A stretch of 64,000 nucleotides of DNA, taken from Leishmania infantum JPCM5 (taxonomy: Eukaryota > Euglenozoa > Kinetoplastea > Trypanosomatida > Trypanosomatidae). The stretch lies in contig NC_009412.2 in NCBI RefSeq assembly GCF_000002875.2, positions 5,001-69,000 of the forward strand, given 5' to 3'. Below are positions 1 to 64,000 of this stretch, piece by piece. Each line of letters begins with the position of its first letter. Positions within the stretch are counted from its first letter, which is position 1. The translations under genes were made by a program, and so were the position numbers. Below the pieces are notes generated by a model that saw only the letters and a program-made list of their open reading frames with translations, was not told the DNA's origin and did not search any database.

Positions 1-2097
1 CGGCGCTGTAGATTCAGCGGCTGGCGCAGCAACGCGTGCAGCGCAAACTTATCGTTTGTGTGTATCTGGTGCCCCTCTTCTTCGTCCTTGTTCTGCCCGC
101 GCGTTGCCAATGCTGTGCGACTAGCCGCGCACCAGCCAGACAGGGATCGCCCGCAGAGATGAAAGAAGATTTTACGGACTTGCCGAACTGTGTTGTCGCA
201 AACCAAGACGAAGGATGATGGCCACCGTCCATTTGTCCACGGCTTCAGACTGTGAATCGGAGTGCGGCGGCAGCCAGCGACGTGACGTGCAGCGGTCGCG
301 AGAGACTTTGGGACGCTGCCATTTTGGATGGGAAGCTCGATGGCAGCATTTGGGCGTGCGCCTCCCACCTATAGGAGCACCGCTTGCTTTTGCCAGCCGC
401 ACCCCGTCGTCACCGAGCATTTTCCCAGCCTGCACAGACCCGGCGATGTGAGGTTGTGGCGCCCATATATACAGCAGCATGTTCTTCGAATGCCCTTGCT
501 ATGCGATGAATACGCAGTGAATAAGGGTGGTGATCTCGGCGACATCCATGGTAGACGAAAACTAACACAGTTGCTGGCATGAGTGCCGCAGCATAGCGCA
601 CACTGGTCGACAACGGTTGAGGGCGGCAATGCTGACCACCATGCGTTGCACTCAACGGGAGTTTATCATGTAGCCCCCCTCCGCAAATGAAACGACGCCG
701 CAATGGGTGGCCAAGTATATTCGAAGTGTGATGCACGCATACCAAAGGTGAGGCGGCCGCCAACATTTTTCACGGGGGAAAACTCTGAACTTATCGAACA
801 GCAAAACCCTACGCTGGCTGAGGACCGTAATGACTATGTTTCTTCCCGATCGATTTGTTGCGTATTAGGGGAGAGAGGTGGCGTGCCAGGATGAAGGCGC
901 ACAAAAAGCTTTGGCGAGCACTATGTATGTGTAGCGGTTATCTCATGAAGGAAATCAAGCCACACGTTGTCATACTTTGTTTCCTGGTGCGTTCGCAGGA
1001 TCCCCAGGGAACGCCCGGTTTTCGTGCGTTGTCGTCGAAGGCGTGGCCCGCACCCCCCCCCTCCTGGACACGGCGGCGCTCAAGGCTCCCGCGGGCCAGA
1101 GCTCACCAAAAGGCCGCACATACGTCGCTAACATCCCCAGGAATGTCATTCTTTTGGCCCTCGGTAGCATTAATGGTGAATACAAGCGCGTGCGCGGGCA
1201 GTCGGAAGTATGGGGGCTATGAGCCGAAAATCGCGTGACTGCGGAGGTGCTCGGATACCGTTCATTGCCCACGTCTTGAGGTGGCTGCCGAAAGGAAGCG
1301 CTGAGGTTGCATACATCACTAACATCCCGCACTTCTGTTTGATCAAGGCATTGCATCTTCGAAAACGGGTACAAGTCGTCGGCTTCACGCCAGCCCTCGT
1401 TTATGATCCTTGGCGCTTTGCCTGTATCTCGTCTTGGATCACCTTAACTTGGCCTCCTCTGTGAGTCACCTGCACTTCCTTCTTTGCCTCATCGTGATGC
1501 TGCCTTTCCGTTTATAAGGAAACCACAAGTCCCTTTACCTTTTCTCCTTCGAAACGTCGGCTCACAGTATAGCGGTTTACGGTTCTGGAAGGAATGATGA
1601 ACCCGTCGCTGTCATCTGGATCCGGTTCGATGTGAGATTGGGATGCTGCGTACTTTTCCCGTTCACTGTCAAGATAGTTGTCCAGGTATCTGGTTATGCA
1701 TTGCCGCCTGTTGGTTACCGCTCGTATAAATGCATGGCCCATCGTTTTCTCTCGAAAAGCGGTATGTTTGGCTTTGATGCCGCTCATAGGTGTGATTAAT
1801 GCTTTTCATCTTGACGAAGAGATTCTCGGGTACTGTTCGCAGTGTATTTGACATTAGCATGACTGCACGGAGCTTTGTTTCGGCCTGGCAAAGCTGATGA
1901 GGTTTCATGACTACAGTACTACTCTCATACCGCTTCTCTTCATCCCTTTTTTTTTTGGTGCTGATGGTTTGGGTGATTCTTTCACCTAATTTTGTGGATT
2001 CTTGGCATGCGTTTGAACCTGTGCTTCTGCCGGCATCAAATTACTATTGTAGGCTGGCAACCACTCAGATCATTAGCGGACTGTGTAGAATGAAATA
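1..2097. other. Gene-poor left end, probably subtelomeric or strand-boundary DNA
   Basis: I find no convincing + strand gene in this 2.1 kb. Short ORFs overlap on both strands and none shows a known domain. The most protein-like piece is on the minus strand at 1512-1787, extended in another frame to 1908. Base composition is less GC-rich than in the genes to the right. No TTAGGG telomere repeat is visible, so the window does not reach a chromosome end, if one lies nearby. The stretch just before 2098 carries a T-rich run (about 1945-1960) that could be a splice-acceptor tract for the first gene. Confidence 0.5.
1512..1908 (-). pseudogene. Possible decayed minus-strand coding fragment
   Basis: Two overlapping minus-strand reading frames (1512-1787 and 1669-1908) can be read as one protein with a frameshift near 1750-1790. 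The downstream part is rich in charged residues, with an acidic patch (EPDPDDSDG). Its codons are mixed rather than strongly GC3-rich, unlike the + strand genes here. I do not recognise the family. A remnant of a subtelomeric mobile element is one possibility, but no catalytic motif supports it. It could also be chance. Confidence 0.2.
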
Positions 2098-3750
2098 ATG
2101 CGCAGAGTACATTTGTGGACGCTGCGCGGGTGCCAGCATCGACGGCTTACTCTTCGACCGGAGTCGACCCTTGATCCGGCGCGGTATCCTCTCGGCTATG
2201 TTCCTGTGGACGGAAGTGAGTCGATTGATTCGGTGTATGCGCTACTAAAGCGAGGTCACTTTGTGGCACCGCTGAATCGAATCGAGGTGATCCACAAGGT
2301 AAGTGTGGGAGCGCGGGCGTTGTGTAGATCGGAGTACCCCATTGTCTCGGCGCAAGATGTGCTGACGTTGCACCTGCGAGAAAAAGAGATCCTCGGTCGT
2401 GTTCTCATTCGCCGAGACTTTTGGACGCTCGATGATTTCAACGACGCCGAGCTGAATCAAAGTTTCGGTGTACAGAACCTGTACTTTGATAACTACAAGT
2501 GGTCTCAAGTTCTGTGGCGGCGCTTTCAGGCATATGTAGAGGAGTATTTTCCGGTATCAGAGCACACGCACCTGCTATACAGCGAGTATGTGCAGCTGGT
2601 ACGCAGTTTCTCCTCGTTTGAGCAGGGGACGTTGGTGAAGCCGGCGCTGCCAAAGTCTGTCCGGTTGCACTTGCCCTATGGTGCACTGCCGCCTAGCAAA
2701 TTTACCCAGGAGCCGATCTTGCTGCTCAAGAACTGGCTTCAAAATTTTCGTGGGCCCCTCATGCTGCACAAGGCCCTTGTTCTCAATGCCGGCTCAGGTG
2801 TTGTGGCGTTTGCAACAAAGGTTTGCCATGTGCCGATGGTGCGCGGAGTGGACTCGCGGCCTCGGTTCATCGAAGCATGTCGGAAGGATGCCGCTCGCTC
2901 GCCAAAGCTGTCGAATGTCAGCTTTCAGGTGGCGGAGTTGTTTCCGGAAGTCACTGACGAGATGAGGGAAGGGTCCCGAAAGGGCAAATACGACCTTGTG
3001 ATTTTTTACCCGGATGAGGAGATTGTGTCCGCGCTGTGGGAGGGTGAGAACGACGCATTTGCGCCAACTGCACAGGGCTATGCCGGGAAACTAGAGGAAT
3101 TCTTCGAGAAGGTATCTCCGCATCTTACGGAGAACGGTGTGATCGCAGTGTGCTGTACGAATATCCACGCGTTGTTGTTTCCGGACTACCCACACCCCAT
3201 CGAGTATGAGGTGAAAATCAATCGCCGATTTGTTATCCTGGACTATTATGACACTCCGGCACGGTACTCTGGCAATATTCGCACAAAGTTTTTGGAGCCG
3301 GCTATTGAATGCCATCCCGAGTTGAAGAGGAAGCTGCGCTCCGAGCTGTGGATTCTGCACAGGACTGAGTCGATTGGTCACTTTGGGTTCATTCACGGCA
3401 TTCCTGGCGCCAAGCCGCCGAGTATGGAAAAATGGCGGACGAAGAATATGGGGCTGGAGCGGCAGAAAGCGTTGAAGGATCACGTGCGCTTGATGGGCGG
3501 TGACTGGGGGGACTACAAGAGTCGCCTTATCAGGATGCTCCAGGAGCAAACAGATGAGCCGGAAGACGATGTAGCGGAGGCTGTTCGGATGACTCTAGAC
3601 CCAACGTATCCAGCGATTCTGGCGGAGCGCGCTCGCAAGGCGGTGGAGATGCGCGAGAAAGACAGAGAGGAATTTCACCGCTCTGTAGCCCTCGAGTACT
3701 GCGACTGCTCTCCGAGAGAGGCGTTTAGGAGGAGAAACGTCTCATCGTGA
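2098..3750 (+). CDS. Methyltransferase-like protein, probably mitochondrial
   Basis: 550 residues from an ATG preceded by a T-rich tract. The N-terminus is arginine-rich and almost free of acidic residues for about 25 residues, as in a mitochondrial presequence. Around residues 226-240 there is a class I methyltransferase motif I (LVLNAGSG), followed by the usual acidic residue of the adenosine pocket (D252 in GVDSR) and a strand-4 segment (YDLVIFYPDE, about 298-307). The usual D/E of motif I is replaced by N, so cofactor binding or activity is uncertain. The C-terminal 130 residues are charged and helical. The family suggests RNA or ribosome-assembly methylation in the mitochondrion, but substrate and activity are inferences. 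Conserved kinetoplastid protein of unknown exact role. Confidence 0.75.
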   Translation: MRRVHLWTLRGCQHRRLTLRPESTLDPARYPLGYVPVDGSESIDSVYALLKRGHFVAPLNRIEVIHKVSVGARALCRSEYPIVSAQDVLTLHLREKEILGRVLIRRDFWTLDDFNDAELNQSFGVQNLYFDNYKWSQVLWRRFQAYVEEYFPVSEHTHLLYSEYVQLVRSFSSFEQGTLVKPALPKSVRLHLPYGALPPSKFTQEPILLLKNWLQNFRGPLMLHKALVLNAGSGVVAFATKVCHVPMVRGVDSRPRFIEACRKDAARSPKLSNVSFQVAELFPEVTDEMREGSRKGKYDLVIFYPDEEIVSALWEGENDAFAPTAQGYAGKLEEFFEKVSPHLTENGVIAVCCTNIHALLFPDYPHPIEYEVKINRRFVILDYYDTPARYSGNIRTKFLEPAIECHPELKRKLRSELWILHRTESIGHFGFIHGIPGAKPPSMEKWRTKNMGLERQKALKDHVRLMGGDWGDYKSRLIRMLQEQTDEPEDDVAEAVRMTLDPTYPAILAERARKAVEMREKDREEFHRSVALEYCDCSPREAFRRRNVSS

Positions 3751-4371
3751 AACTGCTATTCGTGGATGTGCGTATATAAGATACTCTTCGCATGCATTGC
3801 TTTTTTTGTGTGTGTGTGTCTTCTCATAATTGTGTAGTGGTTTGTTCTTGCGGATAGCGTTCAAATTCTTGTGGAAGTTCCATGCCTCTCAAACCGACTC
3901 AGCGAAGGAGCGGAAGTAGCTTCTTCACTCTCGGATGACATTGCTGGCAATCATGTCTCTTACTCCGGACGTGCTTGAATAAGACTCAAGTGACGCTGCA
4001 TGAAGCTGGACGACTTTCGTCTCATGGTCGACTCTGTTGCTGGTGTTTCAGTCTACCCTGCTTTTTTGTCTTTCCCCTTTCTTTTCGGTGCTTCTCTATG
4101 GGCTTTTCAACCTCTCAAGACATTAGCTGATAATAGGTGCCGTGTTTTTTTTTTTGCGTTTCAACTCTCAGAATACGCAAAAGACGAGGTATTTTTTTTC
4201 TACTCTCCAGTCCCACTTCTTCAAGTGTTGCAGCCGGCGTATCGCAAGGAACTCTTTAGCATAGTGTGGTGAGTGTTTGGTCTGGGCGCTTGAGTCTTTT
4301 GATCCGTACCTCGTTTTTCTTTGTTTCTGTAGATACTCTTCGATTTGAAGGAGCTGTTCGCAACCGCAGCC
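3751..4371. other. Intergenic/UTR sequence
   Basis: No coding sequence is supported. It holds a (GT)n run at 3808-3819, T11 at 4145-4155 and T8 at 4192-4199, then a T-rich tract ending in an AG at 4331-4332 that is a likely spliced-leader acceptor for the next gene. Confidence 0.6.
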
Positions 4372-4773
4372 ATGGAGGTGGTTGAGGAGTTCTTGCGTCT
4401 TCGTCGTGAGGGCAAGGGCGAAGAGGCATACAAGCTTTTAGCGCCAGGTGCATCTATGGGTTGCCCGTGGGGCGGAATGCACCATGGCCCGCGCGTTCAC
4501 ACTCTGCTCATAGATGAGGCGCGATTCGCCAAAAAGGGATATCTCGACCCGGTGCCCATCGAGAAGATTGATGAAGGAACTTACCAACGAAAGTTTCAGT
4601 GGGATAGAGGAATGGCAGAGTTCGGGAATAGCGGCTTTCGCTTTCTTGGGGTGCTGCCGATGTGGAGAGAGCTTTACTTTGTGCGGGATGGCAAAATTGG
4701 CCTGGTGACTTCCGATAAGATGCTGAAGAGGAGGTCACTGATCCATGCACTTTTCGGTGCTGGTGGTGTATAA
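4372..4773 (+). CDS. Small NTF2-like (SnoaL-type) fold protein
   Basis: 133 residues from the first ATG after the acceptor AG at 4331-4332. The frame is open a little upstream, but only through a TTG. The order of elements (helix MEVVEEFLRLRREGK, a Gly/Pro turn with CPWGG, helix, then paired strands such as ELYFVRDGKIGLVTS) resembles the NTF2/SnoaL cone-shaped fold of small binding or scaffold proteins. No catalytic residues can be assigned. It could be a lone NTF2-like domain or a component of a larger complex. Function unknown. Confidence 0.7.
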   Translation: MEVVEEFLRLRREGKGEEAYKLLAPGASMGCPWGGMHHGPRVHTLLIDEARFAKKGYLDPVPIEKIDEGTYQRKFQWDRGMAEFGNSGFRFLGVLPMWRELYFVRDGKIGLVTSDKMLKRRSLIHALFGAGGV

Positions 4774-5307
4774 GCAGAGTGACGGGGATGCCATCTTCGA
4801 CTTCGATTACGTGTCTTTTGTGCACCTCAGCGTCATTGTTGTTGGCGTGTCGCCGGCAGTCGTGCTGTGTTGCTTTTGTTTTGTTTTCGCTTCTGTGTTA
4901 CAGTCGCCGCTCAGGCAACGCAGCCATTGTACATCTACTACTCTAGAAAGGCTCTTTGGTTTGGAGGAACAATGAATAGCGGAGTAGGGAATGCGGGCGT
5001 TGTCAATATGTGATGCCTTATCGTGAAAGGTTGCCCTGAGGTGCGCCTTTTGCGGCTCTACGTTGGTAGGTGTGAGCTGTTCTGGCTAAAATCTCGCGGT
5101 GCGCAATGTATGTCAATGCCGGAGTTGGAAATTGATTCTGCAACTAGGAAGTGGTTTTGGCGTGCTCTGGCAAGTGAAGAGCAAAGGCACAACAGCTTTT
5201 CATTCCTGATCGAATCTACATTCCTTTTTGTTTGCCCGCTCTCTCTCTGTGCTTCTTGATCTTTGTGGTTTGGCTCTGTAGAGAGAAGTGTTGCTGCCGT
5301 GCCAGAA
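4774..5307. other. Intergenic/UTR sequence before ORC1
   Basis: No supported gene. A pyrimidine-rich tract covers about 5221-5279 and ends in the AG that probably receives the spliced leader of the ORC1 mRNA. Confidence 0.6.
5280..5281 (+). promoter_or_regulatory. Predicted trans-splice acceptor AG for ORC1
   Basis: First AG after a long CT-rich tract (about 5221-5279). It lies 26 bases before the ATG at 5308, which favours that start over the longer reading frame, whose upstream extension opens with TTG at 5263, before this AG. Confidence 0.55.
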
Positions 5308-6603
5308 ATGAAGCGGAGCCGGCGAGCGACGCAGCAGGAGGATGTGATGCGGGCGCTCAAGGAAGGCGTGCAGGCGCTGAGTGTCTCGAGCACGCTCTCC
5401 AGAAAGGACCTTGTTTGCAGAGGAGACCACGCACGTGCAATACAGGAATTCCTTGAAGATGAGAAGCATCACACGATGCAGATATTTGGAATGCCTGGTA
5501 CAGGCAAGACAGCCACCGTAAACTTTGCACTGGCGCAAGTGGCGTCGCGACGGGGTGCGCAACCGACAGCCGTCTTTCTTAACGGCTTTGTCGTTCAAAA
5601 GAGCTCTGATATCTACTATACCCTCCATCATCACTTAACGAAGGCGAGACTCGGTGCGGTGGAGCCATGCCCGTTAGCGCAATGCGCTCCGCGCATTGAA
5701 AAGCGCTTCCGGCACGGGTGGGTCGGCAAGCCTCCTGCTCTGTGCGTAATTGTAGTCGATGAGGTGGATAAAATTTTGGAAAAACATTCCAAGGCACTTT
5801 TCAAAGTAGTCGATTGGCTTACTCTCCCGTACGCGAACTGCAAGCTGATCACCATCTCCAACAGCATGGAACTGCAACTTGATGCGAAAACGAAGAGCCG
5901 TCTCGGTGTGGTAAATCAGCTCGTGTTCTCGTCGTATGGGACTCAGGAACTGCGTGAGATTCTTTTGCATCGTGTCGGCGCTATAGAACCGAAACTCTTT
6001 GCGGATCAGGCGGTCAATCAGCTCTGCACGCAAACGGCGTCGCACTACGGTGATGTGCGGCGACTCTTGCAGTCTGCATCTGCTGCCATTTGTGGTGTCT
6101 TAATGCGGATGCAGGATGACGCTTTCGATGTCTCTTCTGCTGATGGCATTATCACGCTGCGCGAGATCCATGGTATTGTGCGGCATATTTTCCACGACAG
6201 ATTTGTCGAGTTTATCACGACCATGCGAATGCCTGTCCTGTTCATCACTGTGGCTGTCCTCGGCAAAGAGACAGAGGAGCTCATCAGGAAGAGGGAGGTG
6301 GACTGTCGCCTACCGCTGGAGCGTCTCTTGGCAATCACGCAGCAGGCCCAGCGGAAATGTATGAATGTCTTGCGGCCGATTAACCGGGTCGCTTTCGTGG
6401 AGGAAATCGAGCTGCTTCGCCAAGTCTCGCTGATAGAGGTATGCATCGGCGATGATCGCATTCCCATACGCTGTGCTGATGAGCTGCTTGACGCCAAGGA
6501 GGAGGTTTTCGTTTTTCTTCTTCAGCCATATCAAATGGTAGTGGACTCCTGTCGCCTGCACGACGCATTTGGCGCCACGTACGGGGCGGCGCTGCACTTG
6601 TGA
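5308..6603 (+). CDS. ORC1: Origin recognition protein ORC1/CDC6-like AAA+ ATPase
   Basis: 431 residues. An AAA+ module shows Walker A (GMPGTGKT, residues 61-68), Walker B (VVDE, about 149-152) and a sensor 1 asparagine (about N185 in ITISNS), followed by the lid and a C-terminal winged-helix region (about 300-425). It is close in length to archaeal Orc1/Cdc6 and lacks the N-terminal BAH domain of animal and yeast ORC1, as known for the trypanosomatid protein. The expected role is binding replication origins in the nucleus as part of a divergent ORC and helping to load the MCM helicase. Start chosen at the first ATG downstream of the predicted splice acceptor. Confidence 0.93.
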   Translation: MKRSRRATQQEDVMRALKEGVQALSVSSTLSRKDLVCRGDHARAIQEFLEDEKHHTMQIFGMPGTGKTATVNFALAQVASRRGAQPTAVFLNGFVVQKSSDIYYTLHHHLTKARLGAVEPCPLAQCAPRIEKRFRHGWVGKPPALCVIVVDEVDKILEKHSKALFKVVDWLTLPYANCKLITISNSMELQLDAKTKSRLGVVNQLVFSSYGTQELREILLHRVGAIEPKLFADQAVNQLCTQTASHYGDVRRLLQSASAAICGVLMRMQDDAFDVSSADGIITLREIHGIVRHIFHDRFVEFITTMRMPVLFITVAVLGKETEELIRKREVDCRLPLERLLAITQQAQRKCMNVLRPINRVAFVEEIELLRQVSLIEVCIGDDRIPIRCADELLDAKEEVFVFLLQPYQMVVDSCRLHDAFGATYGAALHL

Positions 6604-7031
6604 CGGCCGGTGCGCAACTACATTGACGCTGCTTGGTGTGGCTCGCTGCTGCTAGTTTGTTTTTTCGTTGTATTGTTGGTCGATGTTAGAGTCTATTGAT
6701 ATGCACCTTTATACGAAAATCAGTGATCCCCGAGGAACTGGTGAACGACTATCAAGTGCTTATTTTGTGCGTTGCTCTTAGTAGGGCTACGCCTCGCAGT
6801 TTGCGGAGAAGAAGCGCGAACATATGCGTCGGTCTTTGTATTTCCGGGTTGCGGCGTTGCGCGAGATTTATAGGGCTTCTGTCAACGGGAACGGAGGGGT
6901 TACTCCTCGCGCAAAGTGATGAGCTCTATGCCTGTTTGAGCACATCTTTTTCTTTCATCTTGCTACGTTTTTTTTCCGCTTCTTCAGCTTCTTTGTTTTT
7001 TCCTTTTCATCCCCGAAAGGAATCTGTACAG
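6604..7031. other. Intergenic/UTR; reading frame open but not coding
   Basis: The frame of the next gene is open from 6696, but the sequence contains T-rich acceptor tracts followed by AG at 6986-6987 and 7018-7019. Any mRNA made there would begin downstream of 6696, so I treat this as untranslated. Confidence 0.65.
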
Positions 7032-9740
7032 ATGCCGCCTCCACCCAAAGGGCCGGTATCCGGCTTCGCAGCGGCGGCAAAGGTCCTTTTTGACTCTGCC
7101 CAGCGTGTTGGCGCAGTTCAGCCATTGGAGCACAGCACCAACGAGTACGCGCAGCAGCTCAAGAAGATCCAGTCTCATAGCAAGAAGAGAGGAGGCTCTT
7201 TGGGTGGGGTTTCGTATAAGGTGGCGGAGTTTTTGGCGGCACAGCGACCACCCACTCCTCCGAAAGCTCCCTCTGGACTACTGAAGGAGCGGACGATCGC
7301 GAAGAAGGTGCCCCTCATTGAGATTCCTTCTATCCCAGCAAAGACGACTCCAGAGAAACATCCGGTCACGAAAAGAGAGACCCGCCCGCCGCTTGAGCTG
7401 CCTCCGAGCTTGAGATCGTTTGTTGCCACCAAGACGGAGCAGAGCACGGTGTCGGCGCCAGCACCATCACCAACTCCTGTCGAGGAGGTGTTTATCACTG
7501 AAGACAAGCCCGTTTTCGAGGTTCGCCAGCAAGTGGCGCCACAGCCCGCACTGGAGGCTGTCGTCCAGACACCTGTTGTGTCTGCAGTACCTCAGGATGC
7601 TTTGTCACCTGCCCGCAAGGTAAAGCCGGTGATTAATATTCCCATAGCCGCGGCGGGCGCCGCCGTTTTAGAAACGGCGCGGGATGTAGCGGCTGGGGAT
7701 TCTGCGCCGGACGTCGCGGTGGCGACGGCGACAGCAGGGTTCTCGGTGGATGTGTGGGAACAGCAGCGGGAGCGGGAGCTTGAGCGGCTGCAGAAAATGC
7801 AGGAGGAAGAGGAGCAGAGGCGCCTCACGCTGGCGCGAGAGCAGGAGCATCAAACGCTCGGCAAGGAGTGGGTGATGCGCCACACTTACAAAGTGTCCTT
7901 TGAGGCAGAACTCACTGTGGGCGGCAAGCTCTTGCGCGAGTTGTTTGCCGCAGATTCCGCTGCCGCTGCTCTTGCGACGTTTCGGAAAATGATCGATGCC
8001 GGCGCCCGGGCGTCAGCGCTGCTGCCGGCCGGCCTTGCGTCTGTTGCCTACAGCATTCGTTCCGCGCACCCCGCCGAGCGGCTCGACCTCAGGCGCGGTC
8101 TTCTCGACACTGTAGAGAAGGCGAAGCTTCCTGAACATGTGATGCGAAAGGCACACTTACTGGTCTCTGGCGGCACAGAGTTCTTGACGGCGTTCGGCGC
8201 TTTGACGGAAGAGGAGAAGCAGCGCCTTGACAGCCGAATCATTCTGAAAGCACTCCAGATCCTCGTGTGGAATGAGCGGTGGGAAGAGGCGCTCAAGCTC
8301 GCCAAGGAAAGTCGCTCCAACTTCCGTAGCGGGAGCGAGGTGGTGGACCTGACCTTGCTGAGGGCAAGTCAGCTGTTAGAGGAGGGACCCCGGAAAGAGG
8401 TTGTTGCCTACGCATCTCGGAGCCTCACGGAGAGCGGGCGCATGGGGGCGCGCGCGAAGCTTCTCATCGCTAGCGCCGAAAGGGGCACGTATCGCCGTAC
8501 GCTGCTGAGGCAGCTGACGGCGTCGTCGGATGTCGACGAGAGCGTCTACGCAGAGCTTATTCTGCGCTCGGACAAGAACCAGACAGAGGGGCTTTTGGCC
8601 GAGATGGCCACCAGGGGACTGAACAACGAAGATCCTGTGGTGCTTGGCGCTGTCGCGATGAAGACGCTCAACAGCGATGTACCGGCAGACGTCTTCAAGG
8701 AGATCCATCGACAAGTTGCTATGATTGGTCTCCTACCAATTCACATTCGCGTTGCTACGATGGCAGCCGCGCTGCATCCAACGGAGGAGGTGCTGCGGGA
8801 GGCGGGTGAAGTAGTGCAGATGGCCGCTCCAGGGGCTCGCGGCCCGGGCCTGCGCAAGCTGTTGCCGATTCTATACCGGCAGAACATGGTAAAGGAGATT
8901 ATTCAGTTGGCGGACTCGACAAACGAGTCGGTGCCCGTGGCGAAGCTGATGCCGCGTGCCGTGGCTTTTGTGAATGAAGCACTTCTGAAGGTAGGGCGTG
9001 AGCCGCTGAGCGATGTGCGTGTCAGCGACATTGGCTTCTCGCGCGTGAGCGAAGGCGCAGCTGCCAGCCCGTCCAGTAAGTTATATGAGGAGACGGCAAG
9101 CGTGATTGCCGACATTTCTGGCCTGACGGAGAAGATGCTCCTCTATGCAAAAGAACGGCAGTGGCCCAAAGCACTAGGTGTTGTGAAGGGACTGCCAACA
9201 GTCATCAAGGCTGAGCCGTCAGCGGTGACTCTGCTTTACAATTGTGCCTTGGGCGCTGCGGTGGAATACCCAGAGACGGTCAAAGATATCTACGCACTGA
9301 TGGCTAATCGTAGGGTGAAAGTGAACGCGACAACGGTCAACACGGTGCTAAGTAGCCTAAGCAAGGCATCGTTGTGGCAGGAGGCCATCGATTTCTTCGA
9401 CACCACATCTCTCGAACAGCGAGACAACAATACTTATCTCGTGCGCTTTGCGCTGCTAGGAAAGCAGAATCTGTGGAAGCAGGCGATTGAAGCCTACGAC
9501 GAGACGCGTGCGGCCATCCCGAAACTGCCTGCTGCCATGTTTTCTCTCATCATCAGTACGACAAGCGGGCACGACTGGCACGCCACTTTACGCATTTTTC
9601 AGGACATGCTGAGGTCGTACGGCTCTGGTGTGAAGGACAGCGTCGTTACACAGGTGATTCGCTGCCTGGAGAAGAACGGCAAGACAGCTGAGATTGCAAA
9701 GCTGGAAAAGGAGTTGGCAAAGCGGAAGAAGAAGAAGTAA
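7032..9740 (+). CDS. PPR-like helical-repeat protein
   Basis: 902 residues from the ATG just after AG candidates at 7018-7019 and 7030-7031. The N-terminal quarter is Pro/Ala/Val-rich and probably disordered. Residues about 243-280 form a short Glu/Gln/Arg-rich coiled coil. From about 300 the protein is all-helical, and the last 200 residues (about 700-890) contain pairs of helices with the spacing of pentatricopeptide repeats (for example NATTVNTVLSSLSKASLWQE). It ends in a lysine tail (KRKKKK). PPR proteins in trypanosomatids mostly act on mitochondrial RNA or in mitoribosomes. That role, and a mitochondrial location, are inferred from the family; no clear presequence is visible. Confidence 0.72.
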   Translation: MPPPPKGPVSGFAAAAKVLFDSAQRVGAVQPLEHSTNEYAQQLKKIQSHSKKRGGSLGGVSYKVAEFLAAQRPPTPPKAPSGLLKERTIAKKVPLIEIPSIPAKTTPEKHPVTKRETRPPLELPPSLRSFVATKTEQSTVSAPAPSPTPVEEVFITEDKPVFEVRQQVAPQPALEAVVQTPVVSAVPQDALSPARKVKPVINIPIAAAGAAVLETARDVAAGDSAPDVAVATATAGFSVDVWEQQRERELERLQKMQEEEEQRRLTLAREQEHQTLGKEWVMRHTYKVSFEAELTVGGKLLRELFAADSAAAALATFRKMIDAGARASALLPAGLASVAYSIRSAHPAERLDLRRGLLDTVEKAKLPEHVMRKAHLLVSGGTEFLTAFGALTEEEKQRLDSRIILKALQILVWNERWEEALKLAKESRSNFRSGSEVVDLTLLRASQLLEEGPRKEVVAYASRSLTESGRMGARAKLLIASAERGTYRRTLLRQLTASSDVDESVYAELILRSDKNQTEGLLAEMATRGLNNEDPVVLGAVAMKTLNSDVPADVFKEIHRQVAMIGLLPIHIRVATMAAALHPTEEVLREAGEVVQMAAPGARGPGLRKLLPILYRQNMVKEIIQLADSTNESVPVAKLMPRAVAFVNEALLKVGREPLSDVRVSDIGFSRVSEGAAASPSSKLYEETASVIADISGLTEKMLLYAKERQWPKALGVVKGLPTVIKAEPSAVTLLYNCALGAAVEYPETVKDIYALMANRRVKVNATTVNTVLSSLSKASLWQEAIDFFDTTSLEQRDNNTYLVRFALLGKQNLWKQAIEAYDETRAAIPKLPAAMFSLIISTTSGHDWHATLRIFQDMLRSYGSGVKDSVVTQVIRCLEKNGKTAEIAKLEKELAKRKKKK

Positions 9741-10479
9741 GTCTCTTCGCTGTGATGGAGGTTCGGCTGCGTTTCGACGCGCTCAGGGGTCACGAAGCTC
9801 GTCACATGTGCTCCAGTGGTTTGGTGTGTGTGCATGATTGCCAAATCGTCGTTTTCTCACATTTCAGCGAGGTTTTTTATTTCCGCTTTGTTGATGCGTG
9901 CGTCATCCTCGCTGTTTTCCTTCGACATATGTTGGGAGCTTCCTGTCCTCTCTTACGATACGATAGGATAAAAACGAACTGGTTATTGGTGACGCGGCGA
10001 TGATATACTGTTCTATGTGGTGTGAGCACACCAGGCAGCTGAATATTTTTCTGAGGTGGTGCGCAGCTGATTCTTCTGAAGGCGAAGAAGTGGCGTGAAG
10101 GGTAGCTGAAGTGATGGAGGTTGCGCTTGCTCTCGCTGCTTCACCCACTATCACACAACGTTGCGCGTGCTGTGCGTATACCTGAGTGTGTGTTCATGGG
10201 GTGAATTGTTGCTCATTACTGCATCTCCCCCTCGGCACATTGTTGGTTGCCATTCAATGCTGTTTTGTTTCCTTTCGTCACCACCTTCACCTTTTCTTCT
10301 CACCTATCCCGTTCTCCTTTTCCGTTTTTTTTTTGTATTGTTCGACCGTTCTCACATGGGTGCGTAATTGGTTTGCGTGTGTGTGGGTGTGCCGGCTCAG
10401 AGTGGAATGAATTACTTGAGAAAGTGAGGAGGTGCCTTCAAAGTTACTTAGAGTATCAGCAGCGTCCCTAGACTTGAAA
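9741..10479. other. Intergenic/UTR sequence
   Basis: No gene supported. A strong CT-rich stretch (about 10260-10334) with T10 at 10325-10334 is followed by an AG at 10399-10400, a likely splice acceptor for the downstream mRNA. Confidence 0.6.
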
Positions 10480-12018
10480 ATGCCGGTTGCCAAGAAGGGT
10501 TCCAAGAGAGGCGCCCGGAAGAAGATTCTTAGCGGTGTCGAGCTCGAGCGGATGCGTGCGGAGGAGTCGGAAAGACGGTGCCGGCAGCTGATGTTGTTGC
10601 AAAGTCGCCTGCGCGAGGTTGTCGCGGAAGAGAGGGAGATGTCCAATGCCGTCTCTGGCGCCATTGATGCCCGGTGGATGCGCTTTCTGCGTGAATGCAA
10701 ACAGCGGGAGCTTGTGGCCGAAATCGAAGTACTGCGGCGAACGTTTGAGGCGACGCTCGACAGAAAGGAGGGCTTTTCCACGACGCTTCTAGAGGAGCTG
10801 AGTGTGGCGGAGGAGCAGTGCAGACACGCTTTTCGTTCTCACATGGACGTTGTCAGCTCTCTGCTTCAGCTGCACGCGGAGCGCACGAAGGACCTGGAGG
10901 CAGATCTCGATGCCAACGTCGCGGAGATGCAGCAAGACTTCGAGTATGAGAGGGCCGAGCTGGAACTGAAGCACATGATTGAGATGGACGACCTGCGGCT
11001 GATTCTGGACAACATGGCGGCCGAGGCGGAGATGTTGGAGAAGAGGCTGCAGGAGGAAACGTCTGAGGGTCACGAAACGGCTGCCGAGAAGATGGACGAG
11101 GCAATGAGGGAGATGGAAGCAGACCTTAACAAGGTTGAGGATGGTCTCCGTGGCGAGCTGGACTCACGCTACAAGAAGTTCATGTCCACCGCGCAGGCAA
11201 ACATGAAGGAGTACACAGCGAAGTGTAAGGAGGACCAGGAGACGACGGAGCGCATTGCTGCCCAGTTGCGCAAGATCGAAAAACTGCAAAACAGCGTCTC
11301 CTCGTGGCGCACCAACATTGCTCGTAACGCGAAAGAGTGGGAGGGTCGCAACGCAGCTATGGAGGCCGAACGAGACGCAACACTGAGCCACCTGAAGAAA
11401 CTGAAGGATAAGATGCAACGGTGGAGGGAGATGCAATCTAAAGCACTCGTCGAACTTGTGAAGGAGGCGAACGCGACGGAGGAGGCGCTGCAGGCGACTT
11501 CGAAGCGAGCCGTGCGTCTTCTGCGGCTAGTGGAACTGTGCAAGCCGATGGAGACGGAGCGGGAGCAGGTGCTCTTGCACGAGGCGAACATTTCATCTGC
11601 AGCAGTGGAAGCGGAAACAAAGCGGCGTGTTGCCGCTGAGGGCTCTGTGAACGCACAGGATGATGTCCTGTCAGGCGTCGACGCTGCACCGGCTGCGAAT
11701 GAGCAGTGGCTGTCGCTGGACCGCTTCTGGGTGAAGCACAACAAGGTGGTGCTGGATAATGCGGCGTTGACGCAGGAGCGCTTTCTTTTGCAAGAGGAGA
11801 ATCGAGTATTGCAGGAGGTTCTCAAGCAGTACTTAGATGACGTTTCCGTTAGCGATCAGGTGATGCGTCAGAGCAACACCCTTCTTCTCACACAGGCAGC
11901 CAACCGCAACGTTGTCCAGGCCGCCAACGCGGGCGACAGTAGCGTCGTAAGAGGCTACAACGTCATCGAAGGAAACAAATTCGTAAACGACCAGAGTCGT
12001 CAAGTCGTCAATCATTAG
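10480..12018 (+). CDS. DRC2: Dynein regulatory complex subunit 2 (CCDC65 homologue)
   Basis: 512 residues, nearly all predicted coiled coil, with a basic N-terminus (KKGSKRGARKK). The hallmark is the segment RFWVKHNKVVLDNAAL followed by LLQEENRVLQEVLKQYLDD, which corresponds to the conserved C-terminal block of CCDC65/DRC2. DRC2 pairs with DRC1 to form the base plate of the nexin-dynein regulatory complex on axonemal doublet microtubules and is needed for flagellar beating. Start placed at the first ATG (10480) after the acceptor AG at 10399-10400; an upstream GTG in frame is not a credible start. The C-terminal 60 residues, rich in Asn/Val/Gln, look poorly structured. Confidence 0.88.
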   Translation: MPVAKKGSKRGARKKILSGVELERMRAEESERRCRQLMLLQSRLREVVAEEREMSNAVSGAIDARWMRFLRECKQRELVAEIEVLRRTFEATLDRKEGFSTTLLEELSVAEEQCRHAFRSHMDVVSSLLQLHAERTKDLEADLDANVAEMQQDFEYERAELELKHMIEMDDLRLILDNMAAEAEMLEKRLQEETSEGHETAAEKMDEAMREMEADLNKVEDGLRGELDSRYKKFMSTAQANMKEYTAKCKEDQETTERIAAQLRKIEKLQNSVSSWRTNIARNAKEWEGRNAAMEAERDATLSHLKKLKDKMQRWREMQSKALVELVKEANATEEALQATSKRAVRLLRLVELCKPMETEREQVLLHEANISSAAVEAETKRRVAAEGSVNAQDDVLSGVDAAPAANEQWLSLDRFWVKHNKVVLDNAALTQERFLLQEENRVLQEVLKQYLDDVSVSDQVMRQSNTLLLTQAANRNVVQAANAGDSSVVRGYNVIEGNKFVNDQSRQVVNH

Positions 12019-12803
12019 TCACTAGTGAGAGTCTCCCGCTAGTTGGAAAGGAGATGGTGAGGGAAAACGAGACAGAGTTTCCTCGTCGGGGTGCTGTTAT
12101 CGGATCTGTCTACATGGAACTCCGTCTGCTCGTGTTCCCCCTTGCACTTATTTTTTTTTATTGTGTGTGTGTGAGGAGGGAGCTTTGCGTGTGAAGCCCT
12201 GACGGCCCGTGTGGGCGATGTAAAGAGGGCCACGCTGACGCTGTGCGTGCGATATCTGGTAGCACGCTGCTTTGTTCTTTGCTTTGGATGTATAGCTCCA
12301 TTGTCAGCTCTAGTTTCTTCAAAGTATAAAACGACTAAAGGCAATAGACGCTGCGCATGCGCAGAAGGAACTCCTGCGGCTTCTCATGGCCTTCTCTGGA
12401 CTTTTTCTCGGATGCCGTGCTATAGCAGAGCATGGAAAAAAACTTGTGTATATTGTGCACGAGACGACAGTAGCGGCGAGTCGGTATACTGGCTTCGACC
12501 CTGCTGTGACCTCGTGAGGTACGTTGAGCGCCATTTGGACAGCTCAATCGCTTCCCGCTTCTCTATACTCTTGTTGCTGTTCACTGGTGTTTTCGTTCGA
12601 TGGATGCGTGCGTTTTCGGTCTTAGTTTCCCCCACCATTTCAGTGCGTTGTTCCCCTGCCCCCTTCGTTTTCAGTCTCAATCCCACAGTTACTCTCGCTA
12701 GTTTTTTTCGTGTGTGTGTGAGGGTTCTGGTTAAGACGGACTGTGAAACACCCGATTTGGACGCCAGTTTGTTGCAACTCCTCTTCTGCTCTTTGGCGCC
12801 CCA
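12019..12803. other. Intergenic/UTR sequence
   Basis: No gene supported, although a + strand frame is open over 12211-12846. It holds T9 at 12151-12159, (TG)n at 12162-12173, a 14-base perfect palindrome at 12351-12364, and a T-rich tract near 12701-12708 with an AG at 12721-12722. Confidence 0.55.
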
Positions 12804-14261
12804 ATGCGCCGCCTGGGCCGACGTACACTCACCTCGCTGGCGCTGACTGCTGCTCGCCGATGGATTGAATCGCAGGAGCCGTGCACGGCAGAGGCAATTC
12901 GCGAATTGTTGCAGCAGGCGGAAAAGGAGCAAGAGAGGCGTGAGCTCGCTGTCGACCAGCGCAAGGTGGTGTTTACCGCCGCCAGCAGCGGGGACCATCA
13001 TGCACGCATCGCTGCCGCTGAAACGTTCGACGTGGCGGCGGCGGGGCTTCCGCGGCCGCCAAACTTTTGCTACATGAACGTTTCGGTGGACTTCGCCTGT
13101 ATGGTGGATGCACCGGAGGTCGTCTGGTTCAACATGTGCAAGGCGAATGGCTTCACCCCGTCCTCGGTGAAGGCTGGCTCCGTGCACATGCTAGGAGGAA
13201 TGGTGTGCCATCAGCGCCTAGGCGGGGGGTACATTCAAGTGATTCTCGGCTGCATTCCAGACTTGGAAACGGACTCATTCACGTTCGATGCTGTTCCGGA
13301 TAAGGACGAGATCGCGGCGGCAGGCCGAGCGCCGCCAGCGGTGGCATTTGCTATGCTCGACGCTGGTCTTACACTCCAGTACGAGCAGGTTCTCTCAGCG
13401 CACCTCAGCAGTCTCAGCAGCTCGCTCGGCAAGGAATGCCCTTTGGTTGGTGGACTCTACCCTCCTGTTGGCAGTGTGATCGGTGGAGGAGATCCGAGCG
13501 GCAAGCTTGAGGACTCGATCTTTTTCATCAACGACCGTGTTTATAGAGGCAGTGCGGCTGCGGTTGTGCTGCGTAGCAAGCTGTTGAAGGCACACTCGGC
13601 GAGTGTGGTTCCGTCGATTTCACTCGGCAGCGCTAGTGTAACTGATGTAGCGTGCGAGGGTGGTGTTGCGACGGTACGGGCGCTGAACAACCGGCCTGCC
13701 ATGGAAGTTGTCAAAGAGGTGTACTCGCTACCTGAGATTGCTGAGAAGCCGAGCAAGGTGTTCCTTGGCCTGCGACATGGCGACGTGCATGTGCCGGTCT
13801 CGTTCGTGGGGCATCCGGACAGCGGTGAGCTCAGCTGTACTCTTCCTCCTGGAATCTCTCTAGTCCAGAGCGATACTGTTGATTTCCTCGTAGATGACGT
13901 AGAACTGGACACGGAAATGGCCGCCAGCCTCTTGATCAACATGGAAAAACGCATTGCGCCAATATTTGTCGAGAAGGACATCAATGTTGCGCGCGAGGCG
14001 CGTCGTAACATTGTGGCATCCTCTACGGCGGCGTTTCACTTCTCCCACGGCGGACTGAATACCATCGCCAAACCGGAAGTCCCCGCCGTTAGCTTGGGCA
14101 GCGCTGGTGCGATCTTTGCGCCATCAATTTTGCAGCGCTGCGTGGGCCGCTCGTGCCCGAACGCTGGCTTCTTCTCGCCCGGCCAGGTGGCGACAGTAGC
14201 AGATCTCACGTCCATCTTTCCGCGGTCTAGCACTTACTGCTTTATGCAGGGAACGGAGTAG
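12804..14261 (+). CDS. FIST-domain protein with mitochondrial-type N-terminus
   Basis: 485 residues. The first 20 (MRRLGRRTLTSLALTAARRW) are arginine-rich without acidic residues and look like a mitochondrial presequence. From about residue 110 to 470 the pattern matches the FIST sensor family: small-residue-rich strands (PLVGGLYPPVGSVIGGG, about 214-230), an extended FIST_N part and a FIST_C-like end containing PNAGFFSPGQVA. FIST domains in bacteria are thought to bind small ligands such as amino acids; in animals a FIST region occurs in FBXO22. No F-box is visible here. Ligand and partner are unknown. The mitochondrial location is an inference. Confidence 0.75.
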   Translation: MRRLGRRTLTSLALTAARRWIESQEPCTAEAIRELLQQAEKEQERRELAVDQRKVVFTAASSGDHHARIAAAETFDVAAAGLPRPPNFCYMNVSVDFACMVDAPEVVWFNMCKANGFTPSSVKAGSVHMLGGMVCHQRLGGGYIQVILGCIPDLETDSFTFDAVPDKDEIAAAGRAPPAVAFAMLDAGLTLQYEQVLSAHLSSLSSSLGKECPLVGGLYPPVGSVIGGGDPSGKLEDSIFFINDRVYRGSAAAVVLRSKLLKAHSASVVPSISLGSASVTDVACEGGVATVRALNNRPAMEVVKEVYSLPEIAEKPSKVFLGLRHGDVHVPVSFVGHPDSGELSCTLPPGISLVQSDTVDFLVDDVELDTEMAASLLINMEKRIAPIFVEKDINVAREARRNIVASSTAAFHFSHGGLNTIAKPEVPAVSLGSAGAIFAPSILQRCVGRSCPNAGFFSPGQVATVADLTSIFPRSSTYCFMQGTE

Positions 14262-14825
14262 GACAGGCTATGTCGCATGTGCGCGCGTGTATGTGGTGGT
14301 TTGTGGGGCAGTTGCTGCTCAAGAAGGAACCACATGACTTAGCTCTGACCTACTGACATGTGGACTTTCAGGTAGTTTGCTCCTGTTTCCACTCTGGTAT
14401 TCGTCTGTCTTCACAGGTGGCCATCGACTTAAAAATTATGCTTTATGTAGTCGAGGGGCTATGCATGGTGGTGCTAGCATGGCGAGCGCTTGCTTCTCTT
14501 CCAGGGCCTCTCTGACACGTAGCAGCGGCTGTTATACTTGCTCTGTTTCAGTCGAGGCTGGCCGACCTTTCGCTTCATTCGAGCCCGCGAAGAGGCTGTG
14601 TGTGACGGACCTGGAGGTGGACTGACGAATCTCCATGCCTCTTGTGGCCGGCCCTTCCACAGAGGCGAACACGGTTGCATGCTTTCGTCTCTTCTAACGT
14701 CTACGTGCAGCTTGCATTTTGTGTTTCCTCCTCACTTCGATTCTTCCACGGAGCACGACGGTGCTCGCACACACAAAAACTGATTTCCTTTCGGCGATTG
14801 TACCCGGGACCCGCGTCACGCACAT
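14262..14825. other. Intergenic/UTR sequence
   Basis: No gene supported. A CT-rich stretch at about 14727-14748 precedes an AG at 14752-14753, a possible splice acceptor for the next gene. Confidence 0.55.
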
Positions 14826-16400
14826 ATGGTAGGTATGTCTTCCTCTAGAATCCATGAATTGAGGCGATCGGCCTCCAGCATCGCGACCGAGCTCTGGTCT
14901 CCTGATGAATTGTACAAGGCCGATCCCCAGGTCGATAGTTTGCAGCCGATTTTGAAGACGCTTGAAGTGGACTCCGATCGATTTTACGCGTTCCGTCTCT
15001 CACTGGTGCTGGCGCCGTTTGAGGCTCTCGAGAGATACTGGGCCCCGCAGGGCGAGCGCACCGATCTTCTCGTCGATGACGGCGTCTTCGACGTGGCGTG
15101 CACGGAGATGCGGTGGGGTGGGCGAGCAGATGTGAGCACAACAGGCATCCTTGCTGAGCAGTGCAAGACAACCTCATGGTTCCGCTTCTCGAGCACACTC
15201 TCTCGGCGATTGTTTGTCGTCGATCGCTCCGCCGTGCACGTGCAGACCCTCGTTTCAGCGCTGCGCTACTCGTTCTCTCATCTCTTGTTTCCAGCGGACT
15301 CGGAGATGTGTGAGGGGACGTGCACTGTACTGTTCCAGTTCATTGTGCACCATTGGTCGAGGCTCTCGGGATTTCTTCCTTTGCTGTACTTTCTTTTCGA
15401 AATGCAGGAGCGGGCCTTCTCGGCGTTTTACAAACATCTAGGTAGCCTTGTTCAGACGAGGGTGAACAGCGATATCGCTGCGTGTGACGCCCTGAAGCCG
15501 AAAAAGAGTGGCAAGATGTTCTCGTGGTTCTCCTTAAAGCCAAGGGAGGCGGAGCTTGGCGTGAACGACAGGCTGGAGATCATCGACACTCTCAAGTCGA
15601 TACTACCGCCGACGTTTGAGAAACGGTACATGCTTGCCCTCGTGAATCATGAGCACTTGGGAAAGATGCAGCTGTTCTGTCGCGAGTATGTGGGCTCCCT
15701 GAAGGGAGAGGCATCCACGTATCAGGCGCTCGCGGAAGGATTCGCCATTCACCCGCTCACCTCGAGCCCTGTCAAGGAGTGGTACCCAACGAGCGCTCTC
15801 GAAGCTGTGGCGAAAGAGAACGCTGCTATGAAGAAAACGATGACCTCGGTGCAGCGGTTTGCATTTCGCAAGAGCTCTCTCGTGAACGAGCTTGTTCTTC
15901 CGTATCTAAAGGATATATCGCAGTGCGAGTGGGAAATAGGCATCATCGCACACTCACTCGTGGCTTTCTACGAGGATGTGGTGATGCGTGCCAAGAGGGT
16001 AAGCGAAAACGCGATGCTGGTGTCTGGAGAGGTACCCCTGCCGCCGGGGTGTGAAGCTTCCACGCGTCCAGAGAGCCTGGAAAATGCCCGCGAGGTAAGT
16101 CAGAGGTTTACGTTGGAGTTCTCCAATATAAAGGAGCAGTTCGACGCGGAGGTAGCACATGCGGAAGCAGCGATCAAGACACGCACGAGGCGTCTCTGCA
16201 TTCTCTGCGGGAGTGTCGTGAAGGCGATAGCCTCTTGCACGAACGCAGAGTACTACGAGGAGTACTTGTGTCCACTTGCCTCACCACTGCCTGATGAAGT
16301 CACCGACGACTACCTCGCGTCTCATCCACTCAAGGGGTGCCTTGGGGTCATGGAGGGGCAGGATGAGTTTACGTACACTATGGACCGTGAGGGTGCGTAA
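14826..16400 (+). CDS. Conserved hypothetical protein, mainly helical
   Basis: 524 residues. The codons are GC3-rich like those of the neighbours, supporting a real gene. Two ATGs (14826 and 14835) are possible starts three codons apart. The sequence is mainly helical with hydrophobic stretches in the middle (about 165-195) that are too interrupted by charged residues to be clear membrane spans. The C-terminal half (about 330-470) has long amphipathic helices that could form a coiled-coil or BAR-like bundle, but I see no diagnostic motif. I do not recognise the family and assign no function. Confidence 0.65.
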   Translation: MVGMSSSRIHELRRSASSIATELWSPDELYKADPQVDSLQPILKTLEVDSDRFYAFRLSLVLAPFEALERYWAPQGERTDLLVDDGVFDVACTEMRWGGRADVSTTGILAEQCKTTSWFRFSSTLSRRLFVVDRSAVHVQTLVSALRYSFSHLLFPADSEMCEGTCTVLFQFIVHHWSRLSGFLPLLYFLFEMQERAFSAFYKHLGSLVQTRVNSDIAACDALKPKKSGKMFSWFSLKPREAELGVNDRLEIIDTLKSILPPTFEKRYMLALVNHEHLGKMQLFCREYVGSLKGEASTYQALAEGFAIHPLTSSPVKEWYPTSALEAVAKENAAMKKTMTSVQRFAFRKSSLVNELVLPYLKDISQCEWEIGIIAHSLVAFYEDVVMRAKRVSENAMLVSGEVPLPPGCEASTRPESLENAREVSQRFTLEFSNIKEQFDAEVAHAEAAIKTRTRRLCILCGSVVKAIASCTNAEYYEEYLCPLASPLPDEVTDDYLASHPLKGCLGVMEGQDEFTYTMDREGA

Positions 16401-17019
16401 ACGTAGCGAACCACTCGCTAGGAAAACGAACCAATGAAAGCAAGCCGTACCGCCTTTTTTTTGTTCCTTCGCTGATGGAAAACCCCGTCTGCTAGCTACA
16501 GCGATGCTGTCTCTCTCTTTCTCTCTCTTCATATTATTCATCCTCTTGCCTTGTTGCATTTGCATATGCAACTCATGTCGTCGGCGGGCGCACGACTCGG
16601 CTTCTACGTGGTGGCAGCATTCCCATGGCGTGCGCAAGATGCGCCGCAGATTCATGTTCTTGGCTTTTCTTCTCTGCATTGTGCCCCATGTGTCCACTAC
16701 GTGAAGAAATGCTTGGGAGGATGAAGCCGTTGCCCCTCTGTTCCCTCATCCCTTGCCTCCTCGCTTGACCGAAAGTAGTGAGCGCACAGGTGGAATTCGC
16801 ATGCGCGCATTTCATGATCGTCACAGCTGCTAATACTACATGGACCCTCTTTCCTTACTCTTATTCACCTCCGCTCCAACGATGGAACGATTACGCACAA
16901 CTATCAGCGCTGGATGAGCCGACGGAGTTTTTAGTGTTGGGAGTGTCCCTGCGACTGACGCGCAGACGCATATATACGCGCAACAAACATTTCATGTAGA
17001 GCACATCGGCCCTCTCGTC
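16401..17019. other. Intergenic/UTR sequence
   Basis: No gene supported. It contains a CT-repeat run around 16509-16530 and T-rich stretches; nothing else stands out. Confidence 0.55.
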
Positions 17020-20000
17020 ATGAGCCAATTGCCGCTCTCACCTGCAGGTAGCAGTCCTTTTCCAGGAAGCGTTAACTCATTCTCCAGCATACCTTCGTTT
17101 CATCCGGCGCCACAGCTGTTGGAGGCTGTATGTCACGCAGATGCCGCTGCAGTGCGAGGTCTTTTGGCGCCTTCTGCTCCTGGACTGTGCGCCTGGTGTG
17201 ATGCGGACCGAAACAGTCTTTTACACAGGGCTGCGGCGCTCGGCTCTCCGGATTGCCTGATAGAACTGCTCCAGTCCGAGGTGAGGTTTGTCTTTTCACA
17301 GAACTTGCAAGGAGAGACGCCGCTTCACGTTGCGGCCCGCTGCGCACGAACAATCGTTTCGGTTTTGCTTCTTGTAGCCAAGTACGGGGCCGCCTGTGTT
17401 CTCGATCGCAACGGGGATACCTTTCTACATGGCTTGCTGAGCAACGAGGGCATAAGACACCGCCAGCTACTACTGCTCATAGAGTCGCTGCTCGACCGAG
17501 CCGATGTCACGGGTCAGATTAATGTTGTCAACAATAGAGGGATGACGCTCTACGACGTAGCGTACCGATGGCACCCTGATAGTGCTCCTTTGCTGGAGGT
17601 TCTGCTACGACACGGCGCCGTTTCTGGCGCGCTGGTGTTACACGATGAGGTGGTTTCTCTTATTATCACGGAGGAGGAGCAGCGCGAGAACGTGATGGAT
17701 CGCGAACGATCTTCCTTTGCGTTGCTGCGCCATGGTGAAGGAACGGAGCGTGCACGGATTCAATGGCAGGATTATGAGCGACGGAAGCTGTTTGGAAAGG
17801 AGAGGAGAGGACGTCGTATGCGTTTCGACAAGGAGGCGTCAATGTGGACGTCGCTCATGGAGAAGGAGAAAAGATACGCGAGGCGCATCGCTGGAGACCG
17901 CGCGGCGCGAGAGTGCTGTGCCGCGGAACTGCAGCGCATCGGGAGGGGCTTTGTGGCACGAAGCACTGTCCATAGACTGTTGCTTCGGAGAAGCAAGGTG
18001 CGACTGCTTGCTGAAAAGCTAGCGGAGACCACTGCTATCGCCGCGCTGCCCATGGCGGTGGTGGTCAAGGCGGAGGAGAACGTATTCCCCGGTGCCAAAT
18101 TGGATGAGAAGCTACCGGTACTGGTGGTGCCTCCTGCTGCTCAAGAGGTCCCCTTTCGACGGCTTCCTGAGGCGGTTCTTGTGCACCTTCAGTCCATCGC
18201 GAGAACGCGTCGAGCGAGGCGCCATTATCTACACGTAAGACGCATGACGATAATTTTACAGAGGGCGTGGCGGCGCCATCAAGCCCGGGTCGCCCGCCGA
18301 CGGCAGCAGGCCGCTGACGTGCTGCTCAGTGCGGTGAAGAGATACCATTTCAGCAAAGAACGCCGCACGTTGGTGGAGAAGCTGATGCTGGTGCGCATCA
18401 AGGTGAAGTTAAGGGAGGTGACACGGCTCTTGACGGGGCTGGTGTGGCGGGAGAACTTTTGCAGCGTGTTCCGCGAAATCGTTTTCATGCAGCGGCGTCG
18501 CTTGCCGCCCCCACCGGTGCGGCTCTCGCGTTTTCGCCGGCTGCAGCTGCTTGCCGCTAGGTTCGAGCGATTCGTTTTGCTGGCACAGTTTGCGGTGAGC
18601 CTTTTTCTCCTTATTCACATGGGGTGCGCTCCGCGAACCAGTGCTTCGCAGATGCACAACAAGGTGGACATGGCCTTTCTCTGCGTGGAGCTTGTGCTCA
18701 TATGCTGTCTGCCCTTGTGCTGGTGGCGTTTATGGGACGTTGCAGTTGTCGTCACCGCGTTGATCTGCGCCGCGGCAAGCTGCTACGGCGGGTCGATTGT
18801 GATTACGCTCTTCACACTCAAGCTCCCGTTCCTGGTGCGTCAGTTTGCGCCTCGTCACTCAGGCACGTGCACATATTGTCGCACCATCGAATATTCTGTG
18901 GTGTATCTGCTGATGTTCGTGCCCTTTTCTGTTGCTGGGATCGGCTCCACCGTGCGTAGCACTACTGTAAATCATCTCCTGCTCACGAGTGGAGGCAATT
19001 GGGGTCGCGTTTTCCTGTCTCTTCTCAGCACAGTGAGCCCGCAGTACACTGTGCTACTTCTGGTCTCCCAGGGGAAATCGAGCCCGGACATCGATTCTCT
19101 GTTGCCTCTGCGTGCGCAGCAGAACCGCTACGTCCTTCCAGACGGCGATGCTCTTTTGCGGCTGCAAATACCGCTGGCGCAGCTCATCGTGTTTCGCGCT
19201 ATCATGTGTCTGTATTGGTGGTCGGCGGTGATTGTCGGTACCCACAACGCGATTCGGCATCACTACGACATTAGCGACGAGACAAAGCTCAAGTTGAACA
19301 AGCATCGCTTTCGCAACGAGGGCAAGGAGGAACTCTTTGACGCCCATCGCGCGGCCACTATCGAGGCCCTTGGGCAGCAGCTCGACGGTGTGATGTGGGA
19401 GGACGACGTGCGCGCTGCCAAGGAGGCCATCGAAGCCTCTCACTACGACCATAACACTAACATCACGGTGCACCGGTTTGTGCGCCGTGTCCAAGATACG
19501 CTAGACAGCCAGGGAGGTGCAATACTGAGTGCGCAGGCGCTGCAGCGGTCTGCGTCTGTGACGAAGCCGACGACAAAGGACGCTTCAAGGTGGGATTGCC
19601 GCAATGAGGATCCGCATTCGCGTGGCACGTACGACATTGGGGTGGTGGAGACGGCGCTTGGTAGGATTGAGCGCAAGGGTCTGGGCGAACGCTTCATCGA
19701 GCGGCAGTGGACTGGTGCGCTGCTGCGAAAGGAGATGAACTGGGTGCTCATTGGCATGCTCGTTATGGCGTCTGTCAAGCCTAACCTGTTCGCCATGGAA
19801 GCGGCGTTCAGCGCCGTCTTCGCGGTGGAGTTGGCGGTGTCGCTTTACTTTCTCCGGCTCGAGTTCATCTTCTCCCACTACGTGCGGCTCATGCTTCGAG
19901 TGTTCTGCGTTGTTATCGGATTCGTACCTCCTGGCATCCCGTTTGTCGCTTTTCGAAGCCTACGACTTGTGGAGGGGTGGTCGCTTCTGTTCAGCGTTCC

Positions 20001-23000
20001 TGGCATGGTGCGCTGGGGCATGGTGTACCTCGTCGCCTCGTTCTTGACGATATGGATGATCTCTTACGTGGCCGCCCTGCAGTTCCTCGCGGCAGCAGAG
20101 CTGCAGATGCGGCCCTCCATATGCTCAAGCAAACGCGAATGCCTAAGAGTCTCGCTACGGGAGCTTATTCTGCCCGCCTTCACGCCAGAGCATATTGATC
20201 CGGTCTCGGAGGCACCTGTGATGGCGATGCTCGTGTTTTTCACGCACTTCTGCTTTGCGCCGTTTCTGCTCGCCATCATGCTGCACCCCCTTTTGCGGCT
20301 GTCCAACTTTATTGGGCGTTTCTTGCGTCTCGTCGTGCAGAGCCTTCACAAAGACGTTCTGGACTACGTCGAAAACTACCTGGAGGGCGGGTCTTGGTAC
20401 ACCCACTGGGGTCTCAAGGCCAATGTCTCGGTGGAAGTCATTGTACGGATGAAGATGTGGTTCAATGACTTGAGTCGCCGTCGCTTCAGCGCTGTCTGGG
20501 GCTCGTCGTCCAGCAGCGTCGCGATCTCAAACCAGTACACGCTGCAGAAAATGTTCATGAAGAGATACGAGCCGGTGCCAGAGGTGGAGTGCGCGGCGCT
20601 GGCGGAGATCATCTGCCGTGGCGAGTTCGCCTCTTTGGAGGAGAACATCGCGCATGACCGCCTCAGTGGAAACCCGGTCGCACAGTTTCTGAGCCGCGTT
20701 GTCGTCCGCAACGTGTGCGTGCACTACCTCAATGTTGCTCTCACCTTTGCTTCCATAGCCTTTTTGTGGGTCGCCGACGCGTCGTTGGACCGCGGTAGCG
20801 TTCTCATCGCCTTTTCGTGTGTGGTTCACTTGTTGAGCGTTGCGGTATCGATTGTAGTTATCCCGCGTGATTCGACTGCGATCATGACGCTGGTGTCGGC
20901 GTGCGCACTTCTGTGCGCCGTCGTGCTTGTGCTCGTTCCTGATCGGCGATTCCGTAGCTACTACTGTGTGCGATTCCTCTCACTGCTACGCATTGGACAG
21001 CTGCAGGTGTTTCCTTTTCGCGAGATGAAACGGGTGGTGAAGATGTACATTGGCTCCGCAGTGAAGATTGTCTTCCCGGTCGCGGTGATGGGCGGCGCTG
21101 CGTACATGGCAGAGCTGCTTCGCGCACAGGTGTTCATGGTCCGATTCAAGCCTCTTGCGTGGATGAACATTAACTGGAGTAGCCCAGCGGAGGTGGAGGC
21201 TTTGCGGTCTAACGTGTCCTACCCGGAGTTCCTGGCAGCCGTGCCCCGCAGCCGCACTTCGTGGCCGAACGTCGAGGAGACGTCTGCCCTGTTTGTCGCG
21301 TATTTTAGCGAAGATGCGTACATCTTTTACTCCATCTACTGTTTTTGGGTACTACCTGGTATCTGCATCTCGACATGTCTGTCATATCTCTTCTGGGTAG
21401 GCACCAACCTGAGAGACACGAACCGGCTCATGGTGGACATGATTCCTCTGCTAGAGGATCCGATTACCATGTCTGGTTTCACCTGGTGTCAGTGGCTCTA
21501 CCGCTACGTAGGGAACGTGATTCTGCTTGCAAGCCTCGTGTTCGGTTGTATCTTCAGCCCCACTACCGCAGCGACCTCGGATGACCTTATCTTCTTCCTG
21601 GGGTTTGAGCTTGCTTTCACCTTCTGCGGGCTGGCCGAGGCGATCATGTTGTGCTCCTTTGCGGTGCACCGCTGCGCGCGCTCTAGCGTCAGCTGGCGGG
21701 CATGCCGGGACGACGGAAAACACACGTACGTACTTTTCGGCGACTGCGTTTTTCTGCTGTGTGAAGTGCTTCAGCTTCTCTACTACTGCGTCGCTGTGGC
21801 GCTGTGCTCGACGCTTTTGGTAGAGCGCAGTGGCTGCCTCATATCCCCAGACGAGTACGCCACCACCTTTGTCACGGTTCGCTTTGTGTTTCTGCTTCGT
21901 CTCCTGAGCCGAGAGTTTCTGCTGCCGCTGATGCGCCACTTCTTCTCGATGTCCAGCAGCGTTGCATGCATCGTAGTCTACTTTGTCGCCTGCGCCAGCG
22001 TATTGGCAGATGTGTATGCGGCGGAAACGCGCACTCGGTACACACCCGCGACGTGGTGCGCCGCGTTCGACGCCATACTCCGACTCGCCTTCACCTCTGC
22101 TATCCCTGCGAACTTTGAAGGCTACTGGCAACCTTTCAACAGCACCGCCGTCGCCTCGGTGATGAAGAACAGCTCGACCACGCTAGATGTGATCGAGGAG
22201 TGCTACACAACGTCGCGCCTGGCCTTTGTGTTGGCCGTCATTGGAAAGGCAATAATGGCCAGCATCGTAGGCCTCTTCGTCGGTTGTGTGACCACAACGG
22301 TGCGCACTGTTTTCCTGCATCTGCTGCCGGCAAAGAGCTTGTTGCTCTACCGGACGCTGTGTGGTGGTCTGAGCGAGCTGTTGAGGTTCGGCATGCAAAA
22401 TCATGACGACATGCGGCCCCAGACACGCCGCCGTATTCAGGCTCGCAAGTTCAGGCGGATGTTCATGCCCGAGGGCATCCCGTCGTGGTCGGTGCCGCAT
22501 TTGCTGGAGGAGCTGGGCATCTGCCGGCCTGCTCGGCAGCGCCGGTTCGTGTACGCCTTGATGAGGCTGTTGGAGTACATGCCGACGAGTGAGAAGCGGC
22601 AGGAGCGGGTGCGCGAGTACATGCATGTGTGGGACACCTACCGCTGTGGCGGGCCGGCTCATCTGCTCTTCTCCGAGCTCCCTATTTACCCTCCCGCCGC
22701 TGCGTCGCAGAGAAGGCCGAACCCATACTACCCTTCATCTTCACTTGTAACGATGCGGCGTGACTGCCACATTGCCCCGCTGCGGCTTGTGCAGGCACTG
22801 GCGATCTTTGAGCTTGGGTTTCCGGCAGACTCGTCTGTGGGCTCGAAGCTGTGGATGGATTTTTTCTCGGTGGTGCAAAAAATGCGCGGGGCGACGTTGC
22901 TACAGTCTCTGTGGCGGATGTACCGCGAGGAGAAGGCGTTTGACACGGACACAAGCCGCACTCCGTACGAGCGGACGCTGATCGCGCACCTGCGCCGCGG

Positions 23001-23208
23001 GTTCCGGAAGCAGAAGCTGCGGAACAATATCCGCTTTCTGAGCTTCGCTTCTTTTCAGGAGGCAATGCACTACGAACGCGAGGTGTTCAACCCAAGTACT
23101 GGCCATTTCGACTTGTTGAATCGCCTGCGTGGCCATTTCAGCGGACTAAGCGCTTCGCCGGATTTTTGGAAAACGGTTCGCGATGCTGAGAGTATGCTGG
23201 CTGCCTAA
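17020..23208 (+). CDS. Ankyrin-IQ protein with four channel-like membrane blocks
   Basis: 2062 residues, the largest gene here. Residues about 30-203 hold ankyrin-type repeats (for example GETPLHVAARC and NRGMTLYDVAYRW). A basic linker carries IQ-like motifs near 303-326 (LQRIGRGFVAR), about 391 and about 413 (LQRAWRRHQAR), which would bind calmodulin. Four blocks of hydrophobic spans follow at about 515-750, 906-1105, 1228-1470 and 1492-1770, separated by hydrophilic loops, with a roughly 290-residue cytoplasmic tail. The order recalls four-repeat voltage-gated Ca2+/Na+ channels: several helices, then a short re-entrant segment and a last helix. However, the fourth helices lack a regular arginine ladder and the pore-loop sequences are unlike the known TxExW filter. 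Ion channel is therefore an inference; ion and gating are unknown. Confidence 0.8.
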   Translation: MSQLPLSPAGSSPFPGSVNSFSSIPSFHPAPQLLEAVCHADAAAVRGLLAPSAPGLCAWCDADRNSLLHRAAALGSPDCLIELLQSEVRFVFSQNLQGETPLHVAARCARTIVSVLLLVAKYGAACVLDRNGDTFLHGLLSNEGIRHRQLLLLIESLLDRADVTGQINVVNNRGMTLYDVAYRWHPDSAPLLEVLLRHGAVSGALVLHDEVVSLIITEEEQRENVMDRERSSFALLRHGEGTERARIQWQDYERRKLFGKERRGRRMRFDKEASMWTSLMEKEKRYARRIAGDRAARECCAAELQRIGRGFVARSTVHRLLLRRSKVRLLAEKLAETTAIAALPMAVVVKAEENVFPGAKLDEKLPVLVVPPAAQEVPFRRLPEAVLVHLQSIARTRRARRHYLHVRRMTIILQRAWRRHQARVARRRQQAADVLLSAVKRYHFSKERRTLVEKLMLVRIKVKLREVTRLLTGLVWRENFCSVFREIVFMQRRRLPPPPVRLSRFRRLQLLAARFERFVLLAQFAVSLFLLIHMGCAPRTSASQMHNKVDMAFLCVELVLICCLPLCWWRLWDVAVVVTALICAAASCYGGSIVITLFTLKLPFLVRQFAPRHSGTCTYCRTIEYSVVYLLMFVPFSVAGIGSTVRSTTVNHLLLTSGGNWGRVFLSLLSTVSPQYTVLLLVSQGKSSPDIDSLLPLRAQQNRYVLPDGDALLRLQIPLAQLIVFRAIMCLYWWSAVIVGTHNAIRHHYDISDETKLKLNKHRFRNEGKEELFDAHRAATIEALGQQLDGVMWEDDVRAAKEAIEASHYDHNTNITVHRFVRRVQDTLDSQGGAILSAQALQRSASVTKPTTKDASRWDCRNEDPHSRGTYDIGVVETALGRIERKGLGERFIERQWTGALLRKEMNWVLIGMLVMASVKPNLFAMEAAFSAVFAVELAVSLYFLRLEFIFSHYVRLMLRVFCVVIGFVPPGIPFVAFRSLRLVEGWSLLFSVPGMVRWGMVYLVASFLTIWMISYVAALQFLAAAELQMRPSICSSKRECLRVSLRELILPAFTPEHIDPVSEAPVMAMLVFFTHFCFAPFLLAIMLHPLLRLSNFIGRFLRLVVQSLHKDVLDYVENYLEGGSWYTHWGLKANVSVEVIVRMKMWFNDLSRRRFSAVWGSSSSSVAISNQYTLQKMFMKRYEPVPEVECAALAEIICRGEFASLEENIAHDRLSGNPVAQFLSRVVVRNVCVHYLNVALTFASIAFLWVADASLDRGSVLIAFSCVVHLLSVAVSIVVIPRDSTAIMTLVSACALLCAVVLVLVPDRRFRSYYCVRFLSLLRIGQLQVFPFREMKRVVKMYIGSAVKIVFPVAVMGGAAYMAELLRAQVFMVRFKPLAWMNINWSSPAEVEALRSNVSYPEFLAAVPRSRTSWPNVEETSALFVAYFSEDAYIFYSIYCFWVLPGICISTCLSYLFWVGTNLRDTNRLMVDMIPLLEDPITMSGFTWCQWLYRYVGNVILLASLVFGCIFSPTTAATSDDLIFFLGFELAFTFCGLAEAIMLCSFAVHRCARSSVSWRACRDDGKHTYVLFGDCVFLLCEVLQLLYYCVAVALCSTLLVERSGCLISPDEYATTFVTVRFVFLLRLLSREFLLPLMRHFFSMSSSVACIVVYFVACASVLADVYAAETRTRYTPATWCAAFDAILRLAFTSAIPANFEGYWQPFNSTAVASVMKNSSTTLDVIEECYTTSRLAFVLAVIGKAIMASIVGLFVGCVTTTVRTVFLHLLPAKSLLLYRTLCGGLSELLRFGMQNHDDMRPQTRRRIQARKFRRMFMPEGIPSWSVPHLLEELGICRPARQRRFVYALMRLLEYMPTSEKRQERVREYMHVWDTYRCGGPAHLLFSELPIYPPAAASQRRPNPYYPSSSLVTMRRDCHIAPLRLVQALAIFELGFPADSSVGSKLWMDFFSVVQKMRGATLLQSLWRMYREEKAFDTDTSRTPYERTLIAHLRRGFRKQKLRNNIRFLSFASFQEAMHYEREVFNPSTGHFDLLNRLRGHFSGLSASPDFWKTVRDAESMLAA

Positions 23209-24155
23209 CCCGCTAGCCGTGCACCGTTGCATCTCGGCGGGTGTGGACTGAGCTGATACGTGGCGACCTGTCGGGTGGCTGTTTGCACAGTGTGCAGGGC
23301 GGTAGTTTTAGTGTTTCCGCGATCGGTCGTGGTTTTCTCACTTGCAGGTGCGTTGCGCCACCTATCTGCGACTCTTGATGCGCTGCGGTGCTGCGTGCTG
23401 CAAAGACTTCCTTTTTTCCTGGTTCAGGGTTTAAAGCGCTTTCTCTCCACCTCCATCTACTTTCCGTGGAACACACGTGCATGAAGAGTTCGTGCCACTT
23501 CTGCTCTCTATGCAGATTGCATTTTGTTTGCCGCTGGCCCCTGAAATTATGTTATGAGTTGTAAGTGCTTGCCGTGCTGTCGCAGGATGTGGGCAAGATG
23601 GTTGCCGAGTCGGTTCTTGAGTTTGAGGGCCGTCTTTTCTGTGCAGTCATGCCTGGAAATTGCATGATGCTCCCAGAGACAAACACCGGGCGCGTACGTC
23701 TTGGGGGCTACACCGTTTCGTTTCTGTTTCTTTTCCTTATGCTATTGCCCACGGTAAATGCGTGTATTTGTGTTTCTTTCGTGGTGGCAGCTGTGCAGCT
23801 CCGGCCCCGCTCGCTTGTGTATCTGCGCTCTTTTATGCGGTGTCTTTTCCTTTTTTCACATGCTACGGCTGGATGCGCTTCGACAAAGGCGCTACTCGTT
23901 TCGTGTCGTCGCCGGATCTCACTCCCTTCAGTCATTGACGGTTTCGCAGTTGCTCTGCACACAGTTCACTTGAGTTGTGCTGTGGAGCACATCAACCCAA
24001 TGTTTGTGAGGCTCAGTTACAGAGGCGCCGCACAGGCTGGGAGGCGAGGTTCTCGCTGTGCTTTTTTTTGCTCCTCTTGAACTTGTCTAAAGGTCTTCAG
24101 AAAGAAAGAGGCTTTTAACAAATGAAATGGTTGAGCAGCTTGCACACACGCAAAA
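23209..24155. other. Intergenic/UTR sequence
   Basis: The 3' flank of the channel-like gene. A + strand frame is open at 23565-24080, but its translation is Cys/Phe/Leu-rich in the manner of pyrimidine-rich UTR and shows no domain. T8 lies at about 24062-24069. Confidence 0.55.
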
Positions 24156-24862
24156 AAGATGCACCGCGGTGGAATCGACTGCGGTGATGTGAATAGCATG
24201 ATATCAGCAGTGCTGTTTGTCTGACATTGGCGTGAGGTGCAGCACTCCGCACTTCGGCATCTGCGCTGACACTCTTGTGGTGATCGGGTGCTCTGATGTT
24301 GCTGATTTGAACAGGTGTTTCTTCAACGCCAACGGGTCGGAGGCCCTTCTATGCGGCAACGCCGCGCGCTGTGTGAATGAGTAGCTCCACAGCTTAGCCG
24401 TCGGACAGTTCATGTATAGCTCTTTAGACATTGCATGGCGTGTGGCAGCTCGACTTGCACGTTTCCAACGGCCTTGTTCACCTTGTAATGGCCGAGATGG
24501 GGATACTAACTGTGGAAAGTGAACAGCTGACCGTGACGTACGGCTCTCTCCCCTTTGCGTGTGTCTCGGTATCGATGTGGAATCCGTATTTGGTGGTGTA
24601 CGCCACGGGTGCGAGCGCGGTTGAACTTGAACGGGCAGGCTCGCTGATCGACTGGGGCCCGGTGATTTGTGACCACACGAACGTGATTTTCGCACATATC
24701 GATGATGCGGAGGAGATTTACATGTGCAGCTGGGGGTTCGGCTCTGACACCACGCAAGTCTGCAGTTCAAGGCACATGGTCTCGCCTCGCGCGATGTACT
24801 TGTCTGGATAAACTGTGACAGTTTCGACGTTTGGTGTGTGCCTGAGGGGTCGGCCGGAATAA
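24156..24862 (+). pseudogene. dapF: Decayed diaminopimelate epimerase (dapF) pseudogene
   Basis: Diaminopimelate epimerase converts LL- to meso-diaminopimelate in the bacterial-type lysine pathway. Its motifs appear here in order but in three frames. A weak N-terminal match (KMHRGG.D) starts at 24156. A clear block at 24238-24384 carries HFGICADTLVVIG and NGSEALLCGNAARC, including the first catalytic cysteine (codon 24352-24354), and ends in TAG. A third frame from about 24431 carries SMWNPYLVV, the equivalents of the ERGAGET loop (WGFGSDT) and the second cysteine region (codon 24761-24763), then stops at 24812. Remnants may continue to 24862. About 700 bp against some 820 bp for an intact gene. 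At least two frameshifts and several stops make it non-functional. The codons remain GC3-rich, so the decay looks fairly recent. Confidence 0.85.
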
Positions 24863-26109
24863 AAAGATGCACAATGAATGTGCAGGTGGGCATTCGCCTC
24901 TTGCAAGTTGGCGCCGGTGCATTTTCTCGGCGCATGTTGCGGCGCTCTCAGCGACGCTCGCACAGCCGGCTGGTTACTGCTTGCTGACCCTTCCCGTTCT
25001 CCATGAGTGTTTTTTTTCTTTCCTGATTGTTTGTTTTTATCTACACTCCCGTGGCTTTATCGACCACCAGCTTTCACCTGCAGCACCAGAGCGTTGATTT
25101 CAAGCGCCATTTTTTGTACATGTAAAGGCTGATACACTGCTGCGGGCGAAACCAGATCCCGAATGGCGCGTTGATCATACCGTCAGCGTTTCTGTGGAGA
25201 TGTAAATGTGCGAAAGCGAACACGATGTGCGGCTCTTGAGCGCCATGGGCCGGTGACACTTGTGAGACCACCAAGGATGCTTCGAGGAACCGGCGTGGAG
25301 GCCGCAATGTGCCAAATTCCACTGCATAGATCGGCAACTGATCAAGGGCTGTTTGAAGCTTGTGGAACTTCGCATCTGTCATCTTGTCCTTCCCTTTTCT
25401 CTCTGTGGATGGACGCCTGTTCCTGCCTGTTTCACATTATGGCCTGCTCTTCTTCCTCACTCTTTCCTACACGCAAGTGCTCAAGCACTCGCTGCAGCGG
25501 CAAGAAGAGACAATCCACAGAAATTTCATCGCTTGCGCTCTTCGTAAACTATCGTGCTGTAACGTCAACAGGGGCCAGATTTCTCTACTGAAGATGCGTG
25601 TTGTGTGTTTTGCAGGTCTCTTTTTTTGGTGCATCTTTTTTGCCACGATCTCGAAATTTTTCCATCGTGCGTGCCCGCAGTCGCAACTTTACCGTAGCTG
25701 CGCTGCTGCCGGCTGCCCGTTTGCCCTTTCTTTTCCGACTTCCCACAGAACAAGAGTAATTTACGATCTTTCTGACCAGCTAGCTAGCCGTCTTGCGATT
25801 GTGGCACCGACCACGCACACCCACGGACACTGACACATGTACGCTGAGTGCCGCAGAAGATCCCTCTCTCTTTCTTGCGCGTTTCTTGTTCGTGGTCTTG
25901 CGCCTTTACCGGGTCTGTGAGGGTGTCTACTTGTTTCTTTTCCTCGCTTCGTTTCTCTCTCCTCTTCCGCTGTCCCGTCGCCCCTCTCAGCAATCGCTGA
26001 CAAGGCTGTTGTGTCTCCTCCCAGGAGTTTTCGGCTCATTGCACATTCGCGACCGTTTCTTCTATTTTAGTTTCCGTTTACTTTGTTTCATTGCCCTGGG
26101 GATTCAGCT
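24863..26109. other. Intergenic/UTR before the adenylate cyclase
   Basis: No + strand gene supported. A minus-strand frame at 25074-25382 has coding-like composition (see findings). The last 300 bases are strongly pyrimidine-rich and end with the acceptor AG at 26069-26070. Confidence 0.5.
26069..26070 (+). promoter_or_regulatory. Predicted trans-splice acceptor AG for adenylate cyclase
   Basis: AG at the end of a T-rich tract (TTTCTTCTATTTTAG). It is 39 bases before the ATG at 26110. The longer open frame begins with a TTG at 26083. Confidence 0.55.
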
Positions 26110-28143
26110 ATGGGAGCTGGTGCCTCTCGCCAACGGCGCTGGAAGATAAAGTCCTCCATAGGGAACGCCGATCCGTGCTCTACGTCCCCGCCCGTCGAGG
26201 TCTTGACCGCGTGTGAGAGCTGTGAGAGTTTGAGGCAGAATGTGAGTGCCGCTTCGATTGGCGATGCCAAGCTAAACTCGCGCAGGCGGGAGATGGACTG
26301 TTGGAACACGCGAAGGGACTCTAAGGAGTTCCAACATGAAGTAGTCGAGACGGACAGCCTACAGGCCAACTGCGGAGCGCCGAATGAGCAGGCTTTTCAC
26401 GATACGCTTGTGAGTGCCGCCCACCAGTTGCGGGCCCGCCAGCGCGATACGAATGTGAGCATCTCGAAGGCGGAGATGGAGGGCCTGGTAGTTCTCACGC
26501 GCGAGCTGGAGAACCTCAAGCAGATGATGAAGCGTTCGGAGTTCACGGTGGAGGGAACGTGGAGGATCTTAGAGGATGAGGGAATGGTGGAGCGCTTTGG
26601 CCAGCAGTTGTACGATGAGCTGCTCACCCGAAATCCGCGTCTGCGCGTCTACTTTCACGGCGTCGACATCAAAGAGCAGTCCAAGTCCTTGCTGCGCATG
26701 GTCGGTACAGCGGTGCACTTCTACCAGAAGCCGCAGTTGACAGTGGACATGTTCACCAAGGCTGGCGCAAGGCACCGTGGCTACGGCGTGAACGCAGAGG
26801 TCTTCGTGGAAATGAGCAACGCCTTCATGCGGGTATTCTCGAAATTTGTCGGCACAGACGTCTTTCAGGCGGCCGAAGAGGAGTGGCGAAAGTTCTGGAA
26901 GTACGTTCTAGATCTGCTCGTGCACGGAAGCGAGAGCCCGGAGGGGGAGCGGTATGGAAAGGTGTACGAAGAGAAGATGCTCAAAAAGATACAGTCCGAT
27001 TTCAAGCTCATCATGGAGCGGCAAAACAGATGCGACCTGCGGCGCCAATTTGTGAGCGTGATGTACAGTAAAGCCATGGAGATGCACGAGGAGTTGTCAA
27101 AGTTCGAAGCACTAAAGGATCTGCGTGCTAGTGCACGCGTCTTGCAGTCATACATCGACGTAATTAACAACATCCATGACAAGAAGCTTTTGGACGAGTA
27201 CATGCGCGAGCTTGGCGGGCGCCACACAGCCTACAACGTGACGGTGGAGAACCTACACGCCTTTACCGAGCCGTTCCTCTTCACCTGCCGCCACTTTTTG
27301 GAGGATGAGTGGAATATCGCGGTTGAGTCGCGTTTGCTGTGGCTGTTTGAGTACATGATCGACGGCATTTCGGCCGGTATGGTGAGCGACATCAACAGCA
27401 TCGTAAACTTGCGCGCTCCCAGCAACAGCGTTTCTTTTGGGCTGATTTTCACCGATATTGAGGCAAGTACAAGGCTGTGGAGCAAGGACTCGCAGTCGAT
27501 GAGCCTTGCGGTGAAGAGCCATCACGCCATGATCCGGCGCCTTATCGCTGACTACGGCGCTTATGAGGTCAAGACGGTCGGCGACTCCTTCATCATCGCC
27601 ACCAAGGATGTACTGGTGGCGGTGAAGCTGTCGCTGTCCATTCAGCTAGAGCTGATGCGGATGGCGCCGATTGCTCCAGGATTTGCGATGGTTGACAGTT
27701 CCGAGGGCCACGGTGATCCGCAGGCCTGGGATGACCGCACGCTGCGCGTGCGGATCGGCGTAGAGCACTGCACGGATGCCACGGCCACTTATGACACCAT
27801 TCACCGGCGCTACGATTACTACGGGGCTAGCGTAAATCGCTGCGCCCGAATCGAGTCTGCAGCGTGTGGAGGGCAGATATTACTCTCTCGTGAGAGTTTT
27901 GAGCATCTCAAGTCCATCCCCGAGTTCCATGACGAGCCTTGCCCCTACCTCTTCCGCAGCGTTGAGATCGCCACTCCACCCCCAAAGGAGGATAGCCGTG
28001 GTTTGGACCACTTCGTGGTAGTGAGCGATGTCGGCCTGGCGTCCTTCAAAGGCATAGCTGAGCCAGTGCACCTTGTCTCGTTGGTGCCGCGCTGTCTCGC
28101 TGGGCGGCAGTTTACGGAAAAGTTTACCAAAGTAGCGGAATAA
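26110..28143 (+). CDS. HemAC: Globin-coupled (haem-containing) soluble adenylate cyclase
   Basis: 677 residues. The N-terminus MGAGAS fits an N-myristoylation signal. Residues about 145-272 form a globin fold with the proximal histidine H222 in ARHRGYGV. Residues about 305-425 look like a second globin fold, with H372 in GGRHTAYNV. The C-terminal class III cyclase domain (about 440-660) keeps both metal-binding aspartates (D449 in FTDIEAS, D492 in KTVGDSF), the lysine expected for adenine recognition (K488) and the catalytic N576/R580 pair (SVNRCARIES). It should make cAMP from ATP in response to oxygen bound by haem. This matches HemAC described from L. major, an oxygen-sensing cyclase important in hypoxia. 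No transmembrane span, unlike the receptor-type cyclases of these parasites. Confidence 0.94.
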   Translation: MGAGASRQRRWKIKSSIGNADPCSTSPPVEVLTACESCESLRQNVSAASIGDAKLNSRRREMDCWNTRRDSKEFQHEVVETDSLQANCGAPNEQAFHDTLVSAAHQLRARQRDTNVSISKAEMEGLVVLTRELENLKQMMKRSEFTVEGTWRILEDEGMVERFGQQLYDELLTRNPRLRVYFHGVDIKEQSKSLLRMVGTAVHFYQKPQLTVDMFTKAGARHRGYGVNAEVFVEMSNAFMRVFSKFVGTDVFQAAEEEWRKFWKYVLDLLVHGSESPEGERYGKVYEEKMLKKIQSDFKLIMERQNRCDLRRQFVSVMYSKAMEMHEELSKFEALKDLRASARVLQSYIDVINNIHDKKLLDEYMRELGGRHTAYNVTVENLHAFTEPFLFTCRHFLEDEWNIAVESRLLWLFEYMIDGISAGMVSDINSIVNLRAPSNSVSFGLIFTDIEASTRLWSKDSQSMSLAVKSHHAMIRRLIADYGAYEVKTVGDSFIIATKDVLVAVKLSLSIQLELMRMAPIAPGFAMVDSSEGHGDPQAWDDRTLRVRIGVEHCTDATATYDTIHRRYDYYGASVNRCARIESAACGGQILLSRESFEHLKSIPEFHDEPCPYLFRSVEIATPPPKEDSRGLDHFVVVSDVGLASFKGIAEPVHLVSLVPRCLAGRQFTEKFTKVAE

Positions 28144-29250
28144 ATTTGTACCCCTGCCACCCAGCGCGCTACTCTCGGCTCTCTCGAAGTCTAGGGGATT
28201 GGTGCGTGTCTCTCTTCTCTGGTACTCTTATGTTGTCCTTGATGACGTGGGCGCGGGCACCTGGGGGCGTGGTATGAGGGCCCAGCCCCCGCTCTGTGAG
28301 GAAGCCAAGCAGCCCCCCTACCCTCGCCAACGCCGAACCACTGCCGGCCGTGACCGGGCCGTGTGCCTGCGATGTGTGGGGAAGTGAGAGCGATGCATCG
28401 CTGATGAAATGCTGACGACCAGGTCCTGAACGGCGTTGCGTCGAAGAGAACCGCGGTAGTGGACACACGTGTGCCACTCATATGATTAGGCAGAGTGTCA
28501 GCGGGACTCGACCTAATCGCACCCATACCTCACTTCCTACTGGTGCTGGGACCTGGGCGTCACCGCGAGGGGGCGCACTAAGTGGCGGCCGGCATAATGG
28601 GAGCGGCTTTGAGGCGACTTGCGTGCCAGTGGTGGGTGAGTATCGTTTGAGGCAGAGGCCGTGCTCTTCGATGATTGAGTCGGCGCACTGCTGTAGCGCG
28701 TGTGCCCACGACCGCTTCGCACGACGCGATGGGGCGTGTGACAGGCCTGGGTGGAGCTGAGTTGAATCGCTGCTGTATGGCAGAGAGTGGGCATGTTGAA
28801 CAAAAGACAATGTATCATTTCATGTTTGGTAGCCCCTTACTCCGCACTGGAAAACAATAAAAGAACACCCAAAGCGACCCCGCGTTGTGTTTGTGGGCAG
28901 CCGGTGAAGTACACTCTGTGGCAGTTCCCCCATGAAGTGCTGTGGGGGCTGCACACACACAGCGGGGGAGTCTGCCGCGCCATTTGCATTGAGGGGCATT
29001 CTCCCTTCGCACCTCCTTCCTCCATTTTCTGCTCCCTGGCAGAGTATGCACCTCTTTTACACCCACGTGCTTATCGGCTTATCAAGTCCTAATTCATTCT
29101 GTGTGCTTCTCCTTTTCTTGTCCGCTCTCTCTCTTTGCACATATTGTATCGAGAGATCCTGTATGAAGGTGAGGGCATTATTTGTGCACCATCACGTGCC
29201 CCTCCTTTTTACGCAGGTGCTGTGGGCTCTGTCTAGTGCCAGGAGAGAGC
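28144..29250. other. Intergenic region containing a SIDER-like repeat
   Basis: No gene supported. The first 700 bases are GC-rich and dominated by the repeat candidate annotated separately; the rest is T/C-rich and ends in TTTTTACGCAG, giving an acceptor AG at 29215-29216. Confidence 0.55.
28225..28870 (+). repeat. Candidate SIDER-type retroposon in the 3' flank
   Basis: About 640 bases, GC-rich with runs such as GGCCCAGCCCCC, and ending in an A-rich stretch (AAAACAATAAAAGAAC near 28851-28866). Size, composition, location just behind a stop codon and A-rich tail fit the short interspersed degenerate retroposons of Leishmania, which often lie in 3' UTRs and affect mRNA stability. I recall similar sequences in SIDER2 elements but cannot align here, and there is no second copy in this window. 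Boundaries are approximate. Confidence 0.45.
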
Positions 29251-29484
29251 ATGAAGCAGCCGTATCGATCAACGTGGCGGGTGTATCTTCCGGGGTTGTT
29301 TGTGATGTCGATTTTTAGTATTGTGGTTTATTTTAGTCGGACGCGCTCAGATGTGGTGAAGTACGGTTACGATTTTGTACCCATCTACTCTGAGGACGGC
29401 AAGCTTGAGGGCTTCACACATCCCGTGCTCGTGAAAGCGGGCAACCAGTACCGCGAGATGGAAGAAGAACGAAGGTTGCGATGA
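29251..29484 (+). CDS. Small single-span membrane protein
   Basis: 77 residues, starting at the first ATG after the acceptor AG at 29215-29216. A basic N-terminus (KQPYRSTWR) leads into one hydrophobic helix (about 10-28, VYLPGLFVMSIFSIVVYF), followed by a charged soluble tail (REMEEERRLR at the end). The topology resembles small accessory subunits of mitochondrial membrane complexes, but no family is recognised, so this is only a suggestion. The good fit of splice site and start codon and the compact form support a real gene. Confidence 0.65.
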   Translation: MKQPYRSTWRVYLPGLFVMSIFSIVVYFSRTRSDVVKYGYDFVPIYSEDGKLEGFTHPVLVKAGNQYREMEEERRLR

Positions 29485-30395
29485 CAGCTTGGCTTCCTCT
29501 GTGGCTCATGCTCTACTCGCACGTGAGCCTGGATCTATTGGGGGTGAGGAGGTGGGGCGGTGTGCACACTCTGCGCACGTATCGGCCTACCTTGTAGGCC
29601 TTTATCTGTGCTTGTGTATCTTAAGGAAGAGGGTGCGTTTTTTTTTTTTAGCGAAGACGTTTCTCGATCTTTTCTGGGCTAGCACAAACGCCCTCTGGCT
29701 GACCAAAGACGATCTACTCGCTGCTGCTGTGCCTTTCGCACCCAAGTGGGTTTGGTCCCCGCGGATGTGTGCAACTGCGTGCATGGTTGTCATGGACACA
29801 CCTCCACGCTGAGGAATGGACACTCTAAGGGAGTCTTTTTCTTGCCCCATCTGGCCTGGCGGTCTGCAAGGAGGTCACGTGACGACGAGATGACCAAAAG
29901 CAAGCAACGGACCGTGACTGCTGCGGTGAGCCAGCGGTGAGGGAGAACTACTTCCTAGCGATTTGTTACTCTCGTTGCTGCGTCGCATTGTCTGTCGCAC
30001 CCCCGAATGATAGTAAAGGCGGAACTCACAATATTCTTCTCCTTTACTGCTTGTTCTTCGCAAACCTGTTTCCTTTGCTTGCGCGGTCATGTGTGTGTGC
30101 GGGTGTGCACTCTTTACTCGCAACTGGTCGGCTCTCGCCCGTGCGTATCGGAACGAGGTGATCTGAACACACTTGCCAGGAGCTGCAAATTTCCTTTTTC
30201 ATTCCTCCTTTTGAACACAAACTCACCACCTCTTGCGCTTGGGTACGTATCGTGGGTGTTTTTCCTGTTTTTTGTCACTTCCGTCATCTGACCGCTGAAC
30301 TCCACGCCTCCATTACTCTCGCCTCCTTTCGCTGCCGCCATTCTGCGTGCCCTTTAGGTGTGACTATTCTCCCCCTTCTAAGTGAGCTATCCAAG
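29485..30395. other. Intergenic/UTR sequence
   Basis: No gene supported. T12 at about 29638-29649 and a CT-rich tract (about 30307-30355) leading to the acceptor of the proteasome gene. Confidence 0.55.
30356..30357 (+). promoter_or_regulatory. Predicted trans-splice acceptor AG for proteasome beta 3
   Basis: AG following a pyrimidine-rich stretch, 39 bases before the ATG at 30396. The open frame upstream (from 30252) would lie outside the mRNA. Confidence 0.55.
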
Positions 30396-31013
30396 ATGTC
30401 TATTATGTCATACAGCGGTGGCTCGGTGATGGCCATGGCGGGAAAGGAGTGCTTCGTCATCATCTCCGATAAGCGCCTCGGCGAGCAGCTGAAGACTATC
30501 TCGACGGAGGTGCCCAAGCTGCATGTTGTTAACGACAGCATTGTGTACGGCCTCACCGGTCTGCGCACGGACCAGCAAACTTTTGCGAACAAAGTTCAGT
30601 TTCGCACCGACATGTACAAGCTGCGCGAGGAGCGCGACATCACTGGCAAGGCGTTCGCAGCGATGATCACGTCCATGCTGTACGAGGCGCGTTTCGGACC
30701 ATGGTTCGTGGAGCCGGTGATCGGAAGCATAGATAAGTCAACGGGCGAGGTGTACCTGTGCGCCACCGACCTCATCGGCGCCCCGTGCGAGCCACAGGAT
30801 TATGTTTGCGCCGGCACCGCTGCTGAGAGCTTGCACGGCATGTGCGAGGCTCTCTGGCGCCCGGGCATGTCTCCGGAGGAGGTTTTCGAGATCGCTGCGC
30901 AGGCGATGCTATCTGCGTGTGATCGCGACAGTCTCTCCGGCTACGGTGCAGTGGCTATGATTGTGACGAAAGACAAAATCACGACGCGCCTCATCAAGGG
31001 CCGAAAAGACTAG
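30396..31013 (+). CDS. PSMB3: Proteasome subunit beta type 3
   Basis: 205 residues, the usual length of beta 3. The N-terminus SYSGGSVMAMAGKECFVI and the block ISDKRLGEQ are characteristic of beta 3, as is the C-terminal GYGAVAMIVTKDKI. Beta 3 is one of the non-catalytic beta subunits of the 20S core: there is no processed Thr-1 nucleophile, in agreement with the short unprocessed N-terminus. It contributes to the beta ring of the proteasome in cytosol and nucleus. The start fits the family and the predicted splice acceptor. Confidence 0.97.
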   Translation: MSIMSYSGGSVMAMAGKECFVIISDKRLGEQLKTISTEVPKLHVVNDSIVYGLTGLRTDQQTFANKVQFRTDMYKLREERDITGKAFAAMITSMLYEARFGPWFVEPVIGSIDKSTGEVYLCATDLIGAPCEPQDYVCAGTAAESLHGMCEALWRPGMSPEEVFEIAAQAMLSACDRDSLSGYGAVAMIVTKDKITTRLIKGRKD

Positions 31014-32072
31014 GGGCGTAGCCAGCAAGCCTCCTTGTGTACGTGCCCTCATTTTTTTCGTTTTTGTGTGCAGGTGATGGAAAGGCATCTAGGGCACACT
31101 ATTTTATCCCTTCTCTTGTTCTTGTGCATGGTTTGGCTGGATGTGCTTCAGGTGAGCTGTTCGGGTTCGAGTTCATCGGTGTGGGTATGTGGTGCGCCTT
31201 TGTCTTTTTCAGCTGTGTGTGCGATGTTATACACAACTGCCAGAATGCCGCGCGGTAGAGGTGACAGGGAGAGCGGAGTAGGTCCTTCGCTGCGGAGCAG
31301 GATGACGCCCATATCGCAGTGGTGTGTTGCTTTGTCAGTTCGCCCAAAAGACGTTTGTGCGGGGTTTCCTGTGCGCTTCGCTCTCCTGCGTGTGTTTGTG
31401 TCGGTGTTCTACGCTTTACTTCGCGTGGTCGTATGTGAAAGAGAAGAAAAAAAGAACGCGAAAGCAGAGCTACTAGGTGCAGTAGCCCCATGTGTGGAGC
31501 ACCGGTCGAATTGCAACATGGGTCTATGCGAAGATGTGATGGCCCATTACACTACGCCGCGTTCTCAGCTCTTGCTCGCGCCGGGATTTTCAACGCGACG
31601 TGCTGGTGCAGAAACGTTCTGCCATGCATGATTTTTGTCTTTGGTCAAAGTAGAACATGTGGGTTGTGCTTGTGCCATCATCCCCCCTCGTTTCTTTGCG
31701 GGGGTCAAAAATCAATGAATGGTGGCTCCCCTCCGCTGTTGTGGCGTTCATTTTCCTGCACCCAGTTCTGTTACCATTTTGGAGCGTGTGCACCGTCTCT
31801 CTTTCCCCTCTTATTCGCTGTCGGCCGTCCTTTTCCCTCCGCATATGCACCGCTGTTCGCGTATTGCGCGCGGCTGCGATTTTGTTTGTGCCACCAACGC
31901 AAAGGGATTTGCTATGAGCAGACGTGTAGTCGTCGGCGTAAAAAGAAAAAGAGAAGGGGCGTCTTTGTGCACCTCCCCGGCGATATCGAGTTTGACCGCC
32001 GCTCGTGTTTCCTCGCTGCTTTGCCTTTCGTAACGTTTGTGTCCGCTGGATCTCGCCTGTGTCTCAGGCGCG
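31014..32072. other. Intergenic/UTR sequence
   Basis: About 1 kb without a supported gene. Two long + strand frames (31035-31631 and 31490-32173) translate to Cys/Phe/Ser-rich sequence without domains. The acceptor AG for RPB9 is at 32066-32067. Confidence 0.55.
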
Positions 32073-32495
32073 ATGGAGGCGGAGGAGATCACGCAGGTGA
32101 GCATTGGCAATGCCACCACCGCACCGATGCTTTTCTGCTCACGCTGCAACAACCTCCTTTACCCCGAGTGTGATGATGACAACTACAGCATGACGTGGCG
32201 CTGCAACTACTGCAAAACGACGGAGCAGCACGATGACTGCAAGCTCGTCCACGTTATGAACCTGAAGATGAAAGCGGACGCGATCGGTGGCATGGATCTC
32301 ATTGCCGAGTTCGCCAACGACCCGACCGCGCAGCGTGATCCTGAGAAGCCTTGCCCCAAGTGCGGCAAGAAGGGCGTTGCTTGCTTCGTGAACCCGCTCG
32401 GCCAACCGCAGGAGGACATGACACTTTACTTTGCTTGCTCTGATACGGTGTGTCGCCACGTTTGGAAGGGTGCTGCCGCCGAGGACCAGAACTAG
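32073..32495 (+). CDS. RPB9: RNA polymerase II subunit 9
   Basis: 140 residues. The N-terminal zinc ribbon shows CSRC (C22/C25) and CNYC (C44/C47), with the RPB9 segment FCSRCNNLLYPECD. The C-terminal TFIIS-like ribbon has CPKC (C94/C97) and a second pair C122/C127 followed by RHVW. RPB9 sits on the Pol II jaw and influences start selection, fidelity and transcript cleavage. The spacing of the last pair (CSDTVC, four residues between cysteines) is unusual, see findings. The ATG is six bases after an AG at 32066-32067 and an upstream in-frame Met is absent; the 5' UTR would be very short. Confidence 0.93.
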   Translation: MEAEEITQVSIGNATTAPMLFCSRCNNLLYPECDDDNYSMTWRCNYCKTTEQHDDCKLVHVMNLKMKADAIGGMDLIAEFANDPTAQRDPEKPCPKCGKKGVACFVNPLGQPQEDMTLYFACSDTVCRHVWKGAAAEDQN

Positions 32496-33238
32496 CATGA
32501 CGCGCCCCGGCTCAGAACGGGGCGGGGGGCAGGTCGGCTAAAGTGCAGCTCTGCCCTTTGCGCCACAGCGCTCTCGCGTTCGTTTGTCTTTCTTTGCTAA
32601 AATGTGGGACAAGACATTGATCAGATGACGTACCATGCGCGACTCTGGGGTACAGTCTCCCCTCCCCCTCCCCATTTTCATTACAAGAATGGAAGGTTTT
32701 GTGTGCTCCTGTGCTATCCGCCTTGCATCGCCATCGACCGCGTCGTTGTCTTTCCTGCAGCGGTGTCCTGGAAATGGAAGCATACGCTGCCCGATGACTC
32801 ACACAGATACTCTCGATATGAAGGGACTGACTCTTTCAGAGTAGATCTGAGCTGGCCTGTGTTGAACAGTGTCTCCATGGCTCCTTACTTGCCCTCTCTC
32901 GCTTCTCGTTTCCTGGAATCGTCTTTGTGTGCCCACTTCCGCCTTGTAGCGGTGCTGCCGTCTTTGAAATTAGCAGACGCTATACGCGCACTACGGTGAT
33001 CGACACAGTGCAGCGACACGCTGTTTTCATTCGACACGGTTGTTTTGTGTGACGAAACAGCGGTAGTGTCGTGCCTGCCTGTGAGCATTGCGGCGAGCAG
33101 AAGAGGTCGAGTAGGCGGGAGGAGAGGCGAACCCCCTTATTCCCTGTAGGGGTAACGTATCTGTTCGTTTTCTTCCCTTTTGCCATTTGCCCAGCTGCGC
33201 GTCCGTTTGCGATCCACGTGAGTATATTGCGAGACACC
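32496..33238. other. Intergenic/UTR sequence
   Basis: No gene supported. T/C-rich stretches near 33160-33190 precede the next start; nothing else recognised. Confidence 0.55.
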
Positions 33239-33787
33239 ATGCATATTTTTCGGGTTTCGGTCCCGCTCATGTGCCTTTTCTACCACTTTGTCGTAGTGAT
33301 CATCTCCTTTGCCAACTACATCATCTTTGTGAAACTGCAGGGCACGCCTCGAGCGCTGTGTGATGCCTATCTCGCCTTATGCGTGGTCGAGACGGTAGCC
33401 TATGGCGCCTGTGCTGGGCCGCTGTTTGTATACTCGTACAAGTACGGCAAGACTTCCACTGCCCGCCTCGGTCGCCTTCTCGGCGGCATCGTCGTTATGT
33501 TTCTGCTGTCTTCACTCCCGATGGTGATTATTGAGACGGCTCTGTTCTTGTCGTTTGATTTAGAGCTTCGCCATTCCTTGGATGGAACGGTTTTCTTCTT
33601 GCATGCCACCGCAGCAGTCTTTGGTGGCTTCACCACATGGTTTGCCTACATGCGCGTTGTGGCACGCTTCCTCCAACGCTGGCGAGGACCGGAGCGGCAG
33701 ATCGCCGACGACTCGGAGATCCCACCCACCAAAGATGTTCAGCTGCATCTAGTCAGGCGTTCTCAGTGGCAACCGGAAACTATTTAG
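33239..33787 (+). CDS. Four-span membrane protein of unknown function
   Basis: 182 residues from the first ATG; the frame is open upstream to a GTG at 33071, but that sequence looks like UTR. Four hydrophobic segments are visible (about 7-30, 40-62, 78-100 and 115-140), with a basic loop YKYGKTSTARLGR between the second and third and a hydrophilic C-terminal tail of about 35 residues. There are no motifs that place it in a known transporter or enzyme family. A conserved kinetoplastid membrane protein is the safest description. Confidence 0.62.
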   Translation: MHIFRVSVPLMCLFYHFVVVIISFANYIIFVKLQGTPRALCDAYLALCVVETVAYGACAGPLFVYSYKYGKTSTARLGRLLGGIVVMFLLSSLPMVIIETALFLSFDLELRHSLDGTVFFLHATAAVFGGFTTWFAYMRVVARFLQRWRGPERQIADDSEIPPTKDVQLHLVRRSQWQPETI

Positions 33788-34602
33788 CTGTACAGAAGAA
33801 GTACGTGGAGTAGAGGTGTGTGGGGGGGGGGGAGAGCAGCGGCGCTGGTTTCCTTGTCGTGCACGGTGTTGCGACGGAAAACTCGTGGCACGAGATTTCC
33901 CACTGGGTGGTGTAAAGGGGACGGGGCGCTGCACATCGCAGATGCTGCAAAGGGACGGAGTGTCGGTGCATCCCGTATCACATCCAAGCGCAGTGCGTCC
34001 CTCAGGTGTACGCGCATGGAGATAGATCTCGCTTTCTTTTTGGTTTTACACACGCTTCGATTTACATGCACACGCAGACACAAACACAAAAAAAAACGTG
34101 GGCCACGCAATGTCAAGGTTGCCCATACAACGTGATTTCTTGGCCGTTTCTTTTTTTATTGCTTGTGCTGTGTAGATGGTTAGAGCCCGAGAGGCAACGC
34201 TCCAAACGCAAAATAGAATATTGCGATTACCTCGAAAACTGTCAGACATGTATTGCTGGATGTGTCGCTCGGGTGCGCTGCGCTTTGCGCAAACACGCTT
34301 TCGGATGTCGTTGACAATTCTCTTAGCGAACTACCCCGAGTGACGACATGAGCGGCTGGCTTCTGCTCCCTGTTTTCTTTGTCCTCTCTTTCCATTGATT
34401 CGGCGCTCGCGTGTTGCATCGGGCTTGCATCCTGCGCACCGATTCTCTCGCGCTCTCTCTTGTCTACCCTTCGGCCCGCACTTGCGCTTCTCTGCTGTCA
34501 ATGTCGTCAATTTCTTTTCGTTGTTGCATGCCATAGATGGCAGTATCGGCCTACTAGGCAGCGCTAGTGTACACTTGACTAAGTATAAGCGATCACGTCA
34601 CA
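33788..34602. other. Intergenic/UTR sequence
   Basis: Contains G11 at 33822-33832 and A9 at 34088-34096. A T-rich tract (about 34511-34527) ends in an AG at 34535-34536, a likely acceptor for the next gene. No gene supported. Confidence 0.55.
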
Positions 34603-37600
34603 ATGTCAGCGAGCGACATTGGCTGTGCCTCGGCTCGGGTACTCAGCTACAACTTCAACATCCTTCCTCGAGGGAGCGGCGGATATCAACATGAGCGCAT
34701 CGAAACCTTTCTTGCTAGCGTCGACGCGTACGACGTGGTGCTACTGCAGGAGGTTTACGCGACGAGCTACTTCCCGTACGTAATGCAGAAGCAGCTGTGC
34801 TATCAGAAGATGCTTCTGGACGGACTCAAGGCAAAGGGGTTTCACCACTACGTGATATCGCGACAGCCATCCTACCTGACAATGCTGCGGTACAACGTCT
34901 GCTCCGACAACGGCCTCATAATCGCCTCGCGGTTTCCGGTGTGGCACCGCGGCTCCTATACATTTCGCAACCACGAGCGCGGCGAGGCAACTGTCAGTAA
35001 AGGGTGTTTGTTTGCTGAAGTCGAGGTGCCCGCTGCTCAGGGTAAAGGCAGCCAGCGTATTGTCTTCTTCAATGTGCACCTGCGCCCAGAGGACAACCTG
35101 CCGTCCGAATCGTCGCAGATGCAGCAGGTTCACCGCTTTGTGGAGGCGGCCCTTGCCCAGGTGCAGGAGCAGCGCACGGACGGCGATGAACTGGCGGCGC
35201 TGCAGCAGAAGGGGGCCGAGGTGCCGTTCATCATCGCCGGTGACTTCAATATCCACGGCATAGACCCGTTGAACGGGCATCCTTCAAAGAGGTTCCAGGA
35301 GATGCTGAACCAGTTTCAGGACATTGGGTCTGTGCGAGATGTCATTTACGAGGAGACAGGACAGAACCCACCAACTCGCCCGCCCATTCTTTTCTTTCCA
35401 GAGTTGTCGAAGCTGGAGCGCTACGAATCGACGCCGCAGCGGCAGGACTACTTCCTGGCGACGACGTGCATCCAGGTGGAGAAGCCGCGCCTGGAGAAGT
35501 ACGTGGTGAGCAGCCGCCGCCCGTACACGTACTTATCGGACCACTTTGGCATTACGTGCCGTGTGACGTTGGCTCTGAACCCGAGCGTCAGCTTCGAAGG
35601 GCGCTCGCTCCTGCGTCTCAACTTTTCCTCTCTCGTCGAGGCAGCCAACCACGAGCACTCAAATCCGTCGTCGGATGCGCGGCTTGAGGCGGTCCTCATC
35701 GCTGCGTTTGTGTGGTGGCTCTTCTCCTTCAGTTTCATGTCTCTGGTGCTGTGCGCTGCGTTCGCTTGGTTAGTTCGGTGGGCCCAGAACTATAGCGCCT
35801 CACCGGTGCTGAGTGAGCCGCCTCTGCTGACGATGGAGGCGCTCAAAGAGAAGGGGGAAATGTGCTTTGCCAACAGCTCGCTCAACCCTCTCGCGGGAGT
35901 GCGGACGCTCGGGGAAATGTGGGAGCGCAGTGTAACCCGCTTCCGAACGTTTAAGTGCCTCGGCGCCACCAGTGAGGTCGGAGAGTCGGAGTGGATGACG
36001 TACGGCACGGTAGACGTCCGTGCGCGGGAGCTCGGTGCTGGCCTCTTGGAAATGGGTTTTCGCGCTGGCGATCTGATCGGCGTGGCGTGCGAGCCATGCC
36101 GCAACATCGTTATTCTCGAAGTGGCGTGCGCTTTGTACGGCTTCACTACGGTGCCGCTGGCGGGTAAGCGCAGCACGATGAGTGCTCTGCTGGACCGCCA
36201 CAAGATTCGTGTCGCCGTCGGGGACCGCAGCTCTGTGGCGATGCTTCTCACGTGCCGCTCCACCAAACTCGAGGCCGTCATGTACACCAGTGCCTTCGCC
36301 GATGAGGACGACCATGCGACGGCGAAGGATCTCAACATCCGGCTCATCCCTTTTGAGTTTGTTGAGCAAAAGGGGCGACTGTGCCCGGTCGCACCAGCGA
36401 AGGAGCACGTGACGACGGACTCCGTGTTCACGTACACATTGGACAACACGAACAGTTTGGCGAGTGATGACGGGAGTGCGCTGCTGCCGGTGCGTCACTC
36501 TAGCGTCCTGTACGATCTGAGCTTGTTGCTGATGACGGGCGTGCTTCCCTCGTCGTTTAAGGGGGAGTCGATGGTGTGGTTCAGTCCCATGGCGCTGCTC
36601 TTTCATCGCGTGTGCGTGCTTGGGATGCTGAGTCAGGGCAACGCCATTGCTACCGTGGACGCAGCCCACCTGCAAGAAGCCTTCGTGAAGTTTCAACCTA
36701 CTCTCTTGGTCACCGCCCCGACTCTCTTCAGCACGAGCCGCTTGCAGCTTAGCCGCGCGCAGCACCGGCACAGCGCTGTGTACAACTGGTTCTTCAACCG
36801 TACCTTTCAGCTGCGCTCGCGTCTCATCCACATTAAGCGGCAGGACAGTTCCCTTCTCCGCTTCATGTTTTTCCGCGCCTTCCAGGAGCAGCTAGGCGGG
36901 CGCGTGCGCAAGATAATTTTGAGCGTCTCGCAGGAGAGCACCGCGTTCAGTCTACTGGAGCACGTCAGTGTGTGCTATGTGCCGCTGGTGTGTGAGGTGA
37001 GCTACCTAAACTGCTTCGGCGTGTGTGCAATCGATGGCACGACAGCGCCCTCGTTGCAGGTCGACTTGGAGCCGATCAATGACCTCTCGGATGGCGTCGG
37101 TATCGGGCAACTGGTCATCGCGAAGAAGGGCGAGCCGCGCAGGCGTCTCGAGATTGCGGCGCAGTGGAAGCGCGATGGCACGGTTAAGTTTCTGGGGGAA
37201 CCGCTTGGCATCCTCTGGCCAGTTGCCTATCAGTATGCGATTGCAGCGGAGCTGGAGCGCATTTTTTCCGTCTCACGGTACATCAACGCCATCTTTGTCT
37301 ACTGTGACCCTCTGAAGCCGATCATCGCTGTTGTGTACCCGAACCGCGACACGATCGAATTTGAGTGGCGCCAGTCCCACTGCTGCGACGGCCCCGCACG
37401 GCAGCTCGGCTGGACGGACCTGGTTGCGTACGCCACGTCAATAATCACGGCCGACCTTGCTTGTATCGCTCGAGAGGAGCAGCTGCACCCGTCACAGGTT
37501 CCCGAGTTTGTGCACCTCCATCCGCACGCGTTCAGCGACCACAGCACCTTTCTCACCCCTTTCGGCAAGATTCGTCGAGACGCCGTGCACAAGTACTTCA

Positions 37601-38988
37601 GCTCTGTGTTTGAAAGGCTCTACAGCGGTGTCGCCACCTCGCCGCTTGCCGCGCTCACCGCGGACTTGCAGGAGGATGTGAGTGACGTTGAGAGCAGTGG
37701 CACGAAGCTGGGCTCGATTTGCGATTTTGATCTGCGAGTGCCGGTCACCATCGACATTGGCGGCACATTTGCGAAGATCGCGTTTATCATGCCGCCTACG
37801 GGAGGCGCGTTTCCGACGTTTCCATCCATCATTCACGAGGCGTCGTCGCTGTCGGAGAAGTTGGGGCTGCGTACTTTTTATTTCTTTGCGGATGAGGAAG
37901 CAGCCGAGAGCGAGTTGCGCACACGGTCCCACTCGCGCGTCGGCACGCTTCGTTTCTTGAAGATCCCCTCCCAGCAGGTCCCGCGGTTTGCTGATTACCT
38001 TGCTGGCTCCCACGCCATCAACAACTTCAAGCCACAGTACACCACGAAGGTGCGCGCCACCGGCGGCGGCGCGTTCAAGTATGCTTCGGTGGCACGAAAC
38101 GTCCTGGGCATTGAGTTCGATGTGGTGAAGGAGATGGACGCTGTGGTGAAGGGTCTCAACCTGGTTCTCCGCGTCGCGCCAGAGTCCGTCTTCACGGTGG
38201 ATCCGAGCACCGGCGTCCACCACCCGCATCAGCTTGTGAGCAACGGGGATGGCTTCTCGCCGTTTCCGTATCTGCTGATCAACATAGGGTCTGGTATCTC
38301 TTTCATCAAGTGCACCGGCGCCGACGGCTCGCATGTGCGTGTGGGCGGCTCACCCATTGGTGGTGCTACGTTCTGGGGCCTCATTCGCACGATGACGAAT
38401 CTCACGTCGTGGGAGGAGGTGATGGAGATTATGCGGCTGGACGGTCCGGGCGACAACAAGAACGTCGACTTGCTTGTCGGTGACATCTACGGCTACAACG
38501 CAAAGGACTTGCCCGCCATGCTGTCTAGTGAGACGGTGGCGAGCACCTTCGGCAAGCTGGGGACGGAGCGGTTTTATGACATGAGGCGTAGCGTCTGCAC
38601 CGCCCACTTTGCAGACGACGACGCAGCAGGCGAGATTCTGTCGCCGAAAGCGTTGAAGACGCCATCTGTGATCTCCGAGCTACCTGTCCGCAACGGAACC
38701 AAGGCGGCATCAGCCATCGATATTGTGCGTTCGCTCTTGAACATGATTTCAAGTAACGTCACGCAGTTGGCATACCTGCATGCCCGTCTGCACGGGGTGC
38801 CGAACATCTTCTTCGCGGGCGGCTTTGTGCGGGACAATGCGATGATCTGGAGTCTGATAAGCACCACAATGAAGTACTGGTCTTCTGGAGGGTGCCATGC
38901 TCACTTTCTCGAGCATGACGGCTACCTCGGAGCACTCGGGTGCGCCATTCTCGATCCTCAGGGCGATGCGGCAAAGGAGGAGCAATAG
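34603..38988 (+). CDS. EEP-fold hydrolase / AMP-binding-like / pantothenate kinase fusion
   Basis: 1461 residues in three parts. (1) Residues about 10-330: endonuclease/exonuclease/phosphatase fold of the sphingomyelinase type, with E50 (LLQEVY), D214/N216/H218 (GDFNIHG) and D313/H314 (LSDHFGI). (2) A hydrophobic segment at about 364-393, probably one membrane span, then about 400-1000 shaped like an AMP-binding acyl-CoA synthetase, but the phosphate loop is degenerate (YTLDNTNSLASDD at about 611 in place of a Ser/Thr/Gly-rich loop) and the later TGD motif is not seen. (3) Residues about 1045-1461: eukaryotic type II pantothenate kinase with DIGGT (1051-1055), INIGSG (to 1231) and AGGFVRDN (about 1405-1412). 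The kinase makes 4'-phosphopantothenate, the committed step to coenzyme A. The frame is unbroken. Confidence 0.88.
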   Translation: MSASDIGCASARVLSYNFNILPRGSGGYQHERIETFLASVDAYDVVLLQEVYATSYFPYVMQKQLCYQKMLLDGLKAKGFHHYVISRQPSYLTMLRYNVCSDNGLIIASRFPVWHRGSYTFRNHERGEATVSKGCLFAEVEVPAAQGKGSQRIVFFNVHLRPEDNLPSESSQMQQVHRFVEAALAQVQEQRTDGDELAALQQKGAEVPFIIAGDFNIHGIDPLNGHPSKRFQEMLNQFQDIGSVRDVIYEETGQNPPTRPPILFFPELSKLERYESTPQRQDYFLATTCIQVEKPRLEKYVVSSRRPYTYLSDHFGITCRVTLALNPSVSFEGRSLLRLNFSSLVEAANHEHSNPSSDARLEAVLIAAFVWWLFSFSFMSLVLCAAFAWLVRWAQNYSASPVLSEPPLLTMEALKEKGEMCFANSSLNPLAGVRTLGEMWERSVTRFRTFKCLGATSEVGESEWMTYGTVDVRARELGAGLLEMGFRAGDLIGVACEPCRNIVILEVACALYGFTTVPLAGKRSTMSALLDRHKIRVAVGDRSSVAMLLTCRSTKLEAVMYTSAFADEDDHATAKDLNIRLIPFEFVEQKGRLCPVAPAKEHVTTDSVFTYTLDNTNSLASDDGSALLPVRHSSVLYDLSLLLMTGVLPSSFKGESMVWFSPMALLFHRVCVLGMLSQGNAIATVDAAHLQEAFVKFQPTLLVTAPTLFSTSRLQLSRAQHRHSAVYNWFFNRTFQLRSRLIHIKRQDSSLLRFMFFRAFQEQLGGRVRKIILSVSQESTAFSLLEHVSVCYVPLVCEVSYLNCFGVCAIDGTTAPSLQVDLEPINDLSDGVGIGQLVIAKKGEPRRRLEIAAQWKRDGTVKFLGEPLGILWPVAYQYAIAAELERIFSVSRYINAIFVYCDPLKPIIAVVYPNRDTIEFEWRQSHCCDGPARQLGWTDLVAYATSIITADLACIAREEQLHPSQVPEFVHLHPHAFSDHSTFLTPFGKIRRDAVHKYFSSVFERLYSGVATSPLAALTADLQEDVSDVESSGTKLGSICDFDLRVPVTIDIGGTFAKIAFIMPPTGGAFPTFPSIIHEASSLSEKLGLRTFYFFADEEAAESELRTRSHSRVGTLRFLKIPSQQVPRFADYLAGSHAINNFKPQYTTKVRATGGGAFKYASVARNVLGIEFDVVKEMDAVVKGLNLVLRVAPESVFTVDPSTGVHHPHQLVSNGDGFSPFPYLLINIGSGISFIKCTGADGSHVRVGGSPIGGATFWGLIRTMTNLTSWEEVMEIMRLDGPGDNKNVDLLVGDIYGYNAKDLPAMLSSETVASTFGKLGTERFYDMRRSVCTAHFADDDAAGEILSPKALKTPSVISELPVRNGTKAASAIDIVRSLLNMISSNVTQLAYLHARLHGVPNIFFAGGFVRDNAMIWSLISTTMKYWSSGGCHAHFLEHDGYLGALGCAILDPQGDAAKEEQ

Positions 38989-41010
38989 AGCGGTGGCTGC
39001 TGTGTGGGAGCCGAGGGAGGTCCGTTGAGTGGTGGGAGTTAGTGGTGTGGATGGCGCACGCTGATGGGTCACGCTTCGCCGAAGCGGTCCCTGCACGCGT
39101 TCGTTTTTTTTTTTTGCCACCCCTCCCCTGTCAGTGGTATCCTCGACCGCTTTACACGGGCAGCTTCTGATTTGCACTGCGTTACTGTATGCGCGGCAAC
39201 CAGGGCAAGAAGAGCACTGGCACCGCAGCACAGGTTGGTTTGCTGCCCATTCTCTTCCTTTTCCCCTAATGATCGGGATGGTGTTTTCCTCTTTGTTTTG
39301 TGCGCACGCCCGAGACGCCTGAGCGTGTCCCACCGAGAGGCATATGAGGGACACGTAAAAGAATAGCTGACCGCTGCGGACACGACGCCCACGCGCGCCG
39401 CTGTTACGTGCAACGTTCCCACGCCTTGTTTGACTGCGCGCATGGGTGCTCCGTGTCTTTTTGTTGACCTCCTGCGCGTGGTGACGCACACATAAAACAG
39501 AAGCAGTTGGTGCGCCGAGAAGAGATTTGTGTATGTGTGTACCTACCGTGAGGTACTTCTGCCAATCTCTGGACTTTCTAACATGTTTTATGGGGTCGTT
39601 GGCCAGCTGTCTGATGGCCTTCTCTTCCCTGCTTTTCGCTTTGTTTTCGTTCTTATAATCATCTTACGATTTTCGACGTATCTGTTTGTTCCCCTTTTTT
39701 GTTTTCTTCTCGGTTCGTATTGGTGGACGTGTTTCCGTTCAGCACGGCTGACTTGCGAATGCGGCAACTGAGTGCGGCGCCGCGCTTGTAGGCATCCGCA
39801 CACAGCTGACGGCGCGACGTAACGGATGCCGCCTGACTCATCTTCCTCTCTTCTGCTCGTGGGTACACATGACACGATCAACGTGTACGCATGAAGCCGA
39901 GCCACCTCAGGAGGGTCGTGCGACTGTGGCGACTTGGCAGTTGATCTGATCCCCTGAGCGTGATCAAGGCCGGCGATTAAAGGGAAAAAAAAGTATGTGA
40001 TATAACAGCAACCAAACAACGCCTAGACGAGGTGCCAGGAATGCTGGCGGAGCAGCGCAGACGACTGCTGCCTCCGACGCTGTCTTGAACTATTGACGAT
40101 GTGCACGTGCTCGCTTTGCCCACCTCTTGCTTTCATTTTCAAAAGACGATGATAGTCATGTGTCGTCTTGTTCAATCGAAGGGAGGACTGATTGATGTGA
40201 CTCCCATTATACGGGAGTCCTTGGATGCCCTCCTGCCTCCCTTTTCTTTTGCTTCTGTGACCTGCGTCTTACGTATGTGACACGGCCATGTGCCTGCCTC
40301 CGCCTTTCTCTGTCTTCTTTGGTTTTGCCACGTCGCTGTGCGTCTTTTTGTTTTCCTGATGTTGCTACTGCCGGGTGATATAGTGAAGGCATATTTCCTG
40401 TGTACTCTCACCGTATACGAAGTCGCACCTGCACTTGTCAACGGTGCACTTAGTCGCCCCCTCGTTCCTAATTTCGACCATCTGCGACCCGTGCGTGGCT
40501 CTGGTGTTCTCCGGCCTTGCGAAGGTGCCTTTGAGCGTTTTGCGTCCATCTAGTGCCGCTTAAACACCGTCCCCATTGCGCACACGGGAGTAACAAAGCC
40601 GCCTGTGCTTCCTCCTTTACCTCGCCACTTGGGAAAAGCCAGCGACAAACGACTCTCTCCCGCTTCTTTTCTTCGCCCGCCGTTGCCCTTGCCTTCGTTC
40701 TAGTATCCATCCCAGCTCTTCTCCGGTCTATCCGGGTCTCGTTTGGCGTCGTGCTCTTCTCTCTCCCGCAGTCTTGAGCGACACGTGACACAGCGTATCA
40801 GTGAGGAGTTGCAGCGCCGAGAGTTGTGGATGAACACGTGCACAAAGACAGACGCACACTTATTCCCCGTTATACGGTCAAGGCGCGCACAAGGGTGGTG
40901 GCTGCTGTGGTCTCTGTTCTTTCGCACAGGTTTCTCGAGTAATCGAGGACCTTCGGCGCACCGTGCCTTTTTCTCCATTTCTCAATCCACTCCGCTTATC
41001 CGTGTAAACG
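38989..41010. other. Two-kilobase intergenic/UTR region
   Basis: No gene supported on either strand. It holds T12 at 39104-39115 and several T-rich runs. The pyrimidine-rich stretch around 40600-40760 and an AG at 40928-40929 are possible processing signals for the next mRNA. Confidence 0.5.
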
Positions 41011-42597
41011 ATGGCCTCAGAAAGTCATGACGATATCGTTGCTGAGCAAGCGTCGTCTGTGTGGTCTGTCCTTCGAGAAGAGGCACGTGAGCTTCGCTGG
41101 TACGTGCTGATGGTCGCGTGCCTCCTCACTTTTGGGAGCTACTACATCTACGACTTCCCTGGCTCCATTGGCAGCGGCAGAGGCAACACAATCGAGAACC
41201 ACTTCAAAGCACATCAGAAAATCTACACGGAAAGCATGAACCAGTACCTTTACAGTGTGTACGCATGGCCGAATACGATCCTCTCCGCTCTGGGCGGCCT
41301 CCTCATCGACAAGTATCTCGGGCTGCGCGGGGCAATGGTCCTCTTTTCCGTGCTCATTCTCACTGGGGCCGTTCTCTTTTGCATCGGCGTACACGCGACG
41401 ACGTATTGGATTATGTTTGTCGGCCGTATCGTGTTTGGCCTGGGCGGGGAGTCGCTCAGCGTCTCTCAGTCCGCTTTTGTGGCGCGATGGTTCAAGGGTC
41501 ATCGCGGCATGGCGCTTGCTTTCGGGATCACCATCAGCTTCTCTCGCGTTGGCTCATCATTCAACTTTCTGTTCGCGCCAGCGATCGCGAACAAGTGGAG
41601 TATCGACGCGGCTGCCGTTTCTGGTATTGCTGCCTGCCTCATCTCCATGCTTGCGTGCGTTGTGCTCGTGATGGCCGACCGCCATGCCGAACGTCGCGGC
41701 TACCTATCCGTTACCGAAGAAGACGAGAGCGACTCGACGGAGGAGGACGAGGCGATGTGTTCAGGCGTCTTGCAGATGCCGTTGGCGTACTGGCTGCTCT
41801 GCGCTGTTTGTGTGTTTTGCTACACCGCCGTATTTCCTTTCGTGGGTGTGGGCAAGAACTTCTTCCAGGTTAAGTACGGCTACACCGGCGACGCAGCAGC
41901 CCGCTGCCTTTCCTTCTATCAGATCACCTCAGCGGTGGCGAGCCCGGTCATCGGCTTGGCGGTGGACTCGGTGGGCCGAAACACATGGTGGCTCATCCTC
42001 GCTTGCTCGTGCTTTGCTGCCATCCACGTGCTGTTCATGACGACGATGATCCCTGGCGCTGTTCTCATGGTGCTAATGGGGTGCTTCTACACCTTTCTGG
42101 TGTCGGGGCTCTGGCCCTCGGTGCCATGGGCCGTGCCAAGCACAGTTGTGGGGGTGGCGTACGGTGCGATGACCTCGATCCAGAACATCGGCTTGGCATT
42201 GTTTCCGATGCTTGTGGGGGCAATCCTGGACCACTTCCGGCAAAACGGCAACAACACGGCAGAGCTGACGCAGGATCTGCCACCGTTGGAGGCCTTCATG
42301 TGGACCGAGGCGCTCTTTTTGGTTTCGGCTTTGATTGCCTTTCTGGCGAGCGTGGCTTTGCTTGTGGAGGACCGGCGCACGGGAGGAGTGCTTAGTGCCG
42401 CGAGCGCCAAGCGGCCGCAGATCATAGAGGACCTCAGTCGGCTACAGAATGACTTTGAGGGTGTCGTGCCAGACTTGGAAGGCGTGGAATACGAGAGGGA
42501 GGAGCCGCAACGCCAGGTGACAGAGCCACTTACAGGCACCGCGCGCGCCGACGCTGTGGCCACCGAAGTGGCTACGCGGGCGCACTCCAGGAAGTGA
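41011..42597 (+). CDS. MFSD1-like major facilitator transporter
   Basis: 528 residues with about 12 membrane spans in two halves. The segments TFGSYYIYDFPGSI, YSVYAWPNTILSALGGLLID and GRIVFGLGGESLSVSQSAF match the MFSD1 branch of the major facilitator superfamily. In animals MFSD1 is a lysosomal exporter of dipeptides that works with the accessory protein GLMP. The central cytoplasmic loop is acidic (EEDESDSTEEDE, about 237-248) and the C-terminal tail of about 75 residues is hydrophilic. By family, the protein may export peptide breakdown products from lysosome-like compartments; substrate and location are not shown by the sequence. Confidence 0.88.
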   Translation: MASESHDDIVAEQASSVWSVLREEARELRWYVLMVACLLTFGSYYIYDFPGSIGSGRGNTIENHFKAHQKIYTESMNQYLYSVYAWPNTILSALGGLLIDKYLGLRGAMVLFSVLILTGAVLFCIGVHATTYWIMFVGRIVFGLGGESLSVSQSAFVARWFKGHRGMALAFGITISFSRVGSSFNFLFAPAIANKWSIDAAAVSGIAACLISMLACVVLVMADRHAERRGYLSVTEEDESDSTEEDEAMCSGVLQMPLAYWLLCAVCVFCYTAVFPFVGVGKNFFQVKYGYTGDAAARCLSFYQITSAVASPVIGLAVDSVGRNTWWLILACSCFAAIHVLFMTTMIPGAVLMVLMGCFYTFLVSGLWPSVPWAVPSTVVGVAYGAMTSIQNIGLALFPMLVGAILDHFRQNGNNTAELTQDLPPLEAFMWTEALFLVSALIAFLASVALLVEDRRTGGVLSAASAKRPQIIEDLSRLQNDFEGVVPDLEGVEYEREEPQRQVTEPLTGTARADAVATEVATRAHSRK

Positions 42598-43619
42598 GTT
42601 GTGCTTACGGTGACGAGCGTTGTGCTCTCTTCTAGCATGCGCTGTCGAGGACAGGATATGAAGTGTGCATTTTGAAGGTGAGTTTCGCCGCATCCTACCT
42701 TGTTGTCGACACTAGTGGTCATCAACGGCAGTGCCGCTACCGCCGCCCTCGTGACCCCGAGGGGGATCAGCAGAACTGCGACTGCTGGTGATCCACACAT
42801 TCTCTGGAATCGGCTCCCGTCACGGGTACTCGCGACCCTCTGTGCTGGGCAATCGGTTAAGGCCGCCGATGGATTGAACGTCTATGCCCGCCAAGTTGCT
42901 ATTTTTTTTTTGCGTGTTTGTTGTCGTTCGCCTGTGCTTGCTTCTCTTCGTGTATGCGTTCTTGGCTGCTCCGCTGCTCGTGTCACGCCGAGCTGGGCAC
43001 CGCTGCTTTTTCCCCTCGCTCACTCACTCCTTTCTGCACTTGTTTGTTTTGTACCCTCTGTTCTGCTTTTCTCTCGGTGCGCGTCACCCCTCGACGTTAG
43101 CGCCATTGCCAACTCGAAGTTTTACCCAAGAAGCACCTCCGTCCAAACTGCACGCTTGGACTTTGGCAACTCTCCTAGCTCGCGTAGAGGGTACGTGCTC
43201 CGTCGCTCATCGCACTGGCGTTCCTTCAGATCGTCACCACCCTCGCTACCGCCAGCGTGTCTCCATGGGTGCGCCGCCTTCCTCGTTTTGTGTTTGTTGC
43301 TCTGCCTTAAGGCGAGCGTAGCGATGCCTCTCACAGTTCGCATCCTGGACCACAAACGAAGTTCGTGTCACCGACGCGGTAGCCTCTACACGCAAGCGTA
43401 ATGCAGGTTCAGCACAGCGTGTGGCCACGTGCGTCAGAGTTTCATTGAGGTGGCTCATGTCTTGTTCCCGGCGATGCCGTCTTCCCTGCTACCCAGACGG
43501 TTGCCATGCCACGTGCTCGCCACTGCTGTTTTCACATGTTCTCTCTCCCCTTTTCGTATCAAACATTCTCTTCCCCTCATGCCTTACCATCGGCTGTCAG
43601 TCGTTGGCCGAGGGACACG
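42598..43619. other. Intergenic/UTR sequence
   Basis: No gene supported. T10 at 42902-42911 and long CT-rich stretches. It ends with the acceptor AG of the RRM gene at 43599-43600. Confidence 0.55.
43599..43600 (+). promoter_or_regulatory. Predicted trans-splice acceptor AG deciding the RRM start
   Basis: AG after a CT-rich stretch (about 43562-43598). It lies downstream of the ATG at 43506 and 20 bases upstream of the ATG at 43620, which makes the latter the likely start. Confidence 0.5.
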
Positions 43620-44528
43620 ATGCCTAGCAGGGCTGTGGTGCGCAAAAAGCACCGACGCGATGCGAAGCGCAGAAAAGCGCAGGATGCAGGCGGCAGTCCA
43701 TCCCAGTGCTTCGCATCGGCCATCCTAGGGGCCGACGAGTCCGCTGTTCATCCCTCCTCATCACGGGTGCGCTTGCTGCTCCCCATGGCGCTAACGGAAC
43801 CGCAAGTTTCACGCAAGCGCGCACCGGAGGTGCCGACTACGGACCCGCCTTCATCGCCGAGCTCTACATCTGCCGCTCCTGCGAGCTTAGCGCATCCGCT
43901 GAAGCGACGGCGGGCGGAGGCGTCTCCGCTGGAGCCGATGCCGGGGGGTCTCACGCGCAAGGAGCGCCGGCGCTGGGAGACGAGCCGGCGGCTGGAGCTT
44001 CAGATGTCGCGACTGAACTCAAATGCTACGGCTGCGAAGGAGATGGTCGAAGAGGCGGCTGCTCAGCACCGCGGCACGGCAAGTGATGCTGTCGATGGTG
44101 ACGCGGTCGCCGTGCCAGAGCCGAAACTGCGGCACGACCCCAAGTTTAAGCACGGCACGTTTTGGCGGGATCGGAAGGAGAAAAGGGCGCGCACGCTCTT
44201 CCTAGGCGGCATTCCCTCCGCGTTCTCAGTGAAGCAGGTGAAGGATTTCATTAGCACCGTGGTCGACCTTGATCCTGATGCCACTGAATATGCGGATCAG
44301 GTTGGCCAGAACACAGAGGTGGTGGAGGAGGTGGATATGCTACCCGTAAGACACCATAGCAGGGTCAAGCACATGTACGTGACCATGGCGTCCGTCCCAC
44401 TTGCCGGCTGCGCCGCAGCGATGCTGAACGGATACAAGGTGGAGGGAAGGGAGCTACGGTGTAACTTTGCAGCGGATAAGGCGCAGAGGGAAGAGGCGAT
44501 CCGGCGACGAAATGCCGCGCAGCGGTGA
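43620..44528 (+). CDS. RRM-domain RNA-binding protein
   Basis: 302 residues from ATG 43620; the ATG at 43506 would add 38 residues but lies before the predicted splice site. The N-terminus is very basic (VRKKHRRDAKRRKAQD), followed by a Ser/Pro-rich linker and another basic patch (LTRKERRRWE). One RRM occupies about 190-290, with the RNP2-like strand TLFLGGIPS and a late VKHMYVTM strand standing in for RNP1. The acidic stretch EVVEEVD lies between them. The basic, nuclear-localisation-like N-terminus and single RRM fit a nucleolar or ribosome-biogenesis factor, which is an inference. Confidence 0.8.
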   Translation: MPSRAVVRKKHRRDAKRRKAQDAGGSPSQCFASAILGADESAVHPSSSRVRLLLPMALTEPQVSRKRAPEVPTTDPPSSPSSTSAAPASLAHPLKRRRAEASPLEPMPGGLTRKERRRWETSRRLELQMSRLNSNATAAKEMVEEAAAQHRGTASDAVDGDAVAVPEPKLRHDPKFKHGTFWRDRKEKRARTLFLGGIPSAFSVKQVKDFISTVVDLDPDATEYADQVGQNTEVVEEVDMLPVRHHSRVKHMYVTMASVPLAGCAAAMLNGYKVEGRELRCNFAADKAQREEAIRRRNAAQR

Positions 44529-46773
44529 GCTCACGCGCGCCGTTAAAAAAAAAGACGTCTGTGGGTGCGCCAGTCTCCCAGGCACCACAGCGACGCAAGG
44601 GACACCCTTCATGATCGTCTCGTGCTCGTAGGTTTTTTTTTTCTTTGGAACGGCTTTCGCCCTTGCGTCGGCGGTTTACGAGTGTAAGACGATAAGTGTG
44701 GACAGGCACAAGAGCCGCAAGGGTAAGCCATGGTCTTCGAGGCGCCGGCGAAACAAGAGCAAAGAAAGAGTTGTTACCACAGCGTTTTGTCACGCATCGA
44801 TGGCAGGTAGAGGGATACGTAAGCCCGCTGCCATGGCTCTCTGCAGTACCGGCTTCCTTCCTCGTCATCCATTTGGGCTGGACCCTGTTGTCGAGCGCGA
44901 AAACGCGAGCGTGAGTTATCCGCCTGCGCTTGGACATTACTTGACCGCTTTCACGAGTCGACTTTGCGGCCCTTGACTCGATCCACTCTTCTTTTTGCCT
45001 CTCACTCTCTCGCTCTTCCTCTCTCCTTTCGTTTTTTTTTTTCTATGCAGTGACTCTCCCTGATGAGATTCTCACGAGTCCAATTTTGCGCCGTGGCACG
45101 GCTGCGCGAGTGCACGCGTTGCTTTTACTCCTTACCCGCGGCGCGCGTCCGCGCTTGTGGGCGCACCAGTGTCATTCGATTTCTTCGTTCTTTTCTTCCT
45201 TTCTCTCTTTCCTCCTTGTTCGCATTGCTTCTGCGAAAGTGCCCAGCGCGCGTCCATTCGACCTCAACGACTGTTTGGAGTCTGCTCCGCGGCTCCGTTT
45301 CCGCCTGCGAGGAGGCTTGCATATGTGTGCGTGCGTCTTTGTATCTCCACGATGTGATTCAGCGTCTGCTAGGAAACTGCGGCGGTCGGTGCTGTTCACT
45401 AGCAAGAGAATGCACATGCGTCTTGTCGGGAATCTGGGCAAGGGAGCTCCGTCTTCGATCCCCGTCCCTCCCTACTGCTCTGTTCTGCTTTCCACTTCCC
45501 ATTCTTCTCGACCTTCACTTGCGCATTTTCGGAGGAACGTTCCCTAGTGGACATCTCTGCGACTTTTTTTTCGTTGTCGGCTCTTGTCCGCACGCCGCTC
45601 CTGCCTTAGGTCTCTCGCCGTCTTCCGCATTTTCAGGCTGCTTCGTGTCTTCTTCTTTTCCACTGCGTATATGTACGCCAGAGCTCTCCCCACGCCCATC
45701 CCTTCCCTTTCTCCCCGTACACTCTGCTGTGTTGTCGTTAATGTTGCCGCGCTCAAAATGTGCTCGGCGTTTTCTGCTCTGCCGTTACCGCTGCTTCTTT
45801 GTTGCCAAACTCTGTTCGGCTTTTCTGACATCCCCTCATCGGTGTTCGTTTCTGCTGCGGCACAGGTGAGAGGCCCCGGCGGCTATTCATCTGCTCTTAT
45901 CCAACCGCTCTGTCACAAGGGTGTGCTCATCCGGGACTCGAGCACAACCCCTCAGCTCTGACCAATCAGCACGACTTGGCCGTACAGACGTGTGCACAGG
46001 CGAGGCAGTCACTCGCTGTACCGATATTATGGTATAGGTGCTGCAAAGAGCGGTGATTGATGATGAGCCTCGCTTCTTCTTGTACTCCCTCTTCTCTCCC
46101 GCAGCTGGTGGGATCATCTCCGACCCCCCCCCCTCCCTCCCTCCCTTCCCCATGCACTGCACTGCACTGAAACGAGGAACGAATGAAAAAAAAACATGGA
46201 AAACGTTGGTTTCGTTGGAAGTCGTCTGGTGTGCCGACTCGTTAGTGCCCGATTTCGAGGTCACCCATATGTCTACTTCCCTGTATTTTTTCCAGATTCC
46301 CCCCACCTACATGCCAGTCACGAAGCTTCACGCATCCATGCCCATGTCTATATATAGATGCGTGCGAGGCTTCGTGAATCTCTTCCCACCCTCCTATGTT
46401 GGGGAGGATGCCAACTGGTTTTACTACCTCGTCTGTGAGTTCATGTCAGTCCCACCCCGTGTCCAGCCCCCACCCACCCATCACGCCCGCCCCCGGGTGA
46501 GAGACACGATGGATAGGGAAGGGGGCGCTCTGGGCTTGCATAGAAGTCATGGAAAGGACAAGGAAAAGCCCTGTAAGGGATGAATGCAGAAGGCAGTTTC
46601 ACCCTACCGGGAAACGCCCAACATGGCTGGTGACATTGCCCGTAAGAAGTGGGAAAATGGGATGGAGCCCATGAAATCAACAAAATGCCCTCCTCTCCTC
46701 CCCTCTCCTCTTTTTCTCGGATCTCACACGGACAAGGGCAGGGTCTAGTCACATCAAGTGGACGATAAAAACG
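44529..46773. other. Long intergenic/UTR region
   Basis: 2.2 kb without a supported gene. A 268-codon + strand frame at 45063-45869 reads through pyrimidine-rich sequence and is not credible. An imperfect hairpin lies at 46319-46376. A CT-rich tract at about 46688-46717 and an AG at 46735-46736 form the likely splice acceptor of the phosphatase gene. Confidence 0.55.
46319..46376 (+). repeat. Imperfect inverted repeat (hairpin)
   Basis: The arms CACGAAGC...CACGCATC (46319-46336) and GATGCGTG...GCTTCGTG (46357-46376) pair as two 8-base helices around a small internal loop, with a 20-base AT-rich loop. It could fold in the pre-mRNA about 400 bases before the phosphatase gene. Function unknown. 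Confidence 0.55.
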
Positions 46774-48048
46774 ATGAGCAACTGTCCTCCCGCCTCAAGC
46801 TTCTGCGACTTTGGTGAGTGGAAGTCGGAAGAGGACGACTCAGAGGACTCATGCTCTTCCGACTTCTCTTCGTCGTCCAGCGCGCCCTACGTCGTCTGTG
46901 CGCAGTCCATCTCCTTTGCCACCGGGGCACTCGGCAAAGCGCAGCGCAAGCTCAGCGCCCTGCCGCTTTCGGACACAGACGAGGAGCTGCGCGCTGAAAT
47001 CGAGCAAAGCAGGCTGTCGCTGGAATGTAATCTGTCGGCACTGAGGCTGTCAGCAGTGCCATCTGATGTTCCACTCCAAATTTTGCGTAAGATTTCTCTG
47101 TCGGAGAACAAACTAGTTTCGTTGCCGGATGGGCTGTTCTTAAACGGATCCTTCGGTGCGCTGGTTGAGTTGGTCCTGAATACCAATCTGCTCACGTCCC
47201 TTCCGCTCTCTCTCTTTTACCTCCCACATCTTCAGGTGCTTTCAGTGAACAACAACTCGCTGACGTCGCTGCCATTTGAGAATGTGATAGGGGCAGAGCG
47301 CGACGCGGCGGGCGATCCGTTTCTGCCCTCGGTGCGGCGTATCGGAATGGAGTCGAACCAACTGCAGCTCCTGCCGTTGTCTTTGCTGGAGTGGTGCCCC
47401 TCTTTGGAGGAGTTGTTCTTGGCCATGAACGAGGCAATGCTCGATGAGCCCGTGTCGTATGACCGTCTTCAGAGGATACGCCGTCTTTCCACCAAGCGTG
47501 TCGTGCTCAGAGTTGATAATCGTCCTCGTTTTGTGAGGCAGATTGAGGCGCAGTGCTGGGCCCGGACTCTGCCATGGCTGCAAGTCGAGCTGAACAAGAT
47601 CTACCCTGACAAGGTGCTGGATTATCTCTTCCTAGGATCCCTGCGCACCGCGCAAACGGTGACTGTGTACCACGATCTAGACATCTGCTATGTTCTCACT
47701 GTGGGGCGCGACTTGGAGGCGGTAATTGAACCGTGGATGCAGCAGCTTGTTCTTCCTGTGAACGACTTTCCGGAGCAGAGCATGGTGCCCGTCTTCGATG
47801 ACGCCTTCAGGTTCATCGATGAGGCAAGATCGCACAAAAAGGGCGTCCTCATCCACTGCTTTGCCGGTCTTTCCAGGTCCGTGACGATTGCGGTGGCCTA
47901 TCTGATGCATCTCAAGGGCATCACACGCGATGATGCCCTTGCCTTGGTACGCCTTGCGAGGCCAGCGGCACAGCCAAATGATGGTTTTCTCCGTGAGCTG
48001 GGCGCCTACGAGGAGATGCTGCGCAGTCGTTGCGTTAGTCGCGAGTAA
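46774..48048 (+). CDS. Leucine-rich-repeat dual-specificity phosphatase
   Basis: 424 residues. The N-terminus is acidic and Ser-rich (about 15-37). Residues about 85-215 contain leucine-rich repeats (for example LSVNNNSLTSLPFENV). The phosphatase domain (about 275-418) keeps the signature HCFAGLSRS with catalytic C362 and R368, and a candidate general acid D331 in VNDFPEQS. It should remove phosphate from Tyr and Ser/Thr, or possibly other phospho-substrates. LRR-DSP fusions are known in trypanosomatids and plants rather than animals. The LRR part probably binds partners. Start supported by the acceptor AG at 46735-46736. Confidence 0.92.
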   Translation: MSNCPPASSFCDFGEWKSEEDDSEDSCSSDFSSSSSAPYVVCAQSISFATGALGKAQRKLSALPLSDTDEELRAEIEQSRLSLECNLSALRLSAVPSDVPLQILRKISLSENKLVSLPDGLFLNGSFGALVELVLNTNLLTSLPLSLFYLPHLQVLSVNNNSLTSLPFENVIGAERDAAGDPFLPSVRRIGMESNQLQLLPLSLLEWCPSLEELFLAMNEAMLDEPVSYDRLQRIRRLSTKRVVLRVDNRPRFVRQIEAQCWARTLPWLQVELNKIYPDKVLDYLFLGSLRTAQTVTVYHDLDICYVLTVGRDLEAVIEPWMQQLVLPVNDFPEQSMVPVFDDAFRFIDEARSHKKGVLIHCFAGLSRSVTIAVAYLMHLKGITRDDALALVRLARPAAQPNDGFLRELGAYEEMLRSRCVSRE

Positions 48049-49341
48049 GGCGGGGAGAGGGAATGGGTGGCACATGCCATCCTCGAGGGGTTTCTTTTTT
48101 GCTTGTTTTCTTTAGCGGCGGATGTGCCTTACCCCTGTAGGCTTTTCTGTTTCCCTTCCAACGTGCGTGTGTGTGCTTCTCTCCACCCCTCCCCCTCCCC
48201 TTTTGCATGAATGCACGCATGACGTAGAGTGTTTGTGCGCATCAGCGGCGTCGATGGCCTCCCCCCTCTCCCTTCTGGAAAGGCGTGCATGGGCTGTTGT
48301 GCCCGCCTCCATGAGCTTCTGCGCGGACGCCACGATAGAGTGTACGCCCGCTAAAGACGGAATCGTTTGCTTCCCTTTCCCTTTTCTTATCAGTCGTTCC
48401 CCGACCCCTTTCCTCCTGGAGTGTGCCCTGACTAGCCAACTTCGTGTCCGCTCATTGGTTTGTTGGCTAGAAGCAAGGAGACGGAAGGGAGTCAGAGGGA
48501 ACGGCATAACACAGCACTGTAGGTCCAGACGAGCATCCACGTACAGGGTGGATGCAATGCGCGGCGCGTTTTCACAATGCGGAAGCTAAACCGGCAACGC
48601 ATTAACTCGCGAGGGGATATATAGCAAGCCGTCCCGCTGTCTACATACAGGGACGGGTGAGCGTGTGTCTGGGTACGCCTGCATGTGGGTGCTTGAAGCC
48701 GTCGCGCACCGTAGAGATGCGGGATTTAGTGTCGTGTCGCTCATTTTCGCTGCCGGCATAGTGTGAGGATGGCGTACGAAGGCGCGAAGGAAGTTGAAAA
48801 AGTGAACTGTGTCGTGCCTGTGATGCGTACCGGAGGTGGCTCTGTGCCTTATAATCTGCTGTCTATCGTTGCGCCGCAGCGTGGCACGCCGGCGTGTTTC
48901 CGTGCGTCTACCTTCCCGCGTTTGACTCCTCCGTCCCTCTCCCCCTTTTCTTTGTAAACTCGAAACAAAAAAGACCTCCTCAGTAGGATGGTGTAGGTCC
49001 CGAGCACACCGAGTCGCCAAGAAAAACAGGACTACCTGGGCTTGCCTCCCTTGGCATTCGTGCTGCCGTCGCTTCGGATGCCACTTCCCTTCTTTCGCTT
49101 CCCCTCTCTTCTTTTGCTCACCTTGCTGATGTTTGGTATGTCTGAAGGAGGGGGGACGAGGGGCAAACATTACGCCTTACGTGTCCGGACGTGACGAGGC
49201 CGCAAGCGGCGAGGTGTCGAAAGGCGGCTTGTTTTTTGCCCTCTCTCAGTTCTGCTGTGGCTTCATCATCTGCTGTCCTCCCCTCCTCCTCCACCCTGAC
49301 CATATCTGCCCTCAACGCACTGCATTAGTGTACCGCCTCAA
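48049..49341. other. Intergenic/UTR sequence
   Basis: No gene supported. CT-rich patches occur near 48180-48200 and 49250-49300, and an AG at 49327-49328 just before the next ATG is a plausible acceptor. Confidence 0.5.
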
Positions 49342-49962
49342 ATGTCCTTCTACGCGTGGCGGGCCGTCTTTTACGGCTCCGTCTGGACGGCGGGGGATTT
49401 CTGTGCGCAGCTCTACGCCGCCCACAAGGAGGCGGCGGCGCGGCGCGCCTCCGGTGAGAAGCGGAAAAGCCCGCGCCCGAGTGGAGCGCAGATGTTTGCG
49501 ATGCTCGACAAGGAGCGTCTTGGGCAGAACACGCTCTTCGGACTTTCGATCGGCGGCTTTATTGGTCAGTATGAGCGCTTCCTCCCCCGCATCTTCGGCA
49601 CATTAACACGTAATCCCACACCGTGCCTATGCGCTCTCGGGCTACAGCAGCTGGCAGTGACACCTCTCATCCTCTGGTCCTACTTCAACGCCATGACCGC
49701 AGCGCGTGGAGGGCTGAGCGACCCGAGTTTCATGAATGAGCACAGCTTCGGGGCACGTCAGCGACACGACATCGCCAGCGTGGAGCGCCACATCCTTCAT
49801 GATGTGATGCCGTATCCGCTTCTCGTCTCATGGGGCGTGTATACGCCGCTCTTCACTCTGGCGTACATTGGCCCACCCCGCGCTTCCACGTTCTTCTCCA
49901 GCTGCCTCTTTGTGCCGTGGTGCGGCCTCGTCTCCCACACGCAGGGGAATGACCTCCTCTAG
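49342..49962 (+). CDS. Mpv17/PMP22-like small membrane protein
   Basis: 206 residues. The N-terminal span with SVWTAGDFCAQ (about 13-23) matches the family signature WGxGDxxAQ, and later segments (QYERFLPRIFG, TPLILWSYFNAM, SWGVYTPLFTLAY) occupy the places of the other spans. Mpv17 family proteins are inner mitochondrial or peroxisomal membrane proteins, thought to act as channels or in metabolite handling. The usual C-terminal W...NF.F.P motif is weak here (FVPWCGLVS), so this is a divergent member. A basic loop (EKRKSPRPS) follows the first span. Confidence 0.68.
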   Translation: MSFYAWRAVFYGSVWTAGDFCAQLYAAHKEAAARRASGEKRKSPRPSGAQMFAMLDKERLGQNTLFGLSIGGFIGQYERFLPRIFGTLTRNPTPCLCALGLQQLAVTPLILWSYFNAMTAARGGLSDPSFMNEHSFGARQRHDIASVERHILHDVMPYPLLVSWGVYTPLFTLAYIGPPRASTFFSSCLFVPWCGLVSHTQGNDLL

Positions 49963-52079
49963 GCTCCAGCACTGTGGGCATTGTGCCACGTGCTCCGAAA
50001 GAAGAGCTGTCGTTGCGCCCAGATGTATGCGTGCGTCTTTCTATGCTGCGGTTATGGCAGTTGGCGAGGACGCACCTCACTCGCAGCCGCCGAATGGCGG
50101 AAGAGAAAGCCTCTCTCTGACGCCCACCCTGGCGTCGCCTGTCGTTTCTTCGTTGTTGCTTGAGTCGTTTTGCTTCTCTCTTCGTGTGTGCGTGATTCTT
50201 TGTTTCGATTCCGTCCCTTGCCTCGGCGCGGAGTGCGCATGCATTTGTCTGTGCGTCCTCGTGTGCCGGTGTGGCTCAACTAGTCGTAACAGCTATGCTG
50301 AGCCCATAGAAAGACAGAGGGTGGCTCTCTCTTCATATCTGTGCCGCAAAGAGTGTCTGCGCATGATGCGACTGCATCGTACCCGCTCCACAAATCACCG
50401 TTTCCGTCCTCGCATGCGTGTGGTTGCTTTTCCATGCATCCTAACTTGGCCCTCTGCTCCTGCTTAGATGGTTGCGGGGCGAGGCGCGAGTGAGAGAAAT
50501 ATACAACGTGCATCAGAAACGGACCACGTGCATGTCTGTACCCGTTGTGGTGACACACACACACACACTCACACACCACCAAATGACAGACATTTTGTGC
50601 TGTCTAAAGAACGACTGAACTGCTGCGTCATGGCCATCTTCCACCCACCGCGGTGTAAGCACCGCTGCCCTCTTGTCCGTCACTTGATCCTATGTTTTTT
50701 CCCCTTTTTGCGACCTCCTCCTCCTGTCTCTCTCACGCTCCCCCGGCACTCTCCTGCCGCCGGCGTGGCACCTCGTTCCTCCTCTCTCATGCACGTCCTC
50801 TGACGGTCCCACACCGTCTTTCCGCGTCTCGTTCCTTTAGTTCTCTTACTACCCGATAGTATCGTCGCGTAGTAATAACGGCTTCACCTACTCACTATTC
50901 TCTCGCTTAGTTTGGTTTTGTTTTCGGTTGTGAGCTTCTTCTCTTCCCCTTACCTTTAGTTGTGCTTTAAGTGCTGCCTTTGTGTTGCGTGGTTGGCTGC
51001 TGTCGACTTGTCTGTGGCTTCTTTGCTTCTCTTCGTTTTTTATTTCTTGTTTTGCGTGTGCCTTTAGTGTTGCTCGAATACTGGTTTTGTCGCCGGATCT
51101 CTGCGCTCCACTTATAGTTTGGTTGTTTCGCATCTCCCTACTCGCGTCCTGTCTGTTCCTGTCTCTGTGTCTGTCGGAGCGTTCGCGTCTTTTACTTTTT
51201 GTTTGACTTGCCTTACGTGTTGTTGTGCTTTCCTCATCTCTTTACTCCTTTCGGTTTTGTTTCCATCTGGCTCTTCTCTTGCTGCTGCCCGTTGCGATAC
51301 TGTGCGTGCGGGTGTCTTTGGCAAACTTATCCAGTTTCAACTTTTATTCGTCGCATCTTTACGTCGAAGAGTATCACTGGCAGCGTCTGCACCCATGCAA
51401 AAGCCTTCCCGAGCGCCTTGATGCATCTCGCCTAGCCTCGAAAGATCAGTCGAGACCGGAAGAACGACTCAGACACGGTGGCCTTGGCCTTGCCGCTGCT
51501 TTCCCTTCTCTGTGTACGTGTCTTGTGGAGTATACCGCGTGTAGGTAAACGCACGTGGTTGGGAGAGAATCAGCACAACGTATTCTGTTGCTTCACCGTA
51601 CTTTGCGTTAACAGGTGCGTTCAGTATGAGGAGTGCGCGTGTTTTTTTTGCTGTATTTTGAGTGCACCGATCGGGCCTTTCCCCTTTTCCACAGAGCGTC
51701 ACAGCGTCAGCACATTCTTGGGTGTGGCAGCCTCCTATATTATTGCTTTTTAAGTCTCTCACCTCCTCCCCTGCACGCAGACACACAGACACACACACAC
51801 ACACACACACACACACAAGCACACAGTGAACTGCAGCACCCGCTAGCGCTGCTGCTCCGTGAACCAGTCTCTCTTCTCGATCACAAGGAAGGAGCCTTCC
51901 TTTCCTTCCTCCATTTCCGACCGTTCGTTGGGACCTGCAGAACCGTGAATGCGCTGTAGCGCAGAGTGCCCGGTAACAAGTAGCGCGCTGAACAGCTGCG
52001 AGCTTCACGGCGTGCGTGCGCGCGGTTTCTTTTGGTGGTCTGTGGGACATTCGAAGGCCACACTCTCGCCGACTTCACA
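49963..52079. other. Long intergenic/UTR region with CA repeats
   Basis: 2.1 kb without a supported gene. It carries (AC)n runs at about 50553-50569 and 51789-51816 and extensive T/C-rich sequence between 50690 and 51300, with many possible splice acceptors. Confidence 0.55.
51781..51826 (+). repeat. CA dinucleotide microsatellite
   Basis: A long run of AC units with few interruptions, the longest dinucleotide array in the window. It is in the 5' flank of the next gene and likely to vary in length between strains. Confidence 0.9.
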
Positions 52080-53855
52080 ATGATCAGCGATAGGCTTGAC
52101 TGCACAGAGGGGATGAGCTCTGCCAAGGTGTTACTGGCGAGCCCAACGGACTCGCCGCAGGAGGCGGTGCTCGAGGGCAACTTCGGGCTGTCCACCTCGA
52201 CAAGCGAGTGCTCGTCGCAGTCCAACTCCCATAGCCACCGGCGCGAAGTACCAGACAGTGCCCTCATCCCTGCCAGCGAGTGTGGCTCTATAAACTCGTG
52301 GATGCTCATCATTGATGAGGAGGATCGGCCGGCGCGCATGCTGTATGACGGGCTCTCATCATCTGAGGAGGAGCATCAGGTGCCACAGCTCATGTGCAAC
52401 GACGAGTTCCGCAGGTCTTCTTACCAACGTCAGGTGCAGCGGTGGCAGCAGGAGGAGACGGCGTACTTGAAGCACGAAGGCTGGTGTGAGCACCGCCTTA
52501 TCCTTCTCATGCAAGAGGCCTTCCGATGCAGCAGACAAAACCTGAAGCGTGCGTTCAGAGCTGGTGCCATGTCGGTAGAGGTGTACGCCACTCGGCTGGC
52601 GGGACTCAAAAACGCTCTGCTGCAGATCAAGAAGGAGTACCGCCGAACGCTGCAGCGCACGCGAGATCGCAAGGGAGACTTGTCCAGCATTGCGAGCAAG
52701 GCTGTAACGTGCATCGCCTCCGTTTACCCATGGAGCAGCAGCGGCTTTGTAATGGGGTTTGAGGAGAACGTCAGGTTTGGTCAGCTGGCGGATGTGATGG
52801 GCAGCGAGGGCCGACGTGGCGCACCACTGGAGCCCCCGACATCTCAGCAGTCTACCAACGTCGGCCTGGCTCCTTGCCGTGACATGGCTCCGATGTCAAA
52901 GGTGACGGATCCTGGCATGTCTTCCGAGCACCTCAACGCCGCTGCGCGGCCCGGGAACGATATGGCGTCGTACTACCAGGGGCGGCGTATCGTGACGCCC
53001 CGCGTTACTCTCTGTCCTCTACCACCTCGGCGTCAACTCTTCCGGAAGGGGGTGGCTCCAGACGGGTCTTTGCTCCTGTCGTCAGCGCACACCGGCACAT
53101 CGGCGGACGGCGTCGCATTTACGATAGGTCCTCTGCCTGTGGAGAACTTGAGCCGCAGCTTCTTTGCTGTCTCCCCGAACTGCCTGTCGCCCGACTCGCC
53201 AGCGCTGGTGCCACCGGCGTCGATAGCTGGCCCCTTCTGTAACGATGAAAGGCGATTTCTAGAGAAGCGCCAGCTTGTTGTGCAGGGGATGTCCTTCGTC
53301 TCGCAGTCGTTGGCGTCGAGCATTTTCATTTCGAGCCGGCGCGCCACCATTGCGTCGGCTACGATGCAAAAGCGACTGAATCTCGCCAAGGGCCAGGCGC
53401 CGCCTCCGACGTCGCACCCCGCTTCCTGCGCCACGGTGGTCGACACGCAGATTTATCTACCCCCACCCGCCTCCTTCGCGACAAGCAACTCTTTCCCAAA
53501 GGCAAACCGGGTGAAGCACGAAAGTGGAGCTGTTGGCGGCAGCACGATCAGTCTGAGTCGTTGCATTAGGCAAGCAATGCCCTGCTCGTCGCCGTTCCTC
53601 GCTCCTGGCAAGGGCTCCTTCCACGTAGACCCCTCCCCGAGTGCTCCTGTGGCATGTAGTCCACCCGCATACGAGCACGCAGTCGCCGTATCGAGCGAAC
53701 ACACGCACAGGCACCCTGTGCGCCTCCCTTCGTGTTACCATAGCCAGCTTCCAGGCGATAGAATGTGTTGCGACCGCATGAGTGTCCACTCACTCTTCTC
53801 TGAGATGCCGCCGGTGTCTCTGGAAGAGGAGAAGCACGTCAAGGAGTTATGGTGA
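52080..53855 (+). CDS. Conserved hypothetical protein, serine-rich
   Basis: 591 residues from the first ATG; the open frame begins 48 bases upstream at a TTG. The N-terminal 70 residues are Ser-rich. A helical, charged block at about 126-215 (starting EETAYLKHEGWCEHR and continuing through KKEYRRTLQRTRDRK) is the only part that looks folded. The rest is Ser/Pro/Ala-rich with scattered short motifs and probably disordered. The codon pattern is GC3-rich, as in real genes here. I do not recognise the family and assign no function. Confidence 0.62.
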   Translation: MISDRLDCTEGMSSAKVLLASPTDSPQEAVLEGNFGLSTSTSECSSQSNSHSHRREVPDSALIPASECGSINSWMLIIDEEDRPARMLYDGLSSSEEEHQVPQLMCNDEFRRSSYQRQVQRWQQEETAYLKHEGWCEHRLILLMQEAFRCSRQNLKRAFRAGAMSVEVYATRLAGLKNALLQIKKEYRRTLQRTRDRKGDLSSIASKAVTCIASVYPWSSSGFVMGFEENVRFGQLADVMGSEGRRGAPLEPPTSQQSTNVGLAPCRDMAPMSKVTDPGMSSEHLNAAARPGNDMASYYQGRRIVTPRVTLCPLPPRRQLFRKGVAPDGSLLLSSAHTGTSADGVAFTIGPLPVENLSRSFFAVSPNCLSPDSPALVPPASIAGPFCNDERRFLEKRQLVVQGMSFVSQSLASSIFISSRRATIASATMQKRLNLAKGQAPPPTSHPASCATVVDTQIYLPPPASFATSNSFPKANRVKHESGAVGGSTISLSRCIRQAMPCSSPFLAPGKGSFHVDPSPSAPVACSPPAYEHAVAVSSEHTHRHPVRLPSCYHSQLPGDRMCCDRMSVHSLFSEMPPVSLEEEKHVKELW

Positions 53856-56800
53856 CGTGGATGCTCGACCTAAGCAGGGGCATCGCGACTTCCACGTTCC
53901 GCCTATGATTAGCAGCGATTCGGCTGCGCCTAGTGAGGGGGAATTCGTCGCCAAGTGCGAAACGGAAACACTGCCTGGCGCAGCGTCGCAGCACACATTT
54001 GCGTGGTTCTGAGCTGCGCTCATGGTAGCGCCGCTCATTCCAACGCTTATTTTGCCTTTTGCTATGCGGAGTGTGACGCTCTGCCCACCGTCAGTCATAG
54101 TAAAGCTGCGTTGTGGCGATACCTGCGCCATTTCTGAGACACTGTCGTGCCCCCTTTCCACCGTACCTCCCGATTGGTACGGCTGCTTCTTGTCGTCACC
54201 TCGTTTCTCACGTTGTTTCAAGCGTGGACTGGGCGGCCCGCCCCCTGCCCCTCCCCCTGCACTTCTGCCCGTCAGAGCACGGTGCTTTTCCTTGCACCGC
54301 CAGCTCTGTGACGGGTGCCGTTCTTGACGGTGTCTACAATATTTGTGGCGTTAGTTTGCCGTGCTTGTGATCCTTCCTCTGTTCTTTTCGCGTTTTCTTT
54401 TCTTTCGCTGGCTCTCTGTGAGACTTTCTTGTAAGCCTTTTCCCTTTACATGATGTGTGCTCGTGTTTGTGTCGGGAAGAGGTCAAACGCGGCTCCCCAC
54501 GCCTCCTTCCCCCCTTTTGTTTTTCGTTTTCTGTTTTTGCTTCTGCCACTTGCGCTGAGGTTCGGCTGTGGTTTCGTGGCGATGTATCTCAAGGCTCTGC
54601 CTTCTTCCTCTCTCTGCATACCCTTTCCCTTTCTCCCTTGCGCCTTGGTTGTTAGAGGAGGCGTCCATGCGCGTCCACGTGCATGGGTGTGTGCATGCGT
54701 ATGTGTGCGTGTGCGCGTGCACTTGCAGCAGTGGTAGTATCGAATGGTCGGTGAAAGAGGCGAAGAGGAAAGAGTAGGTGGCCCTAGAAAGAGAGGCGCT
54801 CTTGCTCAGTCGAGTAGAGGCTTAGCGCTGCGCGCGTCTTCCAATTGGCGGTAGAAAGCTCCCTCTTTCATTGGCTATTATCAGTGATCTATTGCTTTTT
54901 TTTTCTGGTTTCTTCAAGACCCCGCTGTTCCTCCTCCGCCTCGTTCATTTGCCCTTCTTGTCGCTGCGTCTTTCGCACGTCTCCCTCATTCACGAATGAG
55001 CCTTTTTTTTCACCTATGCTCATGCTCCCTCTTTTTCTCTTGCTGTTGTCGTTTCTGCTTGGGTGTGGCTTTCTGTGCGGAGTGTCTTCTTTCACCTCTT
55101 CTGTTTCTCCTCTCTGCCTCCATCTCCCTCTGTGTGTGTGCGTGCATATGTGTGTGGCGGTCTCTCTCCCCCTTCCACCGAACCCCACTCCCTCTCCCCT
55201 TCCTCTTTTCGCCGCGTTCTTTTCTTTGTTTCTCCTTTCTTGTAGTTGGCCTGTAACGTGTGGCACGTCGCTTTCCCACCGCTTTCGCGCTCATGCGTGC
55301 GCGACATTACGGAAGACGAGCGCTCTATTCATTCGTCTATTTCACGTTCATGCGTCCTCTCTTCTGACATGCTTTCCTTTCTTCCTTTTCTGTAATTTTC
55401 AGAGATTGTTTGCGGGGGCTGTGTTTTGTCGACTGCTGTACTGTGCGCTCAACCCACGCTGGTAGGGTGATCTCTGTTGGCTGCTGGGTGATTATGCGAA
55501 GACACGAAGTGTGTCGGCACACCGTGGCGTTACTGCAGCGCGTTAACGCGCGTTTTGTTTATTAGTTTTCTCTCCTCTTTCACCTCCACCGATTTAGCAA
55601 TAACCAAGTGCTTAGTCGAAAGGGTCAGTGCGCGAAATGGCGAGAGGAGAGGCGGCGGAAGGGGGATGGAGTGAAGTCTGCGCACAGAGGGGAGTGACCC
55701 CCAGCTCCCGCACATACGCACGCGGGCACCCGGGTGGCGACCTTTCGTGTCGGCTGCCGGTGGTAAAACGCTTTTTGCTCTTCTGTGTCTTCCACCGGTT
55801 TGCCGCGGCGAGCGTCCAAGAAGACGCTGGGAGGGATGCGAAAGTGCTTGAAAGGCAGCCAGCCTCGCTTCATCACCCCCGGACCGCGTAGAAAGAAACG
55901 CCCATCATGCTATTAAATAAGTGGGCAAAATCGATTGTGCCCATGGTTGGCGCTACACTCTCAGGTCACGAAGCGTGTGTTGTTCAGATCTACCATTACT
56001 TTGCTACGCTAGACTCTCCGCTGCTGCGAGCAACAAGAAAGGGATAGAAAGCAGGCGGGGAGCCAGACAGGCCACGACGCGAGAGCATATGCACACCGAA
56101 GAGCCAAAAAAAAAGACGAACATCCTGTGAAGCGATGCGTGCCGCACATACACCGGGTAGGGAGCATGAGGGATAACGACAGCTGAGTATTACATAAAAG
56201 CGAAGAAGAAAAGGAACATGAAGAGCCCTGAGTGCAGGATGGGAGCACGTGTGGCGTTGTGCACAAAAGAGCATTCGCCGCAACCCTCATCTATGCCCGC
56301 TCGTTTCTCTTCCTTCGCTTATTCCTCTCCCATGCTTCTCTATTTTCCACCGCCACCGATGCACCCTTTCGCTTTCACTTTTTTGTCTCTGTTTGCTTTT
56401 TTGTTTTGTGTTGTCGGAGGGGGCGTACCCCGTGTGCTTTCGTTTGCATGTTTTCCTTGTGTCGTGTGGACGCCCGCACGCCGAAGCGAGTGAGTGGAGA
56501 CAAAAAAAAACTCATCAGTCGGATGAGCAGAGCGGAGCGGGAGTAACACAGGAGCCGAGGACACACACGATATATGGTTCTAGATACAGGGACACGCGGA
56601 AAGGACCCCCCCCCAAAAAAAAAAGAAACATTCCGCGCTGTAGCTCCTGGTATTAATCTGCTTCACACAGAGCTGTAGGCTTGTGCGCATGCGCAGCGTG
56701 GAGGCTTTCCTTCACTAGAGGAGCTTATGCGTCTCCATTTATTTTTCTTTTGTTTGCTTGTATCGTTTTCGAGCCTATCTTTGGCTGCGTCTCTCCCTCC

Positions 56801-59392
56801 CGCTCCCTTCTTCTCTGTGGTGTCGGTGAGGGCACATCCCTTTCGTCTCACTGCCCATCAGACCTCATCTCCCCTTTCCTCCTCCTCTCTCTCGCCTACT
56901 CCAATCGCACGGCCCTGCACTGCAATGCCAGAAATCAGAAAAACGAAAAGTAAGCAAGGAGAGAGGCATTTGCTTTTCAGTAGCCACACACGCACACGCA
57001 CACACACGTTGTTCGTTTTCAGGGCTCTCTCTGCGCTTGCGAGTGTGAGTGTGTGTGTGTGTGTGTGCATGCGTATGCATTTGTGAGCGTGTGTCTCTGT
57101 AAAGCACCACTGCGCGAGGTTACCGCATGTCGCTGAACTCGGAAACGGAACTCGCGAGAGTATTGCCAGACAACGCGCAACACGAATAACTTCGTTCGCG
57201 TAGAGGAGGCAGGCAGTGCCGTGTCGAGGTGGAGGCAGGGCCGTGCGTGCGCGGAGCCGTAGGGGGTGCAAACCAATGGGACGGAAACGTTCTCCTTTCA
57301 ACCGTCCTTTGTGTCTTTGCGCAAACAATACCTGCGCGGCAAGGCGGTGCGGCCCTGTCGTCGCCGCCGGAGCCGTTGCCTGCAAGCGGGCTTTCAAAAC
57401 AAAGAATGCATCTTCGTGGTTTTTCGAATGGACGCCCTCTCACCAGTTGGCAATGATGCCGAGCAGCGACGATGTGGGGACAGAGAAAGCCGGCATGAAG
57501 TGCATTCGTACTAAAAAAAAGCAACTCGGCGGGAAGGCTGTGATTGGCAAGAAGACATTCCACGAGAAGGTGCACTCGGGTTTTGGCAGGTGTGGCAAAG
57601 CCAGTCTTTGTGGCAACAGAGAAACAGGGCTGCAGGAATCCATAGCGATTAGGGAATGCACGACTCTGTGCCGTCTGAGACAGACACCAGGATGCCCTCT
57701 CCGTAAGCCATAGCGCATCAGGCGATACGGTTGAGGACGTGACTCTTTAGCCAACGGGAAGAGGAAAAAAGACAGCGCAGCTCCGAAAAGGCTTCATTTC
57801 TCATGCGAAGTTCCACATACTCACCCCAGTCGACAGGTTGGCTGCGGCGTGCGCCATCTTCACGGACGATGCCGAATAGTCCGCGATGAAACTTGCTGCA
57901 GGTGACAGGCAGTGTTCCAGCCGCTGAGCAGCCCGTCAGCCACAACTCCGCCTTCGTGCGACGCCTGTACGGCGAGTGCCCGGCATAGTACCGTGCAAGC
58001 ATCGTACGACGGGAATATCCGCCTTTTCCGAGAGGGCTACTTGATCAGTTGCGCTACCCAACACCACGAGGCGGCGGCACCAAACATGACCGGCGGCCAT
58101 GACCCGCAAGGAGAGACGTTTACGCGTCAAACATCACAGCTCTTTCGCACTAGGGGCACACCACCCATGCTCGGGGGCGGCCTCGCCGCCCTCTGCGGGA
58201 GCAGACACAGTTGTCATGGGGCAAGAAATGGCTCAGATCAAGAGGAACATGAAAGGGGCTACGAGGCGCTTGTGCCACCACAGAGGTCCACCGCGAGGAC
58301 AGCAACGACGGCAGTCCAAGCGAAACCAAGCACACCGCGATGGAGAACAACGCTAGCGGCAACAGCAGCCTCCTGTTCCCCCGCGTCGCTCTCCGCGCGT
58401 CGATCTGCCGCGGCACCTCGGTGCAAAGTCCGTGTGCTCCATGTCAGAGAGCTGGGTTGCTAAATTTGTGGGTGACAGTGTCACCCAAATGGGGAGCGCA
58501 GGAGAGGGTCACATCACAGAGTGACTGCGAATCCGCGCGAGGCTACGGTGTGTGTGTGTGTGTATACGTGTTCTCAGCCCAGCAGACAAGGAGGACGGAG
58601 AAGCAGAATGACACCTTGAGAACCACAGCGGCTCACACGCAAGGCTGGGTAGCGGTGGCGACTGAGGAAGACACCGCCGCCTTTGCCCCCGCGCAGGAAC
58701 CTGGGCGCTGCCCGCGAGGATGAAGGCGTGCAGTCCAACCGAGTGTATCTGGCGCCGACTGCGCAGCGCGTATGTAACGATGGGACGGGAAAGGACAAGA
58801 AGAGCCTGTCTGGTGCACGGCCCGATACCATGGCAGGACGGCTCGTCCCAGACACGACCGGGATGTGGCCGTAGTGCAGTGGAGTTCGGCGGACTGTGAT
58901 CGTGTATGCGTGTGCGCTTGCTCACTTGCTCGTGCTAGAGTGGCCACGTCGAAAACGAAAGAAAGTGCTTTTTGCGTCTCTGGTCTCTTCAATCTCTCTG
59001 AACTCGCGGGTGATGTGTGTGTGTGCGCGCTTTCGAGCGGAGGCGCGTTTGACGTGCACTTCTCGGCCCCTATACGCTCTTCTTCCCCACCTTAATGCCC
59101 TTGCCTTCTGAGCAGACGAAGGGCTTATGATAGTCGCGAATGCACCGCACACTCGCCTATACAGAACCGCGTGTGGGCTCTCCATTCGAGACCGAAGAGC
59201 CTCCCTTGCCACGCGTGCAGGACAGACTCGAACAGCGGTATGAAAAGCGGGCGCCGGTATCCACCCCAAATTTGCTGCTTTTTCTTTCGCATCATCATTA
59301 GAGCACTCGCACCGCTCCCCCCACATACTACAGGCCACGACAAGCGTGCGCGCCCTTTCATCTGACCGCGCTCCGTCGTCGAGAGAGGTAGA
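53856..59392. other. 5.5-kb stretch without a supported gene
   Basis: The longest gap in the window. The first 3 kb is T/C-rich with dinucleotide runs (TG-rich near 54691-54722, CA/CG-rich near 56984-57007, TG at about 57045-57069). C9A10 lies at 56606-56624. From about 57.1 to 58.9 kb the base composition becomes balanced and a minus-strand coding-like fragment appears (57718-58130). A (TG)n run lies at about 58549-58564 and a 19-base palindrome at 58469-58487. No complete gene is supported on either strand; the large minus-strand frame at 58922-60385 is antisense to the next gene. Confidence 0.5.
57718..58130 (-). pseudogene. Possible frameshifted minus-strand coding fragment
   Basis: Two minus-strand frames join near 58002-58010. 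One gives LVVLGSATDQVALSEKADIP and the other continues as MLARYYAGHSP and further on WGEYVELRMRNEAFSEL, ending in a stop at 57718. The junction reads smoothly (DIPVVR then TMLARYY), and the composition looks like protein. Just upstream on the same strand another frame (58150-58416) encodes a hydrophobic stretch like a signal anchor. The family is not recognised. If real, it is a decayed gene pointing against the + strand cluster. Confidence 0.3.
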
Positions 59393-61252
59393 ATGCCGTT
59401 CGAGCCGGTGCCAAAGAGTAAGCGAAGCTGTTCCCCCATTCGGTGGAACTCCATTCGCCTGCCGGCGAACTTGCAGGCCCTGCTCGCGGCGAGCAAGGAA
59501 CGCACATTTGCTGCGAATGTGTCCATCTTCGAGGGATTTGGCTCCTTTCACTCCGAAAATGTTGAAGACCTCATCGCGGCGGACGAGGCAACCTACAAGC
59601 CCCCTGCGCATTTTCCGGCATTTGCGAAGCGTATTCTCTCCAAGTCGGAGATTGCCCGCGCTCTGATGGCGCCTCCGGAAAACGCGGCTCACTCGACGTT
59701 GCCTAGTGGGAGCCCCACCCGAAAGCGAAGCCGCTGCGAAGCGATGCATTGCGGCGGTGCCGTTTCCTCGGTCGCACTCCGCAAGAGCCGAGTGGAGACG
59801 GCGCCGGAAGCCAACGCGTTTTCGGGGGCGGGCCACAACAACACGGACGACGTTACCGATGGCGATAGTGATCTGTGTAGTGATGAAAGCTGCTTCTCCT
59901 CCTTCTCTGTCGTCGGTGCGTGGAGCGCCTCTGCGAAGTGCCAGATACGCGAGATGGCCAACCAAGCAGTGGAGCCCTGCGAGCTGGGCAACGCTTTCCG
60001 TTCTGAGCACTTCAATATCACCCCTGCTATGGTGCTTATCAATCACGGCGCGTTTGGCGGCACCTTGGTCGGTGCTATGCTGATCAAGTGGCTCTACGAG
60101 GAGCACATGGAGGCGGAAGTGGTGCGGTTTGTGGATCGGGAGCTGCTCCCACTGATCGTATACAGCATCCGCGCTCTGAGCCGCTTCCTGCACGCCGATC
60201 CACGCCAGGTGGTGCTGCTGCCAAACGCCACTTTCGGCCTCAACTGCGCCATGCGCATGATTGTCAAGGATGACGTGGTCGCTTTTTTTGACACGGAGTA
60301 CTTGGCGGTGTACAAGATGATGTGGCTTCGCTGTGAGGAGGTCGGCGCTTCCCTGCATGAGATCTGTCTGAACAGGTTTTTGCATGACCCGGAGGTGATG
60401 GGCGACAACACCGCTCTAACGGCGGAGATCTGCCGCCAGCTACCCGCCAACTGTACGACAGTTGTACTGGACTACGTGACGTCCACAAGTGCGCTCTGCT
60501 TCCCCGTCTTTACGCACATCATTCCAGCTCTGAGGCAACGTGGCGTGCGCAAGATCATTGTCGACGGCGCTCACGCGCCGTTGCAGGTTGAGCTGGACTT
60601 CAAGGCACTGCCGCCCGAGTCGCAGCCCTCCGTCTTTGTAGGCAACTTGCACAAGTGGTTCTCCTCGCCCAAGTCAGCGGGCTTCTTCTGGGTACGGTCG
60701 GATGACGTGGCGAAGATGCACAGCGTGGTGCTCTCGCACGGAGCCGGAGAGGGCCTCCTCTCGGAGTTTATCTGGGACGGCACACGTGACTACGGCACCT
60801 ACCTATCGATTCCCGCGATTGTGGAGTTCTGGGAAAATCAGGGGCACGACCGGGTGCGGGACTACTGCTCTCACCTCTTGTCATCTGCCGCAGACATGCT
60901 CACTATCGCTTTTCACTCACGCAGGGTCGCTCGCCACGCTCCCTTCATGTCGCTGGTGGAGCTACCTGAGAAGCTGCAGGACAGCCTCATCACAGCAACA
61001 TACATCCAAGACAGCCTCCATGACATCGCCCGAGTCGAGGTGCCAGTTAAACGGATCGAGGGCCGCTACTACCTACGCATCAGCGCCTTTGTTTACAACA
61101 CCCCTGATGAGTACATCTACCTGCGCGAGGCGGTCTTGTCCGTCGCCGACAAGTGGGTGCAGTCTCCACAACGCAAGCATCTGTATGCGCAACGGCTCTC
61201 TTCTCACGCGGCCGCCACCGCCACGAATGACCAGCTCGCTGCTGTGCCGTGA
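59393..61252 (+). CDS. Isopenicillin-N-epimerase-like PLP enzyme (class V aminotransferase fold)
   Basis: 619 residues. The catalytic core (about 200-590) is of the class V aminotransferase fold. D391 in VDGAHAP should bind the pyridine nitrogen of PLP, H394 stacks near it, and K421 in NLHKWFSSP is the Schiff-base lysine. FNITPAMVLINHGAFGG marks the start of the core. The nearest named relatives are isopenicillin N epimerase-like proteins and EgtE-type enzymes, common in bacteria and fungi; the actual substrate is unknown. An extra N-terminal 190 residues, Ser/Ala-rich in the middle (about 95-160), is not part of the usual enzyme. It lies between the 5.5-kb gap and the histone gene. Confidence 0.85.
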   Translation: MPFEPVPKSKRSCSPIRWNSIRLPANLQALLAASKERTFAANVSIFEGFGSFHSENVEDLIAADEATYKPPAHFPAFAKRILSKSEIARALMAPPENAAHSTLPSGSPTRKRSRCEAMHCGGAVSSVALRKSRVETAPEANAFSGAGHNNTDDVTDGDSDLCSDESCFSSFSVVGAWSASAKCQIREMANQAVEPCELGNAFRSEHFNITPAMVLINHGAFGGTLVGAMLIKWLYEEHMEAEVVRFVDRELLPLIVYSIRALSRFLHADPRQVVLLPNATFGLNCAMRMIVKDDVVAFFDTEYLAVYKMMWLRCEEVGASLHEICLNRFLHDPEVMGDNTALTAEICRQLPANCTTVVLDYVTSTSALCFPVFTHIIPALRQRGVRKIIVDGAHAPLQVELDFKALPPESQPSVFVGNLHKWFSSPKSAGFFWVRSDDVAKMHSVVLSHGAGEGLLSEFIWDGTRDYGTYLSIPAIVEFWENQGHDRVRDYCSHLLSSAADMLTIAFHSRRVARHAPFMSLVELPEKLQDSLITATYIQDSLHDIARVEVPVKRIEGRYYLRISAFVYNTPDEYIYLREAVLSVADKWVQSPQRKHLYAQRLSSHAAATATNDQLAAVP

Positions 61253-63811
61253 AACGGGTCCGTTCGTTGTCAAGGTGTCTGCGAAGTCCTTGGCCTGGTC
61301 CCCTCTACCACGCGCAACAAGGCGTCCTACTTAGCGTAGGCCATCCTGCCGTGACACACAGAACAAGGAAGCGATGGACACGGTTTGTGAGCCACCACGC
61401 GTCCGACTGCTGCAGGGTCGATGCGCCGGTTCATTGTCCGCCTCTACGCAGCGAAGCAGCAGCCTGTTCTCGCCATCTCGCCCTTCTTTTCTTGACTGTA
61501 GAACCGTTGGCGTGGGCTGAAGCGGGGGGGAGCCAGTGACGGCGTTGTTTTCGAAGCCGTGCGGAGGCGGTGGGCGTCGTTATCCTCAACAGATGTCCTG
61601 TCGCTGAGGAGTGGTTCTGCCCTTTTGTTGACGTGTGTGTCTGTCCGCCGGCGTGTGTCTGGGTATGTGTGTTTGCCTACCACACCGGCTCCTTCTATGT
61701 TCCTTCTTCTGCTCTGCCGTTCCCCCGTCTCCCGTCTTCTTCTGCGCGACTGCGAAGGCTGAGAGTGAGCAGATGGGCACCGCTCGGTCTGGCACGTATT
61801 TCTCTATTCTCTTTTTTTAGCCAATCTGTGCTCTAGTGCTCTTTAGTGTCTCGCTGCCTCTCTCCCTGCGTGAGCCACCGGCAGGAGTGCAAGTGACGGG
61901 GACGTGGTTGCCTGCTGCATATCGTCGTCGCCCGCCTGGCACGACTTCTCCGTGCTCGTATTGACGTCATGTTGCAGTATCACATCATTCTCCCTCTACC
62001 CCCGTGCGCCTGCACCAGTGTATGTGCGCGTGCGCGTCTCACAGGCGCCCACCCGTGCACTCCAAATCGAAAAGGGAGGCGCGTGCGTGTGAAAACGAGG
62101 ATTGTGTGCCTCTCTGAGTGAAGGCGGACAGTGAGATGGGAGGGTTGAGGGAGACTTCCGAATCCTTGAGCGCTCGTTGGCAGTGATGAGGGGCCGTGCT
62201 TTCCTATGCGAGAGGGCTAGAATGTTTCCTTGTGTTGTTTCGTCCTGTTGCATCACTGACACGACACACGCCAGTCAGGAGTGTAGGCTTTTACAAGATA
62301 TGCACATCTTAATGCATTCGCACGAGCAGAAACGCACACACGCAAGCACGCGATGCCACGTTGTGCGGTGCTGTGACAAGATGCACATGTAAGTGGACAC
62401 CTCCGCTCCAGATAGAAAATTGCGCAGGCCAAGTGCTCTGTGACAACCCACAAGCTCGGACGCCACTGAAAGACCAAGATGCTGGAGGGAGCACGTGCTC
62501 ATTCGTGTCTCTGGTCGGCTTCTTCCGGCCGTCCTTTTCTTTCCTCATTCCTGTTTCCGCCGCTCACCCTTCTGTTCTCGAAGCCCCACCAGCGCGCTCC
62601 CACCCACCGCTCAGCCTCCCTCTTCTGTACTGCGCTCGCGCTTGTCACGTGTGTGTTCTTCTCCCCGACGTATCGGTGCGTTGTCTCTTTCCCTCAACGC
62701 CTTTTTCGCCCACATGCTCACTCCTAAAAGGAGAGCCCGCCTTGTCCGCGCATGCGCGCGCCCATCCCGGTGAGAGGTGAAGGCAGATGGCGTTGCGGGG
62801 ACGGCGCACGAGAAGAGACAGAGAGAAGGCGATTGGTCAGGTGTGTGGGGGAGGGGGGACGGAGGGCGGTAGGCGCTCTTCTTCAGGTACGGAGAACACG
62901 ATCTACAGCGCCTAATGCGAGGTCACGCGGAGGGTTGTTGAGAAAGGAGCGACGGCGGTGGAAAGCGGCAGCCCAGCCGCTAATACACACATTCGCATCA
63001 CCACCCACACTGGAGAAGGGAGGGCAACGCAACCGATTTAACATTTGCATTTGAGAAGCCGGTTCACGGGAAAGCAGTCGCTTCGACGAGTCGATCTTTT
63101 GCGCGTGAGGATGCCGTGCGCGGCGATGACGTGCTGCCTTCCGCTGCACTTTGCGTCTTCCCTTCCGGTCTCGAGTTCCTATGCGGAGGTGTTACTCCAT
63201 CAGCCATCCCCCACGCCTGTGAGTGCGACATCGTTCCTTGAAGCCATGCGGTGGACGCCACGCCGTCTCGGCTGCCTGCCCCTTACGATGCGCCATTCCG
63301 TCCTTTTACGAGCCACGGCGCCCGCATTGTCCCTCTAGCAACGCGCAGACGTGGGCGGCACCGTTGCTGCCCATTCTAGTGCGCTTCTAGTACTGCCGCA
63401 CATATGCGAGCCAAGAGACTCGCAGCAAAATGCGGGTGCTCCTGTTTTTTTCTTCCCGCGTGCATATGGGCACATCCCAGTCTCCCCGCTTTGTTCTCCT
63501 CTTCAGTGACTGACAAGCCTCCACCCAATTTCTCTCCCCTCGTTGCTCCTTTCTGCCCTTACTCACGTCTGCTCTACACTTTTCCCACTGTCACCGCGTC
63601 GTTCTCCCATCGTCAACGCTGCCCTCCTTCTTACTTTTCCGGTTTCATGCGTCGCATCGTTCGACGCACGCATTTTGAATCAACCAGTTCTCGTGAACTC
63701 GTTCCTTGGTGCCGCCTCTGCCCTCCTGTTATATATATATATATTTCGACCTCCGCTCCAACCTCAACAACATCTCACACCCCTTTCCTGTCTTGTCTCT
63801 TCCCGTCCAAC
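61253..63811. other. Intergenic/5' flank of the histone H2B variant gene
   Basis: 2.56 kb without a supported gene. Short TG/CA-rich patches, several CT-rich runs, and a TA array at 63730-63746. The last AG before the histone ATG is at 63685-63686, giving a predicted 5' UTR of at least 125 bases. Confidence 0.55.
63730..63746 (+). repeat. TA dinucleotide repeat in the histone 5' UTR
   Basis: A run of TA units, rare in this GC-rich genome, 66 bases before the histone start. It would be in the transcribed leader, since no AG follows it before the ATG. Confidence 0.8.
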
Positions 63812-64000
63812 ATGCCTCCGACCAAGGGTGGAAAGCGTCCGATCCCGCTGGGGGGTAAGGGCAAGGGCAAGCGCTCGGCGGGTAAGGCACCCAAGTCAGG
63901 CGATGATCAAAAGCGCCGCCACAACCACAAACGCAGCCAGCACTGGGACCTGTACATCCACCGCGCTCTGCGCCGCTTCTTTAAGCGCGGCACGCTGAGC
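63812..64000 (+). CDS. H2BV: Histone H2B variant (H2B.V), 5' part only
   Basis: The first 63 residues; the gene runs off the window and has no stop. The Gly/Lys-rich N-terminal tail (PPTKGGKRPIPLGGKGKGKR) followed by SQHWDLYIHRALRRFF fits an H2B fold start, with a longer tail than canonical Leishmania H2B (which reads SWNVYIHRSLK at the same place). In T. brucei, H2B.V pairs with H2A.Z and marks transcription start regions. The matching position next to an ORC1-HemAC-beta 3 gene order in L. major supports the variant call. Divergence from the canonical histone is visible already in the first helix. Confidence 0.88.
   Translation, partial: MPPTKGGKRPIPLGGKGKGKRSAGKAPKSGDDQKRRHNHKRSQHWDLYIHRALRRFFKRGTLS

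Follow-up and report, generated by a model that had tools for sequence, protein, structure and literature searches.

The question raised by this locus is whether a spacer in a Leishmania genome holds the remains of a gene for diaminopimelate epimerase (DapF), and what kind of bacterium such a gene would have come from. The window, meaning the whole stretch of DNA that was analysed, is 64 kb long and covers bases 5001-69000 of contig 28. Within it a gap of 2.9 kb separates an ankyrin/IQ gene from a globin-adenylate cyclase gene, both on the + strand (Table 1); we take the latter to be HemAC-like. A reading made from the letters alone, here called the sequence-only reading, had placed a decayed dapF in this gap, with its motifs in the right order on three consecutive frames.

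A colinear DapF match in the gap

A DapF profile was aligned to the DNA with frame changes permitted at a cost. The profile comprised 74 sequences, 69 from Bacteroidota, Bacillota and Planctomycetota draws (length-filtered) and five from Pseudomonadota. One colinear match was obtained on the + strand, covering model positions 8-250 of 281 and scoring 138.4 bits. The reverse strand of the target served as a control, as did 102 stretches of 1200 bases from elsewhere in the window, taken from either strand; against the same profile these 103 gave a mean of 37.5 bits (sd 6.7) and a maximum of 56.9, and the decayed gene is thereby borne out. The motifs stand at the positions that had been given for them and are colinear in the profile alignment. 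Three consecutive frames are seen from 24156 to 24763; beyond that point the path is uncertain, with more frequent shifts of frame. The 3' end of the relic is not fixed, lying at 24850 or somewhat further.

Table 1. Features of the relic and its neighbours (positions in the window)
Feature	Position	Strand	Basis
Upstream neighbour, 2062-aa open frame, ankyrin repeats and IQ motif	17020..23208	+	domain matches
Whole dapF pseudogene, 3' boundary not fixed	24156..24850	+	frameshift-aware DapF profile alignment, 138.4 bits
KMH	24156-24164	+	motif position
N-terminal piece, MHRGGID...	24159..24221	+	colinear in profile alignment and E. coli DapF comparison
Piece with HFGICAD and NANGSEALLCGNAARC, then in-frame stop	24226..24381	+	TIGR00652 E 9.7e-10, PF01678 E 7.1e-5
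HFGICAD	24250-24270	+	motif position
ANGSEALL	24328-24351	+	motif position
CGNAARC	24352-24372	+	motif position
Piece with SMWNPY and second cysteine region, then in-frame stop	24434..24808	+	TIGR00652 E 7.1e-8
SMWNPY	24572-24589	+	motif position
DTTQVC	24746-24763	+	motif position
Downstream neighbour, open frame of 677 aa, globin domain and adenylate/guanylate cyclase domain	26110..28143	+	domain matches

Membership of the family was tested by the profile and by both cysteines. In addition to the profile match, the two cysteine codons that had been described as surviving are confirmed as TGC (24352-24354 and 24761-24763) and align with two cysteines of E. coli DapF, which are catalytic; by these tests the relic is assigned to DapF. 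The stop-free pieces all score under the curated whole-protein cut-offs of TIGR00652 and PF01678, which would be in keeping with a spacer resembling DapF by chance. PF01678 gave no match for the piece at 24434-24808, and the short N- and C-terminal pieces, searched alone against Pfam and NCBIfam, gave no HMM match. Chance is nevertheless scarcely credible, given 138 bits against at most 57 in the controls and given the outcome of a PDB search with the read-through of the relic (X at the breaks). All 16 distinct sequences found at E <= 10 (best E 6.1e-17) are DapF or a relative of it, 15 being named diaminopimelate epimerase and the remaining one O-ureido-serine racemase, a DapF relative.

When the assembly (32,068,093 bases in 75 contigs) was searched with TIGR00652, a match was found at one place only, on contig 28, in two pieces at 24241-24387 (E 9.2e-8) and 24416-24769 (E 4.0e-7), each of which reads through one TAG. 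No second DapF copy was found by this search of the 32-Mb assembly. The assembly also contains a single Piwi match, on contig 21, and we assume that the absence of a second, AGO1-like match speaks against the subgenus Viannia. Contig numbers for the presumed ornithine decarboxylase (12), the Piwi-like gene (21) and the globin-cyclase gene (28) are in keeping with the chromosomes that carry these genes in Leishmania.

An antisense open frame with an ATG start (243 aa, 24204-24935 on the - strand) overlaps the relic, and automatic annotation could call it a gene. It has no Pfam or NCBIfam match, and we rejected it as a gene; it is probably a shadow of the former coding frame.

Lesions and codon footprint

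That frameshifts and stops break the gene had also been claimed, and on the best path three in-frame stops (24382, 24425 and 24809) and five frame changes are located. The frame changes fall near 24216, near 24397 and, for the last three, between 24764 and 24790. Break points vary with the scoring, chiefly past 24763, and the last three frame changes are scoring-dependent. With these lesions the relic lacks what DapF has, an open frame of roughly 270 codons. Residues are altered as well. DapF binds its substrate through GND and ERG residues, and in the alignment with E. coli DapF the relic is without both conserved sets, GND reading GID (I for N) and the ER of YERG reading GF, i.e. GFG for ERG. 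The relic's N-terminus reads MHRGGID..., to be set beside MHGAGNDY in Bacteroidales DapF.

Stops, frame changes and replaced conserved residues together argue for a true pseudogene. Judged on its sequence, the relic is a pseudogene of the DapF family and not a working member, from which no epimerase would be made today. If the breaks were instead assembly or sequencing errors in an intact gene, three stops along the best path, and five frame changes with them, would all have to have arisen in this way within 0.7 kb, and the conserved residues are replaced at sites away from the breaks; errors in a working gene are therefore very unlikely. The reading had further held that a bacterial-type gene was gained by transfer and then lost, and the profile score, the motif order and the lesions support this. 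Leaving the identity of the donor aside, the relic is almost certainly what is left of a bacterial-type diaminopimelate epimerase gene, a pseudogene of bacterial descent.

Over the 174 codons of the two longest pieces that stay in frame, GC1/GC2/GC3 is 0.546/0.448/0.678, and eight genes in the window have 0.598/0.420/0.699. Among 2000 overlapping samples of the same length as these pieces, taken from 7.4 kb of spacer, none had a GC3-GC2 gap as large as theirs. On this composition the relic would formerly have served as a gene, with a codon trace that mutation has not yet wiped out. The pattern suggests, and does not prove, adaptation to host codon use, because GC3 in the 17 closest Bacteroidota dapF genes (among the matches listed) spreads from 0.262 to 0.825, with a median of 0.537. 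A sequence that is still recognisable, and that sits between two + strand genes 2.9 kb apart, might also be expected if the relic had been re-used, e.g. inside the 3' UTR of the upstream gene, and kept for regulation. We consider such re-use improbable, since the remaining signal is that of the DapF protein and a coding history accounts for the codon pattern.

Origin of the gene

Bacterial and archaeal genomes were searched for a single peptide pattern, which had been derived in part from the relic. At least 569 of 594 matches were confirmed, and the best 80 loci were retained by likeness to the relic. Ranks 1-17 of these are all titled Bacteroidota, and rank 18 is a Clostridia bacterium. In a tree of 96 rows the relic groups within a set of 18, of which 17 are Bacteroidota (SH-aLRT 99). 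A set of the same make-up is recovered with 62 rows (bootstrap/SH-aLRT 100/99), after omission of one row from Bacillota and 33 from Bacteroidota, the latter almost all of the far type described below. Of the 17 Bacteroidota rows beside the relic, 14 were selected by likeness to it, one (L087) is from the same genome as a locus so selected, and only L168 and L169 are independent. A tree had been proposed as the means of finding the donor, and it delivers the Bacteroidota set but no supported place once likeness-selected rows are left out: with 35 rows, lacking the selected Bacteroidota and six selected Bacillota, no well-supported set contains the relic. Its branch in that tree is very long, and the three nearest rows are Bacteroidota.

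The relic was also compared singly with 103 drawn sequences. The best scores were those of L087 (129.0), L167 (115.4) and L169 (110.8), all Bacteroidota, followed by the Bacillota sequence L086 (98.6, from a selected genome too) and the Planctomycetota sequence L150 (95.3). L167 and L169, which both belong to the draw from the order Bacteroidales, hold the two best scores among the independently drawn sequences. Median scores were 28.9 for the Bacteroidota phylum draw, 34.5 for the order draw, 75.9 for Bacillota and 68.9 for Planctomycetota, the Bacteroidota medians being low because most Bacteroidota have the far DapF type. Two types of DapF are indeed seen in the Bacteroidota draws (L087-L116 and L160-L188), a minority type near that of Bacillota and the other far from it; the far type scores low against E. 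coli DapF as well as against the relic.

Two motifs, PHxG and IGxS, picked once the alignment had been inspected, occur together in 12 of the best 80 scan loci, all 12 titled Bacteroidota, and nine of the 80 have GNA[AS]RC in addition. In the draws both are present in 1/30 of the Bacteroidota phylum sequences (L087), 0/30 Bacillota, 0/14 Planctomycetota and 0/29 of the Bacteroidales order sequences. Bacteroidales DapF reaches 38-39% identity with the relic (L006, among the matches listed). It differs from the relic in being encoded by open bacterial reading frames where the relic is broken, and PHxG is missing in many of its sequences, as in the whole order draw.

A search of a protein collection with the read-through gave only one match (E 2e-3), nearest to DapF of Rhizomicrobium, an alphaproteobacterium, and no trypanosomatid DapF. 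When the search was repeated with that protein as seed, the named entries in the best 120 of 8000 were bacterial DapF, many from Rhizomicrobium.

The same pseudogene could have come from a donor in Bacillota or another phylum. The top PDB match, 2otn, is presumably from Bacillus, the median scores favour Bacillota, and the place of the relic is open in the tree without selected rows. Such a donor is nonetheless unlikely in view of the best 80 loci of the genome scan, the 96- and 62-row trees, the PHxG/IGxS motifs and the top independently drawn scores. Published work points the same way, as the available excerpt of PMC3846528 reports that dapF of Herpetomonas muscarum clusters with Bacteroidetes at a bootstrap of 99. 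From scan, trees, motifs and that published tree, we regard a donor of the Bacteroidales kind as the most likely and as probable, with support less firm than that for pseudogene status.

Other steps of the diaminopimelate pathway

With the model for diaminopimelate decarboxylase (TIGR01048) nothing above cut-off was found in the whole assembly. Below cut-off it matched two pieces, both in one open frame of contig 12 that we take to be ornithine decarboxylase, and with this frame as the sole candidate a relic of the decarboxylase was rejected. The annotation of L. infantum LinJ.31.2060 as succinyl-diaminopimelate desuccinylase-like may mislead. In the excerpt of PMC4862625, a succinyl-diaminopimelate desuccinylase-like gene of L. 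infantum is read as lysine synthesis, although Leishmania has no complete pathway known. The leishmaniae are without annotated lysine biosynthesis genes in KEGG, according to the excerpt of PMC3846528.

Relation to published trypanosomatid dapF

A dapF pseudogene in Leishmania is in substance already known. According to the excerpt of PMC6787982 (2019), easily identifiable diaminopimelate epimerase pseudogenes occur in most Leishmania (Leishmania) genomes, remnants are confined to that subgenus, and a gain of dapF in the ancestor of Leishmaniinae was already suggested. Those pseudogenes are of the same gene family as the relic, by all signs from its genus, and likewise broken down to pseudogenes. 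However, the statement, as it stands in that excerpt, comes without locus, lesions or donor. What is added is the anatomy of the locus, its lesions, the surviving codon pattern and the Bacteroidales signature.

Two chromosome accessions may bear on the position of the relic on contig 28, FR796460 of L. infantum and FR799615 of L. donovani, both of which are presumably chromosome 28. These were listed with dapF of C. mellificae as tblastx matches, and chromosomes of L. major, L. braziliensis and L. mexicana were aligned with Crithidia dapF as well (PMC3990616, 2014, in excerpt). The L. braziliensis alignment sits uneasily with the restriction to the subgenus Leishmania in the PMC6787982 excerpt, and a Viannia relic may have been overlooked.

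Intact dapF in nuclear genomes of some trypanosomatids, mentioned in the sequence-only reading, is on record for Herpetomonas muscarum (PMC3846528) and for Crithidia fasciculata and Leptomonas pyrrhocoris, with loss in L. seymouri (PMC4810370), as far as the excerpts of these papers go. Compared through such published descriptions, the dapF of C. fasciculata, L. pyrrhocoris, C. mellificae and H. muscarum (PMC4810370, PMC3990616, PMC3846528) is likewise nuclear and of bacterial descent, but is reported as a gene where the relic is broken. Enzymes that metabolise diaminopimelate (DAP) are described as present in Novymonas (PMC8406214), and Endotrypanum and Porcisia as lacking both DAP genes (PMC8004069), each in the available excerpt. 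In that of PMC4552786, DAP enzymes are regarded as recent acquisitions that only Crithidia and Leptomonas share, a view against which a dapF relic in Leishmania speaks.

Proposed history and implications

An ancestor would have acquired dapF from a bacterial donor, the most likely one being of the Bacteroidales kind. The acquired DapF would have run as a host gene, turning LL-DAP into meso-DAP, and a decarboxylase could then have made lysine out of scavenged bacterial DAP. Once an animal host supplied lysine, dapF may have been lost. We lean slightly towards one old Bacteroidales-like transfer, predating the split of Leishmania and Herpetomonas, as the common source of the relic and of the live dapF of Crithidia, Leptomonas and Herpetomonas. 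New in such a history would be a single origin from Bacteroidales and the inclusion of Herpetomonas, and it would contradict the account in the PMC4552786 excerpt.

The locus is a clear fossil, in a Leishmania genome, of a bacterial-type enzyme gene. Its position, Bacteroidales signature and codon pattern make the timing and the donor easy to test. If the relic is orthologous to dapF of the insect-only relatives, the gain of dapF predates the split of those lines. If a single old transfer is true, insect trypanosomatids would long have been fitted for turning DAP of bacterial cell walls into lysine, and the Leishmania relic would be the trace of a diet given up with the move to two hosts.
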